Made by a program: the position numbers and the translations under genes. Positions 1-64,000 of a stretch of DNA of 64,000 nucleotides are shown here, one piece after another. The notes under the pieces were generated by a model. That model worked only from the letters and a program-made list of their open reading frames with translations. It did not search any database and was not told where the DNA came from. Position 1 is the first letter of the stretch; the number at the start of each line of letters is the position of its first letter. The stretch comes from Natrinema marinum (GTDB taxonomy: Archaea > Halobacteriota > Halobacteria > Halobacteriales > Natrialbaceae). Where the stretch lies: NCBI RefSeq assembly GCF_024296685.1, contig NZ_CP100763.1, forward strand, positions 3,596,001 to 3,660,000, given 5' to 3'.

Positions 1-260
1 TCCGGACGGGCAAGATCCGCGCGCTGTGTATCGTCTCCTCGGAGCCGATCGCCGGCGACGAGACCGCGTCGCTGCCCCGGATCCGGCGACCGGCGGACGA
101 CGCCACCCGTCGCGAACGCGTGCGGACCTGGCTCGAGGGGACGACGCCGTCGGCGCCCCTCGATGCCACCGACCCGTCGGGCACGCATCCCCCCGTCGAG
201 GCCCGCGTCGGGCGGCTCAGCGACATCGCGGTCGAACTCGAGACGGAGGGTGGGTCGTGA
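1..260 (+). CDS. C-terminal end of an unidentified protein (partial)
   Basis: Only the last 85 codons are in the window, read in frame from base 3 to a TGA at 258-260. The tail has a hydrophobic strand (ALCIVSSEPIAG) and then an Arg/Glu-rich, Pro-rich end. The stop overlaps the GTG of the next gene by four bases, so the two are very probably translationally coupled and in one operon with the DUF4129-DUF7269-DUF58-DUF7519 genes. I do not recognise the family from this fragment. Confidence 0.55.
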   Translation, partial: RTGKIRALCIVSSEPIAGDETASLPRIRRPADDATRRERVRTWLEGTTPSAPLDATDPSGTHPPVEARVGRLSDIAVELETEGGS

Positions 261-1936
261 CGGAGATCCGCCGCGCCCTCGTGCTCGCGGGCTGTCTGTG
301 CTGCCTGCTCGCGGTCGCGAGCGCGCTGCCCGCGGCCGATCCGCGGATCGACAGGCCGGGCGACCGCGGGGGAGAACCGATCGCCGGCGACTGGGAGACG
401 ATGGAGGGGACGCCCGACTTCACACCGCCCGCGGCCAACGACACCGACGACGATCGAGACGACGCGGACGAACCGGACGACGACACGGACGAACCGGACG
501 ACGACACGCTCGAGATCGAAGGCGAGATCGCACCGGGCAATGAGGTGACGGTCGCGACCGGTCACGCCGGCTGGTACGACACCAAAACGGTCCAAGTCAA
601 CGGCGCGAACGTGACCGAAACCGACGAGCTCGGCCGCGCCAACGTCACCGTCCCCTACGACGAGACGATGACCGTCGCGATTCCGGCGCTCAACCGCTCG
701 CGGACCGTTGATGTGCCGACGGTGGCGACGATCGAGACCTTTGGCGGTGCGGCGCCGGCCCGCAGACTCGAGATCCGGGCGACCGTCGAATCGACTCCGG
801 TGACTGACGCGACGGTCTCCCTCGACGGGCAGGCCGTCGAGACGACCGACGAGCACGGCGAGGCGCAGGTGCAACTCCCACCGACGGCCGGTCCGGTAGA
901 CCTGCGCGTCGAACGCAGCCCGGTTACAGGCAACCGGACCGTCGAGGTCGCCGAACCGACCGTCAGGTTCGTCACACCGCTGTTGTTCCCCGGCGGACCG
1001 GCCCCCGTCCAGGTGTCGGCCGACGGCCGCGGCGTGTCGGACGCGAATGTCTCCCTCGAGCGCGGCGGGTCGGACCGGACCAGCGTCGACGGGCGCACAC
1101 GAATCTGGCTCCCGGTCAGCGACGAGGCGACCGTGACCGCCGAGGTGGGCAACGAGACCGCGACGGCGACCGTCGGGAACCTCTACCTGCGGTTAACGGC
1201 CGTCGCGGTGTTCCTCCCCGGCTTCTGTATCGGTGGCGTCCTGACCTACTTCCGGTTGGTCGCCGCCGGCGAGCGCCGTCGCTGGAACGCGGACGGCGGC
1301 GTCGGCTGGTTCCTCGCGCTCGCGGACCTCGTCGCCGTGCTCGGCGACTCCGTCGCGGCGCTGTTGCGCGGCGGCCGCAACTCGCTGTCGCTCTCGGTCC
1401 CGCGGTTCTCGTTCACGTGGCCGTCGCTGCCCCGCCTCGATCTCGGGCGCGTCGAGCGCGGCCTCCCGTCGCTCGGGGGGTCGCTCCCCTCGTTCGGCCG
1501 CGCGTTCGGAACCCTGCCGTCGCTGGGCTCGCTCGTTCGATCGTCCGACCGCGAGCGCGGGCCGTCGTTCGGCGACTGGTTCGGGACGGACGACGACGCG
1601 GCCGAGGAATCGGACGAGCCCCCCGACGATGAGCACACTCCCGATCTGGAAGCCGAACCGCTCGCCCCTCGCGGGCCGCGTGCGGACGTCCGAGAGGCGT
1701 GGCATGCGTTCGTCGACCGACTCGAGCTCGACGACCGGGAGACGGCGACGCCGGGCGAGGTGGCGCGTCGAGCGCTCGCCGTTGGCTTCCCGGCCGATCG
1801 GGTCGACCGCCTCGTCGCGCACGTCCGCGATATCGAGTACGGCGGCCACAGCCCCTCCCCGGAGCGGGTCGCCGCCGTCTGGGAGACGGTGAACGAACTC
1901 CTCGAGACGGAGCCCGACGAGGAGGGATCGTCGTGA
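257..1936 (+). CDS. DUF4129-type membrane protein with extracellular Ig-like region
   Basis: 559 aa from a GTG overlapping the previous stop; the open frame extends further upstream but that part is a shadow of the preceding gene. The N terminus is a signal peptide (RRALVLAGCLCCLLAVASA), followed by an Asp-rich spacer near residues 55-90, then repeated beta-rich segments to about 300 that resemble Ig/carboxypeptidase-regulatory folds (DATVSLDGQAVETTDEHGEA). A transmembrane helix lies near 309-335, then a Ser/Phe-rich cytoplasmic linker and a C-terminal DUF4129-like helical domain (about 470-550, with AWHAFVDRL and TPGEVARRA). In haloarchaea such proteins sit with DUF58 and MoxR genes and are thought to act in export or assembly; the exact role is unknown. 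Confidence 0.8.
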   Translation: MTEIRRALVLAGCLCCLLAVASALPAADPRIDRPGDRGGEPIAGDWETMEGTPDFTPPAANDTDDDRDDADEPDDDTDEPDDDTLEIEGEIAPGNEVTVATGHAGWYDTKTVQVNGANVTETDELGRANVTVPYDETMTVAIPALNRSRTVDVPTVATIETFGGAAPARRLEIRATVESTPVTDATVSLDGQAVETTDEHGEAQVQLPPTAGPVDLRVERSPVTGNRTVEVAEPTVRFVTPLLFPGGPAPVQVSADGRGVSDANVSLERGGSDRTSVDGRTRIWLPVSDEATVTAEVGNETATATVGNLYLRLTAVAVFLPGFCIGGVLTYFRLVAAGERRRWNADGGVGWFLALADLVAVLGDSVAALLRGGRNSLSLSVPRFSFTWPSLPRLDLGRVERGLPSLGGSLPSFGRAFGTLPSLGSLVRSSDRERGPSFGDWFGTDDDAAEESDEPPDDEHTPDLEAEPLAPRGPRADVREAWHAFVDRLELDDRETATPGEVARRALAVGFPADRVDRLVAHVRDIEYGGHSPSPERVAAVWETVNELLETEPDEEGSS

Positions 1937-2718
1937 GCCGCCGCTCGCCCCCGGAGCCCGGCCGGAGACTCGCGACTCGACTCCGGTCGATCGATCCGGA
2001 ACGGGTCGCCACCGCCGCCGTCGCCACCGGCGTCGTTCTGGCGGTCGGCGCGGTGTTGTTCGGCGGGTTCGCACCGGCGAGTCGCACCCTCGTCAACCTG
2101 CTGTATCCGCTGGCGCTGCTGTTTCCGGCGCTTGGCGCAGTGCTCGTACTCGGCGTGTGCTGGTGGCTCTGGGACGACGACCGCTCGAGCGTGCCCCCGC
2201 TGCTCGAGGGGGCGCCGCCCGAGACGGCGAGCGCGCAGACGACAGAGCGAGTCGGCCAACCGACGGCGCGGACGCTCACGAACGCCGCCGGCGGCTGGTA
2301 CGCCTGTTCGCCGACCGAGTCCGACGCGGACGTGCGCCGGCGGCTCGTCGACGGTGCCGTTCGGGCCCTCACGACGAACCGCGGGCTCTCGACGGGGGCG
2401 GCCCGCGAGGCCGTCCGCGAAGGAACGTGGACCGACGACCCGGTCGCCGCGGCGTTTCTCGCCGACGACCTGCGTCAGCCGCCCCGCGAGCGTCGCCGCG
2501 CCCGTCTCCGGCGATCCCAGCGACACCGTCACCGTCTACACGACCGTCCGGAACATCGGTTCGGAGCCGATCTCCGATCTCCGCGTCGTCGACGCCGTCC
2601 CCGAGGAACTGCCGGTCGTCGCCGGCTCCCCGCGTGCGTGTGTCACCCTCGAGTCGCTCGAGGAGACGACCCTCGAGTACGACCTCGAACTCCGTCGCGG
2701 CGAGCACGCCTTCGGTGA
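1933..2718 (+). CDS. DUF7269-family membrane protein with abnormal C-terminal tail
   Basis: Starts at a GTG overlapping the previous stop by four bases. Residues about 25-80 hold two hydrophobic helices (ATAAVATGVVLAVGAVLFGG and LLYPLALLFPALGAVLVLGV), followed by a soluble part with GWYACSPTESDADVRRRLVDGAVRAL, typical of the small DUF7269 partner encoded before DUF58 genes. Normal-looking sequence stops near residue 186 (AAFLADDLRQPPRER). The remaining 75 or so residues are Arg-rich and are simply the DUF58 coding sequence read in the wrong frame. The true C terminus thus seems lost in a deletion that joined this gene to the next one. The family name is from recollection of gene order, not a search. 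Confidence 0.6.
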   Translation: MSRRSPPEPGRRLATRLRSIDPERVATAAVATGVVLAVGAVLFGGFAPASRTLVNLLYPLALLFPALGAVLVLGVCWWLWDDDRSSVPPLLEGAPPETASAQTTERVGQPTARTLTNAAGGWYACSPTESDADVRRRLVDGAVRALTTNRGLSTGAAREAVREGTWTDDPVAAAFLADDLRQPPRERRRARLRRSQRHRHRLHDRPEHRFGADLRSPRRRRRPRGTAGRRRLPACVCHPRVARGDDPRVRPRTPSRRARLR

Positions 2719-3592
2719 CGCGACGGTGCGAGCCCGCGACCTCACAGGGACGGTCGCCGAGACGTTGTCGGTGAGCGTCGGCGGCGACGACGCCGTGACG
2801 TGTTCGCCGGTCGTCGAGTCGGCCCCGCTGGGCGAGGGTACGAACGACTACGCTGGCGAGGTGCCGACCGACGAGGGCGGCAGCGGCGTCGAGTTCTACT
2901 CCGTCCGCGAGTACGAGCCGGGCGATCCGGTCGCCTCGATCGACTGGCGGCGCTACGCCAGCACACGGGAGCTGGCGACCGTCGAGTACCGCGCCGAGCG
3001 GGCGACGCGAGTCGTCTGTGTCGTCGATGCTCGCACCAGCCAGTTCCGCGCGGCGTCCACCGCACGTCCCTCCGCCCTCGAGCGGTCGGCCGACGCCGTC
3101 GAGCGAACGCTCGAGGCGCTGGTCGACGCGGGCCATCCGACCGGCGTCCTCAGCGTCCACGACCGCCGGCTCGCGGCCGTCTCGCCGGGGTCCGACCCCG
3201 AAACGCGCCAGGAGGCTTCGCGCCTGCTCACGGAGGTCCAGGGGCCCAAGCCGGACTACTGGTCGTTCTGGCAGTCGCGAACGGGCGATCCGATCTCGAG
3301 CGTCGCCGACCGGCTTCCCGGCGACGCCCAGGTGTACCTGTTCTCCTCGTTCGTCGACGACGCGCCGGTCGACCTCGTCGAGCGGCTTCGCGCGCGAGGC
3401 TACGCCGTCCGGGTCGTCTCGCCGGACGTGACGGCGGGGGCCGACGATCTCGAGACGCGGCTGCAGGCGCTCGATCGGCGGACGCGGCTCGGCCGCGTTC
3501 GGGCGGCCGGCGCACGCGTCGTCGACTGGGCGCCCGGGCGGTCGCTCGGGCTTGTGCTCCGCGAAGCCGTCGGGGAGGTGCGGAGCCGATGA
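2480..3592 (+). CDS. DUF58 domain protein, N-terminally truncated (possible pseudogene)
   Basis: DUF58-like sequence begins abruptly near base 2480 in a frame that has no start codon after the join. A complete haloarchaeal DUF58 protein begins with two transmembrane helices and about 60 residues that are absent here. What remains is otherwise intact: a beta-rich N-terminal part (SGDPSDTVTVYTTVRNIG), the family signature GSGVEFYSVREYEPGDPVASIDWRRYA around bases 2880-2960, and a vWA-like C-terminal half (VVCVVDARTSQ, QVYLFSSFVDD, GYAVRVVSPDV). Its stop overlaps the ATG of the DUF7519 gene. Without a start, translation would need readthrough, frameshifting or an upstream in-frame start inside the previous gene; a sequencing or assembly deletion is the other option. 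Confidence 0.7.
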   Translation, partial: RPASVAAPVSGDPSDTVTVYTTVRNIGSEPISDLRVVDAVPEELPVVAGSPRACVTLESLEETTLEYDLELRRGEHAFGDATVRARDLTGTVAETLSVSVGGDDAVTCSPVVESAPLGEGTNDYAGEVPTDEGGSGVEFYSVREYEPGDPVASIDWRRYASTRELATVEYRAERATRVVCVVDARTSQFRAASTARPSALERSADAVERTLEALVDAGHPTGVLSVHDRRLAAVSPGSDPETRQEASRLLTEVQGPKPDYWSFWQSRTGDPISSVADRLPGDAQVYLFSSFVDDAPVDLVERLRARGYAVRVVSPDVTAGADDLETRLQALDRRTRLGRVRAAGARVVDWAPGRSLGLVLREAVGEVRSR

Positions 3593-4968
3593 GCGCCCTC
3601 GAGAACCGACCGCCGTCGACGACGCGACGGGCGCTCGTCCTCGCCGCGGGCGTCGGAACGCTCGCGCTCGCCGTCTTCGACCCGACGGTCCTCCTTGGCG
3701 TCGTGCTCGGTGCCGGTCTCGCCGTCGCGATCGAGTTATTCGCCGACTCGAACCGCCGCGTCGCGGTCGCGTCGGCGCTCGTCCCGATCGTCGCCGGGGG
3801 CATCGTCGCCGCCGTCGCCCGCTCGGGAGCGCCGATCGCCGCCGTCGTGGCGGTCGCGGGCGCGGTCATCGCCGTCGCCGGCGGCGTCGTCGTCGCGGGC
3901 TGGCCGCGACCGGGCGTGCTCGTTCGGGTCAGCTCGGCCGCGCTGAGCGGGGCACTCGTCGCGGGCGGCGCGGCGCTGCTCGCGCTGGGCGTCGACGCGG
4001 CCGGCGGCCCGCTCCCGGCGCTTTCCGCGGTGGTCTGGGCCACCGGCGACGGATTCGTCGGTCTGTGCGTCGCGATCGGTGTCGCCTGCGTCGCCGTCGT
4101 CGCCGCGCTCGTTCTCGTCCCGCCGGCGGCCGTCACCGGTCCGCGGGGTCGCAAGTCGTACGTCTCGAGCCGCAACGGACTCGTGGTGGCAATCGTGTTC
4201 GCGACTGGGCTCGCGCTCGCCGCGCTGTTCGCACTGGCGTTTCTCTTCGATTTCGTGCTGTCGCTCGAGGGAGTTACCGACGCGATCGTCCGCAACGCCG
4301 TCGTCCGCGGCCTGCTCGCGACCGTGACCGTGGCGTCGGCCGTCCTCGCCGTGTTCGCGGTGGTCGTCCGCTGGTCGTGGCTCTACACCGACCGCCGACG
4401 CAACGTCGCCGTTCCGGTCGTCGTCGGCGCGGTCGCCGGTGCCGGCTTCGCGGCCGTTGGCGCGATCGGTGTCACCGGCTCGGCGACCCGCTCGGCGATG
4501 TTCCTCGGCGCGACGGCGCTCGCCCTCGGTTTCGGCTGGAGCGCGGCGTGGGTCCTCGAGGGTGCGAGACGACGAGACGAGATCCCGGCTACCGAGACCG
4601 TCCTCGCCGGTACGCTGGCCGCCGGTGGCGTCGCCGTCGGTGTGAGCGTCGATGTCGTCTCCCTCGACCTCGAGACGGCGCGTGCCGGAATCGCGACGCT
4701 CGTCTCCATCGCGGCCGCCGCGTTCGCGTACGACGCCGGTCGCTACGGCCGGGTGCTCGGACGCGAGATCGGCCCCGGTGCGTCCCGCCGGCCCCAACTC
4801 GTGGGGCTCGGCTGGCGCGCCGCGGTGGCCGGCGTCGGCGTGCCGGTGGCGGGCGTCGGCGTCCTGTTCGCGACGGTGCTCGCGCCGACGCTGTCGGTTC
4901 CGGCGACGGCCGGCGTCCTCGCCGCGTTGCTCGCGCTGCTCGCCGGGGCGTGGGTCCTAGTCCGCTGA
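3589..4968 (+). CDS. DUF7519-family polytopic membrane protein
   Basis: 459 aa from an ATG overlapping the DUF58 stop (ATGA). It is almost entirely hydrophobic Ala/Val/Gly helices, about 12 or more predicted membrane segments starting at residue 12 (ALVLAAGVGTLALAVF), with short Arg-rich loops (GPRGRKSYVSSRNG near 180). There is no recognisable catalytic motif. It is the last gene of the operon and its 3' end overlaps the convergent moxR 3' end by 12 bases. Proteins of this type accompany DUF58 and MoxR in Halobacteria, so it is probably the membrane component of that assembly or folding system; this is inference from gene order. Confidence 0.75.
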   Translation: MSALENRPPSTTRRALVLAAGVGTLALAVFDPTVLLGVVLGAGLAVAIELFADSNRRVAVASALVPIVAGGIVAAVARSGAPIAAVVAVAGAVIAVAGGVVVAGWPRPGVLVRVSSAALSGALVAGGAALLALGVDAAGGPLPALSAVVWATGDGFVGLCVAIGVACVAVVAALVLVPPAAVTGPRGRKSYVSSRNGLVVAIVFATGLALAALFALAFLFDFVLSLEGVTDAIVRNAVVRGLLATVTVASAVLAVFAVVVRWSWLYTDRRRNVAVPVVVGAVAGAGFAAVGAIGVTGSATRSAMFLGATALALGFGWSAAWVLEGARRRDEIPATETVLAGTLAAGGVAVGVSVDVVSLDLETARAGIATLVSIAAAAFAYDAGRYGRVLGREIGPGASRRPQLVGLGWRAAVAGVGVPVAGVGVLFATVLAPTLSVPATAGVLAALLALLAGAWVLVR

Positions 4969-5922
4969 CGGCGGCTCCATCGCCGGGACCTCACACTCCT
5001 CGAGGACGGCGTCGACGACTGCGCGCCGAGAGACGCCGTCGACGCTCGCCTCGGGGGTCAACACGAGTCGATGGGCCAGCGCGGGGCGGGCGATCCGCTT
5101 TACGTCCGCCGGGACGACGTACTCGCGGCCCTCGAGGACGGCTCGCGCCCGGCTCAGTTCGAACAGCCGCTGGACGCCTCGCGGGGAGACGCCGACATCG
5201 ACGCGGCCGTCGGTCCGGGTGGCGCGACAGACGGCGCCGATGTAGTCGCGCATCGGCCCCTCGACGGTGACCGTCTCGGGGACGCGCTGGAGTTCGCGGA
5301 CCGTCTCGCGGTCGACGACGGGGTCGACGGTCGGGTCCGGCCGATCGCGGTCGGCGCGGCGGTCGATCAGTTCGCGCGTTCCGTCGGCGTCGGGATAGCC
5401 AAGCGAGGTCTTGACCATGAAGCGATCGCGCTGGGCTTCGGGCAACTCGAACGTTCCCTCCTGTTCGACGGGGTTCTGCGTCGCGATGACGAGGAAGGGG
5501 TCCGGAAGCTCGTGGGTCTCGCCGTCGACGGTGACCTGGTCTTCCGCCATCGCCTCGAGCAAGGCGGCCTGGGTCTTCGGCGGCGCGCGGTTGATCTCGT
5601 CGGCCAGCACGACGTTGGCGAACACCGGGCCGGGCGTGAAGTGAAACTCGCCGGTCTCCTCCTCGAAGACGTAGGAGCCGGTGATGTCGGAGGGCATGAG
5701 GTCGGGGGTAAACTGGATCCGGGAGAACTCGAGCCCGAGCGCGGTCGCGAACGACCGCGCGGTCAGCGTCTTGCCCGTTCCGGGCACGTCCTCGAGGAGG
5801 ACGTGTCCGCGCGCGAGGAGGCCGGCGGTGATCTCCTCGAGGACGGCTCGGTCGGTGACGACGGCGGAACGAATCTCGTCGACGACGGCGTCGGCCGTCG
5901 CCGCGGCGTCGGGGACTGACAT
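4957..5922 (-). CDS. MoxR family AAA+ ATPase
   Basis: 321 aa, full length for the family. Walker A is in LLEDVPGTGKTLTARSFA (about residue 43), Walker B in NVVLADEINRAPPKTQAALLEAM, sensor I in VIATQNPVEQEGTFELPEAQRDRFM, and the C-terminal lid contains SPRGVQRLFELSRARA. MoxR ATPases act as chaperones that insert cofactors or assemble complexes with DUF58/vWA partners. Here the partner operon (DUF4129, DUF7269, DUF58, DUF7519) is convergent rather than co-directional. The start is an ATG 26 bases after an AT-rich TATA box (5943-5953), consistent with a leaderless transcript. Confidence 0.95.
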   Translation of the reverse strand: MSVPDAAATADAVVDEIRSAVVTDRAVLEEITAGLLARGHVLLEDVPGTGKTLTARSFATALGLEFSRIQFTPDLMPSDITGSYVFEEETGEFHFTPGPVFANVVLADEINRAPPKTQAALLEAMAEDQVTVDGETHELPDPFLVIATQNPVEQEGTFELPEAQRDRFMVKTSLGYPDADGTRELIDRRADRDRPDPTVDPVVDRETVRELQRVPETVTVEGPMRDYIGAVCRATRTDGRVDVGVSPRGVQRLFELSRARAVLEGREYVVPADVKRIARPALAHRLVLTPEASVDGVSRRAVVDAVLEECEVPAMEPPSAD

Positions 5923-5942
5923 ACGAATACGCTATGGTCTGA

Positions 5943-5953
5943 AAATATATATC
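5943..5953 (-). promoter_or_regulatory. TATA box of moxR
   Basis: The AT-rich run GATATATATTTTC on the minus strand lies 21-31 bases before the moxR ATG, the spacing expected for a leaderless haloarchaeal promoter. It stands out in a GC-rich surrounding. Confidence 0.6.
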
Positions 5954-6019
5954 TCACGACGAACGACACGATCGGCGGCGGGGAGACGGCCGGGAGGGCT
6001 CGTCGGTGCCGCGGGGTGG

Positions 6020-6370
6020 TCACTCGTTGTCGGCGCCGAGCGACGCGGTGGCGCTCGACGACCCGCTGCGGAAGACCAGATAGAGGACCAGCACCGCGAT
6101 CAGGAAGTCGAAGCCGTGCTCGACGAGGTGGTGGACCGTCATCGGGACGAGGCCGAGGACGGTCCCCAGCCCGGTGACCGAGCGGATGACGAGGACGCCG
6201 AGAACGATACAGATCAGACAGTAGCGGGCCGTTCGTCGGCGGGAGTAGGCCACGAGACCGACGACGAACAGGGCGGTCGTGCCGAGCACCGCGAGGACGA
6301 TGACGCCGACGAGGACGGGCGCGAGCTGGGGATCGAGCCACTCGCCGGTGACCGATGTGGGAAACGCCAT
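6020..6370 (-). CDS. Small three- to four-helix membrane protein (DUF7471-like)
   Basis: 116 aa with hydrophobic helices near residues 17-42, 51-70 and 83-102 (VLVGVIVLAVLGTTALFVVGLVAY, YCLICIVLGVLVIRSV, FDFLIAVLVLYLVF), a His-containing loop (MTVHHLVEHG) and a short acidic tail. It is divergent from a two-domain wHTH regulator gene, an arrangement I recall for a Halobacteria-only family (DUF7471), so the regulator may control it. The His residues in the loop could bind metal or heme, but nothing shows this directly. Function unknown. Confidence 0.7.
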   Translation of the reverse strand: MAFPTSVTGEWLDPQLAPVLVGVIVLAVLGTTALFVVGLVAYSRRRTARYCLICIVLGVLVIRSVTGLGTVLGLVPMTVHHLVEHGFDFLIAVLVLYLVFRSGSSSATASLGADNE

Positions 6371-6594
6371 GCGATCGATATCGGTACTCGGTCGGACGGC
6401 TACCTATTCGTGTCGGTGTTTCCCACTGAACAGCGCCGTCGGATCGCGTTTCGTTCTATCGGATCGGCAGATCGGCTGCCGCCCCGGCTCGAGCCGCGAG
6501 TATTCGGTTCTCGGCGGCTGGGAACGCGGGGAACCCGTTATATGCGCCCCGACGCTAGCCACGGGTACAGAATCCGCAGCGGAGACCGAATCAC

Positions 6595-7122
6595 ATGACC
6601 GAAACACGACAGGAGATCAGAGCGCACGTGGGCGCGAACGCCGGCGTCCATTTCAACGAACTCGTCAGGGAGTCCGAGTTCGCGCCGGGGCAGGTCCAGT
6701 ATCACGTCCGGCGGCTACTCGAGGACGATCGACTCGTCCGTGAGGAGTTCTACGGCCGGACGCACTACTACCCGCCGGCGTACGACGAGCGTGAGCGGGC
6801 GGCGCTGGCGCTGTTTCGCCGGGAGACCGCCCGCGAGATCGTCGTCTATCTGATCGAACACGAGTCGGCCGCGCCGGCCGATGTCGCCGACGCCCTCGAG
6901 ATCGCCCGCAGCACGCTCGAGTATCACGTCGATCGACTGGTCGACCACGAGATCGTCACGAAACGGTACGGCGAGCGAAACCGCGTCGTCCTCGAACTCG
7001 CCGATCCGGCGGCGACGGGGCGGCTGCTGACGACCGTGACGCCGACGGTCCCCGATCGGCTGGTCGACCGGTTTACGCGGCTCGTCGACGAGTTGCTCGA
7101 CGGGACGCCCGACGCACAGTAA
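6595..7122 (+). CDS. Tandem winged-helix transcriptional regulator
   Basis: 175 aa. Two wHTH units are visible: residues 1-58 (VGANAGVHFNELVRESEF, GQVQYHVRRLLEDDRLV, wing EEFYGRTHYYPPAY) and about 70-130 (REIVVYLIEHESAAPADVADALEIARSTLEYHVDRLVDHEIV, wing KRYGERNRVVLEL). This duplicated MarR/ArsR-like layout is common in haloarchaeal DNA-binding regulators. The C-terminal 40 residues are amphipathic and probably dimerise. A TATA-like GTTATATG lies at 6537-6544, about 50 bases before the ATG, so this transcript may have a short leader. The likely target is the divergent membrane protein or itself (inference). Confidence 0.85.
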   Translation: MTETRQEIRAHVGANAGVHFNELVRESEFAPGQVQYHVRRLLEDDRLVREEFYGRTHYYPPAYDERERAALALFRRETAREIVVYLIEHESAAPADVADALEIARSTLEYHVDRLVDHEIVTKRYGERNRVVLELADPAATGRLLTTVTPTVPDRLVDRFTRLVDELLDGTPDAQ

Positions 7123-7188
7123 GCGCGGGCGGGCGAGCACACCCACTCCCGATCACTCGGTCGCGGATCGTCGGCTCACCGGCACTCG

Positions 7189-8205
7189 TCACTGTAGTCC
7201 AGGTTCGGTCAGCCCGTTGTAGTGGTCCCCCATCACGTTCAGCGTCGCGATCAGCGCGCCGAGGACGACCGGGCCGTAGAACAGACCCATGACGCCGAAC
7301 GCGTAGACGCCGCCGAGCACGCCGAGGATGATGACCGCGGGGTTGAGGTCGGCGTAGCGGTCGACCAGAATCGGCCGGAGGTAGTCGTCGGAGAGGCCGA
7401 CGACGACCGTGCTGTAGGCGAAAAGCGCCACTGCGAGGAACGGGTCACCCGTCGCGAAGAGGAAGAGCACGGCCGGCCCCCAGACCAGAAACGAGCCGAC
7501 CAGCGGGATCAACGAGAGGATTATCATGACGACCGTCCAGAACGCGGCGTTGGGGACGCCGGTCGCGACCAGCCCCAGGCCGGCGATCGATCCCTGGATG
7601 ATCGCGATGAGGACGTGACCTGCGAGGACGGCCCACATGACCGCGTCCAGTTGCCGGTAGAAATCGTCTTGGGCCTCGTCTGGCAGCGGCGTCAACTCGC
7701 GGATCCAGGCGAGTAGCTCGCTGCCGTCTTTGAGCAGATAGTACAGCAGGAAGACCGCGACACCCAGCCCAACGACGGTGTGAGTCAGCGCGCCGACCCA
7801 CGCGGTCGACTGCTCGAGGACGGTTCCGCCGACGCCCTGTGCGGAGTCGGCCAGCGTCGCCGTCAGATCGACGCTCACGCCCGTTCGCGTCTCGATGACG
7901 CGCTCGAGTTCGGCCGTCTGGAACGAGTCCGCGTCGGCGTTCTCGAGGAGTCGGCGGGCGTCGCTCGCGACGACGGCGACGATGACGAACAGGGGAACGA
8001 CGAAGCCGGCGATCGCGAGGACGACGAGCGCGAGCGCGGCGATCCGGGGCGAGACCCGCCCCTCGAGGCGTTCCTGCACCGGGTAGAGGACGTACGCCAC
8101 GAGGATCGCCCCGAGGACGTACTGGAAGAACGGGAGGACGAGTAGCAGTGAGAGGTACGCGAAGATGCCGACGAGGACGAAGAGAAACCCCTTACTGAGA
8201 TTCAC
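7189..8205 (-). CDS. AI-2E family transporter (UPF0118 permease)
   Basis: 338 aa, using the GTG at 8205 (VNLSKGFLFVLVGIFAYLSLL). The frame stays open for 37 more codons upstream, but that part is not hydrophobic and would hide the usual N-terminal membrane helix. About eight membrane helices are visible with the typical large soluble loop (residues about 95-150, ending TAWVGALTHTVVGLGV) and the conserved C-terminal half (AVLAGHVLIAIIQGSIAGLGL, LIPLVGSFLVWGPAVL, YLRPILVDRYADLNPAVIILGVLGGVYAFGVMGLFYGPVVLG). Members export small molecules or ions; substrate cannot be read from sequence, and in archaea autoinducer-2 export is doubtful. Divergent from the DUF547 gene. Confidence 0.9.
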   Translation of the reverse strand: MNLSKGFLFVLVGIFAYLSLLLVLPFFQYVLGAILVAYVLYPVQERLEGRVSPRIAALALVVLAIAGFVVPLFVIVAVVASDARRLLENADADSFQTAELERVIETRTGVSVDLTATLADSAQGVGGTVLEQSTAWVGALTHTVVGLGVAVFLLYYLLKDGSELLAWIRELTPLPDEAQDDFYRQLDAVMWAVLAGHVLIAIIQGSIAGLGLVATGVPNAAFWTVVMIILSLIPLVGSFLVWGPAVLFLFATGDPFLAVALFAYSTVVVGLSDDYLRPILVDRYADLNPAVIILGVLGGVYAFGVMGLFYGPVVLGALIATLNVMGDHYNGLTEPGLQ

Positions 8206-8322
8206 AGGTATCCGTTTGCCGCTCGGCGGAATAAAACCACCTATCCGACCTGTTTTCAGTGCTGACTGTCGTTTGAAGCCGTCACACGCCTTCAAGGGTC
8301 TGGTTCGTGAATTCATACCCGA

Positions 8323-9060
8323 ATGTCGACTCAGCTCGATCCGCTTTCGCTCTCGGCCGATCTCCTGTATACGGTCAAGACCGAGGGTGACGCCGATCAG
8401 TTGCGAGAGCGCCTCGCGGCCCTCGAGCGATCGCAGCTAGAGCGGGCGCTCGCCGGCCGCGAAGGCAAAGTCGCGTTCTGGCTCAACTGTTACAACGCCT
8501 ACGCCCAGCTCCTGCTGGAGGAACGAGAGCCGGATCTGCTCGACGGCGGGTTCCTCGATCGCTGGAAGTTCTTCGTTCGCGATCAGGTTCCCATCTGCGG
8601 CGTCTGGCTGAGTCTCAACGACATCGAACACGGACTGCTCCGCAGTTCGAAACATCCCTGGGGCTTTGGCTACGTCCCGCGACTCTTTCCCTCGTCGTTC
8701 GAGCGGGCGTTTCGCCTCGAGGAGTGCGATCCGCGAATCCACTTCGCACTGAGTCACGGGGCCGACCACTCCCCACCGATCACGGTCTACTCGCCACGCG
8801 ATGTCGACGAAGAACTCGACATCGCCGTCGAGTGGTTCTTGGAGGAAAACGTCTCGTACGACCCCGACAGCGAGACGGCGACGGTCCCGCGGCGCTTTCG
8901 CCAGTATCGCGGCGACTTCGGCGGGCGACGCGGCATCGTGTCGTTCCTGCAGGAGTACAGCGCCGTTCCGCCCGACGCCACGCCCTCGCTCGAGTACGAG
9001 CGCGTCGACCGATCCGCGGAACTCGATGTCGATCTCGAGGGCGAAGAGGTTCGGCCGTAA
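8323..9060 (+). CDS. DUF547 domain-containing protein
   Basis: 245 aa. The DUF547 core is clear: KVAFWLNCYNAYAQLLL near residue 50, then ICGVWLSLNDIEHGLLR near 95, HFALSHGADHSPPITVYSPRDVDEELDIAVEWFLEENV, and a C-terminal RFRQYRGDFGGRRGIVSFLQEY. The conserved Asn-Cys and Ser-His/Asp residues resemble a cysteine-protease-like (transglutaminase-related) arrangement, but no activity is established for these proteins. No signal peptide or membrane helix is evident, so it is probably cytosolic. Convergent with the amphi-Trp gene. Confidence 0.9.
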   Translation: MSTQLDPLSLSADLLYTVKTEGDADQLRERLAALERSQLERALAGREGKVAFWLNCYNAYAQLLLEEREPDLLDGGFLDRWKFFVRDQVPICGVWLSLNDIEHGLLRSSKHPWGFGYVPRLFPSSFERAFRLEECDPRIHFALSHGADHSPPITVYSPRDVDEELDIAVEWFLEENVSYDPDSETATVPRRFRQYRGDFGGRRGIVSFLQEYSAVPPDATPSLEYERVDRSAELDVDLEGEEVRP

Positions 9061-9084
9061 GGCCGTTCGGTCGAGCGCCGGCGC

Positions 9085-9795
9085 TTACCGCTCGCGGCGG
9101 CGCTCGACGATCGCCGTCGCGGCGCTGCGCATCACGCTTCGTGCCGCCCGCTCGGCGTTCGACCGCGAGGCGTATCCTTCCCCGCTATCGCCGACGATGT
9201 TTCCGTTCCAGTGGACGAGCCGCCAGCGCCACTCGCCCGCCCTGTCCTCGTAGACCTCGAAGCGGCTCCGCCGGCCGCCGTCGTCCGATCGCTCGCCGTC
9301 CGTCGCCTCCGCCTCCGCGGGGTCGGCCGTCACCGCCGGGTCGCCGCCGTCACCGTCGGTGTCAGCGGCCGGTTCCTCCTCGCGACCGCCGCCCGCAGCG
9401 TCTTCCGGCGACAGCACCGCCGACGCGGCGTCGGCCGCCGTCGCCGCCGATCGGACACCTCGCGCCGCGTCGCGGGCGTCGTCCGCGTCGCGATCGGCGA
9501 ACTGTACGCTCGAGCCGTCGGGGTCGTCCCACTCGAGTTCGATTGCGAGTTCGCCAACCGCCGGCTCCGCGCCGGCGTCGCGTTCGACCTCGAACTCGGC
9601 GATGACGCCCCGCGGAACCGCGACCCTGACCGTCCGCTGGTCGCCGTCGAGCCTGATCGACCGGCCGTCGTCGAAGGCATCGGCGAACTCGCGGAAGACG
9701 GCGGCGAGTTCGGTGCGGTCGTACGCGCGCTCGAGGTCGAACTCCTCGTCGCTCGACGCCTCGGTTCGATCGGCGTCGTCCGGTGAATCGCTCAT
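9085..9795 (-). CDS. Amphi-Trp domain plus DUF1508 (HVO_2922-like) protein
   Basis: 236 aa with two domains. Residues about 15-95 form an amphi-Trp-like domain (FDLERAYDRTELAAVFREFADAF, then QRTVRVAVPRGVIAEFEVERD and ELAIELEWDD). A long Ala/Asp-rich linker follows. Residues about 178-236 match the DUF1508/YegP fold, as in Haloferax HVO_2922 (FEVYEDRAGEWRWRLVHWNGNIVGDSGEGYASRSNAERA). DUF1508 modules form small symmetric beta dimers of unknown role. Soluble and acidic, no export signal. The combination with amphi-Trp is usual in Halobacteria. Confidence 0.85.
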   Translation of the reverse strand: MSDSPDDADRTEASSDEEFDLERAYDRTELAAVFREFADAFDDGRSIRLDGDQRTVRVAVPRGVIAEFEVERDAGAEPAVGELAIELEWDDPDGSSVQFADRDADDARDAARGVRSAATAADAASAVLSPEDAAGGGREEEPAADTDGDGGDPAVTADPAEAEATDGERSDDGGRRSRFEVYEDRAGEWRWRLVHWNGNIVGDSGEGYASRSNAERAARSVMRSAATAIVERRRER

Positions 9796-9886
9796 ACGAA
9801 ACGTACGGGCGACTGCGGGTTAGTACTTCGCACGGTCCTCGCCGCTCGCCGGAGCGCTTTTGGTGTCGGCCTGTCTTCGCTCGCCC

Positions 9887-10687
9887 GTGACCTCCCCCGA
9901 TCGCCATTCCGACCGAACGGCGGTGTTCGACCGCGACGAGCGGCGCTGTCGGCACTGCGCCGCCGACGGCGACGACGACTCGGTGACGCTTCGGCTCTAC
10001 CCCCTCTCCGACGAGCCGGCGGCCGACGCCCACGAAAGCGCGCTCGTGACCGTCTGCGACGACTGCCGGACGCTGCTCGAGTCCGCGCCCGAACCGGCGG
10101 CGATGGACAACGACGACCTGTTTCGCCTCGTGCGCGACACGACGGGCGTCCAGAGCGCGACCATCTCGGACGTCGCCGCCTTTGCGTCGCTCGCGACTTC
10201 GCTTCCCGACACGCTCGAGTCGGCCGTCGACGACGAGACCGATACCGCTCTCGACGACTCGATCGCGGACTACCGTCGCACTCGCCGCGACATCGCCCTC
10301 GCCCTCGATGTCGTCGACGCTCGGCTCGAGCGCATCGCCGCGCTCGAGTCGGCCGTCGATCCCGACGTTCGGTCGCCGCTCGCGGCGTTTTCCGAGACCG
10401 CGGCGGACCTCCAGTCGGACCTCCGCCGGGTCGTCGCGCTCGGCGAGACGGTCGCGACCGGACTCGAGCGCTGTCACGGCTGTTTCGCCGCGCTCGAGGT
10501 CGGCGAGCGCGCGTGTTCGACCTGCGGGCTCGCCGTCCGCGAGACGGCCGACTGGGGGGGCGACGACGGCCAACTGGCCTTCGATCGCCTCTTTGCGACG
10601 ATCAACGAGACGCTACAGGGTGCCTCGACGACGACCGAAACGCTGACCGATCGGACGATGACGCTCGCAGAACAGCTTACGGCGTAG
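9887..10687 (+). CDS. HNH-like, zinc-ribbon protein
   Basis: 266 aa, starting at a GTG (VTSPDRHSDRTAVFDRDERRCRHC); nine upstream codons are also open but lack a better start. The N terminus has an HNH-nuclease-like zinc knuckle (CRHC at about 22-25, CDDC at about 60-63) yet I do not see the catalytic His-Asn-His spacing clearly. The middle (90-190) is helical coiled-coil-like. Near 195-212 there is a second Zn ribbon (CHGCFAALEVGERACSTCG). This looks like a haloarchaeal HNH-superfamily zinc protein; nuclease activity is not proven by sequence. Convergent with the nucleoside phosphorylase gene, 16 bases apart. Confidence 0.7.
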   Translation: MTSPDRHSDRTAVFDRDERRCRHCAADGDDDSVTLRLYPLSDEPAADAHESALVTVCDDCRTLLESAPEPAAMDNDDLFRLVRDTTGVQSATISDVAAFASLATSLPDTLESAVDDETDTALDDSIADYRRTRRDIALALDVVDARLERIAALESAVDPDVRSPLAAFSETAADLQSDLRRVVALGETVATGLERCHGCFAALEVGERACSTCGLAVRETADWGGDDGQLAFDRLFATINETLQGASTTTETLTDRTMTLAEQLTA

Positions 10688-10703
10688 TGTACACCGGACG
10701 GAC

Positions 10704-11480
10704 TCAGAGGTCCGTGGCGGCCTCGAGCGCAATATCGATCGCCCGTCCGACGTTGTTCTTGGCCTTGTCGGGGAGCTCGTCGTCTTCGGTGTCCGTCCCC
10801 TTCTGGGTGCCTTCCACGAGGTTACCGTCGACGGTACAGATCGCTCCGGCGCGCAGTCCCCGGCGGCGGGCCAGCGAGAAGACGGCGGCGGCCTCCATCT
10901 CGACGGAGAGCAGGCCGGCGGCCTCCCAGTCGTCGACGGCCGCGTCGGTCTCGGCGTAGTAGGCGTCGTCGGAGGCGATGGGACCCACGTGTACGTCTTC
11001 GTCTCCGTTCGCGGTTTCACTGTTCGCGCTATCCGCGGTCCGCTGGGCCGCGTGCGCTTCTGCAGAATCGACCAGCGCCGACAGCACGTCGTAATCGGGC
11101 ACCGCGGGATACTCGACGGCCTCGTACCGTTTGCTCGTCCCCTCGTTTTTCGCCGCGCCGGTCGCGACGATCATATCGCCGATCTCGATGCCAGACTGGA
11201 GCGCGCCGGTCGTTCCGACGCGGACGAACGTCTCGACGCCGACGTTGGCCAGCTCCTCGATGGCGATGGCGGCGGAGGGACAGCCGATGCCCGTCGAACA
11301 GATCGTCAGCTCCCGCCCCTCGTAGGTGGCGTTGACGACCTTGTACTCGCGATTGCGCGCGATCGTCTCCGACTCGTCACAGTGGTCTGCGATGCGGTCG
11401 ACCCGGCCCGGATCGCCCGGGATGAGTGCGATGTCCGTCAACTCGCCGTCCTCGACCAGCAGGTGTGGCTGCGTCGCCAT
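10704..11480 (-). CDS. Nucleoside phosphorylase (PNP/UDP family)
   Basis: 258 aa from the ATG at 11480; longer readings upstream are Arg/Ser-rich shadow. Family motifs are ALIPGDPGRVDRIADHC (phosphate-binding Gly-Asp-Pro-x-Arg) near residue 17, STGIGCPSAAIAIEEL, FVRVGTTGALQ and the substrate-binding LLSVEMEAAAVFSLARRRG. It cleaves nucleosides with phosphate to ribose-1-phosphate and base. Uridine phosphorylase is the nearest named relative, but haloarchaeal members can prefer other nucleosides. The PfkB kinase (12044) and the ribose-1,5-bisphosphate isomerase (13994) on the same strand suggest its product feeds the pentose bisphosphate route. Confidence 0.9.
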   Translation of the reverse strand: MATQPHLLVEDGELTDIALIPGDPGRVDRIADHCDESETIARNREYKVVNATYEGRELTICSTGIGCPSAAIAIEELANVGVETFVRVGTTGALQSGIEIGDMIVATGAAKNEGTSKRYEAVEYPAVPDYDVLSALVDSAEAHAAQRTADSANSETANGDEDVHVGPIASDDAYYAETDAAVDDWEAAGLLSVEMEAAAVFSLARRRGLRAGAICTVDGNLVEGTQKGTDTEDDELPDKAKNNVGRAIDIALEAATDL

Positions 11481-11601
11481 ACCGTCGTTTCCGCGAGCGG
11501 CGAGAAAAAAGGTTCGAGGAAGGGCCGAGGTGCCGAGACCGCGTCGGCGATCCTCGACGCCACCCCGTTCCCCCATCCAACCGCCGATCGGCGCGTCCCG
11601 A

Positions 11602-11904
11602 TCAGTCGATGGGGCGTACGTCGACGCGCTCGGGTCGGATCGTGACCACCGCGTCGTCGGTCTCGAACTCGACGGTCCCTCCCGCCCTCGAACCCCCGCG
11701 GTTCGTGTCGGCGAAGAGACTGTCGAGCGCGTCCGGGTCGATGTAGTCGTACAGCTGCGTACTGGCCGCAGTGACGTCGTCGCCATAATACTGAGCCAGT
11801 GCCGTCGCAGCGGCGATACTCGGCGGTTCCTCTGCACGTCGCTCGTACCGGATACGCCGTCTGATGCCGTATCCGTTAGACTCGTTTACCCTTCCTTCCG
11901 TCAT
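11602..11904 (-). CDS. HalOD1 output domain protein
   Basis: 100 aa. After about 25 basic residues comes the HalOD1 core: PPSIAAATALAQYYGDDVTAAS, then YDYIDPDALDSLFAD and a beta hairpin GGTVEFETDDAVVTIRPERVDV. HalOD1 is a Halobacteria-specific output module found alone or at the end of signalling proteins; its biochemical role is unknown. Upstream are a TATA box (11957-11963) and a 20-base inverted repeat in the putative leader, so it is transcribed from its own promoter rather than from pfkB. Confidence 0.85.
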   Translation of the reverse strand: MTEGRVNESNGYGIRRRIRYERRAEEPPSIAAATALAQYYGDDVTAASTQLYDYIDPDALDSLFADTNRGGSRAGGTVEFETDDAVVTIRPERVDVRPID

Positions 11905-11910
11905 GTCTCT

Positions 11911-11930
11911 CAGTCACGGGATCGTGACTG
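11911..11930 (-). promoter_or_regulatory. Inverted repeat between TATA box and HalOD1 start
   Basis: CAGTCAC and GTGACTG are a perfect 7-base inverted pair around a 6-base loop, located 7 bases before the HalOD1 ATG and downstream of the TATATA at 11957-11963. It could be an operator overlapping the transcription start or an RNA hairpin in the leader. Confidence 0.45.
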
Positions 11931-11956
11931 TTCACTCGAGTTCGCAACGTCCCAGC

Positions 11957-11963
11957 GTATATA
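11957..11963 (-). promoter_or_regulatory. TATA box of the HalOD1 gene
   Basis: TTATATA on the minus strand, the only AT run between pfkB and this gene, about 55 bases before the start codon. A leader of roughly 25 bases containing the inverted repeat at 11911-11930 is expected. Confidence 0.45.
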
Positions 11964-11980
11964 ACTACCGTCAGACGACA

Positions 11981-12048
11981 TCGGGTGAGAATCACCCGAC
12001 TACAGCCCGATCGAGCCCCGCCGTGACGGCCAGCTCTGGCCTGTCACG
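11981..12048 (-). terminator. Two hairpins downstream of the pfkB gene
   Basis: 12022-12048 forms a stem of CGTGAC plus GGCCA with a 4-base loop (11 pairs, one bulged T), overlapping the pfkB stop region. 11981-11999 forms a 7-base stem (TCGGGTG/CACCCGA) with a 5-base loop. Both lie between the end of pfkB and the HalOD1 promoter. They may stabilise or end the pfkB transcript. There is no T-run, so a termination role is only a guess. Confidence 0.35.
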
Positions 12049-12928
12049 ATCGGCGGCCGAGTAGCTCCCCGACCGCTGCCGTCGTCGGCGCGCTCCGCGC
12101 CCCGTCGCGGCTCGCAGTCAGGGCCCCGCAGGCGTTTCCGTACGCCAGCGCGCGGTCGATATCGCCGCCCTCGAGCCACGTCGCGAGAAATCCCGCAGCG
12201 AAGGCGTCGCCCGCGCCGGCCGTGTCGACCGGATCGACGTCGAAGCCGGGGTGGACGGTGTCGCCGTCCGGCGCGTACGCTTCGGCACCGTCGGCTCCGC
12301 AGGTGACGACGACGAGTCGGTCGTCGGCGACCGACTCGAGGCGGTCGGTCTCGAACGCCGCGGCTTCTCGGTCGGTCAGAAAGACGATATCGGTCACCGC
12401 GAGCGCCTCGTCGTAGTCTCGATCCCCGAATCGGCGGCCCGGATCGAAGCTGACCGAGATCCCCGCCTCGCTCGCGATCCGAGCGATCGCAGCGGCGGTA
12501 TCGGGCCGCTGGCCGGTCAGGTGGACGTGGTCGGCCGCCCGGACCCGTGCGGGCTCGAGGTCGGGGGGCGCGACGGCCTCGTTGACGCCGTCGTTGCCCA
12601 GAATCGCGACCTCGCCGTCCTCGTCGACGAGCAGGTATTTGACGGCCGTCTCGGCGCCTTCGATCACGCGCACGCCCGACAGCGAGACGCCGGCATCCTC
12701 GAGTTCGCGGCGGGCGAGCAACCCGTTGTCGTCGTCGCCGACGCTGCCGATCAGGCCGGTCTCGACCTCGAGACCGGCCAGCGCCGCGGCGACGTTGGCG
12801 GCGCTCCCGCCGCCGGACTGGCGCTGCGAGCGGATCGAGGCCTCGCCATCGGCCTCGGGGAGCCTGTCGACACGGAGGGTCACGTCCCAGTTGACGTGGC
12901 CGGCCGCGAGTACCGTCACCGGGTCCAT
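12044..12928 (-). CDS. PfkB family carbohydrate kinase (candidate ribose-1-phosphate kinase)
   Basis: 294 aa. PfkB signature 1 is present as GGGSAANVAAALAGLEVETGLIGSVGDDDNG (about residues 39-69) and signature 2 as DPVDTAGAGDAFAAGFLATW near 242, with the catalytic Asp in GAGD. The family phosphorylates sugars or nucleosides with ATP. In halophilic archaea a PfkB enzyme of this kind converts ribose-1-phosphate to ribose-1,5-bisphosphate in the non-carboxylating pentose bisphosphate pathway. The flanking nucleoside phosphorylase and ribose-1,5-bisphosphate isomerase genes support that assignment over a generic sugar kinase, but specificity is inference. Confidence 0.85.
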   Translation of the reverse strand: MDPVTVLAAGHVNWDVTLRVDRLPEADGEASIRSQRQSGGGSAANVAAALAGLEVETGLIGSVGDDDNGLLARRELEDAGVSLSGVRVIEGAETAVKYLLVDEDGEVAILGNDGVNEAVAPPDLEPARVRAADHVHLTGQRPDTAAAIARIASEAGISVSFDPGRRFGDRDYDEALAVTDIVFLTDREAAAFETDRLESVADDRLVVVTCGADGAEAYAPDGDTVHPGFDVDPVDTAGAGDAFAAGFLATWLEGGDIDRALAYGNACGALTASRDGARSAPTTAAVGELLGRRS

Positions 12929-13010
12929 CGCACGACTAGAGCGAGACGATACCGGCCGGGAAAAATCTAGGTACTAGAACGGGTTGTGGCGAGTGAGGAG
13001 GGGCAACCGT

Positions 13011-13832
13011 TCAGCCGACGACGAACAGCAGCGTGTTGTGGGTCGCCGGCCCGAGGCCGACCGCGGCGACCAGCGCGAGGATCGTCCGCGCCTGCTGGGG
13101 CCGTTCGTCGACGAACTCCCGGAACAGTCCGAGGATGACCAGCGCGAGGACGACCTTCACGAGGACGAACAGCCAGCCGGCGCCGATGTACTCGGCGGTC
13201 GGCAGCGCCTCGCCGGCCTCGAGGAGCACGAGCGACAGCGGGACGCTCTCGCTGGCACCGAGCACGTCGTAGCCGACGGCGGTCGTGACGCCGTCTAACG
13301 CGTGGCCGAAGACGACGAGCGCGCCGGTCGCGCCCGTGGTCGCCGCCACGTCGGTAAACCAGAGGCTCAGCGCGAGCCAGGCGATAGCGGTGACGATGCC
13401 GGCGACGACGACGGCGATGACCGGCCAGAACGGCTCGAACGTGCCCGTCTGGATGCTCCGGAAGATCGCGAACATCGCGAAGACGGTGAAAAACGCCGTC
13501 CCGGTGATCCCGACGAACCGCGGGATCGTCGGCTGGAGCCCACCGACGTGGAGGAAGACTGCGATGATCCAGACGACCCCCGCGATGATTGCCGTCACCC
13601 CGTAGACCAGCGGCGAACTGAACAGGGGCTCGATGCTCGCCGGAAACGCACCCATCTTGTAGAGGACGTGGAGGCTCGCGCCGAACATCATCCACGGCGC
13701 GAACGCGATGACCGTGCGGTCGGTCACCGGCGGCTCGATCGCCCACAGCAACGCGATGACACCCCCCAGAACGACGACGACCGGGACCAGCAGGTACCAC
13801 GGCGGGACGACGAACCCCTCGGGTAATACCAT
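13011..13832 (-). CDS. DUF63 family membrane protein
   Basis: 273 aa from the ATG at 13832; a GTG five codons upstream is also possible. About eight membrane helices are visible (YLLVPVVVVLGGVIALLWAI near residue 13, VYGVTAIIAGVVWIIAVFL, FFTVFAMFAIFRSI, FWPVIAVVVAGIVTAIAWLAL, WLFVLVKVVLALVILGLF). Conserved features of DUF63 include the early FAPWMMFGASLHVLYKMGAFP, GHALDGVTTAVGYD and the final GLGPATHNTLL. The family is archaeal and of unknown function. An AT-rich promoter region (13880-13901) lies upstream. Confidence 0.9.
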   Translation of the reverse strand: MVLPEGFVVPPWYLLVPVVVVLGGVIALLWAIEPPVTDRTVIAFAPWMMFGASLHVLYKMGAFPASIEPLFSSPLVYGVTAIIAGVVWIIAVFLHVGGLQPTIPRFVGITGTAFFTVFAMFAIFRSIQTGTFEPFWPVIAVVVAGIVTAIAWLALSLWFTDVAATTGATGALVVFGHALDGVTTAVGYDVLGASESVPLSLVLLEAGEALPTAEYIGAGWLFVLVKVVLALVILGLFREFVDERPQQARTILALVAAVGLGPATHNTLLFVVG

Positions 13833-13993
13833 AGGGGGTAATAGCACACACCAGTGACTAACACTTTCCGATTGTCGAAATAATCAAAATCGTTATAATA
13901 TAGCAGCGGCGCGGCGCCCCTTTGGTCCGCCCGACTGTTTACGACCGACGAGCACCCTCGCCTCGAACTCGAGTCACAACGCGTCAGACGGCC

Positions 13994-15031
13994 TCACGCG
14001 TCCCACGGCTCGTCGGTCGTCTCGCCGAACAGTTCCCGCATGAGTATCACGATGCTCTCCGGCGGAAACTGTCCGCGCTCGGTGACGATCGCGTCGACGT
14101 ACCGCGGCGGTGTCACGTCGAACGCGGGGTTCTCGACGGTCAGCCCGTCGTCACGCGCGACAGCCGGTTCGTCGTCCCGGCCGCCATCCGTCCCGTCGGG
14201 AGCGTTCGCATCGTCCCCTTCGCCGGCGATCACGGCCCGCTCCTCGTCCGTCAGCACTTCCCGCTCGTCGCGCAGTTCGATCTCGACGGTGTGGCCCGTC
14301 AGCGTGTCCGGGTGGAACTTGATCGTCTGGGCTGCGACCATCACCGGCACGCCCCGCTCGCGGGCGTTGACCGCAAGCCCACTCGTCCCGATCTTGTTGA
14401 TCACGCTGCCGTCGGCCGCGATGCTGTCGGCCCCGACCAGCACGTGGTCCGCCTCGTCCAGATAGCGCCGGGCCGCGTTATCTACGATCAGCGTCACCGG
14501 CACGCCCCGTTCGCGTAACTGCCGGGCCGTGATGTGGCCCTGCTTGCGGGGCCGGGTCTCCTTGACGATCGCCTCGAGCGCCTTGCCGTCCGCTAAGGCG
14601 GCGTCGAGACAGGCGAGGGCATCGGTGGAGTGACAGTGTGTGAGGACGGTATCGCCGTCGCGCAGCCGGTTCGCGCCGATTTCGCCGAGGTTATCCTGGG
14701 CTTGCGCGAGATCGCGTTGGAACTGTTCGGCGCGGGCGATCGTCGACGCTCGGAGATCGGCGACGGTCTCGCCACTGGTCCCCTGCAGCACGTACCGGAG
14801 GGCGTTCGGAAGGCTCACCGCGGTCGGGCGGGTCTCGTAGAGCGTGCGGGCGGCGGCCCGGAGCTGCCGTCGGAACGCCGCCGGGGTGTCGGCGTTGGCG
14901 CGTTCAGCCTGGGTTTCGAGGGCGGCCGCGGCCGCGTCGGCGATCGTCGCCGCGCCGCGAATCCGCATGGCGGCGATATCGTCGGCGATGGAATCGACGG
15001 CCGGAACGACCCCGGATTCGGCGTCGGCCAT
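13994..15031 (-). CDS. Ribose-1,5-bisphosphate isomerase (eIF2B-like)
   Basis: 345 aa from the ATG at 15031 (MADAESGVVPAVDSIADDI). The eIF2B/MtnA-type fold is shown by DGDTVLTHCHSTDALACLDAAL with the catalytic Cys replaced by the family HCHS pattern, ETRPRKQGHITARQL, then LIVDNAARRYLDEADHVLVGADSIAADGSVINKIGTSGLA with the active-site Asp. It isomerises ribose-1,5-bisphosphate to ribulose-1,5-bisphosphate. An acidic, low-complexity insertion of about 30 residues (GEGDDANAPDGTDGGRDDEP) interrupts the C-terminal part. Together with the nucleoside phosphorylase and PfkB kinase it forms a nucleoside salvage set. I saw no RuBisCO in the window. Confidence 0.88.
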   Translation of the reverse strand: MADAESGVVPAVDSIADDIAAMRIRGAATIADAAAAALETQAERANADTPAAFRRQLRAAARTLYETRPTAVSLPNALRYVLQGTSGETVADLRASTIARAEQFQRDLAQAQDNLGEIGANRLRDGDTVLTHCHSTDALACLDAALADGKALEAIVKETRPRKQGHITARQLRERGVPVTLIVDNAARRYLDEADHVLVGADSIAADGSVINKIGTSGLAVNARERGVPVMVAAQTIKFHPDTLTGHTVEIELRDEREVLTDEERAVIAGEGDDANAPDGTDGGRDDEPAVARDDGLTVENPAFDVTPPRYVDAIVTERGQFPPESIVILMRELFGETTDEPWDA

Positions 15032-15183
15032 GAGAACGAGTTGCACGTCGTTGCTGAAAAGGATGCTGTCGGTCGGCTTCGCGTGGAATCCGTTGGTTCC
15101 CGTCCAGTCCGTGTGGTCGCGTCAGGACCGACCCTGACGGACATCGGCCCGCCGCACTGTCGATGCGAAACGCGCCCTCCCTG

Positions 15184-16917
15184 TCAGGACGACCGCTCCG
15201 CTCTCCAGCGGTCGATGACGTCGTCGACCGGCTCCTCGGCGTTCACACCGCCAACGCTCGCCGCGAGTCCCGTCGCTTCGAACAGTTCGACGGCCTCGGC
15301 GTCGGCCCCCGAAAAACGGAGGTCGATTTCACGTGATTCGAGCGTTCCGTGGAGTTTCTCCACCATTTGTGCGGCTCCGAAGTCGACCGTCGGCGACGAT
15401 GTGAGATCGAAGACGACCAGTTCGACGTCGGAATCGCGCTTTGCGAGTCGCTCGAGGAGATCGTTCCGAACCCGCGCTGCGTTCGCGTAGAACAGTTCGG
15501 CTTCGACGCGGTAGACGAACACGTCCGTCGTGGTCGTCGCCGCCGGATATAACTCGAGCGCGACGAAATGGTCCGTCCCGGCGATCCGACCGAGTTCGTG
15601 CGTTATCGGACGGCTGGCTCGAGAAACCACGACCAGCAGCGAGAGGACAACTCCGACGAAGACGCCCCAGAGCATCCCGACGGTGAGGACCCCGAGCAAG
15701 GCCGCCATCGCGATGGCGAACTCGCTTTTGCTCACGCGGTACAGTTGCTGGAGTGCGCTCGGGTCGATCAGCCCCGAGACGGCGACGATGACGATCGCCG
15801 CGAGAACCGTTTCCGGGAGTAGCGTGAATAGACCGGTGAGAAAGAGCAAGACGACGACGAGAACGAGAGCGACGACCGCGTTCGTGAGTTGCGTCTTCCC
15901 GCCGACGGCGTCGTTAAGCGCCGATCGAGACATGCTGCCACCGACTGCGAACCCGCCGCCGAGACCGGCGGCGAGGTTGGCGACGCCGTCGGCCAGCAAC
16001 TCCTGATTCGCGTCGGCTCGGTAGTCGTGACGTCTGGCGAACGTCTCGACCGCGCCGATTCCCTGGACGTACGACAGAAGGAACAACGATGCCGCGACCG
16101 GGACGAGGGAGCCGAGCGTCGAGATAGATGGAATCGCCGGAACCGTCAGCGAGGGGAGGCCGCTCGGAATCGACCCGACGATGTCGACACCGCGGGCCTG
16201 TAGATCCGTGACCGACATGAGCGCGATGGAGAGGACGACGAGGAAGAGCGCGTTCGGGGCTCGCGGCACGTACCGTTCTCCGAGGACGAACAGTACGATG
16301 CCAGCAACGCCGACGACGAGTGTCTCGGGGTTCGCCTCGGCGAGATGGCTCCCGGTGTACCATAGCCGCCCAAAGAACGTTTGCCCGAAGGCGGAGGTCG
16401 ACGCGCTGCTCTCGATACCGACCAGCTTGTTGAGTTGCGTTGACATTATGTACAGCGCCGCTCCGGCGGAAAATCCGGTGAGCACCGACCCCGAGATGAA
16501 GTGGACGAGAAACCCCAACCGAAACGCCCACGCGATAACTGCGAAGACGCCGACGAGGATCGTCGTCACGACGACGAGTGATGCGTACGAGGCGCCGGTT
16601 CCGCCAGCAACCGCACCGACGCCGCTCGCGAGCAGGATCGCCAGCGCCGAGGTCGGCCCGACGATCACTTGCCGAGACGTACCGAGAAACAGGTAGGCGA
16701 TCACAGCCAGCAATCCGGCGTACAGGCCGGTCTCCGGCGGCAAGTTCGCCAGCGACGCGTACGCCAATCCTTCGGGAATGACCGACGCCGCGACGGTAAT
16801 TCCCGCGACGACATCCGGTCGGAACCACGACGCGTCGTACCGAGGTAGCCACTCGAGCACCGGGAGAGCCGACGAACATCGTCGGGCGATTCGTTCCGTG
16901 AGACGTTCTGTTGACAC
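15184..16917 (-). CDS. SulP family anion transporter with STAS domain
   Basis: 577 aa beginning at GTG 16917, fixed by a strong Shine-Dalgarno just upstream. The SulP N-terminal core is clear (VVAGITVAASVIPEGLAYASLANLPPETGLYAGLLAVIAYLFLGTSRQVIVGPTSALAILLASG), with about 12 helices and the later motif LLADGVANLAAGLGGGFAVGGSMSRSALNDAVGGKTQLTN. The C-terminal STAS domain (about residues 440-560) has YRVEAELFYANAARVRNDLLERL and ELVVFDLTSSPTVDFGAAQMVEKL. SulP proteins move sulfate, bicarbonate or other anions across the cell membrane. Substrate is not resolvable here. Confidence 0.93.
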   Translation of the reverse strand: MSTERLTERIARRCSSALPVLEWLPRYDASWFRPDVVAGITVAASVIPEGLAYASLANLPPETGLYAGLLAVIAYLFLGTSRQVIVGPTSALAILLASGVGAVAGGTGASYASLVVVTTILVGVFAVIAWAFRLGFLVHFISGSVLTGFSAGAALYIMSTQLNKLVGIESSASTSAFGQTFFGRLWYTGSHLAEANPETLVVGVAGIVLFVLGERYVPRAPNALFLVVLSIALMSVTDLQARGVDIVGSIPSGLPSLTVPAIPSISTLGSLVPVAASLFLLSYVQGIGAVETFARRHDYRADANQELLADGVANLAAGLGGGFAVGGSMSRSALNDAVGGKTQLTNAVVALVLVVVLLFLTGLFTLLPETVLAAIVIVAVSGLIDPSALQQLYRVSKSEFAIAMAALLGVLTVGMLWGVFVGVVLSLLVVVSRASRPITHELGRIAGTDHFVALELYPAATTTTDVFVYRVEAELFYANAARVRNDLLERLAKRDSDVELVVFDLTSSPTVDFGAAQMVEKLHGTLESREIDLRFSGADAEAVELFEATGLAASVGGVNAEEPVDDVIDRWRAERSS

Positions 16918-16922
16918 CGAAA

Positions 16923-16932
16923 CTCACCTCCT
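16923..16932 (-). promoter_or_regulatory. Strong Shine-Dalgarno for the SulP gene
   Basis: AGGAGGTGAG on the minus strand lies 5 bases before the GTG start. It is an almost perfect match to the 16S 3' end, unusual in a genome where most genes look leaderless, and it fixes the SulP start at 16917. The transcript therefore has a leader. Confidence 0.65.
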
Positions 16933-17585
16933 GACCGTGGTACTCTCGCTGGTGTTTGGGAATCCGCTTCGGGCATCTCCCGAGACGCTTGCTTCGGCCG
17001 TCCGGAGAACGCGTCGACCATCACGACGGTTCGTTCTTGGTGGCCGCCGATCCGGTCCCGATCGCTGCCGCGTTTCGACTGCTACTGCCGACACGGTACG
17101 AGGCAGCGTCTTCCTCTCTGCGTGGGCCACAGTGGCTATTCCCCCCGCTCGAGCGACCGTATGTCGGCAACCTACATAATACGGGGCTGACAACTTGGAG
17201 TACTGTATTGACGGCTGGACAGTGTGGGGCGTCTGACGAACGCGCCTGCTTCACGCTGCGCTGTCCGCCCCCACAGCAGGGACTCCTCTTTCTCGGTATT
17301 GGCCATTGTCCGTCTGGACTGCCGCTCACAGCACGGTCCGGCCCCCATCATCCGAAGCCTGTCTCTCGAGGGAACGCGCTCGCCGGCAGTGTGAGTTATC
17401 CCTTCGACCGGCACCGATGAACCGACTCAGCTGATGTCAGTCAGCGAGCGGAGTCCTCTCAGAATCGAACCGAGGACGCCGAGCACACTGACTCAACGAC
17501 CGAGTCACCGTGTCTGCTTTTCCGTGCGGGGTGTGGAGCAACCGGGCTATCGATCGCTGTAATCGGGGTTTGCGCTTGGGAAACA
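16933..17585. other. About 650-base stretch with no recognised gene
   Basis: Open frames here (for example 16956-17420 plus, 17021-17329 minus) are rich in Ser, Arg, Pro and Cys, not acidic, and match nothing I know, so I treat them as chance. One stem of nine pairs with a single bulge can form between 17223-17231 and 17266-17275. GC is visibly lower than in the flanking transporter. It may hold a regulatory RNA or decayed sequence; I see no firm feature. Confidence 0.4.
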
Positions 17586-17586
17586 C

Positions 17587-17595
17587 ATTTAATTG
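17587..17595 (+). promoter_or_regulatory. TATA box of the lipoprotein gene
   Basis: CATTTAATTG lies 21-29 bases before the ATG at 17616, the leaderless spacing seen for many genes in this window. Confidence 0.5.
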
Positions 17596-17615
17596 CAGTC
17601 AATTTATCGTCTTTC

Positions 17616-18365
17616 ATGAACCGGCGGCGGCTCATCGAGACGGCTGGTGCGGGCTCGATACTGGGGCTGGGCGGGTGTTTCTACGAAGAGCGAGAAACAG
17701 CCCTCGAGTCGAAACCGTACCCGGAACTCCCCGAACGGCGAACGCCCGAGTCGGTCGTTGGCTTCGTCGAAGAGTACGAGACGGTCACACAGCACAACCG
17801 GCTGCTCTCGATCCACGAGGATCCCGAGTGGGGTTCCCTTGAGTCCATCGACATCGCCTGCAACGCCGTTTTCGACGGGGAAACCGCGTCCGGGTCGTAC
17901 GCGCTGACGCTCTGTGGCGGCAGCGTCACCACGTCCCACTGGACAGCTGACCGTCCGCCGGCGGCCTTCGACGTTGCCGCCTATCGCGTCACCGAGACGC
18001 GGGTCCAGCGCGTCACCGCCTCGCGAGTCGGTCGGAACGCCATCGAGTCGCGAATCGGACGGGAAGACGGCTACAGCCTGCTGTGCGTCAACTTCGACGA
18101 CGTCGAACACGACCTGACGGTCGTCGTGACTGACCCCGCAGCGTCGGGCGACGAACCGATACTCGAGGCGTCTCACACGATCGACGGCGAGGCGGGTATC
18201 GAACGCCGTCTCGAGCGTACCGAGGCGACCGAGTACGACATCACCGTCACTCTCGACGGTGAGACGCGCGCGACGGTCGACGGCGGACGGCAGCAATCGG
18301 TGGGTGCTACCGTCTACGTCGTCGACGGCGACCTCGAAACCGGGACGATTTCGGAGATTCCCTGA
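17616..18365 (+). CDS. Tat-type lipoprotein of unknown function
   Basis: 249 aa. The N terminus MNRRRLIETAGAGSILGLGGC has a twin-arginine-like motif, a short hydrophobic stretch and a lipobox with Cys21, as in haloarchaeal Tat lipoproteins. The mature part is hydrophilic and beta-rich with several paired strands (YSLLCVNFDDVEHDLTVVVTD, EYDITVTLDGETRATV), which may form an Ig-like or GOLD-like fold. A TTTAATT box at 17588-17594 lies about 27 bases before the ATG. No homologue recognised. It begins the small-regulator region that follows the SulP gene. Confidence 0.75.
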   Translation: MNRRRLIETAGAGSILGLGGCFYEERETALESKPYPELPERRTPESVVGFVEEYETVTQHNRLLSIHEDPEWGSLESIDIACNAVFDGETASGSYALTLCGGSVTTSHWTADRPPAAFDVAAYRVTETRVQRVTASRVGRNAIESRIGREDGYSLLCVNFDDVEHDLTVVVTDPAASGDEPILEASHTIDGEAGIERRLERTEATEYDITVTLDGETRATVDGGRQQSVGATVYVVDGDLETGTISEIP

Positions 18366-18508
18366 CTGCGCACCCCGCTGTACCGTCGGTCGGCTACCGA
18401 CACCAGTGAACGACCGCTCGGGTTGTTCGATCGTCGAACCCCATCTCGATGATGTCGAAGTCGGGAGAATGGCTTGCCACAGGACTCATTTCGGACCGTG
18501 CATCTGAC

Positions 18509-18727
18509 TCAGGAGTGCTTTTCGAGAGAGATCGACTCGTCCGCGGTGACGGTGACGAGAGACCGTTCGTACGGAAACGTGACCGAGATTTCAGCGGCGG
18601 TACACAATGCGTCAAGCGCGTCCGGATCGACAACGTCGTGCAGCAGCCACAACTCCTCGGGAGTGACCCACTCTCGCTTTGCGACAGTCATCACGTCTGC
18701 AAGACTCACTGATTCAACGGACTCCAT
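18509..18727 (-). CDS. Short HalOD1-like protein
   Basis: 72 aa from the ATG at 18727; longer upstream readings overlap the neighbouring gene. The sequence VDPDALDALCTAAEISVTFPYERSLVTVTADESISL matches the HalOD1 core (compare IDPDALDSLFAD in the protein at 11602), but the N-terminal helix is short. It follows the 67-aa gene by seven bases and is surely in the same operon. Role unknown; probably a stand-alone signalling output module. Confidence 0.75.
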   Translation of the reverse strand: MESVESVSLADVMTVAKREWVTPEELWLLHDVVDPDALDALCTAAEISVTFPYERSLVTVTADESISLEKHS

Positions 18728-18734
18728 CGGGACG

Positions 18735-18938
18735 CTACGCTTCCTCTTCTTGGTCGGCGTCTTTGGCCAGTTCGGTGATTTGCACCTCCCAATCGTGGGT
18801 CGATCCTCGCGTTCGAAACTCCCAGGCACCGCGGACGTCTACCTCTGCCTCGATGGCCTTCTCGACTGCCTCGGCGAGGATCGATTCGAATTCGTCGGCA
18901 CTGGTAATCGAAACGTCATCGAGTTGCGTACGTGTCAT
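18735..18938 (-). CDS. 67-aa acidic protein, operon partner of HalOD1
   Basis: MTRTQLDDVSITSADEFESILAEAVEKAIEAEVDV then GAWEFRTRGSTHDWEVQITELAKD. It is a small alpha-beta protein with an acidic tail; the middle helix (EFESILAEAVEKAIEA) is amphipathic. No family recognised. Because the ATG is only seven bases before the next ORF and both are transcribed away from the Bat-type regulator gene, the pair may be regulated together with it. Confidence 0.6.
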   Translation of the reverse strand: MTRTQLDDVSITSADEFESILAEAVEKAIEAEVDVRGAWEFRTRGSTHDWEVQITELAKDADQEEEA

Positions 18939-19076
18939 GGAAGATGGGCCACAGCCTTCGACCCGAAGAGAGGAGTGCTAAGCCACGACCATCTTTGCAC
19001 CACCATGGTCACACTTCGCGCAGGGCGTTCGGTCCATCGTTCGGAAGGGAGCCACACCTATATGACTGCCGTTCTG

Positions 19077-19117
19077 CATGGTACACCATGCTGTGTTTTC
19101 GAGGGTGGTGTACCATG
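19077..19117 (+). promoter_or_regulatory. Perfect 12-base inverted repeat upstream of the Bat-type regulator
   Basis: CATGGTACACCA (19077-19088) and TGGTGTACCATG (19106-19117) are exact reverse complements separated by 17 bases. The second arm ends five bases before a TATA-like CATATTTAC (19122-19130), which itself lies about 35 bases before the regulator ATG at 19161. Position and symmetry suggest a dimer-binding operator for that gene. Confidence 0.6.
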
Positions 19118-19160
19118 CTGCCCATATTTACCCATCTCGAACTCCATTCTCTAGCAAGGA

Positions 19161-19832
19161 ATGGCAGTTATTGTGCACCTTCGGATCCCGCCCACATCGT
19201 TCGAACTCGGCCGGATCCTCGAACTGGAAGAGAGCGGAACGGTCGAGCTCGAAAACATGGTTCCGCTGGGCGAAAAAGCCGTTCCATTCTTGTCCGTGAA
19301 CGACGAGGTTCGAGAAGCTTTCGAGCAAAACGTTTCGAATCATCCGTCGGTCGAACACATTGTCGAGGTGACGAGCCACGACGGCGAGCGGTTGTACTCG
19401 CTGGACTGGGACGTCAGCCGGGACGTATTCTTACAGGGAGTTATCGATCTGGGGGGACAACTTCTGGGGGCAACTGGGACGCTCAACGCGTGGGAGTTCG
19501 AGATTCGCTTTCCCACTCACGGGGCACTCAGCGATTTTCAGGAATACTGTTCGAACGCCCACATTCCCCTCGAAGTCGGACGCATTTACAATCCCGTCCG
19601 CCCAGGAACGGGGATGTGGTACGGGGTGACGGAAGCCCAACGTGAAACGCTGATGCGCGCCGTTCAGGGTGGGTACTATTCGATCCCCCGCCGAATGTCG
19701 ACGCAGGATTTGGCAACCGACCTCGATATTTCCGATCAGGCCGTCACAGAGCGACTACGGCGGGCGATTGTAACACTCACTGAAAACACGCTCATTGCAA
19801 TGGAAGAGGAACTCGACGAGAAATTCGAGTAG
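19161..19832 (+). CDS. Bat-type helix-turn-helix regulator
   Basis: 223 aa. The N-terminal 150 residues form the sensor part typical of bacterio-opsin-activator-like proteins (LELEESGTVELENMVPLGEKAVPF, then YSLDWDVSRDVFLQGV). The C-terminal HTH_10 domain is clear: VTEAQRETLMRAVQGGYYSIPRRMSTQDLATDLDISDQAVTERLRRAIVTL. It binds DNA and modulates transcription, here probably in response to an intracellular signal. Codon and base use look less GC-rich than neighbours. The inverted repeat at 19077-19117 may be its own operator. Confidence 0.88.
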   Translation: MAVIVHLRIPPTSFELGRILELEESGTVELENMVPLGEKAVPFLSVNDEVREAFEQNVSNHPSVEHIVEVTSHDGERLYSLDWDVSRDVFLQGVIDLGGQLLGATGTLNAWEFEIRFPTHGALSDFQEYCSNAHIPLEVGRIYNPVRPGTGMWYGVTEAQRETLMRAVQGGYYSIPRRMSTQDLATDLDISDQAVTERLRRAIVTLTENTLIAMEEELDEKFE

Positions 19833-19960
19833 ATCAAGAACTCCTGGACGCTTCATACCAGAGAGAAGACGCTACGCCGGGTGGTATTGGTCAGCGACCT
19901 TGTCCACCATGCAACGAACGGACACGTGTAGCACGCCTGTATACGAACAGGAAACTGAGT

Positions 19961-20278
19961 ATGGGATTTGACAACATTGCTGGGGCCCTCGGAGACCAAA
20001 CGCGGCGGCAGATCCTTTTGGAACTTCTGGATCACAACCCAGTGGGCCAACCAGTCGCCGCGACGACGACCGATACGCGAGAGAACGAGAAACGAGAGTT
20101 GCAACGTGTTCATACGCATCTGCCGAAACTCGAAGAGATGGATTACATCGTGTGGGATCGGGAACATGGGAGTATCGTAAAGGGGCCGAACTGGGAAGAG
20201 ATCGAACCGATAGTTCGGTTACTCAGCGACAACAGGGGATGTCTCCCTCACGATACGTTCTGCCGCTCTCGAAGATGA
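19961..20278 (+). CDS. DUF7344-like wHTH protein
   Basis: 105 aa. IAGALGDQTRRQILLELLDHNP opens a winged helix, followed by LQRVHTHLPKLEEMDYIVWDREHGSIVKGPNWEEIEPIVRLL, the pattern of the DUF7344 domain common in haloarchaea (HTH helix, then TTDTRENEKRELQRVHTHLPKLEEMD). Short and soluble; presumably a small DNA-binding regulator. It follows the Bat-type regulator on the same strand with a 128-base gap, so it may or may not share its transcript. The last 15 residues look unrelated to the family. Confidence 0.75.
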   Translation: MGFDNIAGALGDQTRRQILLELLDHNPVGQPVAATTTDTRENEKRELQRVHTHLPKLEEMDYIVWDREHGSIVKGPNWEEIEPIVRLLSDNRGCLPHDTFCRSRR

Positions 20279-20502
20279 CTGCGTCTTTTCCGTTGAACAC
20301 GCGCTCGATAGTCAGCAGCCGATGATTGACAGATGCTTGAAATATAGGTGGGCGATGCGGTAACTGCTCCAACTGTACTGAGCGATCACCACGTACGCAA
20401 CGCAAGCCGGTTCTCGAGGCGCAGTCGCGTGTCGTATCCGGCCACGCGCTACTGCTGGCATCGACACTGATAGACGCGACCGATTCCGTCACACACTCGG
20501 CC

Positions 20503-20745
20503 TCACTCGGACCGATCTCCGGTCCCCTCGAGCACCCCCGTCGAGACCCGACACCCGCACGGACTCGCCTCGTGGGTCGTCGGGCCGTAGCTCACGACCA
20601 GCGCGATCGGGGTGTCACAGTGCGGGCACGGCACTGACCGTCGACCCCTCGGCGCGACACTGGCGGCGACCGAGTCGGCGTCGACGGTCAGGTCGTCGGT
20701 GGCGGCCGAGTCGGTGTCGCTCTCGGCTGATTCGTCGTCGCTCAT
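20503..20745 (-). CDS. Small zinc-ribbon protein
   Basis: 80 aa. The first 30 residues are acidic and Ser/Thr/Ala-rich; the C-terminal part has CPHCDTPIALVVSYG and CGCRVSTG, three to four Cys that could bind zinc (CPHC near 40, CGC near 63). Conserved small Cys-rich proteins of this kind are frequent in Halobacteria but I do not recognise this one. It is encoded on the strand facing the hairpin array. No partner gene is evident. Confidence 0.55.
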   Translation of the reverse strand: MSDDESAESDTDSAATDDLTVDADSVAASVAPRGRRSVPCPHCDTPIALVVSYGPTTHEASPCGCRVSTGVLEGTGDRSE

Positions 20746-20830
20746 GGACCCCTCCGGACGCGAGTTCGCGGGGAGGGCAGCGACTCGAGCGCAGGCGCTG
20801 TCGGTACGCGGAGGCGATACTGTCGTCGTG

Positions 20831-20958
20831 CGAGACGTTTATGTCTCGGTGGCAGTAAGCGAAACATGGCTTGCAAACGGGTCCGCGTTTGGAAGCCAGG
20901 CTCGGGTGTCTCCGCACCCGGGCGTTTGCGCACGCCTCGCTGGAGCTGACTTCCAGCG
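20831..20958 (-). ncRNA. Candidate structured RNA: five consecutive hairpins
   Basis: Five perfect inverted repeats follow one another: 20831-20848 (6-base stem), 20874-20891 (6-base stem, extended by GGCTT/AAGCC to 20868-20897 across one G-G mismatch), 20903-20920 (6), 20921-20936 (5) and 20938-20958 (7). Loops are 6, 6, 6, 6 and 7 bases. There is no convincing coding frame. On the minus strand a TATA-like TATAAG (20981-20986) lies about 25 bases before the first hairpin, so transcription in that direction would start right at it. Strand and even transcription are not proven. Confidence 0.4.
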
Positions 20959-21094
20959 AATAATTCATATCAGTTGAACTTATACCTACTGGAAATCGGC
21001 CGATATCTACGGGCGGGGATCCGAAAGGGAGCGACGACGGGCCGCTTGAGGCCGGAGACCCAACCCCGTCGTCGAGCCGTGAAATAACCGGGCG

Positions 21095-21103
21095 GCTTTT
21101 GAC
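21095..21103 (+). promoter_or_regulatory. Promoter box of deoC
   Basis: GCTTTTGAC is centred about 27 bases before the deoC ATG, matching the TTTT-rich box of leaderless genes seen repeatedly in this window. Confidence 0.5.
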
Positions 21104-21125
21104 CCGTCGCGGAGTCGGCCCGCGT

Positions 21126-21761
21126 ATGGACCGCAGCGAACTCGCACCCCTGATCGACCACACCGTCCTCGGCCCGGAGACGACGCCGGCCGACGTGCGG
21201 ACGGTCCTCGACGAAGCCCAGGAATACGGCATGAACGCCTGTATTCCGCCGTACGCCGTCGAAGAGGCGGCCGACTACGCCCCCGACGTGACCCTCGTGA
21301 CGGTCGTCGGCTTCCCCCACGGCCAGCACAGCCACGAGATCAAGCGCCGCGAAGGCGTGGTGGCGTGGCAAGCCGGCGCGGACGAACTCGACGTGGTGCT
21401 CAACGTCGGTCGCCTGCAGGCGGGTGAACACGACGCCGTCAGGGCCGAACTCGCAGAACTGGTCGCCGCGGTGCCGATCCCGGTGAAGGTCATCCTCGAG
21501 ACCGCGCTCCTCTCCGACGAACAAAAGCGCCGCGCCTGCGAGGCCGCCGTCGCGGCCGACGCGGCGATGGTCAAAACCTCGACGGGGTTCGCCGACGGGG
21601 GTGCGACCGTCGACGATGTCGAACTCATGCGCGAGTACCTCCCGGTGAAGGCCAGCGGCGGCATCGGCAGTTACGACGAGGCCGTCGCCATGCTCGAGGC
21701 GGGCGCCGACCGGATCGGGGCCTCGAGCGGCGTCGCCATCCTCGCGGGCGCGCCGGAGTAA
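21126..21761 (+). CDS. deoC: Deoxyribose-phosphate aldolase
   Basis: 211 aa, normal DeoC length, starting at the ATG 27 bases after a CTTTTGA box. The TIM-barrel signature is clear: [16 protein letters not shown] at the start, then [57 protein letters not shown] with the ILE strand, [21 protein letters not shown] with the Schiff-base Lys, and [30 protein letters not shown]. It splits deoxyribose-5-phosphate to acetaldehyde and glyceraldehyde-3-phosphate, so it complements the nucleoside phosphorylase at 10704 in deoxynucleoside breakdown. Confidence 0.95.
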
Positions 21762-21836
21762 GCTCGAGAGCGCGCCGACGGGCCTCGCAAAGCCGAACAG
21801 TTTTGGGTGCGCCCGAATCACGTTTTAGGAAGATCG

Positions 21837-23312
21837 ATGCGCGAGGAAGTTCGGGCGCGCGTTCGCGCGGTCGCGAGACGGCTCCGACGGCTCGAACGAC
21901 GCGAACTCGACGCCTTCCGCCGGTGGCTCGAGCACACGGGCAACCTCCTGCATCTCTCGGTGCTCGTGTTCGTGCCGCTGTTGATCGCCGCGGTGACGTG
22001 GCTTGCGAACGTGACGGCGGCGATCTCGTTCCTGCTCTTTCCCCCGCTTGCCTCCGGGACGTACACGCTCTTTGCCGATCCCGAGGGGAAGTACTCGACG
22101 CCGGGGAAGTTCGTCGGCGGGATGACCGTCGGGGCGCTCTGTGGCTGGCTCGCGCTCGCGCTCACGAGTGCGATCGGGCTCCCCGCCGGGACGATCAGCG
22201 CGTCCGGTGCCGCCGTCGGAGTCTTCCTCACCGGTGTCTGCACCTGGGCGCTCGATCTCGAGGAGCCGACGGCCTTCTCGACCGCCTTGCTCGTGCTCGT
22301 CACCGGAAACGCACAGCTCGCCTACGTCCTCGGGATCATCGTCTCGAGTTCGTTCGTCGCGGGCGCTTTCGTCCTCTGGCGGCGCCACTTCTACCAACAG
22401 CGCGCCCGCTATCTCTACGGGACGACCGGCGGCGATGACCACGTCCTCGTGCCGATGGACGACGGCGGCGAGACGGTCGCGCGCTTTGCCGCGTCGATCG
22501 CCGGCGCACACGAGGCCGGAAAAGTCGTCCTCTTCGACATCATCGACGAGGCGGCCGTCGGAGAGGGCGACACCGAGTCGGCCGAACGCGACGCGTCTAC
22601 GGACTCAGTCGACGTGATCGACGCACAGACCAGCGCCGACGGTGGCGAGAGCGTAGCGACCGCCGCCGAACGCGCGGCGAGCGACGCCGCCGACCGCCTC
22701 GAGTCGCTCGCGGCTGACCTCGAGTCGACGTACGACGTTCCCTGCGAGGTCGTCGTCGCCGCTGACGGCGGACTCTCGGCCAAGTTGGTCCTCGAGACCG
22801 CTCGCCGACAGAACTGCGACCTCATCGTCGCCCCCTACGCCGAAGACGACCGCGGCGCGCTCTCGTCGTTCATCCGGGGGCTGTTCGAGAGCGAAATCGA
22901 CGTCATCGCCTTCCGCTCGAGCGAGGAGCGCCGGCGGTGGCGACAGAGCCTCGTCGCGGTTCGAGGAGCGGGCGACACCGCCCGCGCGATGCTCGACTTC
23001 GCGATCCGGGTGACCGAGACCGGTCGCACGGTTAGCGTCTGTACCTGCATCGACGACGAGTCGCGCCGTCGGCAGGCCGAGAACACGCTGGCGGCTCTCG
23101 TCGACGCCTTCTCGGGCCCCTTCGAGACCCACGTCGCCACCGCCTCGGTCGAGTCCTACCTCTCGCGGGCCGCGCCCCGGTACGACGTCTGTTTCGTCGG
23201 TTCGAGCACCGATCGGTCGGCCGCCTCGCGGTTCGTCTCGCCGCCGACGTTCCGCAAGCTCCGGGACCTCGAGAGCGACGTGGCGATCGTCCACCGGGGT
23301 CGCCACCGGTAG
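21837..23312 (+). CDS. HPP membrane domain fused to universal stress domains
   Basis: 491 aa from the ATG at 21837. Residues about 35-190 carry four to five helices of the HPP family (LSVLVFVPLLIAAVTWLANVTAAISFLLFPPLASGTYTLFADPEGKYSTP is typical). A soluble half follows with two Usp-type nucleotide-binding units: HVLVPMDDGGETVARFAASIAGAH near 200 and SLVAVRGAGDTARAMLDFAIRVTETG near 370; the second part ends VDRSAASRFVSPPTFRKL. HPP proteins in other phyla act in nitrite transport, but the HPP-Usp fusion is common in haloarchaea with no proven function. It opens the stress and potassium-channel group. Confidence 0.88.
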   Translation: MREEVRARVRAVARRLRRLERRELDAFRRWLEHTGNLLHLSVLVFVPLLIAAVTWLANVTAAISFLLFPPLASGTYTLFADPEGKYSTPGKFVGGMTVGALCGWLALALTSAIGLPAGTISASGAAVGVFLTGVCTWALDLEEPTAFSTALLVLVTGNAQLAYVLGIIVSSSFVAGAFVLWRRHFYQQRARYLYGTTGGDDHVLVPMDDGGETVARFAASIAGAHEAGKVVLFDIIDEAAVGEGDTESAERDASTDSVDVIDAQTSADGGESVATAAERAASDAADRLESLAADLESTYDVPCEVVVAADGGLSAKLVLETARRQNCDLIVAPYAEDDRGALSSFIRGLFESEIDVIAFRSSEERRRWRQSLVAVRGAGDTARAMLDFAIRVTETGRTVSVCTCIDDESRRRQAENTLAALVDAFSGPFETHVATASVESYLSRAAPRYDVCFVGSSTDRSAASRFVSPPTFRKLRDLESDVAIVHRGRHR

Positions 23313-23317
23313 CCGCG

Positions 23318-24505
23318 CTACTCGCTCTCGAGGATGCGATCGACGAGCGCGGTCTCGTCGCTGCCAAGCGCCGACTGGACCAGCAGGTGGCCGCCGAGCT
23401 GTGCGGGGCTGATCACCGAGTCAGCGCCGGCGCGCTCGAGCTTCTGGACGTTCTCGCGGTCGGTCGCGGCGGCGACGATACGAGTCGTCGGCGCGAGTTC
23501 GCGCGCGGTGAGCACCGTCAGCGCGTCCTCGGCGTCGTGGTTCGTCGCGACGAGGATCGCGGCCGCGCGGTCGATCTTCGCGCGCCGAAGGGGGTCGTCG
23601 TCGCTCGGGTCGCCGGTGACGACCGGCACGTCCCGGGCGGTCAGCGCCGACGCGGCCTCGCGGTCGGTGGTGACGACGACGAACGAGCGGCCGGTCTCCG
23701 CGAGTTCGTCGACGATCGGTTCAGTCAGTTCGCCGTAGCCGAGCACGAGGATGTGCTCGTCGAGCAGTTGAAGTTCTGATTCGGTCATTCTTCCGAGCGT
23801 TTTCGAGATGCGGTCTTGGATCAGCGGGCCGACGAGCGCCCCGATGGCGATACCGAAACTGGCGACGCCCAGTACGAGCACGGACATGGTAAAGAGCATC
23901 CCTTGGACTGACCCCGTGTTCGGCGTCACGTCGCCGTAGCCGACCGTACTCGAGGTGATCAGCGTGAAGTAGAAGGCGTCGAGGATGGTCTCGATCTCGT
24001 CGAAGTGCTCCCGGAGGGCGTAGCCGCCGATGGTGCCGTACAACTGGACGCCCACCAGTGCCGCGCCGGCCGCGATCTGGGTCGTGGTCAGCGAGATCGG
24101 CTTGGTAAACCGGTTTCGCGTGAGCAGCAGGATCGGAATCGCGACCAGCGAGAGGACGATCAGCGGGAGCGAGTATCGGCTCGTCTGGAGCAATCCCTGA
24201 GCCGCGGTCAGCGGCAGAAGCAGCAGCGTCGCCCACCAGCCGGCTCGAAGCCCGCGACGGAGCGCGAGCGCGCTGCCGACCATCATGAAGCCGGTGAGCG
24301 CGCCGGTGAAGCCGGCGGCCGCCTGGACCGCTTCGGGGACGTACCCCTCGAGGGGCCCCGAGACGTCCTGGGCACCGATGTGAAGCACCGCGGTGGCGAC
24401 CGAGAGCAGCGCGACCAGCAAGACGATGATGACGGCCGCCCGCGTCGTCAACACTCGCCGCCAGTTCTCGGGCAATCGTTCTCGAAACGACCGGTCGCCG
24501 ACCAT
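23318..24505 (-). CDS. Potassium channel with RCK/TrkA-N domain
   Basis: 395 aa. After several helices, the pore domain shows the potassium selectivity filter in FYFTLITSSTVGYGDVTPNTG near residue 190 and the inner helix (GMLFTMSVLVLGVASFGIAIGALV). The cytosolic RCK part has a Rossmann motif ILVLGYGELTEPIVDELAETG, then VVTGDPSDDDPLRRAKIDRAAAILVATNHDAEDALTVLTAREL and a short C-terminal end (VISPAQLGGHLLVQSAL). The N-terminal half has extra helices before the pore, as in haloarchaeal pHchV-like channels. A GTTTAAC box lies about 27 bases before the ATG. It conducts K+ across the cell membrane, probably gated by nucleotide or redox. Confidence 0.93.
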   Translation of the reverse strand: MVGDRSFRERLPENWRRVLTTRAAVIIVLLVALLSVATAVLHIGAQDVSGPLEGYVPEAVQAAAGFTGALTGFMMVGSALALRRGLRAGWWATLLLLPLTAAQGLLQTSRYSLPLIVLSLVAIPILLLTRNRFTKPISLTTTQIAAGAALVGVQLYGTIGGYALREHFDEIETILDAFYFTLITSSTVGYGDVTPNTGSVQGMLFTMSVLVLGVASFGIAIGALVGPLIQDRISKTLGRMTESELQLLDEHILVLGYGELTEPIVDELAETGRSFVVVTTDREAASALTARDVPVVTGDPSDDDPLRRAKIDRAAAILVATNHDAEDALTVLTARELAPTTRIVAAATDRENVQKLERAGADSVISPAQLGGHLLVQSALGSDETALVDRILESE

Positions 24506-24598
24506 ACACTCCGCTGAGCGTCGGGTTAGTTAAACGTCTTCGTCTCGTCCCGATCCGACTCGGACTGCCCTGACCATCGACTTCGGGCTCGAACGCGA

Positions 24599-25018
24599 TC
24601 AGCGGACGACGGTCACCGGCACCGAGGCGCGCTTGAACACGGTATCCGCGACGTCGCCGATGAACAGCCGATCGATCATATCGCCGCCGTGGCTGCCCAT
24701 CACGATCGTCTCGTAGTCGTCGGCCCTGCGGACGATCGCCCGCGCGGGCCGGCCGACCGCGACGACGGTGTCGATCTCGGCGTCGTGTTCGGCGGCCACC
24801 TCGTGGGCACGCTCGAAGACCGACTCGGCGCGCTCCTCTGCGGCCTCCTCGATGTCGTCTTCGAAGGCGATACTCATCGCTCCGCCCATCATGACCGAGG
24901 GCTCACCGACGACGGTGAGGACCGTGATCGATGCGTCGGGATGGTTATCGAGCGCGTACTCGAGCGCGCGCTCGGACATCTCGGAGCCGTCCATCGGGAC
25001 GAGAACGCGAGAGAGCAT
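24599..25018 (-). CDS. Universal stress protein (UspA family)
   Basis: 139 aa, the usual single-domain length. MLSRVLVPMDGSEMSERALEYALDNHPDASITVLTVVGEP opens the fold, and VAVGRPARAIVRRADDYETIVMGSHGGDMIDRLFIGDVADTVFKRASVPVTVV carries the ATP-binding G-2x-G-9x-G-S/T pattern (GSHGGDM to FIGDV). Usp proteins bind ATP and support stress survival. The co-location with the channel and HPP-Usp gene suggests a shared response. Convergent neighbours are not overlapping. Confidence 0.92.
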   Translation of the reverse strand: MLSRVLVPMDGSEMSERALEYALDNHPDASITVLTVVGEPSVMMGGAMSIAFEDDIEEAAEERAESVFERAHEVAAEHDAEIDTVVAVGRPARAIVRRADDYETIVMGSHGGDMIDRLFIGDVADTVFKRASVPVTVVR

Positions 25019-25109
25019 ACTGGCGCTACGTCGAGTTCCCGGATAAAGGTCACTCCCGCGAACGGTTTCGGTCGGCGGTCGCTCGCGCCTCGTCGGCGGT
25101 CGAGGGCGG

Positions 25110-25337
25110 TCACTTCGGTAGTTCGATCTCGTGGACCTCCTCGGTGAGGTCGTCGGTCGAACTCACCGGTCCGCGCAGGAAGATCGTCTGGTAGATCAGC
25201 GCGATACCGATGAGCGCCGCCGCCGGTACCGTGACTGCCGTCGAGAGCGCCGTGAGGGCCCCGGCGGCGAACCCGAGCACCAGACTCGCCAGAATCCCGA
25301 GGAGGATCAGATCGTAGTACTGGATCGAGAGTCGCAT
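25110..25337 (-). CDS. Small two-helix membrane protein
   Basis: 75 aa. MRLSIQYYDLILLGILASLVLGFAAGALT and TAVTVPAAALIGIALIYQTIFLRG are two transmembrane helices, followed by an acidic C-terminal tail (DDLTEEVHEIEL). Conserved small proteins of this shape are common in Halobacteria. No family or function recognised. It follows the Usp gene on the same strand with a 91-base gap. Confidence 0.6.
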   Translation of the reverse strand: MRLSIQYYDLILLGILASLVLGFAAGALTALSTAVTVPAAALIGIALIYQTIFLRGPVSSTDDLTEEVHEIELPK

Positions 25338-25490
25338 ACTGGGTCATACGTGCCCAGCAAGCAAAAATTCGCTCCCGGACCCCGACGCCCGCACCGTCGA
25401 TCGCCGTCGGGGGTTCGGCGCCCTCTCGAGCGCTGTCCGCCGCGGCGGTCCGTCGGTGCAAATTTAACGCTTCCGCGCCACTGCCCGACA

Positions 25491-26759
25491 ATGCCATCGC
25501 TTCCGGTCGAAGTGTTGCTCGGCCTCTATCTCGGTCTCCTGACCGGCATCGTCCCCGCGTTCGTCGCCGGCTCGCTGGGCTTTCTCGTGCGCTACTTCAC
25601 GGGCGTCACCCTCCCCGGCTTCGGTGTCGTCGTCCTCGCGCTGTCGATCGCCAGCGTCCAGGGTGGCCTGCTCGGTCTCGTCGAACCGACGATCGCCCAG
25701 TCGCCGCGGCTGCTGGTCGCCGTGCTCGTCGTGCTCATGCTCGCGCTCTACGCCCACAGCCAGGGCGACAAACTCGGCTCGGAGCTCCCTCGCCGGCTCT
25801 CCTTTACCCGCCTCCGCCAGCGGACCCTCTCGGCCGACGTGGTCGAACTCGTCGGCGCGGTCGGCCAGGTCACCGTCCGGCCGACCGGCGAGATCCGGGA
25901 CATGGAGGGATATCCGCCGCTGTCGCCCGCCCTCCGGCGCACCCTCAAGTCCGGCTCCTGGCGGCTCCCCGCCGATCTCCCGCTCTCGGAACTCGAGGCT
26001 CGCCTCGAGGAACGGCTCCGGACGGATCACGACTTCGCGGACGTCGATGTCGCGATCAGCGAGCGCGCCCGGGCGACGATCGCGGCGGCGCCGCCGTCGG
26101 GTAGCCTCTCGCGGCGCGTTACGGGGAGCCAGCGTGCCGTCTCGATCGCGACGCTCGTCCCGACGGGGCTGGCTCGCGGCGACGAGGTGGCCGTCCGAAC
26201 GGGCGAGCGCTCGATTACCGGGACGGTGCTGAGCGCCCGGACCGAGATCGACGACGAGGGGGCCGCGCCCACCCTCGAGGCGTCCGCGGACGACGATGTC
26301 GCGGCCACCGACGGCGGCGAGGACGCAGAGCTCGCCGTTTCCGAGCCCAAGCCGAACGCGGCGACCGCCGGCGGGCCGGGACGGGTCACCCTCGCCGTTG
26401 CGCGCCGGGACGTGAAGGCCATACTCGAGGCCGACTCGCCGCGGCTCGTCGTCCGCTCTCGCGGCACGAGCCGCGAGTTCGAGGCGTTCTCGCTGGTCAA
26501 ACGCGAGGGGTACGCCGTTCGCCGACTCACCGTCGGCGCGGCCGGCGCGGGCGTCGAGGCGGACGACGTGGCCACGCCCGCCTCGGCCACGGACGTGACG
26601 GTCCTCGCGGTGCGACGCCAGGGCAGCGAGACCGGCGGCCGCCGCCACGGCTGGGTGTTCGGCCCCGGCATCGAACGCCGACTCGAGGCCGGCGACGAGG
26701 CCTTCGTCGCGGGTCCCGAGGAGCCGATAGAGGCCTTCGTGGAGGCGATCGCACGATGA
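25491..26759 (+). CDS. Membrane-anchored RCK_C-type potassium-transport regulator
   Basis: 422 aa from the ATG at 25491, 27 bases after an AATTTAA box. Three N-terminal helices (VLLGLYLGLLTGIVPAFVAGSLGFLVRYF, FGVVVLALSIASV, LLVAVLVVLMLALYAHSQ) lead to a cytosolic part containing RRLSFTRLRQRTLSADVVELVGAVGQVTVRPTGEI, a domain like the C-terminal lobe of TrkA (RCK_C), and further beta-rich repeats (SIATLVPTGLARGDEVAVRTG and RVTLAVARRDVKAILEADSPRLVVRSRGT). Haloarchaea often annotate such proteins as TrkA-C potassium transport proteins. There is no pore. It overlaps the next gene by four bases. Confidence 0.75.
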   Translation: MPSLPVEVLLGLYLGLLTGIVPAFVAGSLGFLVRYFTGVTLPGFGVVVLALSIASVQGGLLGLVEPTIAQSPRLLVAVLVVLMLALYAHSQGDKLGSELPRRLSFTRLRQRTLSADVVELVGAVGQVTVRPTGEIRDMEGYPPLSPALRRTLKSGSWRLPADLPLSELEARLEERLRTDHDFADVDVAISERARATIAAAPPSGSLSRRVTGSQRAVSIATLVPTGLARGDEVAVRTGERSITGTVLSARTEIDDEGAAPTLEASADDDVAATDGGEDAELAVSEPKPNAATAGGPGRVTLAVARRDVKAILEADSPRLVVRSRGTSREFEAFSLVKREGYAVRRLTVGAAGAGVEADDVATPASATDVTVLAVRRQGSETGGRRHGWVFGPGIERRLEAGDEAFVAGPEEPIEAFVEAIAR

Positions 26760-28042
26760 TCGAGCCCGTTCTCGCGCAGGCGATCTCGACGGAGACGCTG
26801 GCGACGGCGATCGTCCGGATCGCCGGCCTGGCCGCGCTTTCGGCCGTCGCGGCGGCCGTCGCGGCCGTTACCTACCGCTGGTACAGCGCCACCGGAATCG
26901 CGGACGGGGTCGCCGTCCTCGTCGGGGTCACGGTCGTCGCCCTCTTGTTGAACACCCAGACCGCGCTGCAGCAGGCGATTCTCGACGATACGGGGCTGCT
27001 CGAGCCCGGTACCGCGGTCTATACCGTCGGGGCGTTCGCCGCCAGCGCGATCGCCGCCGACGCCGGGCGGCGGCTGGGCGATTTCCTCGCCCGGGACGTG
27101 TTCATGGTCGCAACGCCGCGGACGATCACCGAAGTCACCCAGCTCGTCCGGTCGGCCGGCCGCGTGATCACCGTCGATCTCCCCGACGAAATCGCGGACA
27201 TCGACGGCTACGATCCCGTCGACGAGTCGGTCAAAGCGGAGCTCGCCGGCCAGACCTTGCTCTTCCCGCGTCGACTCACCGTCGATCAGCTCCGCGAGCG
27301 GCTGATCGCCCGCCTCGAGCGCGACTTCGGGGTCGGCCACGTCGATGTCGATCTCGAAGTGGACGGGACGATCGACTACCTCGCGGTCGGGGGCCGACAG
27401 GCGGGGATCGGCCCGACGCTCGCGCCGGGCACCGTCGCTGTCGCGCTCGAGGCCGATCCGGCGGCCGACGCCAGCCCGGGCGACGCGGTGCGCATCTGGA
27501 CGCGCGACGAGGAGGGCGGGACCGCCAAACGGGTCGCCGGCGGCGAACTGCGCGCGAGCGCCGACGACGTGGTGACCGTCGCGCTGGACGCCGACGACGC
27601 CCGCGACCTCGAGCCCGACCGGGAGTATCGGCTCGTCACGCTGCCGGGTAGCCCGGACGCCGAGCGCGACCTCGTCTCTCTGCTCCGGGCGGCCGACGAG
27701 ACCGTGACGACCGTCGCCGTCGAGCCCGACGATCCGCTCGCGGGCGTAGCGATCGACGCGTTGCCGGTGCTCGTGGTAGCCCTCGAGCGCGAGGGAGACG
27801 ACGGCGACGAGACGCTTGCGCTGCCGGCCGGCGACGTTCGACTCGCGGCCGGCGACACCGCGTACGTTCTCGGCCGACCCGACGCGTTGCGCCGAGTGAC
27901 CGAGCGAACGCTGGTCGTGACTCGGGACGACGAGGAGGACGAGCCCGCTTCTGCCGATCAGGGAGCGGAGTCGGACGGTGCCGGCGGCTCTAACGCCGAC
28001 TCCGACCTCGAACGCGAGCCGGAACGGCCGCGAGAGCGGTAG
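26756..28042 (+). CDS. Second membrane RCK_C-type protein
   Basis: 428 aa, starting four bases before the end of its relative (ATGATGA-type overlap). It has the same layout: N-terminal helices (IAGLAALSAVAAAVAAVTY, VAVLVGVTVVALLLNTQTAL, GAFAASAIAADAG), then the shared block DFLARDVFMVATPRTITEVTQLVRSAGRVITVDLPDEIADIDGYDPVDESVKAELAGQTLLFPRRLTVDQL (parallel to RTLSADVV... in the first), and RCK_C-like repeats. The C-terminal end is acidic. The two probably form a heteromeric regulatory complex, perhaps for the K+ channel at 23318 (inference). Confidence 0.75.
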   Translation: MIEPVLAQAISTETLATAIVRIAGLAALSAVAAAVAAVTYRWYSATGIADGVAVLVGVTVVALLLNTQTALQQAILDDTGLLEPGTAVYTVGAFAASAIAADAGRRLGDFLARDVFMVATPRTITEVTQLVRSAGRVITVDLPDEIADIDGYDPVDESVKAELAGQTLLFPRRLTVDQLRERLIARLERDFGVGHVDVDLEVDGTIDYLAVGGRQAGIGPTLAPGTVAVALEADPAADASPGDAVRIWTRDEEGGTAKRVAGGELRASADDVVTVALDADDARDLEPDREYRLVTLPGSPDAERDLVSLLRAADETVTTVAVEPDDPLAGVAIDALPVLVVALEREGDDGDETLALPAGDVRLAAGDTAYVLGRPDALRRVTERTLVVTRDDEEDEPASADQGAESDGAGGSNADSDLEREPERPRER

Positions 28043-28073
28043 CTACTTGCCGCCGGCACCGATAGCGCCACGT

Positions 28074-28355
28074 ATGCCCACGGAGTGGAAGCTGTTCGCC
28101 GACCTCGCCGAACGCGCGGGCGACAAACACGTGACCGTCGACGCCGGGGCCGGCGACACCGTCGGCGACGCCCTCGAGCAACTCGTCGCGGACCGGCCCG
28201 ATCTCGAGGGCCGCGTGCTCGAAGACGGCGAACTGCGCTCGCAGATCAACGTGTTACGGAACGGAACGAACGTGCTCGTCGAGGAAGAGGGGATGGAGAC
28301 GGTGCTCGAGGAGGACGACGAATTAGCGCTGTTCCCGCCGGTCAGCGGTGGATAG
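28074..28355 (+). CDS. Small archaeal modifier protein SAMP1-type
   Basis: 93 aa ubiquitin-like protein from the ATG at 28074. MPTEWKLFADLAERAGDKHVTVDAGAGDTVGDALEQLVADRP then GQINVLRNGTNVL-like LRSQINVLRNGTNVLVEEEGMETVLEEDDELALFPPVSGG. It ends in the diglycine needed for E1 (UbaA) adenylation, sampylation and molybdopterin biosynthesis, as in Haloferax SAMP1. The gene may be its own transcript; it follows the second RCK_C gene by 31 bases. The beta-grasp fold is ThiS/MoaD-like. Confidence 0.93.
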   Translation: MPTEWKLFADLAERAGDKHVTVDAGAGDTVGDALEQLVADRPDLEGRVLEDGELRSQINVLRNGTNVLVEEEGMETVLEEDDELALFPPVSGG

Positions 28356-28360
28356 GTTTT

Positions 28361-29305
28361 TCACCGGTCTCCAGTCAGATCGATCCCCAATACGAAATCC
28401 GGTTCTTCGGAGAGATCGGCTCCCGTCGCGGCGGCGTCGGTGACGAATCGTGCGGTCTCGGGGATCGCGATGCGAGTCTCGTCGGCCTCGAGCGTGGCCG
28501 CGTCCCTGGCGACCGCGGCGAACAGCGAGCGCGCGGCGTCGACGCCGTCCCACGCGCCGAGGCCGTACTCGGCCCACGTCTCCGTCTCGTCCGAATCGGT
28601 CTCGTCGGCCGTTCGCTCGACGGTCCGGGTTCTGTAACCGACGCCCGCGAGCCCGCCGTCGCTCTCGACGGCGAAGACGGCCGTCTCGTCGGCCAGCCGC
28701 TCGAAATCGTCGCGAGTGAGTTCGCGGACGGCCCACGATTCCTCGGGGGCGAGCCCCAGCCCGTCCAAGTGCTCGCGCGCGTCGCTGTGGGTCCAGTACC
28801 GCCAGGCCGCGGTGGGGTCGCTCGAGACGCGATACGGTCCCGTGGCGTCGGGATCGGGCTCCGGGTGGGCGAACCGGAACTCGGTGACCGGTTCGTAGCC
28901 ACTGGCTCGCGCCGCGCCCAGCGAGACCGCGTTCCACGAGAAGACCATCACCCGGCCGACGGTCGCACCCTGCTCGCGGCCCCACTCGAAGGTCGCCTCG
29001 TTCAGCCGTCGGCTTACACCCTGTCGGCGATAGTCCGCCGCGACACGCATCCCTTGGAACCAGGCCTCATCCGGCGAGAGCATGACACCCTGGACGATGC
29101 CCGCGGCCTCGCCGTCGACCTCAGCGAGGAAGGTCTTCTTGCCTCGGCCCGACGCGTCCTCGAGCCAATCGTGGTAGATCCGCGGGATGTAGTCGCCGCC
29201 GCGTTCGGGCCAGATGTCGCTCGTGAAGTCGGCGACGGCCTCGTAATCGTCGTGGGTTGCGCGGCGGATCTCGATGGACGGGTCCGCGTCTGCGTTAGCT
29301 GGCAT
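28361..29305 (-). CDS. GNAT family N-acetyltransferase
   Basis: 314 aa. The N-terminal GNAT core is clear: IEIRRATHDDYEAVADFTSDIWPERGGDYIPRIYHDWLED, then GIVQGVMLSPDEAWFQGMRVAADYRRQGVSRRLNEATFEWGREQG, where RVAADYRRQGVSRRL is the acetyl-CoA-binding Q/RxxGxG/A motif. A second half (residues about 150-310) has weaker similarity to a GNAT repeat (ESWAVRELTRDDFERLADETAVF). Substrate unknown. Cytosolic. It is convergent with SAMP1, six bases apart. Confidence 0.9.
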   Translation of the reverse strand: MPANADADPSIEIRRATHDDYEAVADFTSDIWPERGGDYIPRIYHDWLEDASGRGKKTFLAEVDGEAAGIVQGVMLSPDEAWFQGMRVAADYRRQGVSRRLNEATFEWGREQGATVGRVMVFSWNAVSLGAARASGYEPVTEFRFAHPEPDPDATGPYRVSSDPTAAWRYWTHSDAREHLDGLGLAPEESWAVRELTRDDFERLADETAVFAVESDGGLAGVGYRTRTVERTADETDSDETETWAEYGLGAWDGVDAARSLFAAVARDAATLEADETRIAIPETARFVTDAAATGADLSEEPDFVLGIDLTGDR

Positions 29306-29615
29306 CGGTCGGTGAACGATAGCATCTCATGCGGTCCGTCGGGAAAGTGCTTCGCAGGAGTGGCAGTGGCGCGCGCTGACGAGCGATGGAGCCGATGGCG
29401 AACCGCCTGACGACTGCGTGCGAGGTCTTTGCGAGCCTCCGAGCGAACGAGCGAATCGGCTGGCGAGGGCGTGGCTATCCCCTGCCGCCAGCGCGAGTAG
29501 ACCGCTTTTCTCCGTAATCGAAATCGATGTGAGGAAGTCATAGAACAATCTCCTGGCGTTCTTTTCACCTGGGCTATCTGTTCACTACATATGCTTACTT
29601 AATGCGGCGAGAGAA
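29306..29615. other. 310-base gap with repeat-like sequence
   Basis: No gene. The part near 29370-29475 is rich in short GAGCGA/AGCGAACGAGCGA runs, similar in style to degenerate intergenic repeats of Halobacteria; the minus reading is Arg-rich, not protein-like. From 29520 onward AT content rises sharply toward the MFS gene. It may mark the edge of an acquired segment. Confidence 0.35.
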
Positions 29616-30782
29616 TCACACGATCTCGAAGACCACCAACAGGACAAGTGCGGCGGCCACGAACGACAGACCCGCCAAGAACGCCCAAGCGACTCCGTAC
29701 CCGTTCGCATCGATGAGGTATCCGAACGTCGGTGGTGCGAACAACCCGCTGACGGTCATAGCCAACTGGCCCGCGGCCGAAGCCGCTCCAAGTTTTTCGT
29801 CGCTGACAAGTGTCGAGATACAGGAGTAGTACAGCCCAGTTGAACCGAGGACGAACACGCCGAGGCAAGCAAACACCAGACCCGCTGTGAGCGGCGTCGT
29901 GGTCAGCGGAAGCAGCAAAAACAACACGCCACCACCCGCCGCCTGAACGACCAATATCGCGCCCGTTCGTGCTCGCGGCGTCCCGGGAAGGATATCCGCT
30001 AACGTACCGACGACGATCTTGCCAGCGCTATTAACGGCCTGCACCGACGCGAGAACGAGTCCGCCCGTTGCGACGGTCGCTCCGATCGATTCGTCGATAA
30101 AGAGGACAGTGTACCCAGTTGTCGTGTAGAACGCAGCGCCGATACACATGCCTGCCGGTAACAGAACGAGATACGTACGATTCGATAGCAATCCTCGAAA
30201 ATCGGGCGACGTCATATCGGCCCGGGACGCTCTCCGATACACGAAAAAGAACGTGACAGTGGTTATGAGTCCGACCCCCGCAGCGACGAGGAATCCGAAT
30301 TGCCAGAAGAACCGGCCGGCGAGCCCCGTAATGAGAACGGCGCCGATAGCGCTTCCGACGGTCGGACCGATCTGTTTGATCCCGATCGCACGGTGATGGC
30401 GTTCCGCGTCGATCTGGTCGAAAATCGCCTTGTTCGTCCCCGGCGTGGCACTGCCATACATCGAACCGAGGAGAAAGACGGCAGCCAGAAACAGCCAGTA
30501 GGTGGGAGCGACAGCGACCAGGAGCACACCCGATGCGAGTCCGGCTAAGCCGGCGCTTAGCGTCCGACGTTCTCCGAACCGATCGGTCGCAACGCCGAAG
30601 GGCAACAAGAAGACCGCGTAGCCGAGTGTCAGTGCACTAATCACGAGGCCGACCTCGAAACTGGACAAACTGAACGCGTCTCGAAAGAGCGGCGTGCCAG
30701 CGTAGATCGCATAATAGCAGACACTGGCGGCGATGTGCCACCCAGTCACGGTCAGTACGATCCGCCAAAACCGAGAGAGCAT
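29616..30782 (-). CDS. MFS transporter, possibly recently acquired
   Basis: 388 aa with 12 helices and the typical MFS loop: SALTLGYAVFLLPFGVATDRFGERRTLSAGLAGLASGVLLV, where GVATDRFGERR is the motif-A region. It has FGFLVAAGVGLITTVTFFFVYRRASRADMTSPDFRGLLSNRTYLVLL in the central loop and QAVNSAGKIVVGTLADILPG in the second half. Substrate unknown. The DNA is visibly less GC-rich than neighbours and flanked by gaps on both sides, pointing to transfer. A TATA box (AATAAACC, 30803-30810) precedes the ATG by about 26 bases. Confidence 0.9.
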   Translation of the reverse strand: MLSRFWRIVLTVTGWHIAASVCYYAIYAGTPLFRDAFSLSSFEVGLVISALTLGYAVFLLPFGVATDRFGERRTLSAGLAGLASGVLLVAVAPTYWLFLAAVFLLGSMYGSATPGTNKAIFDQIDAERHHRAIGIKQIGPTVGSAIGAVLITGLAGRFFWQFGFLVAAGVGLITTVTFFFVYRRASRADMTSPDFRGLLSNRTYLVLLPAGMCIGAAFYTTTGYTVLFIDESIGATVATGGLVLASVQAVNSAGKIVVGTLADILPGTPRARTGAILVVQAAGGGVLFLLLPLTTTPLTAGLVFACLGVFVLGSTGLYYSCISTLVSDEKLGAASAAGQLAMTVSGLFAPPTFGYLIDANGYGVAWAFLAGLSFVAAALVLLVVFEIV

Positions 30783-30982
30783 GATGGTGACTCAAACCAC
30801 GGTTTATTAGCTATACCGGTCAAACGTACCGGGACGTCCTCTCAGTCCGTTACATAGGGCCTCTGTACTTGCCGTTCGTCGGGTAGTCGCGGAGCGGTAC
30901 GAGAACGGTCTCTGGCACTCTCGAGATCGATGCGGCAAAATCAATCCGGGAACTCCTCACGGGGTCCGTCTCGAGTTCCCCG

Positions 30983-32251
30983 TCACTCCCAGGGAACCGA
31001 CCGCTCCTGAATCTCGCCCGCCAGCGACGTTCCCATCGCCTCTTCGACGTCTTCGCTGTTTTCGAGCGCCCACATCAACTTCACTTTCGCCGTCCCCGGG
31101 AGCGTGTCGCCCGCCTCGACGACGCCTGCCTCGAGTAAGTCCCGTCCCGTATCGTAGACCCGGTCGCAGACCCGTCCCTCGAGACACTGGCTGGTCATGA
31201 CGACCGTCGTCCCGTTCTCGACCAACTCCTCGATGCGGGGAATAAGATCGGTGTGGACGTGGCCCAGTCCCGTCCCCTCGATGATCAGGCCCTCGCTGCC
31301 TTCGACCACGTCGAGGAACGCGGGGTCCATGCCGGGCGTGAACTTGACGAGTTCCACGTCGGCCTCGAGATCGAGGGTGCGCTCGAGGTCGACCGCGCCG
31401 CGTTCCCGATGGTCACGCCGGAACGAGACCGTCACGTCGTCGCTCGTCTCGTAATCGACGTCGCCCAGCGGCGCCGCGCCGACCGTCTCGAAGGCGTCGC
31501 GGCGCGAGGTGTGGTTCTTCCGCACGCGCGTCCCGCGGTGGAGCGCACAGCGGTCGTCGGATTCGGAGGCGTGCATGCAGACCAGCACCTCCGCGCAGTC
31601 GCTTTTCGCGGCCTCGACGGCCGAGACGGCGTTCATCACGTTGTCCGACGAGGGCCGGTCGGCCGAGCGCTGCGAGCCGGTGAAGACGATCGGGACCGGC
31701 GTCTCGAGCATGAAGGCAAGCGCGGACGCGGAGTACTGCATCGTGTCGGTGCCGTGCATGACGACGACGCCGTCCGCGCCGGCTTCGATCTCCTCGGCGA
31801 CGGCCGCGGCGAGGTCCCGCCAGAGCGGCGGCTCCATGTTCTCCGAGAGGATGTTGGCGACGACGCGACCGCGGTAGTTCGCCCGGCCCGCGAGATCCGG
31901 CACCGCTCGCAGCACGTCCTCGGCGTCGAACTGCGCGGTGACCGCGCCGGTGCGGTAGTCGACCGTCGAGGCGATCGTCCCGCCGGTCGAGATGAGCGAG
32001 ATCGTCGGCAGGTCGTCGTCGAACTCGATTTCGGAGTCGGCCGCCTCGCTATCGGGCCCCGTCGAGTCCGTCCCGTCGATCTCATAGACGTCCTCCGCGA
32101 GGACCGAGACGTCGGCTTCGTCGCGGTCGACGCCGACGTTGTAGCCGCCCTCGAGTTTCACCACGAGGTGGTCGTCCGTGCTCGAGGGGAGCAACACGCC
32201 TTCGTACGTGCGATCCGCGCGGTCGACGCGGACGCGGTCGCCTGGGTTCAT
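30983..32251 (-). CDS. gatD: Glu-tRNA(Gln) amidotransferase subunit D
   Basis: 422 aa, the usual archaeal GatD length. An N-terminal barrel ([42 protein letters not shown]) precedes the type I asparaginase-like core: [23 protein letters not shown] (Thr nucleophile in GGTIAS), [16 protein letters not shown] (second catalytic Thr in GTDTM), and [12 protein letters not shown]. With GatE it converts Glu-tRNA(Gln) to Gln-tRNA(Gln); GatE is not in the window. The enzyme is cytosolic and essential in archaea lacking GlnRS. Confidence 0.95.
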
Positions 32252-32379
32252 GCGTCGTCGTTGCGCGGCGGCGGACTTGAAGGCACGCTTTCGGCGGAGC
32301 GCGATCGATCCGGTCCGACCCGCCGGTCACGACCGGGGCCGAGCGGGGAAACCCCGCTCTCGAGAAACGTCGCTAAACG

Positions 32380-32390
32380 CAACAAATAAA
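32380..32390 (+). promoter_or_regulatory. Promoter box of mfnA
   Basis: AACAAATAAAC, the only AT-rich run before the ATG, lies about 25-35 bases upstream, as expected for a leaderless transcript. Confidence 0.5.
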
Positions 32391-32414
32391 CCGACGACGA
32401 AGTACATACGTGAT

Positions 32415-33500
32415 ATGCAAATCGAGCCGCAAGCGTTCGACCGGGTTCTCTCGTCGATGTGTACGGAACCTCACCCGGCGGCGCGCGACGCGGCCGAGCG
32501 GTTTCTCGCGACGAACCCCGGCGATCCCGGCACCTATCCGAACGTCTCCGCGCTCGAGGACGACGCGGTCTCCCTCCTCGGCGAGATCGCCGGTATGGAC
32601 GAGCCGGCGGGCTACATCACCAGCGGCGGGACGGAGGCCAATATTCAGGCCGTCCGAATCGCCCGCGAGCGGGCCGACACCCGATCGCCGAACGTCGTCA
32701 TGCCCGAGTCGGGCCACTTCAGCTTCCAGAAGGCCGCCGACCTGCTCGGCATCGAACTGCGCATCGTGCCGACCGACGACCGTCATCGCGCGGATCTCGA
32801 GGCCGTCCGCGCCTCGGTCGACGAGGACACCGCCGCGGTGATCGGCGTCGCGGGAACCACCGAGTACGGCCGCGTCGACCCCATTCCGGACCTCGCCGAA
32901 ATTGCGCGATCGGTCGACGCGATGTGCCACGTCGACGCCGCCTGGGGCGGCTTCGTGCTCCCGTTTACCGACTACGACTGGCACTTCGACCACGCCGCGA
33001 TCGACACGATGGCCATCGATCCGCACAAGATGGGCCAAGCCGCGGTGCCCGCCGGCGGACTGCTCGTCCGCGATTCCACCCTGCTCGACGAACTCGCCGT
33101 CGACACGCCTTATCTCGAGTCGACCTCGCAGGCGACCCTGACCGGGACCCGCTCGGGTGCGGGTGTCGCCAGCGCCGTCGCCGCGATGGAGGAACTGTGG
33201 CCCGAGGGCTACCGCCGCCAGTACGTCCGCTCGCAGAACAACGCCGAGTGGCTCGCCGACGCCTTGGAGAAGCGCGGCTACCGGGTCGCCGACCCGACCC
33301 TGCCGCTGGTCGCGGCCGACGTGCCCCGATCGACGTTCGACGCGTTGCGCGCCAAGGGCTGGCGCATCTCGAGAACCGCGACCGGCGAGCTTCGGGTGGT
33401 CTGCATGCCCCACGTCACCCGCGAGATGCTGGCCTCCTTCATCGGGGATTTGGATCGGCTCGAGGTGCGTGCGAGCGTGCCCGTCGTGAGCGACGATTAG
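32415..33500 (+). CDS. mfnA: L-tyrosine/L-aspartate decarboxylase
   Basis: 361 aa, MfnA-type PLP enzyme from the ATG 27 bases after an ACAAATAAAC promoter box. The fold is clear: [68 protein letters not shown]-like block ([16 protein letters not shown]), [14 protein letters not shown], and the PLP lysine in [18 protein letters not shown]. In methanogens it makes tyramine for methanofuran; in haloarchaea, which lack that cofactor, it is taken to be the aspartate decarboxylase that gives beta-alanine for CoA. That functional choice follows from the family, not the sequence itself. Confidence 0.93.
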
Positions 33501-33625
33501 AGGCTATCGGGGCCTCGCTGCTCGGCACTTTTGACATCCCCGACGTGATCGGTACGGCTGTACCCTACCAATGGTGCGGCCACTGCCGGCATCGTGTTTA
33601 ATAGCAACTCAAACAATATAGTGGT

Positions 33626-33805
33626 ATGACAACTTCGGGTGGCGATCCGCCGAGACCGCGGTTCTACGTCTCGAATCCCGACACCGAGGAATACGTCTCT
33701 GTCGTCGAGTCGACCCCATCGCCGTGGCAACACGCGGTGCGGCGACTCGTAGCCGTCTTCCGTCGCCTTCTCGAACCGGTCCGAGCGTTCTGGTCGCCGG
33801 ACTGA
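33626..33805 (+). CDS. 59-aa microprotein of unknown function
   Basis: The ATG at 33626 starts a short reading frame to TGA at 33803-33805: MTTSGGDPPRPRFYVSN, then a middle TEEYVSVVESTPSPWQHAV and a basic amphipathic C terminus RRLVAVFRRLLEPVRAFW. A TTTAATAG box (33597-33604) lies about 25 bases upstream, as for leaderless genes nearby, which is the main support that it is real. The basic amphipathic end suggests membrane or nucleic acid contact. No homologue recognised. It sits alone in the gap before metG. Confidence 0.5.
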   Translation: MTTSGGDPPRPRFYVSNPDTEEYVSVVESTPSPWQHAVRRLVAVFRRLLEPVRAFWSPD

Positions 33806-34069
33806 TCGAGCTCGAGCTTGCGGCGGTCTATCACCGTACCCTCGGACGAACGGCGACGAGACCGCTGCTGGATGGTCACACAGAACCGGGACGCGTGAAC
33901 GTCTTTCGGGCCGTTCGCGAAGACCTCGCGCGATGTCGAGGTTCGTTCGCTCGTCGCTCACTGCCTTCTGCGCACGCCACCGCGCGTGAGCGTCCTCCGA
34001 GTCGATACCGATCGCCGCCGGGCGATCGAAACCGGCGGGTTTTACGCTCGCGAGCGCAACGTGACGACC

Positions 34070-36226
34070 ATGAGCCACGACGAGTTTCCGACGGAGCACC
34101 CCGCCGTCGTGACCTGCGGGTTGCCCTACGCCAACGGCGACCTGCACATCGGTCACCTGCGGGGGTACATCGGTGCAGACGCCTTCAGCCGCGCGCTCGA
34201 GACGCTGGGCCAGGAGACGGCCTACGTCTGCGGCTCGGACATGCACGGCACGCCGGTCGCCGTCAACGCCGAGCAGGAGGGCGTCGACCCCGAGGACTTC
34301 GCGCTGGAGTGGCACGAACAGTACGAGGAGACGTTCCCGCAGTTCAACGTCGAGTTCGACAACTACGGCCACACCCACGACGCGACCAACACCGAACTGA
34401 CGCAGGAGATCGTCCGCACGTTAGACGAAGAGGGCTACATCTACGAGAAGGAGATCCAGGTGGCCTACGACCCCGAGGCCGACCAGTACCTCCCCGACCG
34501 CTACGTCGAGGGGACCTGTCCCTACTGCGGCGCGAAGGCCCGCGGCGACGAGTGCGACGAGGGCTGCCAGCGCCACTTGGAGCCCGGCGAGGTCGAGGAC
34601 CCGACGAGCACGATTACGGGCAACCCCGCGGAGTACCGCGAGCGGACCCACAAGTTCTTCGAGGTCTCGGAGTTCGCGGAGTTCCTCACCGACTTTCTGG
34701 ACGGCCTCGAGGGGACTTCGAACGCCCGCAACCAGCCCCGGCAGTGGATCGAAGACGGCCTGCAGGACTGGTGTATCACCCGTGACATGGACTGGGGGAT
34801 CGATTACCCTACCGCCGACGGGGAGGACAGCGTTGCTCCGGAGGAGCAACGAGAGGGAGGCGGCGAAGCCGCCGACGAAAGCGATCTCGTCCTCTACGTC
34901 TGGGTCGACGCGCCGATCGAGTACATCTCGAGTTCGAAGCAGTACACGGAGCGCGTCGGCGCGGACGAGTACGACTGGGAGCAGGTCTGGAAGGGCGACG
35001 GCGAGATCGTCCACGTCATCGGTCGAGACATCATCCAGCACCACACGATCTTCTGGCCGGCGATGCTCGAGGGTGCGGGCTACAACAAACCGCGCGGGAT
35101 CGCCGCGACCGGCTTCATCACGATCAACGGGAAGGGGCTCTCGACCAGCCGGAATCGGGCGATATGGGCGAAAGAGTACCTCGAAGAAGGCTTCCACCCC
35201 GACCTGCTGCGGTACTACCTGACGACGACCGGCGGCCTCCAGCAGGACGTCGACTTCTCGTGGGAGGCGTTCCAGGAGAAGGTCAACGGCGAACTCGTCG
35301 GCACCGTCGGCAACTTCTGGTATCGCTCGTTGCTCTTTGCCTACCGCAACTACGAGGGGACGCCGGATGCGGACGTCTCTGCGGAGGTCCGCGAGCGCAT
35401 CGAGGGTGCCATCGGCGACGCCCGCGAGAGCGTCAACGACTACGACCTCCGCGGGATCGGCCGGGCGGCCACCCGACTCGCCCAGTTCGGCAACGAGTAC
35501 ATCCAGCGCAACGAGCCCTGGAAGCTCACCGACGACGAGCCCGAGAAAGCGGCGCAGGTCATCCGCGACTGCGTCCAGATCGCCAAGGCCATCGGCGTCC
35601 TCTTGGAGCCGATCACCCCCGACAAGGCCCAGCGGCTCTGGGAGCAACTCGGCGAGAACGGCGCGGTCGCGGACGCCCACCTCGAGGATGCGCTCGAGGC
35701 CCCGCCGCGGCGCTTCGAGGAGCCCGGCGAACTGTTCGGCAAGATCGAGGACGACCGCGTCGCGGCGCTCACCGAAAAACTCGAGGAGCGCGTCGAGGCC
35801 GCCGCCGGCGATGACGAATCGGACGACGCGGAAACCGAAAGCGACGACACCGCCGCGGACGAAGCCGAGGGTATGACGGACACCGACGACCTCGAGGCGC
35901 TCGCCGACGAGCGGATCGGCTTCGACGACTTTCAAGAGCTGGACATCCGCGTCGGCCGGATCGAGTCGGCCGAGGGAATCGAGGGTGCGGACGACCTTGC
36001 GCGCCTCGAGGTCGATATCGGCTTCGAGACGCGCCAGGTCGTCGCGGGAATCAAGCAACTCCACGACCTCGACGAACTGCCGGGCGAGAAGTGCATCCTG
36101 CTGACGAACATGGAGAAAGCGGAGCTGTTCGGCGTCGAGTCCAACGGGATGATCCTCGCGGCCGGCGAAGAGGCGGATCTGCTGACGACCCACGGCGACG
36201 CTGCGGTCGGCGAGAAAGTCCGATAG
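34070..36226 (+). CDS. metG: Methionyl-tRNA synthetase with C-terminal tRNA-binding domain
   Basis: 718 aa from the ATG at 34070, 27 bases after a GTTTTACG box. The class I signatures are YANGDLHIGHLRGYIGADAFSR (HIGH) and FITINGKGLSTSRNRAIWAKEYL (KGLSTS). A four-Cys zinc knuckle is at CPYCGAKARGDECDEGC near residue 150. The anticodon domain follows, then an acidic linker and a C-terminal EMAP/Trbp111-type tRNA-binding domain (IGFDDFQELDIRVGRIESAEGIEGADDLARLEVDIGF). It charges tRNA-Met. A 14-residue-or-so insertion made of palindromic DNA lies near residues 255-268 (SVAPEEQREGGGEAADE). Confidence 0.96.
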   Translation: MSHDEFPTEHPAVVTCGLPYANGDLHIGHLRGYIGADAFSRALETLGQETAYVCGSDMHGTPVAVNAEQEGVDPEDFALEWHEQYEETFPQFNVEFDNYGHTHDATNTELTQEIVRTLDEEGYIYEKEIQVAYDPEADQYLPDRYVEGTCPYCGAKARGDECDEGCQRHLEPGEVEDPTSTITGNPAEYRERTHKFFEVSEFAEFLTDFLDGLEGTSNARNQPRQWIEDGLQDWCITRDMDWGIDYPTADGEDSVAPEEQREGGGEAADESDLVLYVWVDAPIEYISSSKQYTERVGADEYDWEQVWKGDGEIVHVIGRDIIQHHTIFWPAMLEGAGYNKPRGIAATGFITINGKGLSTSRNRAIWAKEYLEEGFHPDLLRYYLTTTGGLQQDVDFSWEAFQEKVNGELVGTVGNFWYRSLLFAYRNYEGTPDADVSAEVRERIEGAIGDARESVNDYDLRGIGRAATRLAQFGNEYIQRNEPWKLTDDEPEKAAQVIRDCVQIAKAIGVLLEPITPDKAQRLWEQLGENGAVADAHLEDALEAPPRRFEEPGELFGKIEDDRVAALTEKLEERVEAAAGDDESDDAETESDDTAADEAEGMTDTDDLEALADERIGFDDFQELDIRVGRIESAEGIEGADDLARLEVDIGFETRQVVAGIKQLHDLDELPGEKCILLTNMEKAELFGVESNGMILAAGEEADLLTTHGDAAVGEKVR
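34832..34873 (+). repeat. Palindromic insertion inside metG
   Basis: GTTGCTCCGGAGGAGCAAC (34832-34850) is a perfect 8-3-8 inverted repeat, and GGCGGCGAAGCCGCC (34859-34873) is a perfect 6-3-6 one. They follow each other inside the metG coding frame and keep it open. The encoded residues look foreign to MetG, which normally runs straight from the GIDYP region to LYVWVDAPIEY. Confidence 0.6.
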
Positions 36227-36350
36227 ACGCGTCAGATTCGGGACTACGAGCGGCTCGCGCCGCCGTGGCCGGCGTCGCCGTCCGCCGCTTGCCACCATCT
36301 GTCAATTCGCCTCAAATATTCATATTAGTCTAGGTGTGTTACAACTACGC

Positions 36351-36521
36351 ATGACACAGAGCGATGGGCGCTTTCGAGGTCTGGTCGGGTGGGAAACGAG
36401 AGCGAACTCGGTTTCGCGGTTACCGACCGGCTTCGGCTCTCGAGAAGTGACAGCGCTGGTCGTAATCGCCGCCTCGCTGTTTTCCGTTATCACGCTCGGG
36501 AACCTCGCCGGCCTCTGGTGA
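36351..36521 (+). CDS. 56-aa single-helix membrane protein
   Basis: From the ATG at 36351 (MTQSDGRFRGLVGWETRANS) with one C-terminal transmembrane helix EVTALVVIAASLFSVITLGNLAGL. A TATA-like CATATTAG (36321-36328) lies about 27 bases upstream. A longer upstream reading exists but has no promoter support. Many haloarchaea have a tiny protein of this shape; function unknown. It lies between metG and the GYD gene. Confidence 0.55.
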   Translation: MTQSDGRFRGLVGWETRANSVSRLPTGFGSREVTALVVIAASLFSVITLGNLAGLW

Positions 36522-36598
36522 CGACTTGGGTCGGGCCGCGGCCCTCGTAGCGGGTCCGGTGTGCCGTCGTCCCGTCGAATGGACGACGACCGCCCGGC

Positions 36599-36886
36599 TC
36601 AGATCTCGTCGACCAGATTCGCGAAGTCGTCGGTGTCGACGAGCTCCATCGTCTCGCCCTCGAGGCCGTGACGGCGCAGCGTCAGGGCCGATTTGAACGC
36701 GGCCTCGCGGTCGCCCGCCTCGAAGACGATCAGGAAGTCGTGCCGTCCGAGGGCGGCGTAGGAGTCGATCAGCTCCGAGTTGTGCTGCTCGAACTCCGTT
36801 TTGATCTCGCCCCAGATCGACGCCAATTCCTGTGCGTTCTGAACGTCGCGGTCGTCGAGATCGACGAGGGCTGCGTAGGTTGGCAT
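36599..36886 (-). CDS. GYD domain protein
   Basis: 95 aa, full length for the family. [95 protein letters not shown]. The [10 protein letters not shown] strand and the AALGRYD-like motif define GYD, a ferredoxin-like small domain related to dimeric alpha/beta barrels. Role unknown, soluble. Transcribed opposite to pyk. Confidence 0.9.
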
Positions 36887-37030
36887 GTCCGACCGGAGGG
36901 CCGATCCGGGGAAAACGGTTGGCGTGGCGAGCGACGGGAGCGTCGGACTGGTGTCGGAGGCGGCCGTGACAGGTGACGGAACCGATGGACGGCGGCTCGA
37001 GACTGGTACTCGAGTGCAGGTGAGCGGCCA

Positions 37031-37040
37031 GCTTTTAGGC
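37031..37040 (+). promoter_or_regulatory. Promoter box of pyk
   Basis: GCTTTTAGGC centred about 27 bases before the pyk ATG, the leaderless signature of this genome. Confidence 0.5.
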
Positions 37041-37062
37041 CGTGCTGGCGCTACCCCTCGAC

Positions 37063-38829
37063 ATGAGAAACGCGAAGATCGTCTGCACGCTGGGCCCGGC
37101 GTCGAACGACCGGGCGTCGATCCGGGACCTCGCCGCCGCCGGGATGTCCGTCGCGCGGCTGAACGCGAGTCACGGGAGTCGCGAACAACGGGCCGACGTG
37201 ATCGACCGCGTCCGCGCGGTCGACGGGGAGCGCACGGAACCCGTCGCGGTCATGCTCGATCTGCAGGGCCCCGAGATCCGAACCGCGCCGCTGCCCGACG
37301 GCGCGACGGTCTCGGTGGAGACGGGCTCGGAGGTCCGATTCGTCGAGGGCGACGAGGCTACCGCGGAGACGATCGGGCTCTCGCTGTCCGTCGACGCCGT
37401 CGAGGCTGGCGATCGGATCCTGCTCGACGACGGGCTGATCGAGACCACCGTCCTCGCAAACGAGGGAGACGCGGTTCGTGCGCGGGTCGACACCGGCGGC
37501 GAGTTGGGCGGCCGCAAAGGCGTGAACGTCCCCGGCGTCGACCTCGATCTCGATGTCGTCACGGAGTCGGATCGGAAAGACCTCGAGCTGGCCGCCGAGA
37601 AGGGCGTCGACTTCGTCGCGGCGAGTTTCGTCCGCGACGCCGGCGACGTCTACGAGGTCAGCGAGGTTTTGGAGGACGCGGGCGCGGAGATCCCGGTCGT
37701 CGCGAAGATCGAGCGCGCCGGCGCGGTGGAGAACTTAGACGAACTCGTCGACGCCGCCTACGGCGTGATGGTCGCGCGCGGCGATCTCGGCGTGGAGTGT
37801 CCAATGGAGGACGTGCCGATGATCCAGAAACGGATCATCCGCAAGTGCCGCGAGGCGGGCCGGCCGGTCATCACGGCAACGGAGATGCTCGACTCGATGG
37901 TCCACGCGCGCCGGCCGACGCGGGCGGAGGCCTCGGACGTGGCCAACGCCGTCCTCGATGGCACCGACGCGGTCATGCTGTCGGCCGAGACCGCGGTCGG
38001 TGACCACCCCGTCGCCGTCGTCGACGCGATGGACAGCATCGTCCGGCAGGTCGAGACCTCCGAGGAGTACGACGAACTGCTCGAGCAACGCGTTCCCGCC
38101 TCGGGCGAGGCGCGGACGGATGCGCTGGCTCGCTCGGCGCGGTTTCTGGCGCGAGATATCGACGCCGACGCCGTCGTCGCGGCGACCGAATCCGGCTACA
38201 CGGCCCTGAAGACGGCGAAGTATCGGCCCGGGATGCCGGTCGTCGCCTCGACGCCGAGTCAGGCGGTGCGCCGTCGCCTCGCGCTGACTTGGGGCGTGAC
38301 GCCGCTGTACGCACACGTCTCCGATCAGGGTGCGGGGGCCGTCGTCGAGAAGGCCGTCCAGTCGGCGCTGGACGCCGGCATCGCCGAGAGCGGCGACACC
38401 GTCGTCGTCCTCTGTGGCATGATGACCGAACTCGAGGGGGCGAATACGACGAACATGCTGAAGGTCCACGTCGCTGCGGAGGCGCTGACGACCGGCCGGG
38501 TCGTCGTCGAAGGTCGGGCGACCGGCCCACTTGTCCGGCTCACCGACGGCGACCTCTCGGACGTGCCCGATGGCGCGATACTCGCGCTGCCCGCCGACTT
38601 CGACGAGGAGTTCGCGGGCGACGCCACCCGGATCGGCGGCATCGCCGACGCCCAGCGTGGAATGACGGGGTATCCGGCGCTGATCGCCCGCGAACTCGCC
38701 CTCCCGATGATCAGCGACGCGGACCTCGCGGACCTCTCCGGGCTCGAGGACGGCGAGACCGTCACCCTCGACGCCGAACGCGGCGTCGTCTACGGCGGCG
38801 ATATCGGCGATTCCCACGAGCGAGCCTGA
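37063..38829 (+). CDS. pyk: Pyruvate kinase
   Basis: 588 aa from the ATG at 37063, with a GCTTTTAGG box 23-32 bases upstream. [38 protein letters not shown], then [70 protein letters not shown] and [50 protein letters not shown] give the catalytic core with its Lys. Beyond the usual 480 residues is a PEP-utiliser-type swivelling domain (about 480-588, [18 protein letters not shown] and [27 protein letters not shown]). It makes pyruvate and ATP from PEP at the end of glycolysis. Confidence 0.96.
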
Positions 38830-38895
38830 ACCACGACGCCCCCGACCGTCTCGCCGAGCCACGGGTTTTTGACGGCGGGGCCGTTACGGTCGGGT

Positions 38896-39357
38896 ATGGC
38901 AGACGATTCGTCCGGACGCGACGAGGTCGACGACGGCTGGGGTGAGCCGTCGGCGATGGAGCCGGACGCCGGCCCGACGGCCGATTCGAGCGACGAGTGG
39001 GGCGCCCGCGACGGCACCGAGCGGCCGGCCGCGAGCGACCGCCGAGACGACGAGGCCCGTGACGACGGCTGGGACGGGATTCCGATCGATCTCTCCGGCT
39101 CGAGCGAGGCCGACGAGGAGGGCGACGCTGACGAGGACGCGTACACGCCCGAAGCGAACTCGACGCCGATCGATCTCTCCGGCTCGAGCGAGGCCGACGA
39201 GGAGGGCGACGCTGACGAGGACGCGTACACGCCCGAAGCGAACTCGACGCCGATCGAACCCGGCGACCCGGACCTCGAGAACGTGCTGTTCGTGATCTTG
39301 GGGGCGATCGCGATGGTGCTCGTTTTCGTCCGGCTGATTTCCATTCCGCTCGGCTGA
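38896..39357 (+). CDS. Acidic membrane protein with duplicated segment (DUF7312-like)
   Basis: 153 aa from the ATG at 38896, about 27 bases after a GGTTTTTGACG box. Most of the protein is very acidic (many Asp, Glu, Ser, Ala), ending in one transmembrane helix LENVLFVILGAIAMVLVFVRLI. In the middle, a 28-residue block containing PIDLSGSSEADEEGDADED is present twice, encoded by a perfect DNA duplication. The helix and acidic domain resemble the Halobacteria DUF7312 family, which I recall only by shape. The protein probably sits in the membrane with the acidic part outside or inside; function unknown. Confidence 0.7.
   Translation: MADDSSGRDEVDDGWGEPSAMEPDAGPTADSSDEWGARDGTERPAASDRRDDEARDDGWDGIPIDLSGSSEADEEGDADEDAYTPEANSTPIDLSGSSEADEEGDADEDAYTPEANSTPIEPGDPDLENVLFVILGAIAMVLVFVRLISIPLG
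39082..39249 (+). repeat. Perfect 84-base tandem duplication
   Basis: Bases 39082-39165 are repeated exactly at 39166-39249, plus eight more matching bases, in frame, so 28 codons are doubled inside the acidic protein. No substitution is seen between the copies, which implies a very recent event or ongoing copy-number change. Confidence 0.85.
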
Positions 39358-39447
39358 CCGGCCCCGCGGACCGGCCCGCGTTCCCTCGATACGTTCGTTC
39401 TTGGTACGCTGTAAACATTTAATTCGGACGAGACCTAACCGCCGCAC

Positions 39448-40059
39448 ATGGTCGAATCCCTCGTGGGGAATGCGCCGTTGCTGTTGCTGGTCGTGGGGCT
39501 CGTACTGATGGTGCTCGAGGCCCTCTCCCCGGGGGCACATCTCATCGTCATCGGGATCGCCTTAGTCGGTGCCGGGCTCGTCGGGCTGCTCTTTCCGCCC
39601 GCGGCGAGCCCGTTCGTACTGGCCGCGCTGACGCTCGCCATCGGGCTCGCCGCGGCCTACGTCTACCGCGAGTTCGACTTCTACGGCGGGAAAGGCACCG
39701 CCCGCACGACGGATTCCGACTCGCTCGCCGGGACGACGGGCTACGTCACCGAGACCGTCACGACCCGCAGCGGCGAGGTGAAACTCGACGAGGGCGGATT
39801 CGCTCCGTATTACAGCGCGCGGACGACCGACGGCACGATCGAGGAGGGCAAGGAGATCATCGTCCTCGACCCCGGCGGCGGCAACGTGCTCACCGTCGAA
39901 TCGCTCGATTCGATCGGAGAAGACGACATCGACCGCGCGCTCGCTCGGGAACGAGCGGCCGCCGAATCCCGGGATCGAGAGGCCGCAGACGGCGGCGACG
40001 CAGTCGACGACGTGCCGTCGGACGCCGATCGCGAGACCGAGACGGAACGGTCCGACTGA
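39448..40059 (+). CDS. NfeD family membrane protein
   Basis: 203 aa. Three helices (LLLLVVGLVLMVLEALSPGAHLIVIGIALVGAGLVGLLF, PFVLAALTLAIGLAAAYVYREF) then a soluble OB-fold part with SLAGTTGYVTETVTTRSGEVKLDEGGFAPYYSARTTDGTIEEGKEIIVLDPGGGNVLTVESLD, matching the NfeD C-terminal domain. NfeD proteins pair with SPFH/stomatin proteins, and here the SPFH gene follows on the same strand 72 bases away. The pair is thought to organise membrane domains and quality control. A TTTAATT box (39418-39424) is about 27 bases before the ATG. Confidence 0.92.
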   Translation: MVESLVGNAPLLLLVVGLVLMVLEALSPGAHLIVIGIALVGAGLVGLLFPPAASPFVLAALTLAIGLAAAYVYREFDFYGGKGTARTTDSDSLAGTTGYVTETVTTRSGEVKLDEGGFAPYYSARTTDGTIEEGKEIIVLDPGGGNVLTVESLDSIGEDDIDRALARERAAAESRDREAADGGDAVDDVPSDADRETETERSD

Positions 40060-40131
40060 GCCGTGACATCCGGTCACAAATGTTGGGGAAATAAGGGAAC
40101 GCTTTTGGCCCCCCCGCCGTAACCCCGAAAT

Positions 40132-41313
40132 ATGATCGCACAATTGTTCCCCCTGCAAACCACCGGCGGTATCCTGCTGGTCGTCGGTGCCCTCATCCTC
40201 GTCGTCGTCGTCGCCGCGTTGCTCAGCGCGGTCGAGATCGTCGACGCCTACGAGAAACGTGCCCTCACTGTCTTCGGCGAGTACCGCAAACTGCTCGAGC
40301 CGGGGATCAACCTCGTCCCGCCGTTCGTCTCGAACACGTACGCGTTCGACATGCGTACGCAAACCCTGGACGTGCCCCGGCAGGAAGCGATCACCCGCGA
40401 TAACTCGCCGGTGACCGCCGACGCCGTCGTCTACATCAAGGTGATGGACGCCAAGAAGGCGTTCCTCCAGGTCGACGACTACAAACGCGCCGTCTCGAAC
40501 CTCGCCCAGACCACCCTGCGCGCCGTGCTGGGCGACATGGAACTCGACGACACGCTCAACAAGCGCCAAGAGATCAACGCCCGCATCCGCGAGGAACTCG
40601 ACGAACCCACCGACGAGTGGGGCATCCGCGTCGAGTCCGTCGAGGTCCGCGAGGTCAACCCCTCGAAGGACGTCCAGCGCGCGATGGAGCAACAGACCTC
40701 CGCCGAGCGGAAACGCCGCGCCATGATCCTCGAGGCCCAGGGTGAACGCCGCAGCGCCGTCGAGAAAGCGGAAGGTGACAAACAGAGCGAGATCATCCGC
40801 GCTCAGGGTGAAAAGCAGAGCCAGATCCTCGAGGCGCAAGGTGACGCGATTTCGACCGTCCTGCGAGCCCGATCGGCCGAATCGATGGGCGAACGCGCGG
40901 TCATCGACAAGGGAATGGAGACGCTGGCCGACATCGGTCAGGGCGAGTCCACGACGTTCGTCCTGCCGCAGGAACTCTCCTCGTTGGTCGGCCGCTACGG
41001 CAAGCACCTCTCGGGTAGCGACGTCAAGGAGAACGGCCACGAACTCGAGAGCCGCGAGTTCGACGAGGAGACTCGCGAACTGATCGGACTGGACGACATC
41101 GCCGAGATCATCGGCGAGATCGACCAAGAGGCCGACATGGATGTCGAAGCGATGGAACAAGAAGCCCAAGCGATCAAGGAAGGCAAGGATCCCGCGGAGA
41201 TCTCCGACCCCGACGAGGTCATCGAGGAGATGGATCAGGACTTCCAGAGCCAGGCCGACGGCGGCACCGAGATGCCGGCCGACGACGCGGACGGCTCGTC
41301 CTCGAGCGACTGA
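40132..41313 (+). CDS. SPFH domain (stomatin/prohibitin-like) protein
   Basis: 393 aa. One N-terminal helix (GGILLVVGALILVVVVAALLSAVEIV) then the SPFH core: AYEKRALTVFGEYRKLLEPGINLVPPFVSNTYAFDMRTQTLDVPRQEAITRDNSPVTADAVVYIKVMD and RETLRAVLGDMELDDTLNKRQEINARIREELDEPTDEWGIRVESVEVREVNPSKDVQRAMEQQTSAERKRRAMIL-type sequence. A long Ala/Glu/Gln coiled coil follows (LEAQGERRSAVEKAEGDKQSEI), and an acidic tail. Stomatin-like proteins oligomerise on membranes and associate with NfeD. GCTTTTGG (40101-40108) precedes the ATG by about 27 bases. Confidence 0.95.
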   Translation: MIAQLFPLQTTGGILLVVGALILVVVVAALLSAVEIVDAYEKRALTVFGEYRKLLEPGINLVPPFVSNTYAFDMRTQTLDVPRQEAITRDNSPVTADAVVYIKVMDAKKAFLQVDDYKRAVSNLAQTTLRAVLGDMELDDTLNKRQEINARIREELDEPTDEWGIRVESVEVREVNPSKDVQRAMEQQTSAERKRRAMILEAQGERRSAVEKAEGDKQSEIIRAQGEKQSQILEAQGDAISTVLRARSAESMGERAVIDKGMETLADIGQGESTTFVLPQELSSLVGRYGKHLSGSDVKENGHELESREFDEETRELIGLDDIAEIIGEIDQEADMDVEAMEQEAQAIKEGKDPAEISDPDEVIEEMDQDFQSQADGGTEMPADDADGSSSSD

Positions 41314-41489
41314 CGCCGTTTCGCGGCGGCGTTCGATCGACCGCCGTATTTTTCCCGCTGTTCACCGCGGGTAAGACGTGACTACCGACCACGATCGGGA
41401 CTGGTAGCGCCGCTAACCGGTCGTATTCGGAGAACAAACCGGAGCGAAACCTGTTTTACGGGCCATCCCTTTGGGAGGGGTAGGTAGTT

Positions 41490-42107
41490 ATGACATCGCC
41501 TGACGGGGTCGACGACAACAAACGAGCGACCCTGCGCCGATTCGCCGCCCTCGGCGCCGCATCCCCGCTGGTCGGACTCTCGGACTCAGCCGCGGCTGAC
41601 GCGGGAGAAAGCGACGCCCGCGACGCGATCGCGGGCTATCTCTCGACGACGCCCGGCGCCCACTTCTCCAAGATCCGTGACGATCTCCAGCTCGGCACCG
41701 GCGAGACCCAACACCACCTCCGGCGGCTCGAGGAGGTCGGCGCCATCGAGCGCTATCGCGACGGCGACTACAAGCGGTTCGTCACGGCCGGTCGCTTCGA
41801 CGAGTTCGAGAAACGGGCGCTGGGCTATCTCCGCCGGGAGACCCCTCGCGGGATGTTGATCGAACTCCTCCTCGAGCCGGATGCGACGGCAGGCGACCTC
41901 GCGACGGCGCTCGATGTCTCGCCGCCGACGGTCAGCAAGTACGCGGGCGAACTCGAGGAAGCGGGGCTGCTCTCTCGCGACGACGGCTACGCGGTCGAAC
42001 GCCCCGAGACTGTCCTGGTGCTGGTCGTCCGCCACGCGGACTCTTTCGGCGACCGGGCGCGGACGCTCGCCCGGAACGCGGACCAGTTCCTCTCGTACGA
42101 AGGGTAA
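41490..42107 (+). CDS. wHTH regulator with a Tat-like N terminus
   Basis: 205 aa. Residues 10-35 (NKRATLRRFAALGAASPLVGLSDSAAA) look like a twin-arginine or signal sequence with an AxA-like cleavage site. Two winged helices follow: GYLSTTPGAHFSKIRDDLQLGTGETQHHLRRLEEVGAIERYRDGDYKRF and LGYLRRETPRGMLIELLLEPDATAGDLATALDVSPPTVSKYAGELEEAGLLSRDDG. DNA-binding domains are not normally exported, so the N terminus may be an anchor. GGGAGGGG (41473-41480) 10 bases before the ATG is a plausible Shine-Dalgarno. Same-strand neighbour of the SPFH gene, 176 bases apart. Confidence 0.75.
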   Translation: MTSPDGVDDNKRATLRRFAALGAASPLVGLSDSAAADAGESDARDAIAGYLSTTPGAHFSKIRDDLQLGTGETQHHLRRLEEVGAIERYRDGDYKRFVTAGRFDEFEKRALGYLRRETPRGMLIELLLEPDATAGDLATALDVSPPTVSKYAGELEEAGLLSRDDGYAVERPETVLVLVVRHADSFGDRARTLARNADQFLSYEG

Positions 42108-42147
42108 AATCCTGTTTTCGCGGGGTAGTACCGTATTACCCGTCGGC

Positions 42148-42807
42148 TCAGACCGACTCGACGATGTCTAGAAGCCCCCGTAGCGACTCGAGCTCGTAGG
42201 TCGCGTCCGCGGGCCGTTCGAGGTCGCGGTTGTGCGGGCGCCGGACGAACGCGGTCTCGAGGCCGGCGGCCTCTCCGGCCGTCACGTCCTTCGGCGAGTC
42301 ACCGACGTAGATCCCGTCGCTGACGCCGAGTTTCTCGAGGGCGTCCTCGATGTAGTATGGATCGGGCTTGCGCCGCTCGTACCCCTCGAACGTGGGGTCG
42401 CGGCCGCGGACGACGTCGAAGTCGAACCCGAAGCGCTCGGCGACGAACTCGGCGGTCTCGTGGCGGTTGTTCGTGACGAGGCCGATCGTCGTCCGCTCGC
42501 CGAGGTCGTGGATCGCCTCGATGTCGTCGTAGACCCCGCGCTCGCCGGCCCGAAGCCGGTCGTGGGTCCCCTCGGAGGCGTACGCCTCTTTCAACTCCCA
42601 GTACCGCGCGAGGTCGATCTCGAGGTCGGCGCAGTGCTCCCGAATGCGTTCGTGCTCGTGGCGTCTGAAATCCCGGCGCTGGGACGGGGTCGGATCGGCC
42701 TCGAGATCCTCAAGCGCGGCGTCGGCGGCGTCGGCGTAGACGTGTGGGTGGGTTCGAGGTCCCTCGAGGACGATCCCGTCCATATCGAAGACGACTGGCA
42801 GCGTCAT
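42148..42807 (-). CDS. HAD-like phosphatase
   Basis: 219 aa. The HAD motif I is VVFDMDGIVLEG (Asp nucleophile and second Asp), then motif II LVTNN, a Lys-bearing motif III (RRKPDPYYIEDALEKL) and motif IV IYVGDSPKDVTAGEAAGLETAF (GDSxxD). It belongs to the subfamily of phosphoglycolate-phosphatase-like enzymes. Substrate unknown; such proteins are candidates for the missing phosphatase of the pentose bisphosphate route but nothing links this gene to it. Cytosolic. Confidence 0.92.
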   Translation of the reverse strand: MTLPVVFDMDGIVLEGPRTHPHVYADAADAALEDLEADPTPSQRRDFRRHEHERIREHCADLEIDLARYWELKEAYASEGTHDRLRAGERGVYDDIEAIHDLGERTTIGLVTNNRHETAEFVAERFGFDFDVVRGRDPTFEGYERRKPDPYYIEDALEKLGVSDGIYVGDSPKDVTAGEAAGLETAFVRRPHNRDLERPADATYELESLRGLLDIVESV

Positions 42808-42922
42808 CTATCGCGTACGTCGGGCCACAATCAAAAGAGCGTTCGGCGTCGAGGCGTCCGGCGCCGACGCTGTCGGTGCGATCGGAAAACAGAAACCAGA
42901 CCACTGCTCGCCGCGTTTCGGC

Positions 42923-43156
42923 CTAAACGTCGACTTTCCAGGTCGTGCTCGAGGAGTAACCCCATTTTTCGATCTCGACATCGTACTCGCCTTCCTGGAG
43001 CGCGGTGATGTTCGAGCCGACCTCTTTCGCCGTCATCCCGAGTTCTTGGCCGATGAGGCGGGATTTGAAGTACGTCTTCGTCGCCGCGTTCTCGCGGAGG
43101 TACTCCAGAATCCGCTGTTGTTTACTCGTGAGGTCGGGGGCCATTGCAGTGCTCAT
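42923..43156 (-). CDS. DUF7123-like small HTH protein
   Basis: 77 aa from the ATG at 43156 (MSTAMAPDLTSKQQRILEYLRENAATKTYFKSRLIGQELGMTAKEVGSNITALQEGEYDVEIEKWGYSSSTTWKVDV). It has a winged helix: SKQQRILEYLRENAATKTYFKSRLIGQELGMTAKEVGSNITAL, then a beta wing EIEKWGYSSSTTWKV. Halobacteria-specific; probably DNA-binding, possibly a general regulator. An earlier open frame upstream is a shadow. Upstream lies an imperfect 17-base direct repeat (43191/43271), perhaps its operator. Confidence 0.8.
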   Translation of the reverse strand: MSTAMAPDLTSKQQRILEYLRENAATKTYFKSRLIGQELGMTAKEVGSNITALQEGEYDVEIEKWGYSSSTTWKVDV

Positions 43157-43190
43157 ACACGGTCGGACGACAGGAACGCCCTTAGGGGGT

Positions 43191-43287
43191 TTGGTACGCG
43201 CGGTTAACCCGTCGCTTGCTTGCGGTTTTGGTGCCGAGTAATCAGCTAATAATTGGGTGGAAAGCTTTCGTTGGTACGTGCGGTTAA
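43191..43287. repeat. 17-base direct repeat upstream of DUF7123 gene
   Basis: TTGGTACGCGCGGTTAA (43191-43207) recurs as TTGGTACGTGCGGTTAA (43271-43287) with one mismatch and 80-base spacing. On the minus strand each includes TTAACC, which resembles a BRE/TATA element. They could be tandem promoters or operator sites. Confidence 0.45.
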
Positions 43288-43391
43288 AACATCCGAATAC
43301 GTGACTGTCGTTAGTAGCTGACCGTTTCCCCGCGAGGGGCGGCGATCGGCGTCCCGAACGGTCGCGATCGGTCGACGCGCGATGGGGCTCG

Positions 43392-43922
43392 TTACGGTTT
43401 CCATACACCATCGTATGTGTCAGTGACGAACGGACCGAACGAACACGCAACCGCCTCGCCGAGCGCCTGCGTTCGGTCCGTCAAGCCGGCCGTGAGGACG
43501 CCCGCAGCTCCGTCGGATTCGGCGACGTTCTCGGTCCCGAGCAGGTCGTCCATCACCGGACCCAACTCCCCACCGTCCGCGACGCGGTCGGCGACTCGGT
43601 CGGGGAGCCGGAGCGTCGGCCCGCTGCCGCGCTCGAGCCGATCGCCATCGGTCGTCGCTCCCCACATGATGAGGGAGAGCCCCGGGACGCCCTCGAGCCG
43701 GGCGACGCCGCCCTCGAGGCCGATACCGTAGTCGGCCTCGGTGTCAGCAAGCGCCCGGCGAGCGCGATTCTCGGCACCGCGGACGGTCTCCGCGATCGAT
43801 CGTGGCTGTTCGCTCACGCCGGAGTCGACGCCGACGCCGGTTACGGTCGGCTCGTATGGCTCGAGCGTCCGTTCGACCGCCGCGACCTTGACCGGGTTCG
43901 TGCTGCCGACTGCGATCTCCAT
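43392..43922 (-). CDS. Inosine/xanthosine triphosphatase (DUF84)
   Basis: 176 aa. MEIAVGSTNPVKVAAVERTL is the N-terminal NTPase loop, GVDSGVSEQPRSIAETVRGAENRARRAL and the substrate pocket YGIGLEGGV, with TLRLPDRVADRVADGGELGPVMDDLLGTENV and LTAGLTDRTQALGEAVACSFGPF. The family hydrolyses ITP and XTP to keep deaminated purines from RNA and DNA. Directly upstream of the ATG is a near-palindrome (43924-43944). Cytosolic. Confidence 0.9.
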   Translation of the reverse strand: MEIAVGSTNPVKVAAVERTLEPYEPTVTGVGVDSGVSEQPRSIAETVRGAENRARRALADTEADYGIGLEGGVARLEGVPGLSLIMWGATTDGDRLERGSGPTLRLPDRVADRVADGGELGPVMDDLLGTENVAESDGAAGVLTAGLTDRTQALGEAVACSFGPFVTDTYDGVWKP

Positions 43923-43923
43923 G

Positions 43924-43944
43924 TCGGCCGTTCGAACCGGCCGA
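43924..43944 (-). promoter_or_regulatory. Near-palindrome next to the DUF84 start codon
   Basis: TCGGCC and GGCCGA (6 bases each) flank GTTCGAAC, itself self-complementary, with one extra C, giving a 21-base near-palindrome two bases before the start codon. A repressor bound here would block the gene; it could also be a chance hairpin in a GC-rich genome. Confidence 0.35.
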
Positions 43945-44140
43945 ATTTGGGGGCTCCGGTTCGGACTGACTCCTCAGCTTTAATGTTACTATCTATCATG
44001 CTCGTTCGGTCGAATTATCCAGTTTCGAGGGCTTTCCGGGCTCGATTCCGAAACCGTTAAACCTCGAGTGTCTGAACGTGGGAGGTAACGACTCCGTCCG
44101 GGCTTTTACGATCGGTTCGGCCGGGAGCATTCGCCATCGT

Positions 44141-45121
44141 ATGACTAACGCACCATCGAATACGAGAGTACGACGTAGCGAACCAGAAACGAACGAACAG
44201 GAGACCGAAAGCGAGGACCAGGACCTCGTCTGCCCCGAGTGTACGGGCCAGCTCGTCGTCGACGACGAACACGGCGAAACGGTCTGTGCGGACTGCGGTC
44301 TCGTCGTCGAGGAGGACTCGGTCGACCGCGGCCCCGAGTGGCGAGCCTTCGACGCCGCCGAGAAAAACGAGAAGTCCCGCGTGGGTGCGCCCACGACGAA
44401 CACGATGCACGACAAGGGCCTCTCGACGAACATCGACTGGCGGAACAAGGACGCCTACGGGAACTCGCTTGGCTCGCGCCAGCGCGAGAAGATGCAGCGT
44501 CTGCGCAAGTGGAACGAGCGGTTCCGCACCCGCGACTCCAAGGAGCGTAACCTCAAACAGGCGCTCGGCGAGATCGACCGGATGGCCTCCGCGCTGGGCC
44601 TCCCGACAAACGTCCGTGAGACCGCCAGCGTCATCTACCGGCGCGCATTGGACGAGGACCTCCTCCCCGGGCGCTCGATCGAGGGCGTCTCGACGTCCTG
44701 CGTCTACGCCGCCGCCCGACAGGCCGGCGTCCCGCGCTCGCTCGACGAGATCGCGGACGTCTCCCGCGTCGAGAAAAACGAGATCGCCCGCACCTACCGG
44801 TACGTCGTCCGCGAACTCGGTCTCGAGGTCCAGCCGGCCGATCCCGAGAGCTACGTCCCCCGCTTCGCCTCGGGGCTCGAGCTCTCCGACGAGGCCGAAC
44901 ACCGCGCGCGGAGCCTCCTCCAGAACGCCAAGGAGAAGGGCGTCCACAGTGGGAAATCGCCGGTCGGCCTCGCGGCCGCCGCGGTCTACGCCGCCGCGCT
45001 CCTGACTAACGAGAAGACAACCCAGGCCGCCGTCTCCGACGTGGCCGACATCTCCGAAGTCACCATCCGCAACCGGTACCACGAGCTCCTCGAGGCCGAG
45101 GAGACGATCGGGATGGCCTGA
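44141..45121 (+). CDS. tfb: Transcription initiation factor IIB
   Basis: 326 aa from the ATG at 44141, about 30-38 bases after a CTTTTACG box. The zinc ribbon is CPECTGQLVVDDEHGETVCADCG, followed by the B-reader/linker (RGPEWRAFDAAEKNEKSRVGAPTTNTMHDKGLSTNIDWRNKDAYG), then two cyclin repeats (ALGEIDRMASALGLPTNVRETASVIYRRALDEDLLPGRSIEGVSTSCVYAAARQAG and FASGLELSDEAEHRARSLLQNAKEKGVHSGKSPVGLAAAAVYAAALL). TFB bridges TBP and RNA polymerase at promoters. Haloarchaea have many TFB paralogues; this one is full length with an acidic N terminus. Confidence 0.96.
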   Translation: MTNAPSNTRVRRSEPETNEQETESEDQDLVCPECTGQLVVDDEHGETVCADCGLVVEEDSVDRGPEWRAFDAAEKNEKSRVGAPTTNTMHDKGLSTNIDWRNKDAYGNSLGSRQREKMQRLRKWNERFRTRDSKERNLKQALGEIDRMASALGLPTNVRETASVIYRRALDEDLLPGRSIEGVSTSCVYAAARQAGVPRSLDEIADVSRVEKNEIARTYRYVVRELGLEVQPADPESYVPRFASGLELSDEAEHRARSLLQNAKEKGVHSGKSPVGLAAAAVYAAALLTNEKTTQAAVSDVADISEVTIRNRYHELLEAEETIGMA

Positions 45122-45154
45122 TCGCGGAGACCGTCGACCAGTCGAAACGACACC

Positions 45155-45163
45155 GTTTTTATC
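45155..45163 (+). promoter_or_regulatory. Promoter box of aroD
   Basis: GTTTTTATC centred about 27 bases before the aroD ATG, independent from the TFB gene that ends 66 bases upstream. Confidence 0.5.
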
Positions 45164-45186
45164 GTTCTCGCTCGCAGTCCGTACCG

Positions 45187-45861
45187 ATGGAACTGGATTT
45201 CGACGCGTTCGTCCTCGCGGCGTCGACGGCCGACCTCGCCGACGAGCCCGCGGCCCGCGAGCGCGCCGACGCGATCGAATTTCGAATGGATCTGACCGAC
45301 GAGCCCCTGACCGCGCTCGAGGCCTACGACGGCGAGTTGCCGATCCTCGCGACGAACCGCGCCGAGTGGGAAGGCGGCGAGGCGAGCGACGACGGCCGAC
45401 TCGAGACGCTCGCCGAGGCGACCGCGTTCGAGAGCGTCGCGGCGATCGATATCGAACTCGAGTCGATCCTCGAGGGGGCGGCCGAAGGGCTGCTCGAGAC
45501 GGCTCGCGAGCGCGGCGTCTCGGTCGTCGCCTCAGCCCACGACTTCGAGGGGACGCCGACCCGCAACGAGCTGGTCACGACCCTCACCGAGGCGGGTAAG
45601 TACGCCGACGTGGCGAAGTTGGCGGTGACCGCGGAATCGAAAGCGGACACGCTCGCGTTGCTGTCGGCGACCGAGCAACTGACTTCCCACGGCGACACCG
45701 TGGCGACGATGGCGATGGGCGAGGTGGGGAGCCACACGCGCGCCGTTGCGCCGGTGTACGGGTCGAAAATCGGCTACGCGCCCGTCGATCCCGCGGAGGC
45801 GACCGCGCCGGGACAGTACGACCTCGAGACGCTGGCGGAACTGGTGGCGACGCTCGGCTGA
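45187..45861 (+). CDS. aroD: Type I 3-dehydroquinate dehydratase
   Basis: 224 aa TIM-barrel enzyme. Signatures are IEFRMDLTDEPLTALEAYDGELPILATNRAEWEGG near residue 35, the general-base His in VVASAHDFEGTPTRNEL, the Schiff-base Lys in DVAKLAVTAESKADTLAL, and the C-terminal MGEVGSHTRAVAPVYGSKIGYAPVDPAEATAPGQYDLETL. It removes water from 3-dehydroquinate in the shikimate pathway. It lies near the other aromatic genes (DHQ synthase II at 46381, ADH synthase and trp genes) but is on the opposite strand from them. Confidence 0.95.
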   Translation: MELDFDAFVLAASTADLADEPAARERADAIEFRMDLTDEPLTALEAYDGELPILATNRAEWEGGEASDDGRLETLAEATAFESVAAIDIELESILEGAAEGLLETARERGVSVVASAHDFEGTPTRNELVTTLTEAGKYADVAKLAVTAESKADTLALLSATEQLTSHGDTVATMAMGEVGSHTRAVAPVYGSKIGYAPVDPAEATAPGQYDLETLAELVATLG

Positions 45862-45921
45862 GCCGAAAATAACGAGAATCGGAATGTTAAGGGCGGGGGA
45901 CGCCTACGGTCAGCACAGACA

Positions 45922-46359
45922 ATGACATGGATCCGTGCGCTCATTGCCGCCGGTCTCTCGGTGATCTTGCCGGGTGCCGGACACGTCCTCGTTCGGGACT
46001 GGCTCCGCGCCGCCGCCTTCGCCGGCCTCTTCCTTACGGCGAGTTTCCTCTTTCTCCCGATCGAGCAGATCGCGAACGCCGGCCCGATAACGAGCTACGA
46101 GCAAGCCATGGAGCAGGCGACGATCATGAGCGAAAACACCGACGCGATGGCCCAGTTCCTCCTCTCGTTTATCGCCCTCTTCGCCGCGGTCGACGCGACC
46201 GTTCGGGCGCTCGGCTACTCGCCGGGGAGCGGTGACGGCACCGACGGCCTGACCTGTCCCGAGTGTGGCAAGGAAGTCGACGAGGACCTCGAGTTCTGTC
46301 ACTGGTGTACGACGCGGTTAGAGCCCGCAGAATCCGACACCGAGACGGCCGACGTCTGA
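45922..46359 (+). CDS. DUF7575-like membrane protein with zinc ribbon
   Basis: 145 aa. Two to three helices (MTWIRALIAAGLSVILPGAGHVLVRDWLRAAAFAGLFLTASFLFLPI and AQFLLSFIALFAAVDATVRALG) are followed by a C-terminal zinc ribbon CPECGKEVDEDLEFCHWCTTRLEP. This two-part design is common in Halobacteria (DUF7575 type as I recall). The first helix has a double-glycine-like PGAGH motif. Function unknown. It sits just after aroD, 60 bases apart. Confidence 0.75.
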   Translation: MTWIRALIAAGLSVILPGAGHVLVRDWLRAAAFAGLFLTASFLFLPIEQIANAGPITSYEQAMEQATIMSENTDAMAQFLLSFIALFAAVDATVRALGYSPGSGDGTDGLTCPECGKEVDEDLEFCHWCTTRLEPAESDTETADV

Positions 46360-46380
46360 CGGGCGACGGCGCGCCCGACG

Positions 46381-47580
46381 TTACTTTTCGATGATGCTCT
46401 CTTCGACGGCCTCGCCGAAGTGGCGTGCCGTGTCCTCGTAGTACAGCAGGATCTCGTCGCCGGCCTCCAGGTCGGTCACCGCCTTGCGCCCCTCCGCGGA
46501 TGCCACCTTGATTGTCTCGGCGTTCTGGAGGAGTGTCTCGATGCGGTCTCCACCCTCCGTCTCGAGGGCGACCCGGAACATCGGCCGCTGCTCGATCTTG
46601 GCTCGGCCGACGATCGCTTCGCGGGTGTTGCCCTCGAGGTCGACGATTTGGACCTCGTCGCCGCTCTGGAGCTCCGAGAGGTACTTCGTCCCGCCGTCGG
46701 GCGTGCGGACGTAGGCGTGGACCGCGCCCGCGTTGACCCGGAAGGGCCGGGAGGCGACGTACGGCGATTCGGCGGTCTCGGCGTGGACGAAGACCAGCCC
46801 GCGGCTCATCGAGCCGACGAGCATCCCCTCGTCGTGTTCGAGCATGCTGCCCGTGTCGACGCAGACGCGGTCGGCGCTGCCGGCCCGTTCGACGGCGAGC
46901 ACTTCGGCGTACTCGAGGTCGAGACTCTCGCGTTCGGCCTCGTCGCGGACTTCGACGGTCTTGCGGATCTCGTCGGGATCGTCCGAGTCCAGCAGGACGG
47001 CGTCGGAGCCGATCTCGAGTGTTTCGAAGGCAGTCTTGGCCTCCTCGGCGCTGGTGACGCCCGCGACGAGGTCGGTCTCCTCGCCGATCCGGGCGATCAG
47101 GTTCTCGAGGGGGATGATCGTCCAGTCTTCGCCGACGACGATGGTGTGATCTGCCTCCTCGGCGGCGGTCTCGGCGAAGCGCTCGTACTCCTTGCCGAGG
47201 ATGCGGACGTACGCGCCCCGCTCGAAGTCGCCGTCGCGGCGCAGCGTCGAGAGGTCGGCCGATCCCGAGAAGTCCTCCGGGAGGTCGATCGTCGCGTCGC
47301 CCTCGCCGCCCTTGCCGACGACGACCGCGTCGGCCTGCGCGGCCGGTTCGGTGTCGTCGCTATCGGCTTCGGCGTCGTCGATGTCGTCGACCAGCGTCAC
47401 GTCGCCGTCGGTTCGAAACGCCGCGACGTTGATGTCGCCGAGTTCGCGGACGCGGTCGACGTCGTCCTCGTCGACCAGTACCCAGTCTACACCCGCCTCG
47501 AGCGCGGCGGTGATCCGCGCCCGGCGGTCGTCCCAATCGCCGACGGCGTCGTCGGCTTTTACCCAGACAGATCGCGTCAT
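46381..47580 (-). CDS. 3-dehydroquinate synthase II
   Basis: 399 aa archaeal type DHQ synthase (AroB'). The N terminus MTRSVWVKADDAVGDWDDRRARITAALEAGVDWVLVDEDDV and the blocks RILGKEYERFAETAAEEADHTIVVGEDWTIIPLENLIARIGEETDLVAGVTSAEEAKTAFETLEIGSDAVLLDSDDPDEIR and AERAGSADRVCVDTGSMLEHDEGMLVGSMSRGLVFVHAETAESPYVASRPFRVNAGAVHAYVRTPDGGTKYLSEL-like core are characteristic. It uses the ADH synthase product in the alternative archaeal route to 3-dehydroquinate, which is why it partners with the gene at 53067. It is convergent with the DUF7575-like gene. Confidence 0.94.
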   Translation of the reverse strand: MTRSVWVKADDAVGDWDDRRARITAALEAGVDWVLVDEDDVDRVRELGDINVAAFRTDGDVTLVDDIDDAEADSDDTEPAAQADAVVVGKGGEGDATIDLPEDFSGSADLSTLRRDGDFERGAYVRILGKEYERFAETAAEEADHTIVVGEDWTIIPLENLIARIGEETDLVAGVTSAEEAKTAFETLEIGSDAVLLDSDDPDEIRKTVEVRDEAERESLDLEYAEVLAVERAGSADRVCVDTGSMLEHDEGMLVGSMSRGLVFVHAETAESPYVASRPFRVNAGAVHAYVRTPDGGTKYLSELQSGDEVQIVDLEGNTREAIVGRAKIEQRPMFRVALETEGGDRIETLLQNAETIKVASAEGRKAVTDLEAGDEILLYYEDTARHFGEAVEESIIEK

Positions 47581-47722
47581 GAATCGACCGTCGAAGGGAA
47601 CCGGCTTGAACGTGGCGGATCGCGCAGGCGGTGTCGTCGGCGGGCGGTTCCGGCCGCGCCACCGCTCGCGTTTCGATCGTTCGCTCGCTATCGACAGTCA
47701 TGTCACTCACGATAGTACTGAT

Positions 47723-47734
47723 AGTAACGTTACT
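47723..47734. promoter_or_regulatory. Palindrome AGTAACGTTACT in the divergent gap
   Basis: A perfect 12-base palindrome between the divergent DHQ synthase II and 47753 genes, 19 bases before the 47753 start and preceded by the related GATAGTACT (47711-47719). It is a candidate operator for either gene. Confidence 0.4.
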
Positions 47735-47752
47735 TTCTCAGAAGCTGATAAC

Positions 47753-48361
47753 ATGTGGCCGTTCGATTCGTCTCATATGGGTCAGCGCCACCTCGAACCC
47801 GACGGTGAACTGACGATCGACTGTGCCGCCCGCCGTATGGAGGTGGACGCCGCGGCCGCCACCGCTCGAGCGGCCTTCGAGTACGCGGGCGAACTGGCGA
47901 CCGTCGAGCACGGCCGGTCGGCGGCCGTGCTCGGAGCCGTTCGGCTCGCGTGCCGTCGCACGGACGTCGGCGAGCCCGACCGCGAGGAGTTCGCGGCCGC
48001 GTTCGACGTCGACCCGGACCGGGTCCTCGCGGCCGACGAGCTGCTGGCGGAACATCTGGGTCCGCCCGCCGACGCCGACGACGTTCGCTCGCTGCGCCGC
48101 CGTCTCGTCGTGGTCCAGGAGATCCTGGCCGCGGTCGAGCGCGGCCGCACCGCTGGCCCCCAGCTTCCGGGCTCGCGCCTCGCTGACGCCGCGCCCTTCC
48201 TGCTCGCTCGCGCGAGCAGTCACCTCGACTCCCGCACGGACCGCGAGTTCCCGGGGCTGGAAGCGACAGTGCTTCGCGACCACGTCGAGCGCCTCGAGGC
48301 CGACCTCGAGTTCGCTCGGCTGGGAACGAGGCTCTACGCGTGTGTTCACGACGCCGAGTAA
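47753..48361 (+). CDS. Conserved haloarchaeal protein of unknown function
   Basis: 202 aa from ATG 47753 (MWPFDSSHMGQRHLEPDGELTID); a second ATG is at 47777. The middle is Ala-rich helices (MEVDAAAATARAAFEYAGELATVEHGRSAAVLGAVRLACR) and a later basic helix (VRSLRRRLVVVQEILAAVERGR), then ADAAPFLLARASSHLD and VLRDHVERLEADLEFARLGTRLYACVHDAE. It looks entirely helical and soluble. No family recognised. Divergent from DHQ synthase II and convergent with the DUF6293 gene. Confidence 0.65.
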   Translation: MWPFDSSHMGQRHLEPDGELTIDCAARRMEVDAAAATARAAFEYAGELATVEHGRSAAVLGAVRLACRRTDVGEPDREEFAAAFDVDPDRVLAADELLAEHLGPPADADDVRSLRRRLVVVQEILAAVERGRTAGPQLPGSRLADAAPFLLARASSHLDSRTDREFPGLEATVLRDHVERLEADLEFARLGTRLYACVHDAE

Positions 48362-48394
48362 ACCGCTCTGCCGCCCCTCCGCTGACGCCCCCTC

Positions 48395-49258
48395 CTACCG
48401 CCGCTCGCCGGCCTCGTCCATGAGTTTGTGGCGGAACGCCCGATAGGCGTTTTCGCCCCGCTCGGTCAACTCGACGACGCGGCGGCGGCCGACGGACTCG
48501 ATCGTCACGTAGCCGTCCTCCGCGAGCGGCTCGAGCACGTGCGTATCGAGGACGCGGAACGCCCCCTTGTCCTCCCCGGAGCGGTCGTCGGGGGTGCGAC
48601 GATCGGCCATGAACGAGAGGTCGTGATCTCGAGCGTACTCGATGAGGTCTTTCTTCTTCGGCGGCGCGGTCCGGTCGTCGTGGTAACCGTCCCACGCGTC
48701 GGGCTCGGCGAGAAACTCCATGATCGCGACCTGATCGCGCGTCGGCGAGTCGATCGGATAGGTCGGCACCTCCTCGATTTCGTCGACGCCGAAGGAGATC
48801 GGTTCGGTCGTTCCGGCGTGAGCGTACGTCGAGGGTTCGACGTAGTAGGCGTGGGCGTCGGTCGAGACATCCATGCACGCGATCGTCGCGCCGATCGCCG
48901 GGATCGTCCCCGCACCGGAGACGTTGACGTACACCTGATCCTCGGCGTGGATGTCCGCGATCGTCGTCACGTCCCCGAGTACCGCGTACACGTCCGTCAG
49001 ATCGCACTCCCAGGTCCGCACCTCGGGGACGACCGACTCGAGTTCCTCTCGCAGTTCCGCGTGGTACTCGGCGGCCGCGGTCGCGTTTCGCTCCGCATGA
49101 CCGTCGCCGCCCGCGCCTCCATCGGCGCGCTCGTGATCGTCGACGCTGTCGCCCTCGAGCAGGTAGACCAGGTCGGCCCGCTGGTCCCGGATCGGCTCGA
49201 GGATCCGATCGAACTCGTAGCCCAGCGGCACGACGTGGACTCGCTTGACGACGTCCAT
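48395..49258 (-). CDS. HFX_2341-family regulator (DUF6293) with CARF-like and wHTH domains
   Basis: 287 aa. The N-terminal half is Rossmann-like: MDVVKRVHVVPLGYEFDRILEPIRDQRADLVYLLEGDS, VRTWECDLTDVYAVLGDVTTIADIH and VYVNVSGAGTIPAIGATIACMD, where the NVSGAGT-type turn resembles the ligand loop of CARF proteins. The C-terminal half is a winged helix (TRDQVAIMEFLAE, then EPLAEDGYVTIESVGRRRVVELTERGENAYRAF). Domain order equals Csa3, a CRISPR regulator, but no cas gene or array lies in the window. It is known in haloarchaea as the HFX_2341-type regulator; ligand unknown. Confidence 0.82.
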   Translation of the reverse strand: MDVVKRVHVVPLGYEFDRILEPIRDQRADLVYLLEGDSVDDHERADGGAGGDGHAERNATAAAEYHAELREELESVVPEVRTWECDLTDVYAVLGDVTTIADIHAEDQVYVNVSGAGTIPAIGATIACMDVSTDAHAYYVEPSTYAHAGTTEPISFGVDEIEEVPTYPIDSPTRDQVAIMEFLAEPDAWDGYHDDRTAPPKKKDLIEYARDHDLSFMADRRTPDDRSGEDKGAFRVLDTHVLEPLAEDGYVTIESVGRRRVVELTERGENAYRAFRHKLMDEAGERR

Positions 49259-49578
49259 ACCTCGAGAGGCGTGTCAGATGAAATAACTACTGTGGATTCC
49301 GGACCGACTCGAGTCGAACTTCCGGCCAACCGCCGAGTGTCCGCCGGCCGATCGAACCACCGCCGGGCGGGACTGAAAAGGGCGACGCGGCTCGGGGACG
49401 GCGGGCGACGCAAGCACCGGAAGGAGGGAGCGAAGCGACCGACTGAGGAGCACAGCGAGCCCTCCGACTCGAGCCGTGTCGGGGCTTTCGGGGTGTCGTC
49501 AGTGCTTTCGTTGGTCGGACGGGTCCGTCTGTAGAATCGGCGAAACGTTGAGAACGCTCGCTCCCATACACGAACCAG
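49259..49578. other. 320-base gap containing a palindromic element
   Basis: No gene: the only open frame is an Arg/Ser-rich minus reading that I judge spurious. The stretch includes the long imperfect inverted repeat at 49375-49489 and ends just before the HAD gene ATG. Confidence 0.4.
49375..49489. repeat. Long imperfect inverted repeat (haloarchaeal intergenic element?)
   Basis: Outer arms 49375-49394 and 49470-49489 pair with mismatches (11 of 12 bases at the CGGCTCG side); inner GGAGGG (49423-49428) pairs CCCTCC (49460-49465). The sequence between is GAGCGAAGCGACC/GAGCACAGCGAG, wording I associate with dispersed noncoding elements of Natrialbales. It could be a MITE or a structured transcript end. 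Copy number cannot be checked here. Confidence 0.45.
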
Positions 49579-50253
49579 ATGGCCGCCTACGACGCGATCT
49601 GCTTCGACCTCGATATGACGCTCTGCGAGTCGACCCAGAACCCCGCGGGGCTGCTCGAGTCAGCCTTCGCCGGGGCCGGCTGCGAGCCGTTCTGTACGCC
49701 CGTGGAGTTGCGAGCCGCCGTGCCCGACCTGCCGACCGCCGAGACGGACCGCGAGTTCTACGAGCATCTCTTCACCGAAGTCGCGGGCCGCGCGGGCGTC
49801 GCGTCGGACATCGCCCCGGACCTTGCCAGAGAGTACCTCGAGCGCCAGGACCCGACCGCCGTCGGTTTCCGGCCGGGCGCGAAGGCGGCGCTCGAGCACG
49901 CCCGCGACCTGGGCCGGGTCGGGCTCATCACGAACGGCGGTCGGAAGACACAGACGCGGAAACTCGAGGCGCTCGGCATCGCCGACGCCTTCGATGCGCG
50001 GGTGTTCACCGAGCCAAGCGCCGGGATCCATCCCAAGCCGAGCGCGGCACCGTTCGAGCGTGCACTCGCCGACCTCGCAGTCGCGCCCGACGCGGCGATC
50101 CACGTCGGCGACTCCTTACACGCCGATATCGCGGGGGCAAACGCGATGGGGCTCGATTCGGCCTGGCTGGACACGGGCCGCGATGGCGACCCCGGCGACC
50201 ACGAGCCGACCTACGAACTCGCGTCGCTCGAGTCCTTCGAAACGATCGTCTGA
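49579..50253 (+). CDS. HAD-like hydrolase
   Basis: 224 aa. Motif I is AICFDLDMTLCEST, motif II LITNGGRKTQT, Lys in HPKPSAAPFERAL, motif IV IHVGDSLHADIAGANAMGLDSAWLD. The cap part has FYEHLFTEVAGRAGV. It belongs to the large class of phosphoglycolate-like HAD phosphatases; substrate not readable. It stands alone between the palindromic element and the minus-strand genes. Confidence 0.93.
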   Translation: MAAYDAICFDLDMTLCESTQNPAGLLESAFAGAGCEPFCTPVELRAAVPDLPTAETDREFYEHLFTEVAGRAGVASDIAPDLAREYLERQDPTAVGFRPGAKAALEHARDLGRVGLITNGGRKTQTRKLEALGIADAFDARVFTEPSAGIHPKPSAAPFERALADLAVAPDAAIHVGDSLHADIAGANAMGLDSAWLDTGRDGDPGDHEPTYELASLESFETIV

Positions 50254-50271
50254 GGCGTCCGCTGGGGGCGT

Positions 50272-50805
50272 CTAGTTCGGCAGAATGTCGGTGTGGACGA
50301 GGGCGCGATACTTGCTGTCGGTCCCCTCCTGGACGCGCTTGAGCAGCGCCGCCGCCTGGGGGAAGCTCTCGGGGAGTTCGAACGGGTCGTCGTCGTTCTC
50401 GTCGCGCTGCTTGCAGAGTTTGACGAACGCGAGCAGGTGGTCGTACGTGTCCGTGTGAGCGTAGACCACGCCGATGTCGCGGTCGACCCCCTCGCGCCAG
50501 GTCTCGATCACCGGCTCGGTCGCGTTCCGGGGCCGTTGCATCCGCTCGGCCAGGTTTTCGGTATCGACCTCGTCCGACCGGCCGTCCACCATGCCGTCGA
50601 AGGCCGCCTGCAGGTCGCCCGCCGACTCGAGCGACGGCGCCTCCGCTTCCGCTGCGAGCAGGTCGGCGAACGCCTCGAGTTCCTCGCGGTGGACCGCGAC
50701 GGGGTAGACGAAGTCGTGGGTCTCCTTCGGCAGCGCGTACGACTGCCCTTCGACACCCTGCTCGCCGGGGCCCGACTTCCCCAGCATCAGTTCGAGTATT
50801 CCCAT
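50272..50805 (-). CDS. Conserved haloarchaeal protein of unknown function
   Basis: 177 aa from ATG 50805 (MGILELMLGKSGPGEQGVEGQSYALPKETHDFVYPVAVHREELEAFADLLA). It is mostly helical and acidic, with HTDTYDHLLAFVKLCKQRDENDDDPFELPESFPQAAALLKRVQ near the C terminus. No family recognised. The start codon abuts a 15-base palindrome (50805-50819). It is the last of three minus-strand genes after SprT. Confidence 0.65.
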   Translation of the reverse strand: MGILELMLGKSGPGEQGVEGQSYALPKETHDFVYPVAVHREELEAFADLLAAEAEAPSLESAGDLQAAFDGMVDGRSDEVDTENLAERMQRPRNATEPVIETWREGVDRDIGVVYAHTDTYDHLLAFVKLCKQRDENDDDPFELPESFPQAAALLKRVQEGTDSKYRALVHTDILPN

Positions 50806-50819
50806 ACCTGAAACAGGTA
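50805..50819 (-). promoter_or_regulatory. Palindrome at the start codon
   Basis: TACCTG AAA CAGGTA, a perfect 6-3-6 inverted repeat overlapping the first base of the start codon of the 50272-50805 gene. Candidate operator or leader hairpin. Confidence 0.4.
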
Positions 50820-50879
50820 GCGTGAGTCGAATAAGTGTTGCGCGGTCGACTGGACCGCTGTGGGACGACGCGCCCGGCG

Positions 50880-51215
50880 TCACTCGTTCGGCTCGGTACC
50901 GCGATCGCCCATCCGTCGGGCTCGGTGCCGGTCGCGCGCCGTCAGCAACTCGTCGGTCGGGATCTCCTCTCCGTCGGCGATCCGCCGCAGATACGACACG
51001 AGCCACTCGCAGTCCGCTCGGCGGAGGTGCTCGCGCCACCGCTCGGAGCCTACGATCGCCGCCGCCGACAGCCCGATGGCGTACTCGCTGTGCATCGCAC
51101 CCTCGACGAACTCGAAGTCGCCGAACTGAGAGCCCGGCGTGTAGATGACCTGATACGGGTTGTTCGCGTGCTCGCCGTCGTACTCGTTGCGCGCCAGATA
51201 GTGATAGTCGTCCAT
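50880..51215 (-). CDS. Conserved haloarchaeal protein of unknown function
   Basis: 111 aa from ATG 51215 (MDDYHYLARNEYDGEHANNPYQVIYTPGSQFGDFEFVEGAMHSEYAIGL). The sequence is soluble with SAAAIVGSERWREHLRRADCEWLVSYLRRIADGEEIP and a basic-acidic tail. A longer upstream reading crosses the end of the SprT gene's leader region and is less likely. No family recognised. Confidence 0.6.
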   Translation of the reverse strand: MDDYHYLARNEYDGEHANNPYQVIYTPGSQFGDFEFVEGAMHSEYAIGLSAAAIVGSERWREHLRRADCEWLVSYLRRIADGEEIPTDELLTARDRHRARRMGDRGTEPNE

Positions 51216-51303
51216 CGGCCCCGATCTCCGATCGAGTCCTCGAGCGCAGCCACGATATCGGTTTCGTTCTCTCCGATCTGGTCCGATATCTTCTCCGCGC
51301 TCC

Positions 51304-51876
51304 TCACAACTCCTCCTCGAGTGCCGCCTTCGCGCCGCCGTAGCCGCCTGCCGTCGTCCACGTTCGCCCGCTGGCCGCGTGCTCGACCTCGTAGGACTCG
51401 CCGCAGACCCCACAGCGGTACTCGCCGGGCGCTTTCACCGGCTTCGACGCGCGGTGGCGCTTCGCCCGCCAGTCACAGTCGGGCGCGAGACACCGGAGGA
51501 CGTACCGCGGCTCGGAAAACTCCTCGCAGTACCGGGGCGCCTCGAGCGCCGCGGCCCGCTCGCGAAACCGGTCCCCGTGGCCGGACTCGCCGAACCGCTG
51601 GAACTCCCAGGCGTGGACGAGTTCGTGGCGGACGACGCCCGCGAACGTCGGCCACTCGTATCGCTCGTAGGCCCGTCGGGCGAGCACGATCGTCGCCACC
51701 TCGCGGTCGGCGTGCCAGCGACACGCCCCCGCACGGCGGCGCGCCCGCGTCGAGACCTCCCACTCGAGGCTCTCGAGATCGACCGCCAGCCCGTGCTCGT
51801 CGACGACCTCACGGGCGTGGATCCGCGCGCGGGCGACGATTTCGTCGGCCAGCGTGTACTCCTCGCCGTCGCTCAC
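51304..51876 (-). CDS. SprT-like zinc metalloprotease
   Basis: 190 aa. The zinc-binding HExxH is VRHELVHAWEF near residue 85, preceded by ATIVLARRAYERYEWPTFAG and followed by a C-terminal zinc ribbon with CLAPDCDWRAKRHRASKPVKAPGEYRCGVCGESY. SprT/Spartan-type proteases act on DNA-protein crosslinks; the archaeal forms keep the catalytic motif and ribbon. It begins a three-gene minus-strand group with two unknown proteins. Confidence 0.9.
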   Translation of the reverse strand: MSDGEEYTLADEIVARARIHAREVVDEHGLAVDLESLEWEVSTRARRRAGACRWHADREVATIVLARRAYERYEWPTFAGVVRHELVHAWEFQRFGESGHGDRFRERAAALEAPRYCEEFSEPRYVLRCLAPDCDWRAKRHRASKPVKAPGEYRCGVCGESYEVEHAASGRTWTTAGGYGGAKAALEEEL

Positions 51877-51943
51877 GGGCTCGAGAAGGGAGACCGCGAC
51901 CGAAGTTCTTCCGGTGACGACCGAGCCGGCCGCGGGCCACGTG

Positions 51944-52019
51944 GATTATTAACTCAGCCCGAATTATTTGTGAAGGTTGCTAGTCTAACCGCCGTCTAAT
52001 AGCAGCCGAATTAATAATC
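51944..52019. repeat. AT-rich inverted repeat between SprT and the zinc exporter
   Basis: GATTATTAA (51944-51952) and TTAATAATC (52011-52019) are exact reverse complements separated by 58 bases. The second arm covers the TATA position 25-33 bases before the CDF gene ATG (52044). The region is strongly AT-rich and also holds a similar pair CAGCCCGAATTATTT / CAGCCGAATTAATA. Confidence 0.5.
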
Positions 52020-52043
52020 ACGACGTGCCGAGTTCGGACACGG

Positions 52044-53000
52044 ATGAGTCACAACGAGTCGGCGCATACTCACGACGGCTCGCACGAGGGCCACGATCAC
52101 GACCACGGCGGCCACGGTCACGGCGGCGGCTCGACGAGCAGCCGCAAGCTCGCCGCCGTCTCGCTGATCAACGTCGTCGGCTTCGTCGTCGAACTCGCGG
52201 GCGGGCTGGCGTTCGGATCGGTCGCGCTTATCAGCGACGCCGTCCACATGCTGTTCGACGCGCTCGCGTACGTGATGGCCTTCACCGCCTCCTACGTCGC
52301 CGAACGCTACGGCGAGGGCGAGCGCTGGTCGTACGGCCTCCACCGCCTCGAGCCGTTCGCCGCCTTCCTCAACGGTCTGTTGCTCCTGCCGATGGTCGGC
52401 TTCATCGTCTGGGAGTCCTACCAGCGATTCCTCGAGCCCGTAGCCATCGGCACCGGGCCGACGATCGCGATCGCGCTTGGCGGGCTCGCGGTCAACGTCG
52501 TCTCGGTGGTCGTCCTCCACGGCGACGCGATGAGCCTCAACGAGCGAGGCGCGTTCTATCACCTGTTGGGCGACGCCGGCGGCTCGGTCGCCGTCATCGT
52601 CTCCGTGCTCGTCATCGACGTGACCGGCATCCGCGTCATCGACCCGATCACGGCGGCGCTGATCGCCGCCGTCGTGGCCTGGTCCGCGGTGCGGGTGTTG
52701 CGCGGCAGCGGCGAGATCTTCTTCCTCAGGACGCCCCTCGAGAGCGACGAGATCCGCGCCCACGTAAGCGAGATCGAGGGTGTCGACCGCGTCGACGACT
52801 TCCACGCGTGGCAGATCTGTAGCCAGATCACGGTCGCGACGATGCACGTCGAGACGGGAGTCGAGACGATGGCGGAGGCTGAGGAAGTCCTGCGACGCGT
52901 CCACGACGAACTGGCGAGCCACGGTGTCGATCACGCGACAGTGGAACTCGGGCCGGGCTACGCCGACCGCGACGTGCACCTCGATACGCATTGCCACTGA
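52044..53000 (+). CDS. Cation diffusion facilitator, zinc-type exporter
   Basis: 318 aa. The N terminus is His-rich (AHTHDGSHEGHDHDHGGHGHGGG), typical of zinc-handling CDFs. Six helices follow with metal-site motifs SDAVHMLFDAL in TM2 and HLLGDAGGSVAVIV in TM5. The C-terminal cytosolic domain has VSEIEGVDRVDDFHAWQICSQITVATMHVETG. It exports Zn2+ (perhaps Co or Cd) by proton antiport. The AT-rich inverted repeat upstream could bind a metal-sensing repressor, though no regulator gene is adjacent. Confidence 0.94.
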   Translation: MSHNESAHTHDGSHEGHDHDHGGHGHGGGSTSSRKLAAVSLINVVGFVVELAGGLAFGSVALISDAVHMLFDALAYVMAFTASYVAERYGEGERWSYGLHRLEPFAAFLNGLLLLPMVGFIVWESYQRFLEPVAIGTGPTIAIALGGLAVNVVSVVVLHGDAMSLNERGAFYHLLGDAGGSVAVIVSVLVIDVTGIRVIDPITAALIAAVVAWSAVRVLRGSGEIFFLRTPLESDEIRAHVSEIEGVDRVDDFHAWQICSQITVATMHVETGVETMAEAEEVLRRVHDELASHGVDHATVELGPGYADRDVHLDTHCH

Positions 53001-53066
53001 GCGGCGCTCCGAGGCGTCGATCGACGCGCTGCTAGATCGCGAGAAACAGAGAACGAAACGGAGAAT

Positions 53067-53861
53067 TCAGGCCTCGAGCGCCAGCCCGGCTTCGGCCAGC
53101 GCGTCGTCGGTCGAGAGGTCGTGGTGGACGACGCCGGCGACCGCTCGCGCGATGGCTTCCGGGTCGTCGTGCTGGAAGATCGACCGGCCCATCGAGACAC
53201 CGGCGCCGCCAGCGTCCATCACGCCGCGGACCATCTCGATGGTCTCGCGGTCGGTGCCCTTCGAGCCGCCGGCGATGACAACCGGCAGTCGGGTCGACTC
53301 GACGACGTGTTGGAAGCTGTCGGCGTCGCCGCTGTAGCCCGTTTTGACGATATCAGCGCCCAGTTCCTCGGCGAGTCGGACCGCGTGACCGAGCGCCTCG
53401 GGGTCCTCGGGGTCGACGCCGGGACCGCGAGCGTAGGCCATCGCCAGGACCGGCATCCCGAACCGTTCGGCTGTCTCGGTGACCTCGGAGAGCTGCGTGA
53501 GCTGGTCTGGCTCGTGGTCCGAGCCGACGTTGATGTGGAACGAGACGGCGTCGGCGCCGACCCGAATCGCCTCCTCGACGGTGCCGGTCACGCGCTTGTC
53601 GTTCTCGTCGGGGCCAATCGTCGTCGAGCCGTTGAGGTGGACGATGTAGCCCTTCCCGTTCTTGTTCTCGTGGACGCGGGGCGCGATCCCCTTCTGCGTG
53701 AGGACCGCGTCGGCCCCGCCGCTGGTCACGCCGTCGATGGTCGATTCGATGTCTTTCAGCCCCTGGACGGCACCCATCGTGATGCCGTGGTCCATTGGGA
53801 CGATCACGTACGATCCGTCTGTCCCGATTCGCTCGAGTCGTGCGTCGATTCCGGTGGTCAT
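53067..53861 (-). CDS. 2-amino-3,7-dideoxy-D-threo-hept-6-ulosonate synthase
   Basis: 264 aa class I aldolase-like enzyme (ADH synthase, AroA'). MTTGIDARLERIGTDGSYVIVPMDHGITMGAVQGLKDIESTIDGVTSGGADAVLTQKGIAPRV is the conserved N terminus; the Schiff-base Lys lies in ELGADIVKTGYSGDADSFQHVVESTRLPVVIAGGSKGTDRETIEMVRGVMDAGGAGVSMGRSIF. It makes the C7 aminosugar precursor that DHQ synthase II (46381) turns to 3-dehydroquinate. Directly before trpA on the same strand, 24 bases apart, so likely cotranscribed after trpCBA. Confidence 0.94.
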   Translation of the reverse strand: MTTGIDARLERIGTDGSYVIVPMDHGITMGAVQGLKDIESTIDGVTSGGADAVLTQKGIAPRVHENKNGKGYIVHLNGSTTIGPDENDKRVTGTVEEAIRVGADAVSFHINVGSDHEPDQLTQLSEVTETAERFGMPVLAMAYARGPGVDPEDPEALGHAVRLAEELGADIVKTGYSGDADSFQHVVESTRLPVVIAGGSKGTDRETIEMVRGVMDAGGAGVSMGRSIFQHDDPEAIARAVAGVVHHDLSTDDALAEAGLALEA

Positions 53862-53885
53862 TGCGGGAGTGTAGCAAGCTTGTCG

Positions 53886-54736
53886 TTATGGCTGTTCTGG
53901 TTCCGGTGCATCTTCCTCGCCCGCCCCGCGGCGCGCGCCGCGTTTGAGTTCGCGGGCCGTGGCCTCGAGTTCGTCGACCGCCGCGTCGGGCGTCTCGCTC
54001 GAGGCGATTATATCCACGAGCGCGCTGCCGACGATAACGCCGTCCGCGCCGGCCTCGACGATCTCGGCGGCATGGTCGCCCTCGCTGACGCCGAAACCGA
54101 CGGCCTTGGGCACGTCGTACTCCGACAGGCGCGCGAGGCTGTCGTGGGTCGCCGTCGAGACGTTCGCGCGCGCCCCCGTCGTTCCGAGGCGAGCCTGAAC
54201 GTAGGCGAAGCCCGAGACCTGCGACATGATGGCCTCGAGGCGTTCACCTTCGGTCGTCGGCGCGATGATGAAGACGAGGTCGAGCCCGTGGTCGTCGCAG
54301 GCCCGTCGCAGCGGGTCGGCCTCCTCGGCGGGTAAGTCGGGGACGATGATCCCCGCGAGGCCGGCCTCGGCGGCGCGTTCGACGAAGGGTCGAACGTCGG
54401 GCTCCGATCCATATTGGAGAATCATGTTGTAATACGTCATCACCAGCAGCGGCGCCTCGGTCTCGAGGTCGTCGACCAGTTCGAAGAATCCCTGAGGGGT
54501 CGTTCCGGCCTCGAGCGCGCGGTTGATCGCCGCCTGAATCGTCGGCCCCTCGGCGATCGGTTCCGAGAAGGGGAGGCCGAGTTCGATCAGGTCCGAGCCG
54601 CCGCGGTCGAGGGCCTCGACGTAGGCTTTCGTGTCCTCGAGCGAGCGGTCGCCCGCCGTGATGTAGGTGATCAGCGCGGGGTGGTTCTCGCGGATGGCAG
54701 CCTCGACGTCGCTGTCGTACGACTCTGAGCCATCGG

Positions 54737-54740
<4 letters not shown>
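53886..54740 (-). CDS. trpA: Tryptophan synthase alpha subunit
   Basis: 284 aa. TrpA motifs: [59 protein letters not shown] (catalytic Glu in ELGLPFSE), [58 protein letters not shown], and [31 protein letters not shown]. It splits indole-3-glycerol phosphate. The ATG overlaps the trpB stop by four bases, giving coupled expression with trpB. The C-terminal 20 residues are charged, haloarchaeal. Confidence 0.96.
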
Positions 54741-55996
<1,256 letters not shown>

Positions 55997-56021
55997 GTCT
56001 GGATGTCTCCGTCGTGTTCGC

Positions 56022-56822
56022 TCATGTCTGCTCCGTCTCCCTCGCGTCGGTCGATTCCGCCCGCACGAGCCGACGCGTGTTCTCGGTCACGTCGCTGTCG
56101 CCCGCGCCGTGGTCCATGATGGCGCTGCCGACCAGCAAGGCGTCGGCACCCGCCGCGCGCATCCGTTGCACGTCGGCCGGCGACGAGATCCCGCTCTCGG
56201 CGATCAGCGTTACGTCGTCCGGTACCTCGGGAGCGACCGACTCGAAGGTTTCGAGGTCGACCTCGAGTTTCGCCAGATCGCGGTTGTTCACGCCGATGAT
56301 CTCCGCGCCTGCCTCGAGCGCCGTCTCGAGTTCACCGCGGTCGTGGACCTCCACGAGCGGCTGGAATCCGCGCTCGCGGGCCGCGGCGATCAGTCCCTCG
56401 AGATCGTCGACGAACCGGACGATCAGCAGTAGGAGGTCGGCTTCGATCACGTCCATCCCCGCTTCGTCGAGGACGAAGTCCTTTCGAAGGACGGGAACGT
56501 CGACGGCCTCGCGAACGCGGGCCAGCGCCTCGGGCGAGCCGCCGAAGTGAGTCGGCTCCGTGAGCACCGAGATCGCCGTCGCGCCGCCCGCGACCATCGC
56601 CTCGGCCAGTTCGACAGGATCGTCGGCCCGCGTCCCGTCGGCCGTCGGACTCGTCGGCTTTACCTCGGCGATCACCGGGACCCGTCCGTCGGCGTCCGCC
56701 GCCGCCAGTGCGTCGGGTAACGACCGCGCGTCCACGTCGACGACGCCGTCGCCGCCCGACCGCTCCCGCGCGGCCTCGAGTATCGATCGGACCGCGGGAG
56801 CGAGCTCCGTATCGGAGTTCAT
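56022..56822 (-). CDS. trpC: Indole-3-glycerol-phosphate synthase
   Basis: 266 aa TIM barrel. [91 protein letters not shown] contains the catalytic Lys/Glu of the [10 protein letters not shown] and LRKDFV strands, and [62 protein letters not shown] closes the barrel. First gene of the trpCBA (plus ADH synthase) operon. Its 5' region carries the TGTACA boxes described separately. Confidence 0.96.
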
Positions 56823-56825
56823 TAT

Positions 56826-56851
56826 TGTACATCGACGTACTCATATGTACA
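56826..56851 (-). promoter_or_regulatory. Three TGTACA-type boxes in the trpC promoter
   Basis: TGTACA (56826-56831), CGTACT (56836-56841) and TGTACA (56846-56851) share the GTAC core and are spaced exactly 10 bases apart, so all face the same side of the helix. They start four bases before the trpC ATG and the outer box overlaps the TATA-like CTTATGTACATA. Methanothermobacter TrpY represses trp genes through TGTACA-type TRP boxes, so a Trp-responsive repressor is the natural guess. Confidence 0.65.
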
Positions 56852-56933
56852 TAAGGCTTGCGTCATGGCGACACATGGGGCAGTCCGAGGACGGACCGGC
56901 GGCTATTCAAGCCCGGATCACTAACGCCAGCGT

Positions 56934-57404
56934 ATGGAGGACGTTACGGAGGCTGGGATCTATGCGCGGGAGTCACCGTACCTCGACCGGTACGTCCAGC
57001 TCGGTGCCGCCAGCGGGCGGATTCTGAGCGTTTCCTTCCCCGAGATCCCTGACGACGGCGCCGAGGACGACCACCCCGTCCTCGATCGGATCTTCGAGTA
57101 TCTCGACGGCCTCGAGCCCGTCGACTTCGACGACGTGCAGGTCGCGATGACCATGCCCACCGACCAGCGGGCCGTCCTCGAGCGTGTCCGCGAGATTCCC
57201 TACGGCGATCAGGTCACCGTCGAGACGCTCGCACGGATGACGTCCGGTCTCGACCACGAGGACGACGACGACATCATCCTCGTCCGCACCGCGCTCGACG
57301 AGAACCCGGCCCCGCTGCTGGTGCCGGACCACCGCGTGCGCGACGGCCCCAGCGCCGCGCCGCCGGACGTCGAACAGAAGTTGCGGTCGCTCGAGGGGCT
57401 GTAG
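56934..57404 (+). CDS. MGMT-family protein lacking the catalytic cysteine
   Basis: 156 aa. VREIPYGDQVTVETLARMTSGL and LVPDHRVRDGPSAAPPDVEQKLRSLEGL match the DNA-binding and active-site region of O6-alkylguanine transferases. The usual PCHR is PDHR here (Asp for Cys), so it cannot transfer alkyl groups in the normal way. It resembles alkyltransferase-like proteins that only bind damaged DNA, but those normally have Trp there; haloarchaeal members often have Asp. The start ATG is 112 bases from the divergent trpC start. Confidence 0.8.
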   Translation: MEDVTEAGIYARESPYLDRYVQLGAASGRILSVSFPEIPDDGAEDDHPVLDRIFEYLDGLEPVDFDDVQVAMTMPTDQRAVLERVREIPYGDQVTVETLARMTSGLDHEDDDDIILVRTALDENPAPLLVPDHRVRDGPSAAPPDVEQKLRSLEGL

Positions 57405-57490
57405 TCCATCAACTCGGCGGAACGTCTCAGATAAGAATGGATTCCGGTGGGCCGCAACGAACGCCCTGTGTCGATCCACTCGCGATGGCG

Positions 57491-57553
57491 GTTACTGCAC
57501 TCGATTTGCACCCCGTTACATCTATTGCGTATCGTAACATAGTGCAGCGTAAC
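57491..57553 (+). promoter_or_regulatory. Four GTTAC/GTAAC half sites before the toxin-antitoxin pair
   Basis: GTTAC occurs at 57491-57495 and 57515-57519, and its reverse complement GTAAC at 57534-57538 and 57549-57553, the last overlapping the antitoxin leader. GTTACTGCAC and GTGCAGCGTAAC are partly inverted copies. Ribbon-helix-helix antitoxins usually bind such symmetric sites in their own promoters. Confidence 0.5.
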
Positions 57554-57554
57554 G

Positions 57555-57848
57555 ATGAAGACGGTCACGACCCGGATCCCGGAGGACGACGAGGCAGCGC
57601 TGTCCGAACTCGAGAGGGAACTGAGCGCCGACCGGTCCGAGGTTCTCCGTCGTCTCATCCGACAGGGATTATCGGACTGGCGGACCGAAAAGGCGCTCGA
57701 GGAACTCCGAGCACACAACACTACCCTCCGAAAGGCGGCGGAAATCGCTGACGTGTCGTACGTCGAGATACTCACGCTCGCCGCCGAGGAAGGGATCGAT
57801 ATCGGGTACACGACCGAAGATCTCGAACGCGATCTCGACCGAATCTGA
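57555..57848 (+). CDS. UPF0175-type antitoxin with ribbon-helix-helix N terminus
   Basis: 97 aa. MKTVTTRIPEDDEAALSELERELSADRSEVLRRLIRQGLSDWRTEKALEELRAHNTTLRKAAEIADVSYVEILTLAAEEGIDIGYTTEDLERDLDRI. The first 45 residues are a ribbon-helix-helix (TTRIPEDDEAALSELE then RSEVLRRLIRQGL); the rest is the UPF0175 helical part (AAEIADVSYVEILTLAAEEGIDIGYTTEDLERDL). It overlaps the toxin by one base (TGATG). It should neutralise the DUF3368 nuclease and repress the operon. Confidence 0.88.
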   Translation: MKTVTTRIPEDDEAALSELERELSADRSEVLRRLIRQGLSDWRTEKALEELRAHNTTLRKAAEIADVSYVEILTLAAEEGIDIGYTTEDLERDLDRI

Positions 57849-58336
57849 TGGTCGTCGTAGATTCATCCGCGCTGATTCCGCTCGCGTGGGTCGGCCGTCT
57901 CGATCTCGTGACGGCCACGTTCGACGAGGTACGGACGACCGAAGCGGTAGCGGAGGAAGTGCTTACTGCGGGAAAGCGCGGCACTGCGGTACTCGACGAC
58001 TTTCTCGAAGACGTTTCCGTTCTCGAAACCCCACGCGAAGCCGAAGAAGTGGCGTCGCTGGAGGGGATCGCACCCGCGGACGCGTCGGTGATTTTGGCAG
58101 CTGATGACGAGGAAGCGATTCTGTTGGCTAACGATAAGGGCTTGATCGAAGTGGCCCGAAGCCACGATATCGAGTCCTGGTGGGTGACGACGCTGTTGTT
58201 GAAGTGTACGAAAGACGGAACGATCACTTCGGCTACGGCGAACGATATCCTCTACGACCTCGTCGACGAAGGGATGAACCTGCATCCGAAGGTGTACACC
58301 CAGGTCCAACGAAAACTCCGAGAACTCGGTGAGTGA
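57848..58336 (+). CDS. DUF3368/PIN-type toxin
   Basis: 162 aa. The PIN-like acidic residues are MVVVDSSALIPLAWVGRLDLV (Asp5), EVAEEVL-like AVAEEVLTAG, DASVILAADDEEAILLANDKGLIEVARSHDIESWWVTTLLL (ADASV and LANDKG). DUF3368 proteins are predicted ribonucleases and are paired with UPF0175 proteins in archaea. Start shares one base with the antitoxin stop. The C-terminal helical end (LYDLVDEGMNLHPKVYTQVQRKLREL) is family-typical. Confidence 0.9.
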   Translation: MVVVDSSALIPLAWVGRLDLVTATFDEVRTTEAVAEEVLTAGKRGTAVLDDFLEDVSVLETPREAEEVASLEGIAPADASVILAADDEEAILLANDKGLIEVARSHDIESWWVTTLLLKCTKDGTITSATANDILYDLVDEGMNLHPKVYTQVQRKLRELGE

Positions 58337-58340
58337 CCGA
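58332..58340. other. Tight convergent end of toxin and Nudix genes
   Basis: The toxin stop (58336) and the Nudix stop (58341) are only four bases apart, leaving no room for a terminator; transcripts from both sides must overlap here. Confidence 0.3.
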
Positions 58341-58931
58341 TCAAAAGTCCGAGCGATCCACCTTCTCGGGCGCTTCGAACTCGGTCGCCAACTCGAGCAA
58401 CTGGACCAGAATCCGGCCGGTTGCCCCCCAGACGGTGTAGTCGTTCACGTGGAAGTAGTGGATGACGATCTCGCCGTAGTAGGGATGCGAGCGGCGCTCG
58501 TACTCGTAGTTGTCGGGGTCGAGCAGCCCCGACAGCGGGAGGACGACGATCTCGGCGACCTCGCTCTCCTCGCGGACGTACTCCCGGTCGGGGATGTGGG
58601 CGACGAAGGGCGTGACGGCGTACTCGGTGACCGTCCGGATGTCGTCGAGTTGGCCGACGACCTCGGCCTCGCTCGGCTCGAGGCCGATCTCCTCGTTGGC
58701 CTCCCGGAGCGCGGTGTCGAGGATCGTCTCGTCGACCGGTTCGGCCCCGCCGCCGGGGAAGCTCATCTGCCCGGGGTGTTCGCCGAGGTGGTCGGCCCGG
58801 CGGGTAAACAGCAGGTGGTCCTCGCCGTCGCGGTCGACGATCGGCGCGAGGACGGCCGCGTCGTACTCCTGATCGCCGATTTCGGTCGGCTCGTAGTCCG
58901 CGACCGGGTCCAGAGACAGCCTCCGCGTCAT
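58341..58931 (-). CDS. Nudix hydrolase, CoA pyrophosphatase-like
   Basis: 196 aa from ATG 58931. The Nudix box is GGAEPVDETILDTALREANEEIGLE, preceded by LLFTRRADHLGEHPGQMSFPGGG, the CoA-type UPF0035 signature (LxxHxGQxxFPGG). Also VVGQLDDIRTVTEYAVTPFVAHI. It likely cleaves CoA or related diphosphates into 3',5'-ADP and phosphopantetheine. It overlaps the DUF7109 gene by four bases (same strand, upstream gene first). Confidence 0.93.
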   Translation of the reverse strand: MTRRLSLDPVADYEPTEIGDQEYDAAVLAPIVDRDGEDHLLFTRRADHLGEHPGQMSFPGGGAEPVDETILDTALREANEEIGLEPSEAEVVGQLDDIRTVTEYAVTPFVAHIPDREYVREESEVAEIVVLPLSGLLDPDNYEYERRSHPYYGEIVIHYFHVNDYTVWGATGRILVQLLELATEFEAPEKVDRSDF

Positions 58932-59440
58932 TCCTCGAGCGCGTCCTCCAGCCGCGTCCGTTCGTCGGTGCAGTCGACCGGGGCCCACGCCTCGAGGTCG
59001 TAGCTGATATCGAGGAGGGTCCGAATTCGGTCCGCGTCGCCGGCCGCGACGGCGTCCTCGGCGGCCGCGACGAAGCGCTCGCGGGCCGCCTCGCCCAACG
59101 CCTCGCGGTCGAGCCGTCGCCGCTGGACGTCGAGGATGTGTGGCACGTCTTCGGCGTGGTCGGGCACCGCGGGAAACGCCGTCGGACCGGCGACCAGCAG
59201 CGGTTCCGCTCCGTCCGCTCCCGCGCCGTCGGCGGCCGCATCGCTCCCGCGTTCGGGATCGTACCGGACGAGGGCGAACGACTCGAGGGCCGTCTCGATC
59301 GCGCCTTCGAGCGCCTCGTCGTCGAGGGACTGCCCGTCGGCGCGGTAGGCCGCCTCGGCGAGCGCCCGCTCGAGTTCCGCGCGGGTCAACCCCCCGAAGA
59401 GGTCGACCACGCCGGCGAGTTCGTCGGCGGTCGCGTCCAT
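58928..59440 (-). CDS. DUF7109-like soluble protein
   Basis: 170 aa from ATG 59440 (MDATADELAGVVDLFGGLTRAELERALAEAAYRADGQSLDDEALEGAIETALESFALVRYD). Helical and acidic with AEPLLVAGPTAFPAVPDHAEDVPHILDVQRRRLDREALGEAARERFVAAAEDAVAAG in the middle. It is followed by the Nudix gene with a four-base overlap, so it is its operon partner. I associate it with the Halobacteria DUF7109 family; function unknown. Confidence 0.72.
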   Translation of the reverse strand: MDATADELAGVVDLFGGLTRAELERALAEAAYRADGQSLDDEALEGAIETALESFALVRYDPERGSDAAADGAGADGAEPLLVAGPTAFPAVPDHAEDVPHILDVQRRRLDREALGEAARERFVAAAEDAVAAGDADRIRTLLDISYDLEAWAPVDCTDERTRLEDALEE

Positions 59441-59466
59441 ACCCGGTTCAACGGCCGGTGGTGGGA

Positions 59467-60606
59467 TTAGTCTTGCGAGCCAACCCGCTGCTCGCGCCAA
59501 GGTCTGGCCACCGCCAGCACGTCGGCCGGCGTGAACGGGGCCTCGGTCCACCGGGGGAGCCGCGTGTCGGGCCCCGGCGGCGCGATCGATTCGGCGTAGC
59601 GCGCGAGCTGGTCGCGCTCGCTTGCAGGGTCGTACTCGAGGCCGTTGAACGCCGCGTCGGCCCGGTAGCCGTCGATCAGTTCCTCGCCGACTGCCCGGTA
59701 GCGCTCGGGCAGGGTCTCGTAGTCGGGGCTGACCCCTCCCTCCTCGAGGACCCGCAGGAGCGCGGCGGCGACCTCGCGGCTCATCCCCTCGAGGCCGGCG
59801 TCGCCGGCGACCGCGCGGTGGTCGTGCTCGTGGCGGCCCAGATCGACCTGCGCGGTCCCGCCGAAGCCGGCGATCTCGTAGGCGTCGCCGAGGGTGCCGA
59901 CCTCGAGCCCCCACGCGCGGGGTGCGCGCAGTCGGCGTGCGAGCCCGGCGCTCGCGGCGAACTCGCCGGCCAGCGCGTAGCGGAACGCGTCGAGGTAGTT
60001 GACGATCGGCGCGTCGTGGGCGTCGGCGACCGCTCTGACGAGCGGCGCGTAGAACAGCCGAAAGAGCCGGCCGTAGAGCCGGCCACGCTCGACGCGGGCG
60101 TAGTATCCCTTCGAGAACTCGTAGTCCATCGTCAGCGGCGCGAGCAGCCGGTGGACGTGACCGCCTTCGTAGCTCCGGGCGTCGGCGTCGTGGACGACGA
60201 CGGTCTCGGCGACGTCGGCGGCCGGTCCGAGCGCGAGCCAGACGTCCCGTCCCTTTCCGAACTCGCCGCCTAGACCGGCCTCGGCGAGGACGGCGTCGAC
60301 GCCCGGCGAATTACACCAGAGGACGCGGCTCGGCAGTGCGAACGACTCGAGCCACTCGCGGAACGGCCCGATCTCGTCGGGGGCAGCGCGGACGGGGACG
60401 AATACGGCGGCCGGCGCGGGATCGAGGGCCTCGAGTTCGCGGAGGACGCGCTCGGCGGCGGGGCTCTCGTACTCCCGGGCGGTCATCGGGACGACGACGG
60501 CCGTCTCGGCGACCGCGGCGGCGGCTTCGCGGGCGAGGTCGCCGCTCGCCCGGTCGCCGTCGCCGAACGCGTGGAGCGTCGCGATTCGCTCCTGAACGTA
60601 CTCCAT
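59467..60606 (-). CDS. Glucosyl-3-phosphoglycerate synthase-like glycosyltransferase
   Basis: 379 aa from ATG 60606 (MEYVQERIATLHAFGDGD). GT-A fold with a metal-binding Asp motif in AETVVVHDADARSYEGGHVHRLLAPLTMDYEFSKGYYARVERGRLYGRLFRLFYAPLVRAV and a His-rich loop QVDLGRHEHDHRAV, all as in GpgS/MpgS-type enzymes (GT81). It would make glucosyl- (or mannosyl-) 3-phosphoglycerate, a compatible-solute precursor or lipid head. Donor and acceptor cannot be read from sequence. The ORF could begin further up but that part is Pro/Arg-rich shadow. Confidence 0.85.
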   Translation of the reverse strand: MEYVQERIATLHAFGDGDRASGDLAREAAAAVAETAVVVPMTAREYESPAAERVLRELEALDPAPAAVFVPVRAAPDEIGPFREWLESFALPSRVLWCNSPGVDAVLAEAGLGGEFGKGRDVWLALGPAADVAETVVVHDADARSYEGGHVHRLLAPLTMDYEFSKGYYARVERGRLYGRLFRLFYAPLVRAVADAHDAPIVNYLDAFRYALAGEFAASAGLARRLRAPRAWGLEVGTLGDAYEIAGFGGTAQVDLGRHEHDHRAVAGDAGLEGMSREVAAALLRVLEEGGVSPDYETLPERYRAVGEELIDGYRADAAFNGLEYDPASERDQLARYAESIAPPGPDTRLPRWTEAPFTPADVLAVARPWREQRVGSQD

Positions 60607-60780
60607 CGGTAGGGTGTTCGGCCGGACCGGTAAAACGGCCACGGCTCCGGCCAGATAGGCCGGTCGTCCGGTCCGCCTCGCTCCCCGTCGAGTCGTCGGG
60701 AGCGTCACCGATCGCGGGGGTCGACTCGAGACTCGATAAAGCACCGGTCTTTTTCACCCCCTCCTTCCTACAGGCTGCAC

Positions 60781-60951
60781 ATGAAATCAGTCCGGAAGGC
60801 ACTTCGGGAGGGTGAACTCGACAAGGACACCTACGATCGGCTCGTCTGTGGCGACTGCGAGAAGCCGCTGAAGACCGAGAACGACCCCGACGAGATCAAA
60901 ACGGTCCGCATCTGTCCGAACTGCGGAGCCGAATGGAAGGAGATCCGATAG
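60781..60951 (+). CDS. HVO_0758-like zinc finger microprotein
   Basis: 56 aa: MKSVRKALREGELDKDTYDRL, then CGDCEKPLKTENDPDEIKTVRICPNCGAEWKEIR with two CxxC pairs (CGDC, CPNC). It matches the short haloarchaeal zinc finger family of Haloferax HVO_0758, in which the metal site is structurally characterised. A TCTTTTTC run lies about 27 bases before the ATG. Role in the cell is not settled; the family is linked to regulation. Divergent from the glycosyltransferase. Confidence 0.85.
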   Translation: MKSVRKALREGELDKDTYDRLVCGDCEKPLKTENDPDEIKTVRICPNCGAEWKEIR

Positions 60952-61212
60952 GGCCGATTACCTCGTTCGGACTGATCCCGTGGTGGGTGCCGCGGTTCAG
61001 GCTCGACCGGTCGAACGCGGTCGCGATCCGTTCGTGTGCCGTCGCGACCGACCGGCGACGCTCCATCCCCGTCGCGTTGGCGGTCGAGCCGTCGACCGAT
61101 CCGCCCTCTCTTGTCGGCGCCCGTTCCAGATGAGACCGTGAGCGTGGTCCTCGTGATCGGTTCGCCGACCTCGAGACCGCCGGCCCGGCGACGCTACGTC
61201 GCGACCCGGCCG

Positions 61213-62403
61213 CTAGCGCTCGCCGGCCATCGCCGCGAAGAGCCGCTCCTCGAACTCCTCGAGGCTGATCCCGTCTGAGGGGCCGATCCCGCGCATGTGG
61301 TCGACCGAGAGCTGGCCACCGCCCATCCGCGCGTGGCCGCCCGCGCTGGCCATCGGGATGTCGCTGATCGCGTGGCGCAGCGTCTCGCCCATATGGACTC
61401 GGTCGTCGCGCGACCGGCCGGAGAGGTGGAGCGTCCCGTCGTTCTCGCCGTAGACGACGACCGCCGTCACGCCCTCTAAGTGCATGAGTTCGTCCGCGGC
61501 CTGGGGAATCGCGTCGACGTTGCCGATCTCGCCGACATCGCAGACGGCGAACGGGCCCTCGACGCGCTTTTGGGTGATCGCCGTCGCCTTGACCTGCAAC
61601 ACGTCGTCGCTGACCTGCGGGTTGGCGATTCGGTCGAGCAGGTCTTCGTCGATCCCAGAAAAGAGCGCGGCGCAGGCGTCGAACTCGGCCCGCGAGCAGC
61701 CGTTCGTCAGGTGGTTCGTGTCCGACTGGATGCCGTAGAGCAGCCCCGTCGCCAGCTCCGGCGAAATCTCGAAGTCGCTCGGGTCGTCTTCGTCCGCCAT
61801 CGTCGCGCCGATGTCGTCGAGATACTCGACAATAATCGTCGACGCCGCGCCGTAGTCGGTCCGGACGTCGGTGAACTTCGTCCCCGCCCCGTTGCCCGGA
61901 TGGTGGTCGACGACCGCCACCGGTTCGACGGTCTGGGCGCCGGTAAAGCCCCGCGGCGTGTTGTGATCGACCAGCACCACCGCGTCGGCGTCGAGTTGGG
62001 AGCTCGCCTCGACGGACTCGAGGTCCAGATCGAGGACGGTCCGGAACGCGCGGTTCTCCTGGTGGCGGATCTCGCCGGAGAACTGCAGGGTCGCCTCGGT
62101 GCCGACCGAGTCGGCGATCGCCGCGACCCCCATCGCACACGACATGGCGTCTGGGTCGGGGTTGGGATGCATCAGCACCGTCACCTCGTCGTGGGCGGCC
62201 AGTACCCGCTGGAGCCGGACGCCGGGTGGACGGCGGAACCAGCGGATCGCCCACCAGCCGCCCAGAACGAGGCCGACGACGGCGAGGACGAGCAAGGAGA
62301 GGACGAGCGGCTCGAGGGAGCGCAACGAGTCGCCGACCGACCCGGCTGCCAGTGGGTCCGCTCCGGCGAACGCGGCCCCTCTCGAGGCGCTCCGAAGGCT
62401 CAT
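61213..62403 (-). CDS. Membrane-anchored DHH/DHHA1 phosphoesterase
   Basis: 396 aa. One N-terminal helix (LSLLVLAVVGLVLGGWWAIRWF near residue 38) anchors the DHH domain: VLMHPNPDPDAMSCAMGVAAIADSVG, VVLVDHNTPRG and VAVVDHHPGNGAGTKFTDVRTDYGAASTIIVEYL, where DHNTP and VDHHPG are the DHH signatures. The DHHA1 part has VVVYGENDGTLHLSGRSRD and AGGHARMGGGQLSVDH. It could be a nanoRNA or cyclic dinucleotide phosphodiesterase, with a GdpP-like design. A C-terminal region holds the last helix-free part; active site seems complete. Confidence 0.9.
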   Translation of the reverse strand: MSLRSASRGAAFAGADPLAAGSVGDSLRSLEPLVLSLLVLAVVGLVLGGWWAIRWFRRPPGVRLQRVLAAHDEVTVLMHPNPDPDAMSCAMGVAAIADSVGTEATLQFSGEIRHQENRAFRTVLDLDLESVEASSQLDADAVVLVDHNTPRGFTGAQTVEPVAVVDHHPGNGAGTKFTDVRTDYGAASTIIVEYLDDIGATMADEDDPSDFEISPELATGLLYGIQSDTNHLTNGCSRAEFDACAALFSGIDEDLLDRIANPQVSDDVLQVKATAITQKRVEGPFAVCDVGEIGNVDAIPQAADELMHLEGVTAVVVYGENDGTLHLSGRSRDDRVHMGETLRHAISDIPMASAGGHARMGGGQLSVDHMRGIGPSDGISLEEFEERLFAAMAGER

Positions 62404-62456
62404 ATCAGCAAATCAAATCGAACCACCAAGAATTTTCCCCATAGCGTCCGGTCCCG

Positions 62457-63356
62457 TCAGTCGGCCGACTCGTCGCGGTAGCGTTCGATCGCGGCGCGGT
62501 ATCCCTCGCGGAACGTCGGGTAGACGAACTCGTAGCCCAGCCCGCGAAGCTTCTCGTTCGAACAGCGCTTGCTCGTCAGGATCCGCCGGCGGCTCGCCTC
62601 CGAGAGATCCCCGTCGGCGAGCCGTTCTTCTTTCGTCCGCTTCGCCGGTCGCTCGACGCCGCACTCGTCGGCCAGCCAGTCCGCGAACGCCCACTTCGAG
62701 GCGGGTTCGTCGTCGACCACCTGCACCGTTTCGCCGCGCGCGAGGTCCTCCGTGAGCAGGTAGCGGACAGCGCCCGCGGCGTCGTCCCGGTGAACCATGT
62801 TCAGGTAGCCTTCGGTGACGGGACCTTCGAGATAGCGCTCGAGCCGGTACCGGCCGGGGCCGTAGAGCCCGGCGTACCGGGCGACAGTCCCCTCGTAGCC
62901 GTACTCGGTGGGCAACTCGAGCGCGATCCGCTCGGCCTTGGCGAGCACTTCGGTCTTCTCGGTGGCGGGCTCGAGCGGCGTCTCCTCGTCGACCCAGTCG
63001 CCGTCGTGATCGCCGTGGACGCCCGTCGAGGAGGTGTAGACCAGCCGTTCGGGCGGCTCGTCGCGCTCACCGAAGGCCTCGATCGCCGTCCGCAGCCCCT
63101 CGACGTACACCTCGCGGGCGGCCTCGGCCCCCCGACCGCCGCTGCTGGCCGCGAAGACGATCGCGTCGACATCGGGGACCGACGCGAGCGCCTCACGGTC
63201 GGTGATATCTGCTTGCTCCGCCTCGAAGCCGGCCTCCTCGATCCGTGCGATGCCGTCATCGGAGCGGCGAACGCCGATCGGCTCGTGGCCCCGCTCGGCG
63301 AGCTGTCGACCCAGCTCGAGGCCGACGTGCCCACACCCCAGAATTGCAACCTTCAT
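62457..63356 (-). CDS. NAD(P)-binding SDR/epimerase-like protein
   Basis: 299 aa. Rossmann start MKVAILGCGHVGLELGRQLAERGHEPIGVRRSDDG, then DVDAIVFAASSGGRGAEAAREVYVEGLRTAIEAFGERDEPPERLVYTSSTGVHGDHDGDWVDEETPLEPATEKTEVLAKAER (extended SDR pattern with YTSSTGVHG), RYAGLYGPGRYRLERYLEGPVTEGYLNMVHRDDAAGAVRYLL and a C-terminal ERLADGDLSEASRRRILTSKRCSNEKLRGLGYEFVYPTFREG. It resembles YeeZ-type NAD-dependent epimerases. Substrate unknown. The ATG is followed by a short gap to the sulfite-oxidase-like gene. Confidence 0.9.
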   Translation of the reverse strand: MKVAILGCGHVGLELGRQLAERGHEPIGVRRSDDGIARIEEAGFEAEQADITDREALASVPDVDAIVFAASSGGRGAEAAREVYVEGLRTAIEAFGERDEPPERLVYTSSTGVHGDHDGDWVDEETPLEPATEKTEVLAKAERIALELPTEYGYEGTVARYAGLYGPGRYRLERYLEGPVTEGYLNMVHRDDAAGAVRYLLTEDLARGETVQVVDDEPASKWAFADWLADECGVERPAKRTKEERLADGDLSEASRRRILTSKRCSNEKLRGLGYEFVYPTFREGYRAAIERYRDESAD

Positions 63357-63477
63357 ACTTCGCCTCGTGGTCGGTCGTACATAATTTCACCGCTCGAGGG
63401 CGCTTTTTCGATCGTCTCTCCCCGTATTCTCTGCGTATTTCAACTCGGCACCTCGAGCCGGCCGCGAACGGCCCCGG

Positions 63478-64000
63478 TCACTCGACGGTGACTTCGACCG
63501 AGTGAGGCAAAACGGCGTTCTCGGCGTAGCCGCCCTCGTTCCACGGGTACTCGTCGTCGGCGTCCTCGTCGGGGCCGGCGATCCGCAGGGGCTGGCGGCG
63601 GCCGCGCTCGTCGGTCGCCCGCGAGAGGAGCGTGTAGGTGCCCGGCGAGGGCACCCACTCGTAGCGGAACAGCCGCCAGGCGCAGTCGTAGTTCGGCCCG
63701 AAGAACTCGCCGTCGTCCCAACTGTCGCCGCCGTCGGTCGATATCTCGATGTCGATCACCGCGTCGTCGCCCGCCCAGGCGACGCCGACGACCTCGAGCG
63801 TGCCGTCCGCGCGCGGCGAGATGGTTGCGCCGTCGGCGGGCCGCCCGATGGTCGACTTGACGTTCTCGTCGAAGGTGTAGGGGTGGTCGATCCCGTCGCC
63901 CTCGAGCTGGTCCCAGGTGTCGAACGTCGACACCGTCGCGTGCGAGTCGGGCTCGACGCCTTCGGGGTGGATCCGGTAGGCCGACTGTTGCCACTGGGTG
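63478..64000 (-). CDS. Sulfite oxidase-like molybdoenzyme, C-terminal part (partial)
   Basis: The gene enters from the right edge; the in-window part ends at 63478 and reads, from the edge, TQWQQSAYRIHPEGVEPDSHATV then a Mo-co dimerisation domain with STIGRPADGATISPRADGTLEVVGVAWAGDDAVIDIEISTDGGDSWDDGEFFGPNYDCAWRLFRYEW and ATDERGRRQPL. The pattern VxVSxDGGxxW and the final Glu/Asp-rich NEGGYAENAVLPHSVEV are typical of sulfite oxidase or SorA-type enzymes. The molybdopterin domain is outside, so substrate and export signal are unknown. Confidence 0.85.
   Translation of the reverse strand, partial: TQWQQSAYRIHPEGVEPDSHATVSTFDTWDQLEGDGIDHPYTFDENVKSTIGRPADGATISPRADGTLEVVGVAWAGDDAVIDIEISTDGGDSWDDGEFFGPNYDCAWRLFRYEWVPSPGTYTLLSRATDERGRRQPLRIAGPDEDADDEYPWNEGGYAENAVLPHSVEVTVE

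Follow-up and report, generated by a model that had tools for sequence, protein, structure and literature searches.

Phased TGTACA-type boxes in the trpC promoter of Natrinema marinum, a probable operator for a haloarchaeal TrpY-type repressor

Three TGTACA-type boxes set 10 bp apart in the trpC promoter of Natrinema marinum form what is, with good probability, the operator of a haloarchaeal TrpY-type repressor. Judging from sequence comparisons, a candidate protein of the TrpY family (TrpY_fam), once loaded with tryptophan, would block initiation both here and at a second operon, trpDFEG. The proposal rests on features that were observed: boxes that are conserved and phased at 10 bp, a target set of two operons, and the presence and conservation of a TrpY_fam gene.

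The boxes were read in a window of 64,000 nucleotides, the whole stretch of DNA that was analysed (G000:C1:3596001-3660000). On the plus strand, TGTACA (56826-56831), CGTACT (56836-56841) and TGTACA (56846-56851) begin at 10-bp steps, and the nearest edge lies 4 bases before the trpC ATG (56822, minus strand), which confirmed the positions and spacing given by the initial annotation. On the coding (minus) strand the operator (56826-56851, -29 to -4 relative to the ATG) reads TGTACA-TATG-AGTACG-TCGA-TGTACA, and is partly palindromic, at 18/26 positions. Box 1 (TGTACA, 56846-56851, minus) overlaps the TATA element on its downstream side, within a BRE/TATA region (CGCAAGCCTTATGTA, 56848-56862, minus) approximately 27 bp upstream of the trpC ATG. 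It is followed by box 2 (AGTACG, 56836-56841, minus) and box 3 (TGTACA, 56826-56831, minus). The boxes thus run from the TATA element to -4, and therefore fill the space in the trpC promoter where TBP, TFB and polymerase assemble. From the distance between TATA and ATG, together with haloarchaeal promoter geometry, the trpC transcript is probably leaderless, and no Rfam match that would point to RNA-based control was found in the window. A TGAAC sequence at 56817-56821 (minus), in the same 10-bp register and lying over the ATG and codon 2, weakly suggests a possible fourth half-box. Codon 2 of trpC was AAC in 51/78 loci, a count inflated by the kinship of the loci, and its third base was C in 64/78 loci, against 39% C at the third positions of later codons.

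The box triple did not occur in 100 dinucleotide-preserving shuffles of the window. Two overlapping matches to at least 11/12 box bases were present in the window, at the trpC site, and none arose in 12 first-order Markov simulations. Across the 3.77-Mb genome, the trpC site was the sole match to the triple at up to 2 mismatches, and 3 mismatches added one place. A relaxed genome search for GTAC-N6-GTAC-N6-GTAC returned the trpC site and three unrelated places. One of these, at 696795, is in a GC-rich region and starts immediately beyond the edge of a lipoprotein-like ORF; it was regarded as a chance match.

Downstream of the boxes, all on the minus strand, lie trpC (indole-3-glycerol phosphate synthase, 56022-56822, NF041303), trpB (tryptophan synthase beta, 54737-55996, TIGR00263) and trpA (tryptophan synthase alpha, 53886-54740, TIGR00262). 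The cluster is closed by 2-amino-3,7-dideoxy-D-threo-hept-6-ulosonate synthase (53067-53861, TIGR01949), the first enzyme of the aromatic pathway. The tryptophan-biosynthetic enzymes (those at 53067-56822 and at locus L113) are poor in the amino acid that they make: their 2576 aa include 4 Trp, whereas the other proteins of the window average 9.3 per 1000. Divergent from trpC, a gene at 56934-57404 encodes a short protein with an O6-methylguanine methyltransferase DNA-binding domain (PF01035, with a weak match to TIGR00589). No regulator gene conserved beside trpCBA was found in the neighbourhoods of 80 loci.

A scan of the genome collection yielded 80 haloarchaeal trpC loci, and the promoter alignment comprised 53 Natrialbaceae-type sequences and 28 others (Haloarcula, Haloferax, Halorubrum, Halobellus, Halobacterium and more). 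Across these 81 trpC promoters, a block from -44 to -1 (56823-56866, minus) was conserved. Mean information was 1.70 bits per column in the Natrialbaceae-type sequences, against 0.15 in the region from -100 to -46, and 1.08 against 0.20 in the other families, where the block loosens to approximately CGCAAGCCTTATGTNCANATNNGTNCGTTAGTGNACA-N3-ATG. Beyond the BRE/TATA, the conserved units were GTNC repeats at 10-bp steps. Box 2 was represented by GTNC across haloarchaea, and box 3 by TGNACA in the other families. The initial annotation is corrected in this respect: the middle box in other families is GTNC and not GTAC.

The second operon, trpDFEG, is located at G000:C1:1810991, away from trpCBA in the same genome. 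Analysis of 48 haloarchaeal trpD loci gave a promoter pattern of approximately CTTAAGTNNATGTACNNATTTGTACATTACAA...GTACATTGGTG, with phased boxes at trpDFEG in most of the 48 genomes. Exact GTAC-GTAC spacings were 30 bp (24 times), 10 bp (23 times) and 20 bp (6 times); the other frequent spacings, 46 and 76 bp, arise from a GTAC located farther upstream. The element common to the trpC and trpD promoters was TGTACNNATNNGTNCRTTA. A search of haloarchaeal trp promoters for spaced GTAC boxes had been proposed as a check on the first reading, and such boxes were found at orthologous trpC genes and at this second trp operon. The trpD-type composite pattern produced 62 matches in 61/145 genomes of the order, and a reversed control pattern produced 5. 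Where the composite loci were read, 29/30 were at trpD, approximately 33 bp upstream. In scans of the genome itself, of 61 family genomes and of the 145 genomes of the order, trpC and trpD were the only recurring targets; other genomic composite matches showed no recurrence in related genomes and were set aside. Some haloarchaeal families (L094, L111, L130) arrange their trpD boxes differently. L111 and L130 display three exact GTAC boxes in 10-bp steps at trpD, to which L130 adds a TGCAC one step upstream.

The initial annotation had placed the regulator outside the window, and a strong candidate was indeed identified there, 661 kb from trpCBA. This is a 167-aa protein (G000:C1:2991398-2991898, minus; L187:1387-1890), found at E = 0.00105 when the genome was searched for ACT domains with a relaxed threshold, and missed at E ≤ 0.001. 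It matches NCBIfam NF053754, "TrpY family transcription regulator", with E = 3.8e-71 and 238.4 bits (cut-off 180) over residues 2-164 of 167. A C-terminal ACT domain (residues 96-129) was detected with PF13840 (E = 9e-5) and PF01842 (E = 3e-4), matches that are significant and under the Pfam curated cut-off. Pfam and PDB profile searches gave no match to a DNA-binding domain in the protein. Its N-terminal half (residues 1-70) was nearly invariant in 30 haloarchaeal orthologues, and from this conservation and the family name we infer a putative helix-turn-helix. TrpY_fam was present as a single copy in 54/59 sampled genomes of the order and in 44/44 of those of good quality, all 44 of which also have trpD. 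Residue 2 was Phe in 30/30 haloarchaeal TrpY_fam proteins and Trp in 60/60 non-haloarchaeal members (58 with ATG and 2 with GTG starts); the 30 haloarchaeal proteins contain no Trp residue at all. No conserved phased boxes were found in 30 promoters of the trpY-type gene itself, and a single GTAC near the start occurred in close relatives only. The gene is therefore not visibly autoregulated. Another ACT-domain protein (L137:1105-1680, minus), encoded directly before homoserine dehydrogenase, is probably an allosteric regulator of that enzyme; as a TrpY candidate it was rejected, since it matches no TrpY model.

Outside the order, TrpY_fam was found in 146/147 sampled genomes of the phylum, and trp-operon starts were read in 78 non-halobacterial genomes. 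In families f18, f23 and f36, phased GTAC boxes immediately precede the first trp gene, as they do in f19 (6/8), f25 (4/4), f28 (3/3), f29 (1/4), f32 (4/4), f33 (2/2) and f35 (3/3). In genus g65 of family f22 (L315, L317), the trp operon is headed by a trpB2-like gene, and the phased boxes precede that gene. Each of these boxed families, f22 included, carries TrpY_fam. Examples of the phased boxes outside haloarchaea are TGTACTAAGTTGTACAATTATGTACA and TGTACAATTATGTTCGCCGTTGTACA. Per-locus p values, relative to other windows of the same locus, were often 0.003-0.004; these are nominal values, uncorrected for the approximately 78 loci and for the choice of search range, which was widened once when estimated starts proved inaccurate. 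Relatives are non-independent, and the family tallies consequently describe a pattern and not a test. Negatives from f20 and f34 count little, as the operon start was poorly located and a trpB2-like gene precedes trpE; trpB2-headed operon starts may hide further boxes in these families. Two f26 genomes displayed no boxes, and of these one lacks TrpY_fam and the other has only a weak match to it.

No TGTACA boxes were found at the trp promoters of f21 (0/16) and f24 (0/2), though both families carry TrpY_fam. The putative DNA-binding half of their proteins reads IELVPTKIAEA.GVDRKVV, as opposed to IEIPHTQIAKE.GVDRRVVD, and in the tree they form a separate branch. The haloarchaeal TrpY_fam proteins group in a single clade (99/99), next to those of the methanogen-type families that carry boxes, though the joining branch is weak (89/35). 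As read from this tree, TrpY_fam is apparently vertically inherited. In f24 (L276, L277), and in no other family, the TrpY_fam gene and trpCDFEGBA are transcribed divergently, as in Methanothermobacter. There are no TGTACA boxes between trpY and trp in f24, and the operator may have changed. Because almost every genome of the phylum sample has TrpY_fam, its co-occurrence with the boxes is weak evidence alone.

We infer that the TrpY_fam protein binds the boxes, with tryptophan as its ligand, and that it represses transcription. The protein, with its putative N-terminal DNA-binding half and C-terminal ACT domain, would act as a dimer or higher oligomer on successive GTAC half-sites along one face of the helix. 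A dimer would occupy the half-site pair TGTAC-N6-GTACA, between the TATA box and the start site, and more dimers could join at 10-bp steps on the same face. Tryptophan held in the ACT domain would then cause TBP or the initiation complex to be occluded; when tryptophan is plentiful, trpCBA with its aromatic-pathway aldolase, and trpDFEG, would be switched off. The putative TrpY-type repressor that had been suggested for haloarchaea from the trpC boxes gains support, at the level of sequence, from the boxes in trp promoters and from the TrpY_fam candidate. In H. salinarum, the absence of aromatic amino acids induced all seven trp ORFs, with a 12.5-fold induction of the co-operonic aldolase (PMC4162585); these data agree with aromatic-amino-acid control. 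The native trpCBA promoter of Haloferax (H. volcanii) has been quoted as "not tightly regulated" (PMC13147458), and the control may be modest.

It seems unlikely that the boxes are instead the operator for a regulator of the Lrp/AsnC family, such as an orthologue of H. salinarum LrpA2/Trh1. Binding to phased sites is known for Lrp proteins, and the genome contains 10 matches to PF01037 (Lrp/AsnC). When aromatic amino acids were absent, H. salinarum lrpA2 was induced 14.9-fold, and LrpA2 is proposed as a regulator by the authors of that study (PMC4162585). However, nine of the ten Lrp-gene promoters were read and none showed phased GTAC boxes, although an Lrp protein without autoregulation would fit this too, and the boxes span methanogen families for which the common factor found was TrpY_fam. 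In Methanothermobacter, moreover, TrpY binds TRP boxes of the TGTACA type. We hold it to be comparably improbable that haloarchaeal TrpY_fam controls something else, as its Thermococcus homologue seems to, and that another factor binds the boxes. The T. kodakarensis homologue, TkTrpY, does not regulate its own trp operon (PMC6737238), and f21 and f24 keep TrpY_fam without TGTACA boxes. The DNA-binding half in those families has diverged, however, and lies on a separate branch, so that the operator could have changed along with it; in f24 the trpY gene is still divergent from trp.

There is less still to recommend the boxes as an activator site rather than a repressor site. Tar of Thermococcus does activate trp/aro operons from a palindrome (PMC6737238), but Tar sites are upstream of the BRE/TATA, whereas the boxes here lie between TATA and ATG, as would be expected for blocking TBP or polymerase. 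The conservation might, finally, reflect the core promoter only (BRE, TATA and start-site region) with no operator, and part of the block is indeed BRE/TATA (CGCAA..CTTATG). This we regard as very improbable: conservation carries on through -29 to -4 as 10-bp periodic GTNC units, these units are common to trpD, at other distances from the ATG, and to methanogen trp promoters, and the genome-wide pattern searches did not recurrently recover other promoters.

The proposed TrpY-type operator has its closest counterpart in Methanothermobacter. For the TrpY of that genus, work by Xie and Reeve in 2005 is said to have described a TGTACA consensus, TBP exclusion and a Trp at residue 2 (Trp-2). The trpC site resembles the TrpY/TRP-box system of Methanothermobacter thermautotrophicus in its TGTACA core, in its position over the trp TATA/start region, and in a TrpY_fam regulator with an ACT domain. 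In Methanothermobacter, trpY is divergent from trpEGCFBAD and shares its boxes, whereas the haloarchaeal gene is unlinked and lacks conserved boxes in its promoter. Haloarchaea differ further in that the targets are two separate operons, that the boxes keep a strict 10-bp register within a probably leaderless promoter, and in a protein with Phe-2 in place of the reported Trp-2 and without any Trp. The spacing of TGTAC-N6-GTACA resembles that of the half-sites in the bacterial TyrR box, TGTAAA-N6-TTTACA; that protein is unrelated and bacterial, and the likeness is one of sites only.

In the published account, Methanothermobacter TrpY represses through TRP boxes that lie between the trpY and trpE genes, and haloarchaeal TrpY homologues are mentioned, with their branch left functionally unassigned (PMC6737238). 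Tar (TK0271) of T. kodakarensis likewise uses a palindromic site at aromatic amino acid operons. Its TGGACA-N8-TGTCCA lies upstream of the BRE/TATA, and Tar is an activator and a distinct protein mainly in Thermococcales (PMC6737238); the trpC site differs from it in sequence and position. LrpA1 and LrpA2/Trh are, like the proposed repressor, regulators of haloarchaeal amino acid metabolism, but the Lrp/AsnC genes show no phased GTAC boxes at their own promoters here, and LrpA1 sites have been described differently (PMC2894021).

The literature searched contained no assigned regulator of haloarchaeal tryptophan synthesis, LrpA2 being merely suggested, and no haloarchaeal work on TrpY or TGTACA boxes was found in it. 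Tryptophan control in haloarchaea probably works as in Methanothermobacter. On balance we lean, by a little, towards a phylum-wide TrpY/TRP-box switch that predates the split between haloarchaea and methanogens and still runs tryptophan synthesis. The haloarchaeal variant would be unlinked and not visibly autoregulated, would have lost Trp-2, and would silence two operons through phased boxes in leaderless promoters; in f21 and f24 the operator and the DNA-binding half would have diverged together. The findings suggest that much of the phylum inherited TRP-box control from a common ancestor, and that it is not a speciality of Methanothermobacter. With one conserved candidate gene and two exact operators named, haloarchaeal tryptophan control becomes testable in Haloferax, and haloarchaeal genetics gains a candidate promoter that tryptophan may repress.
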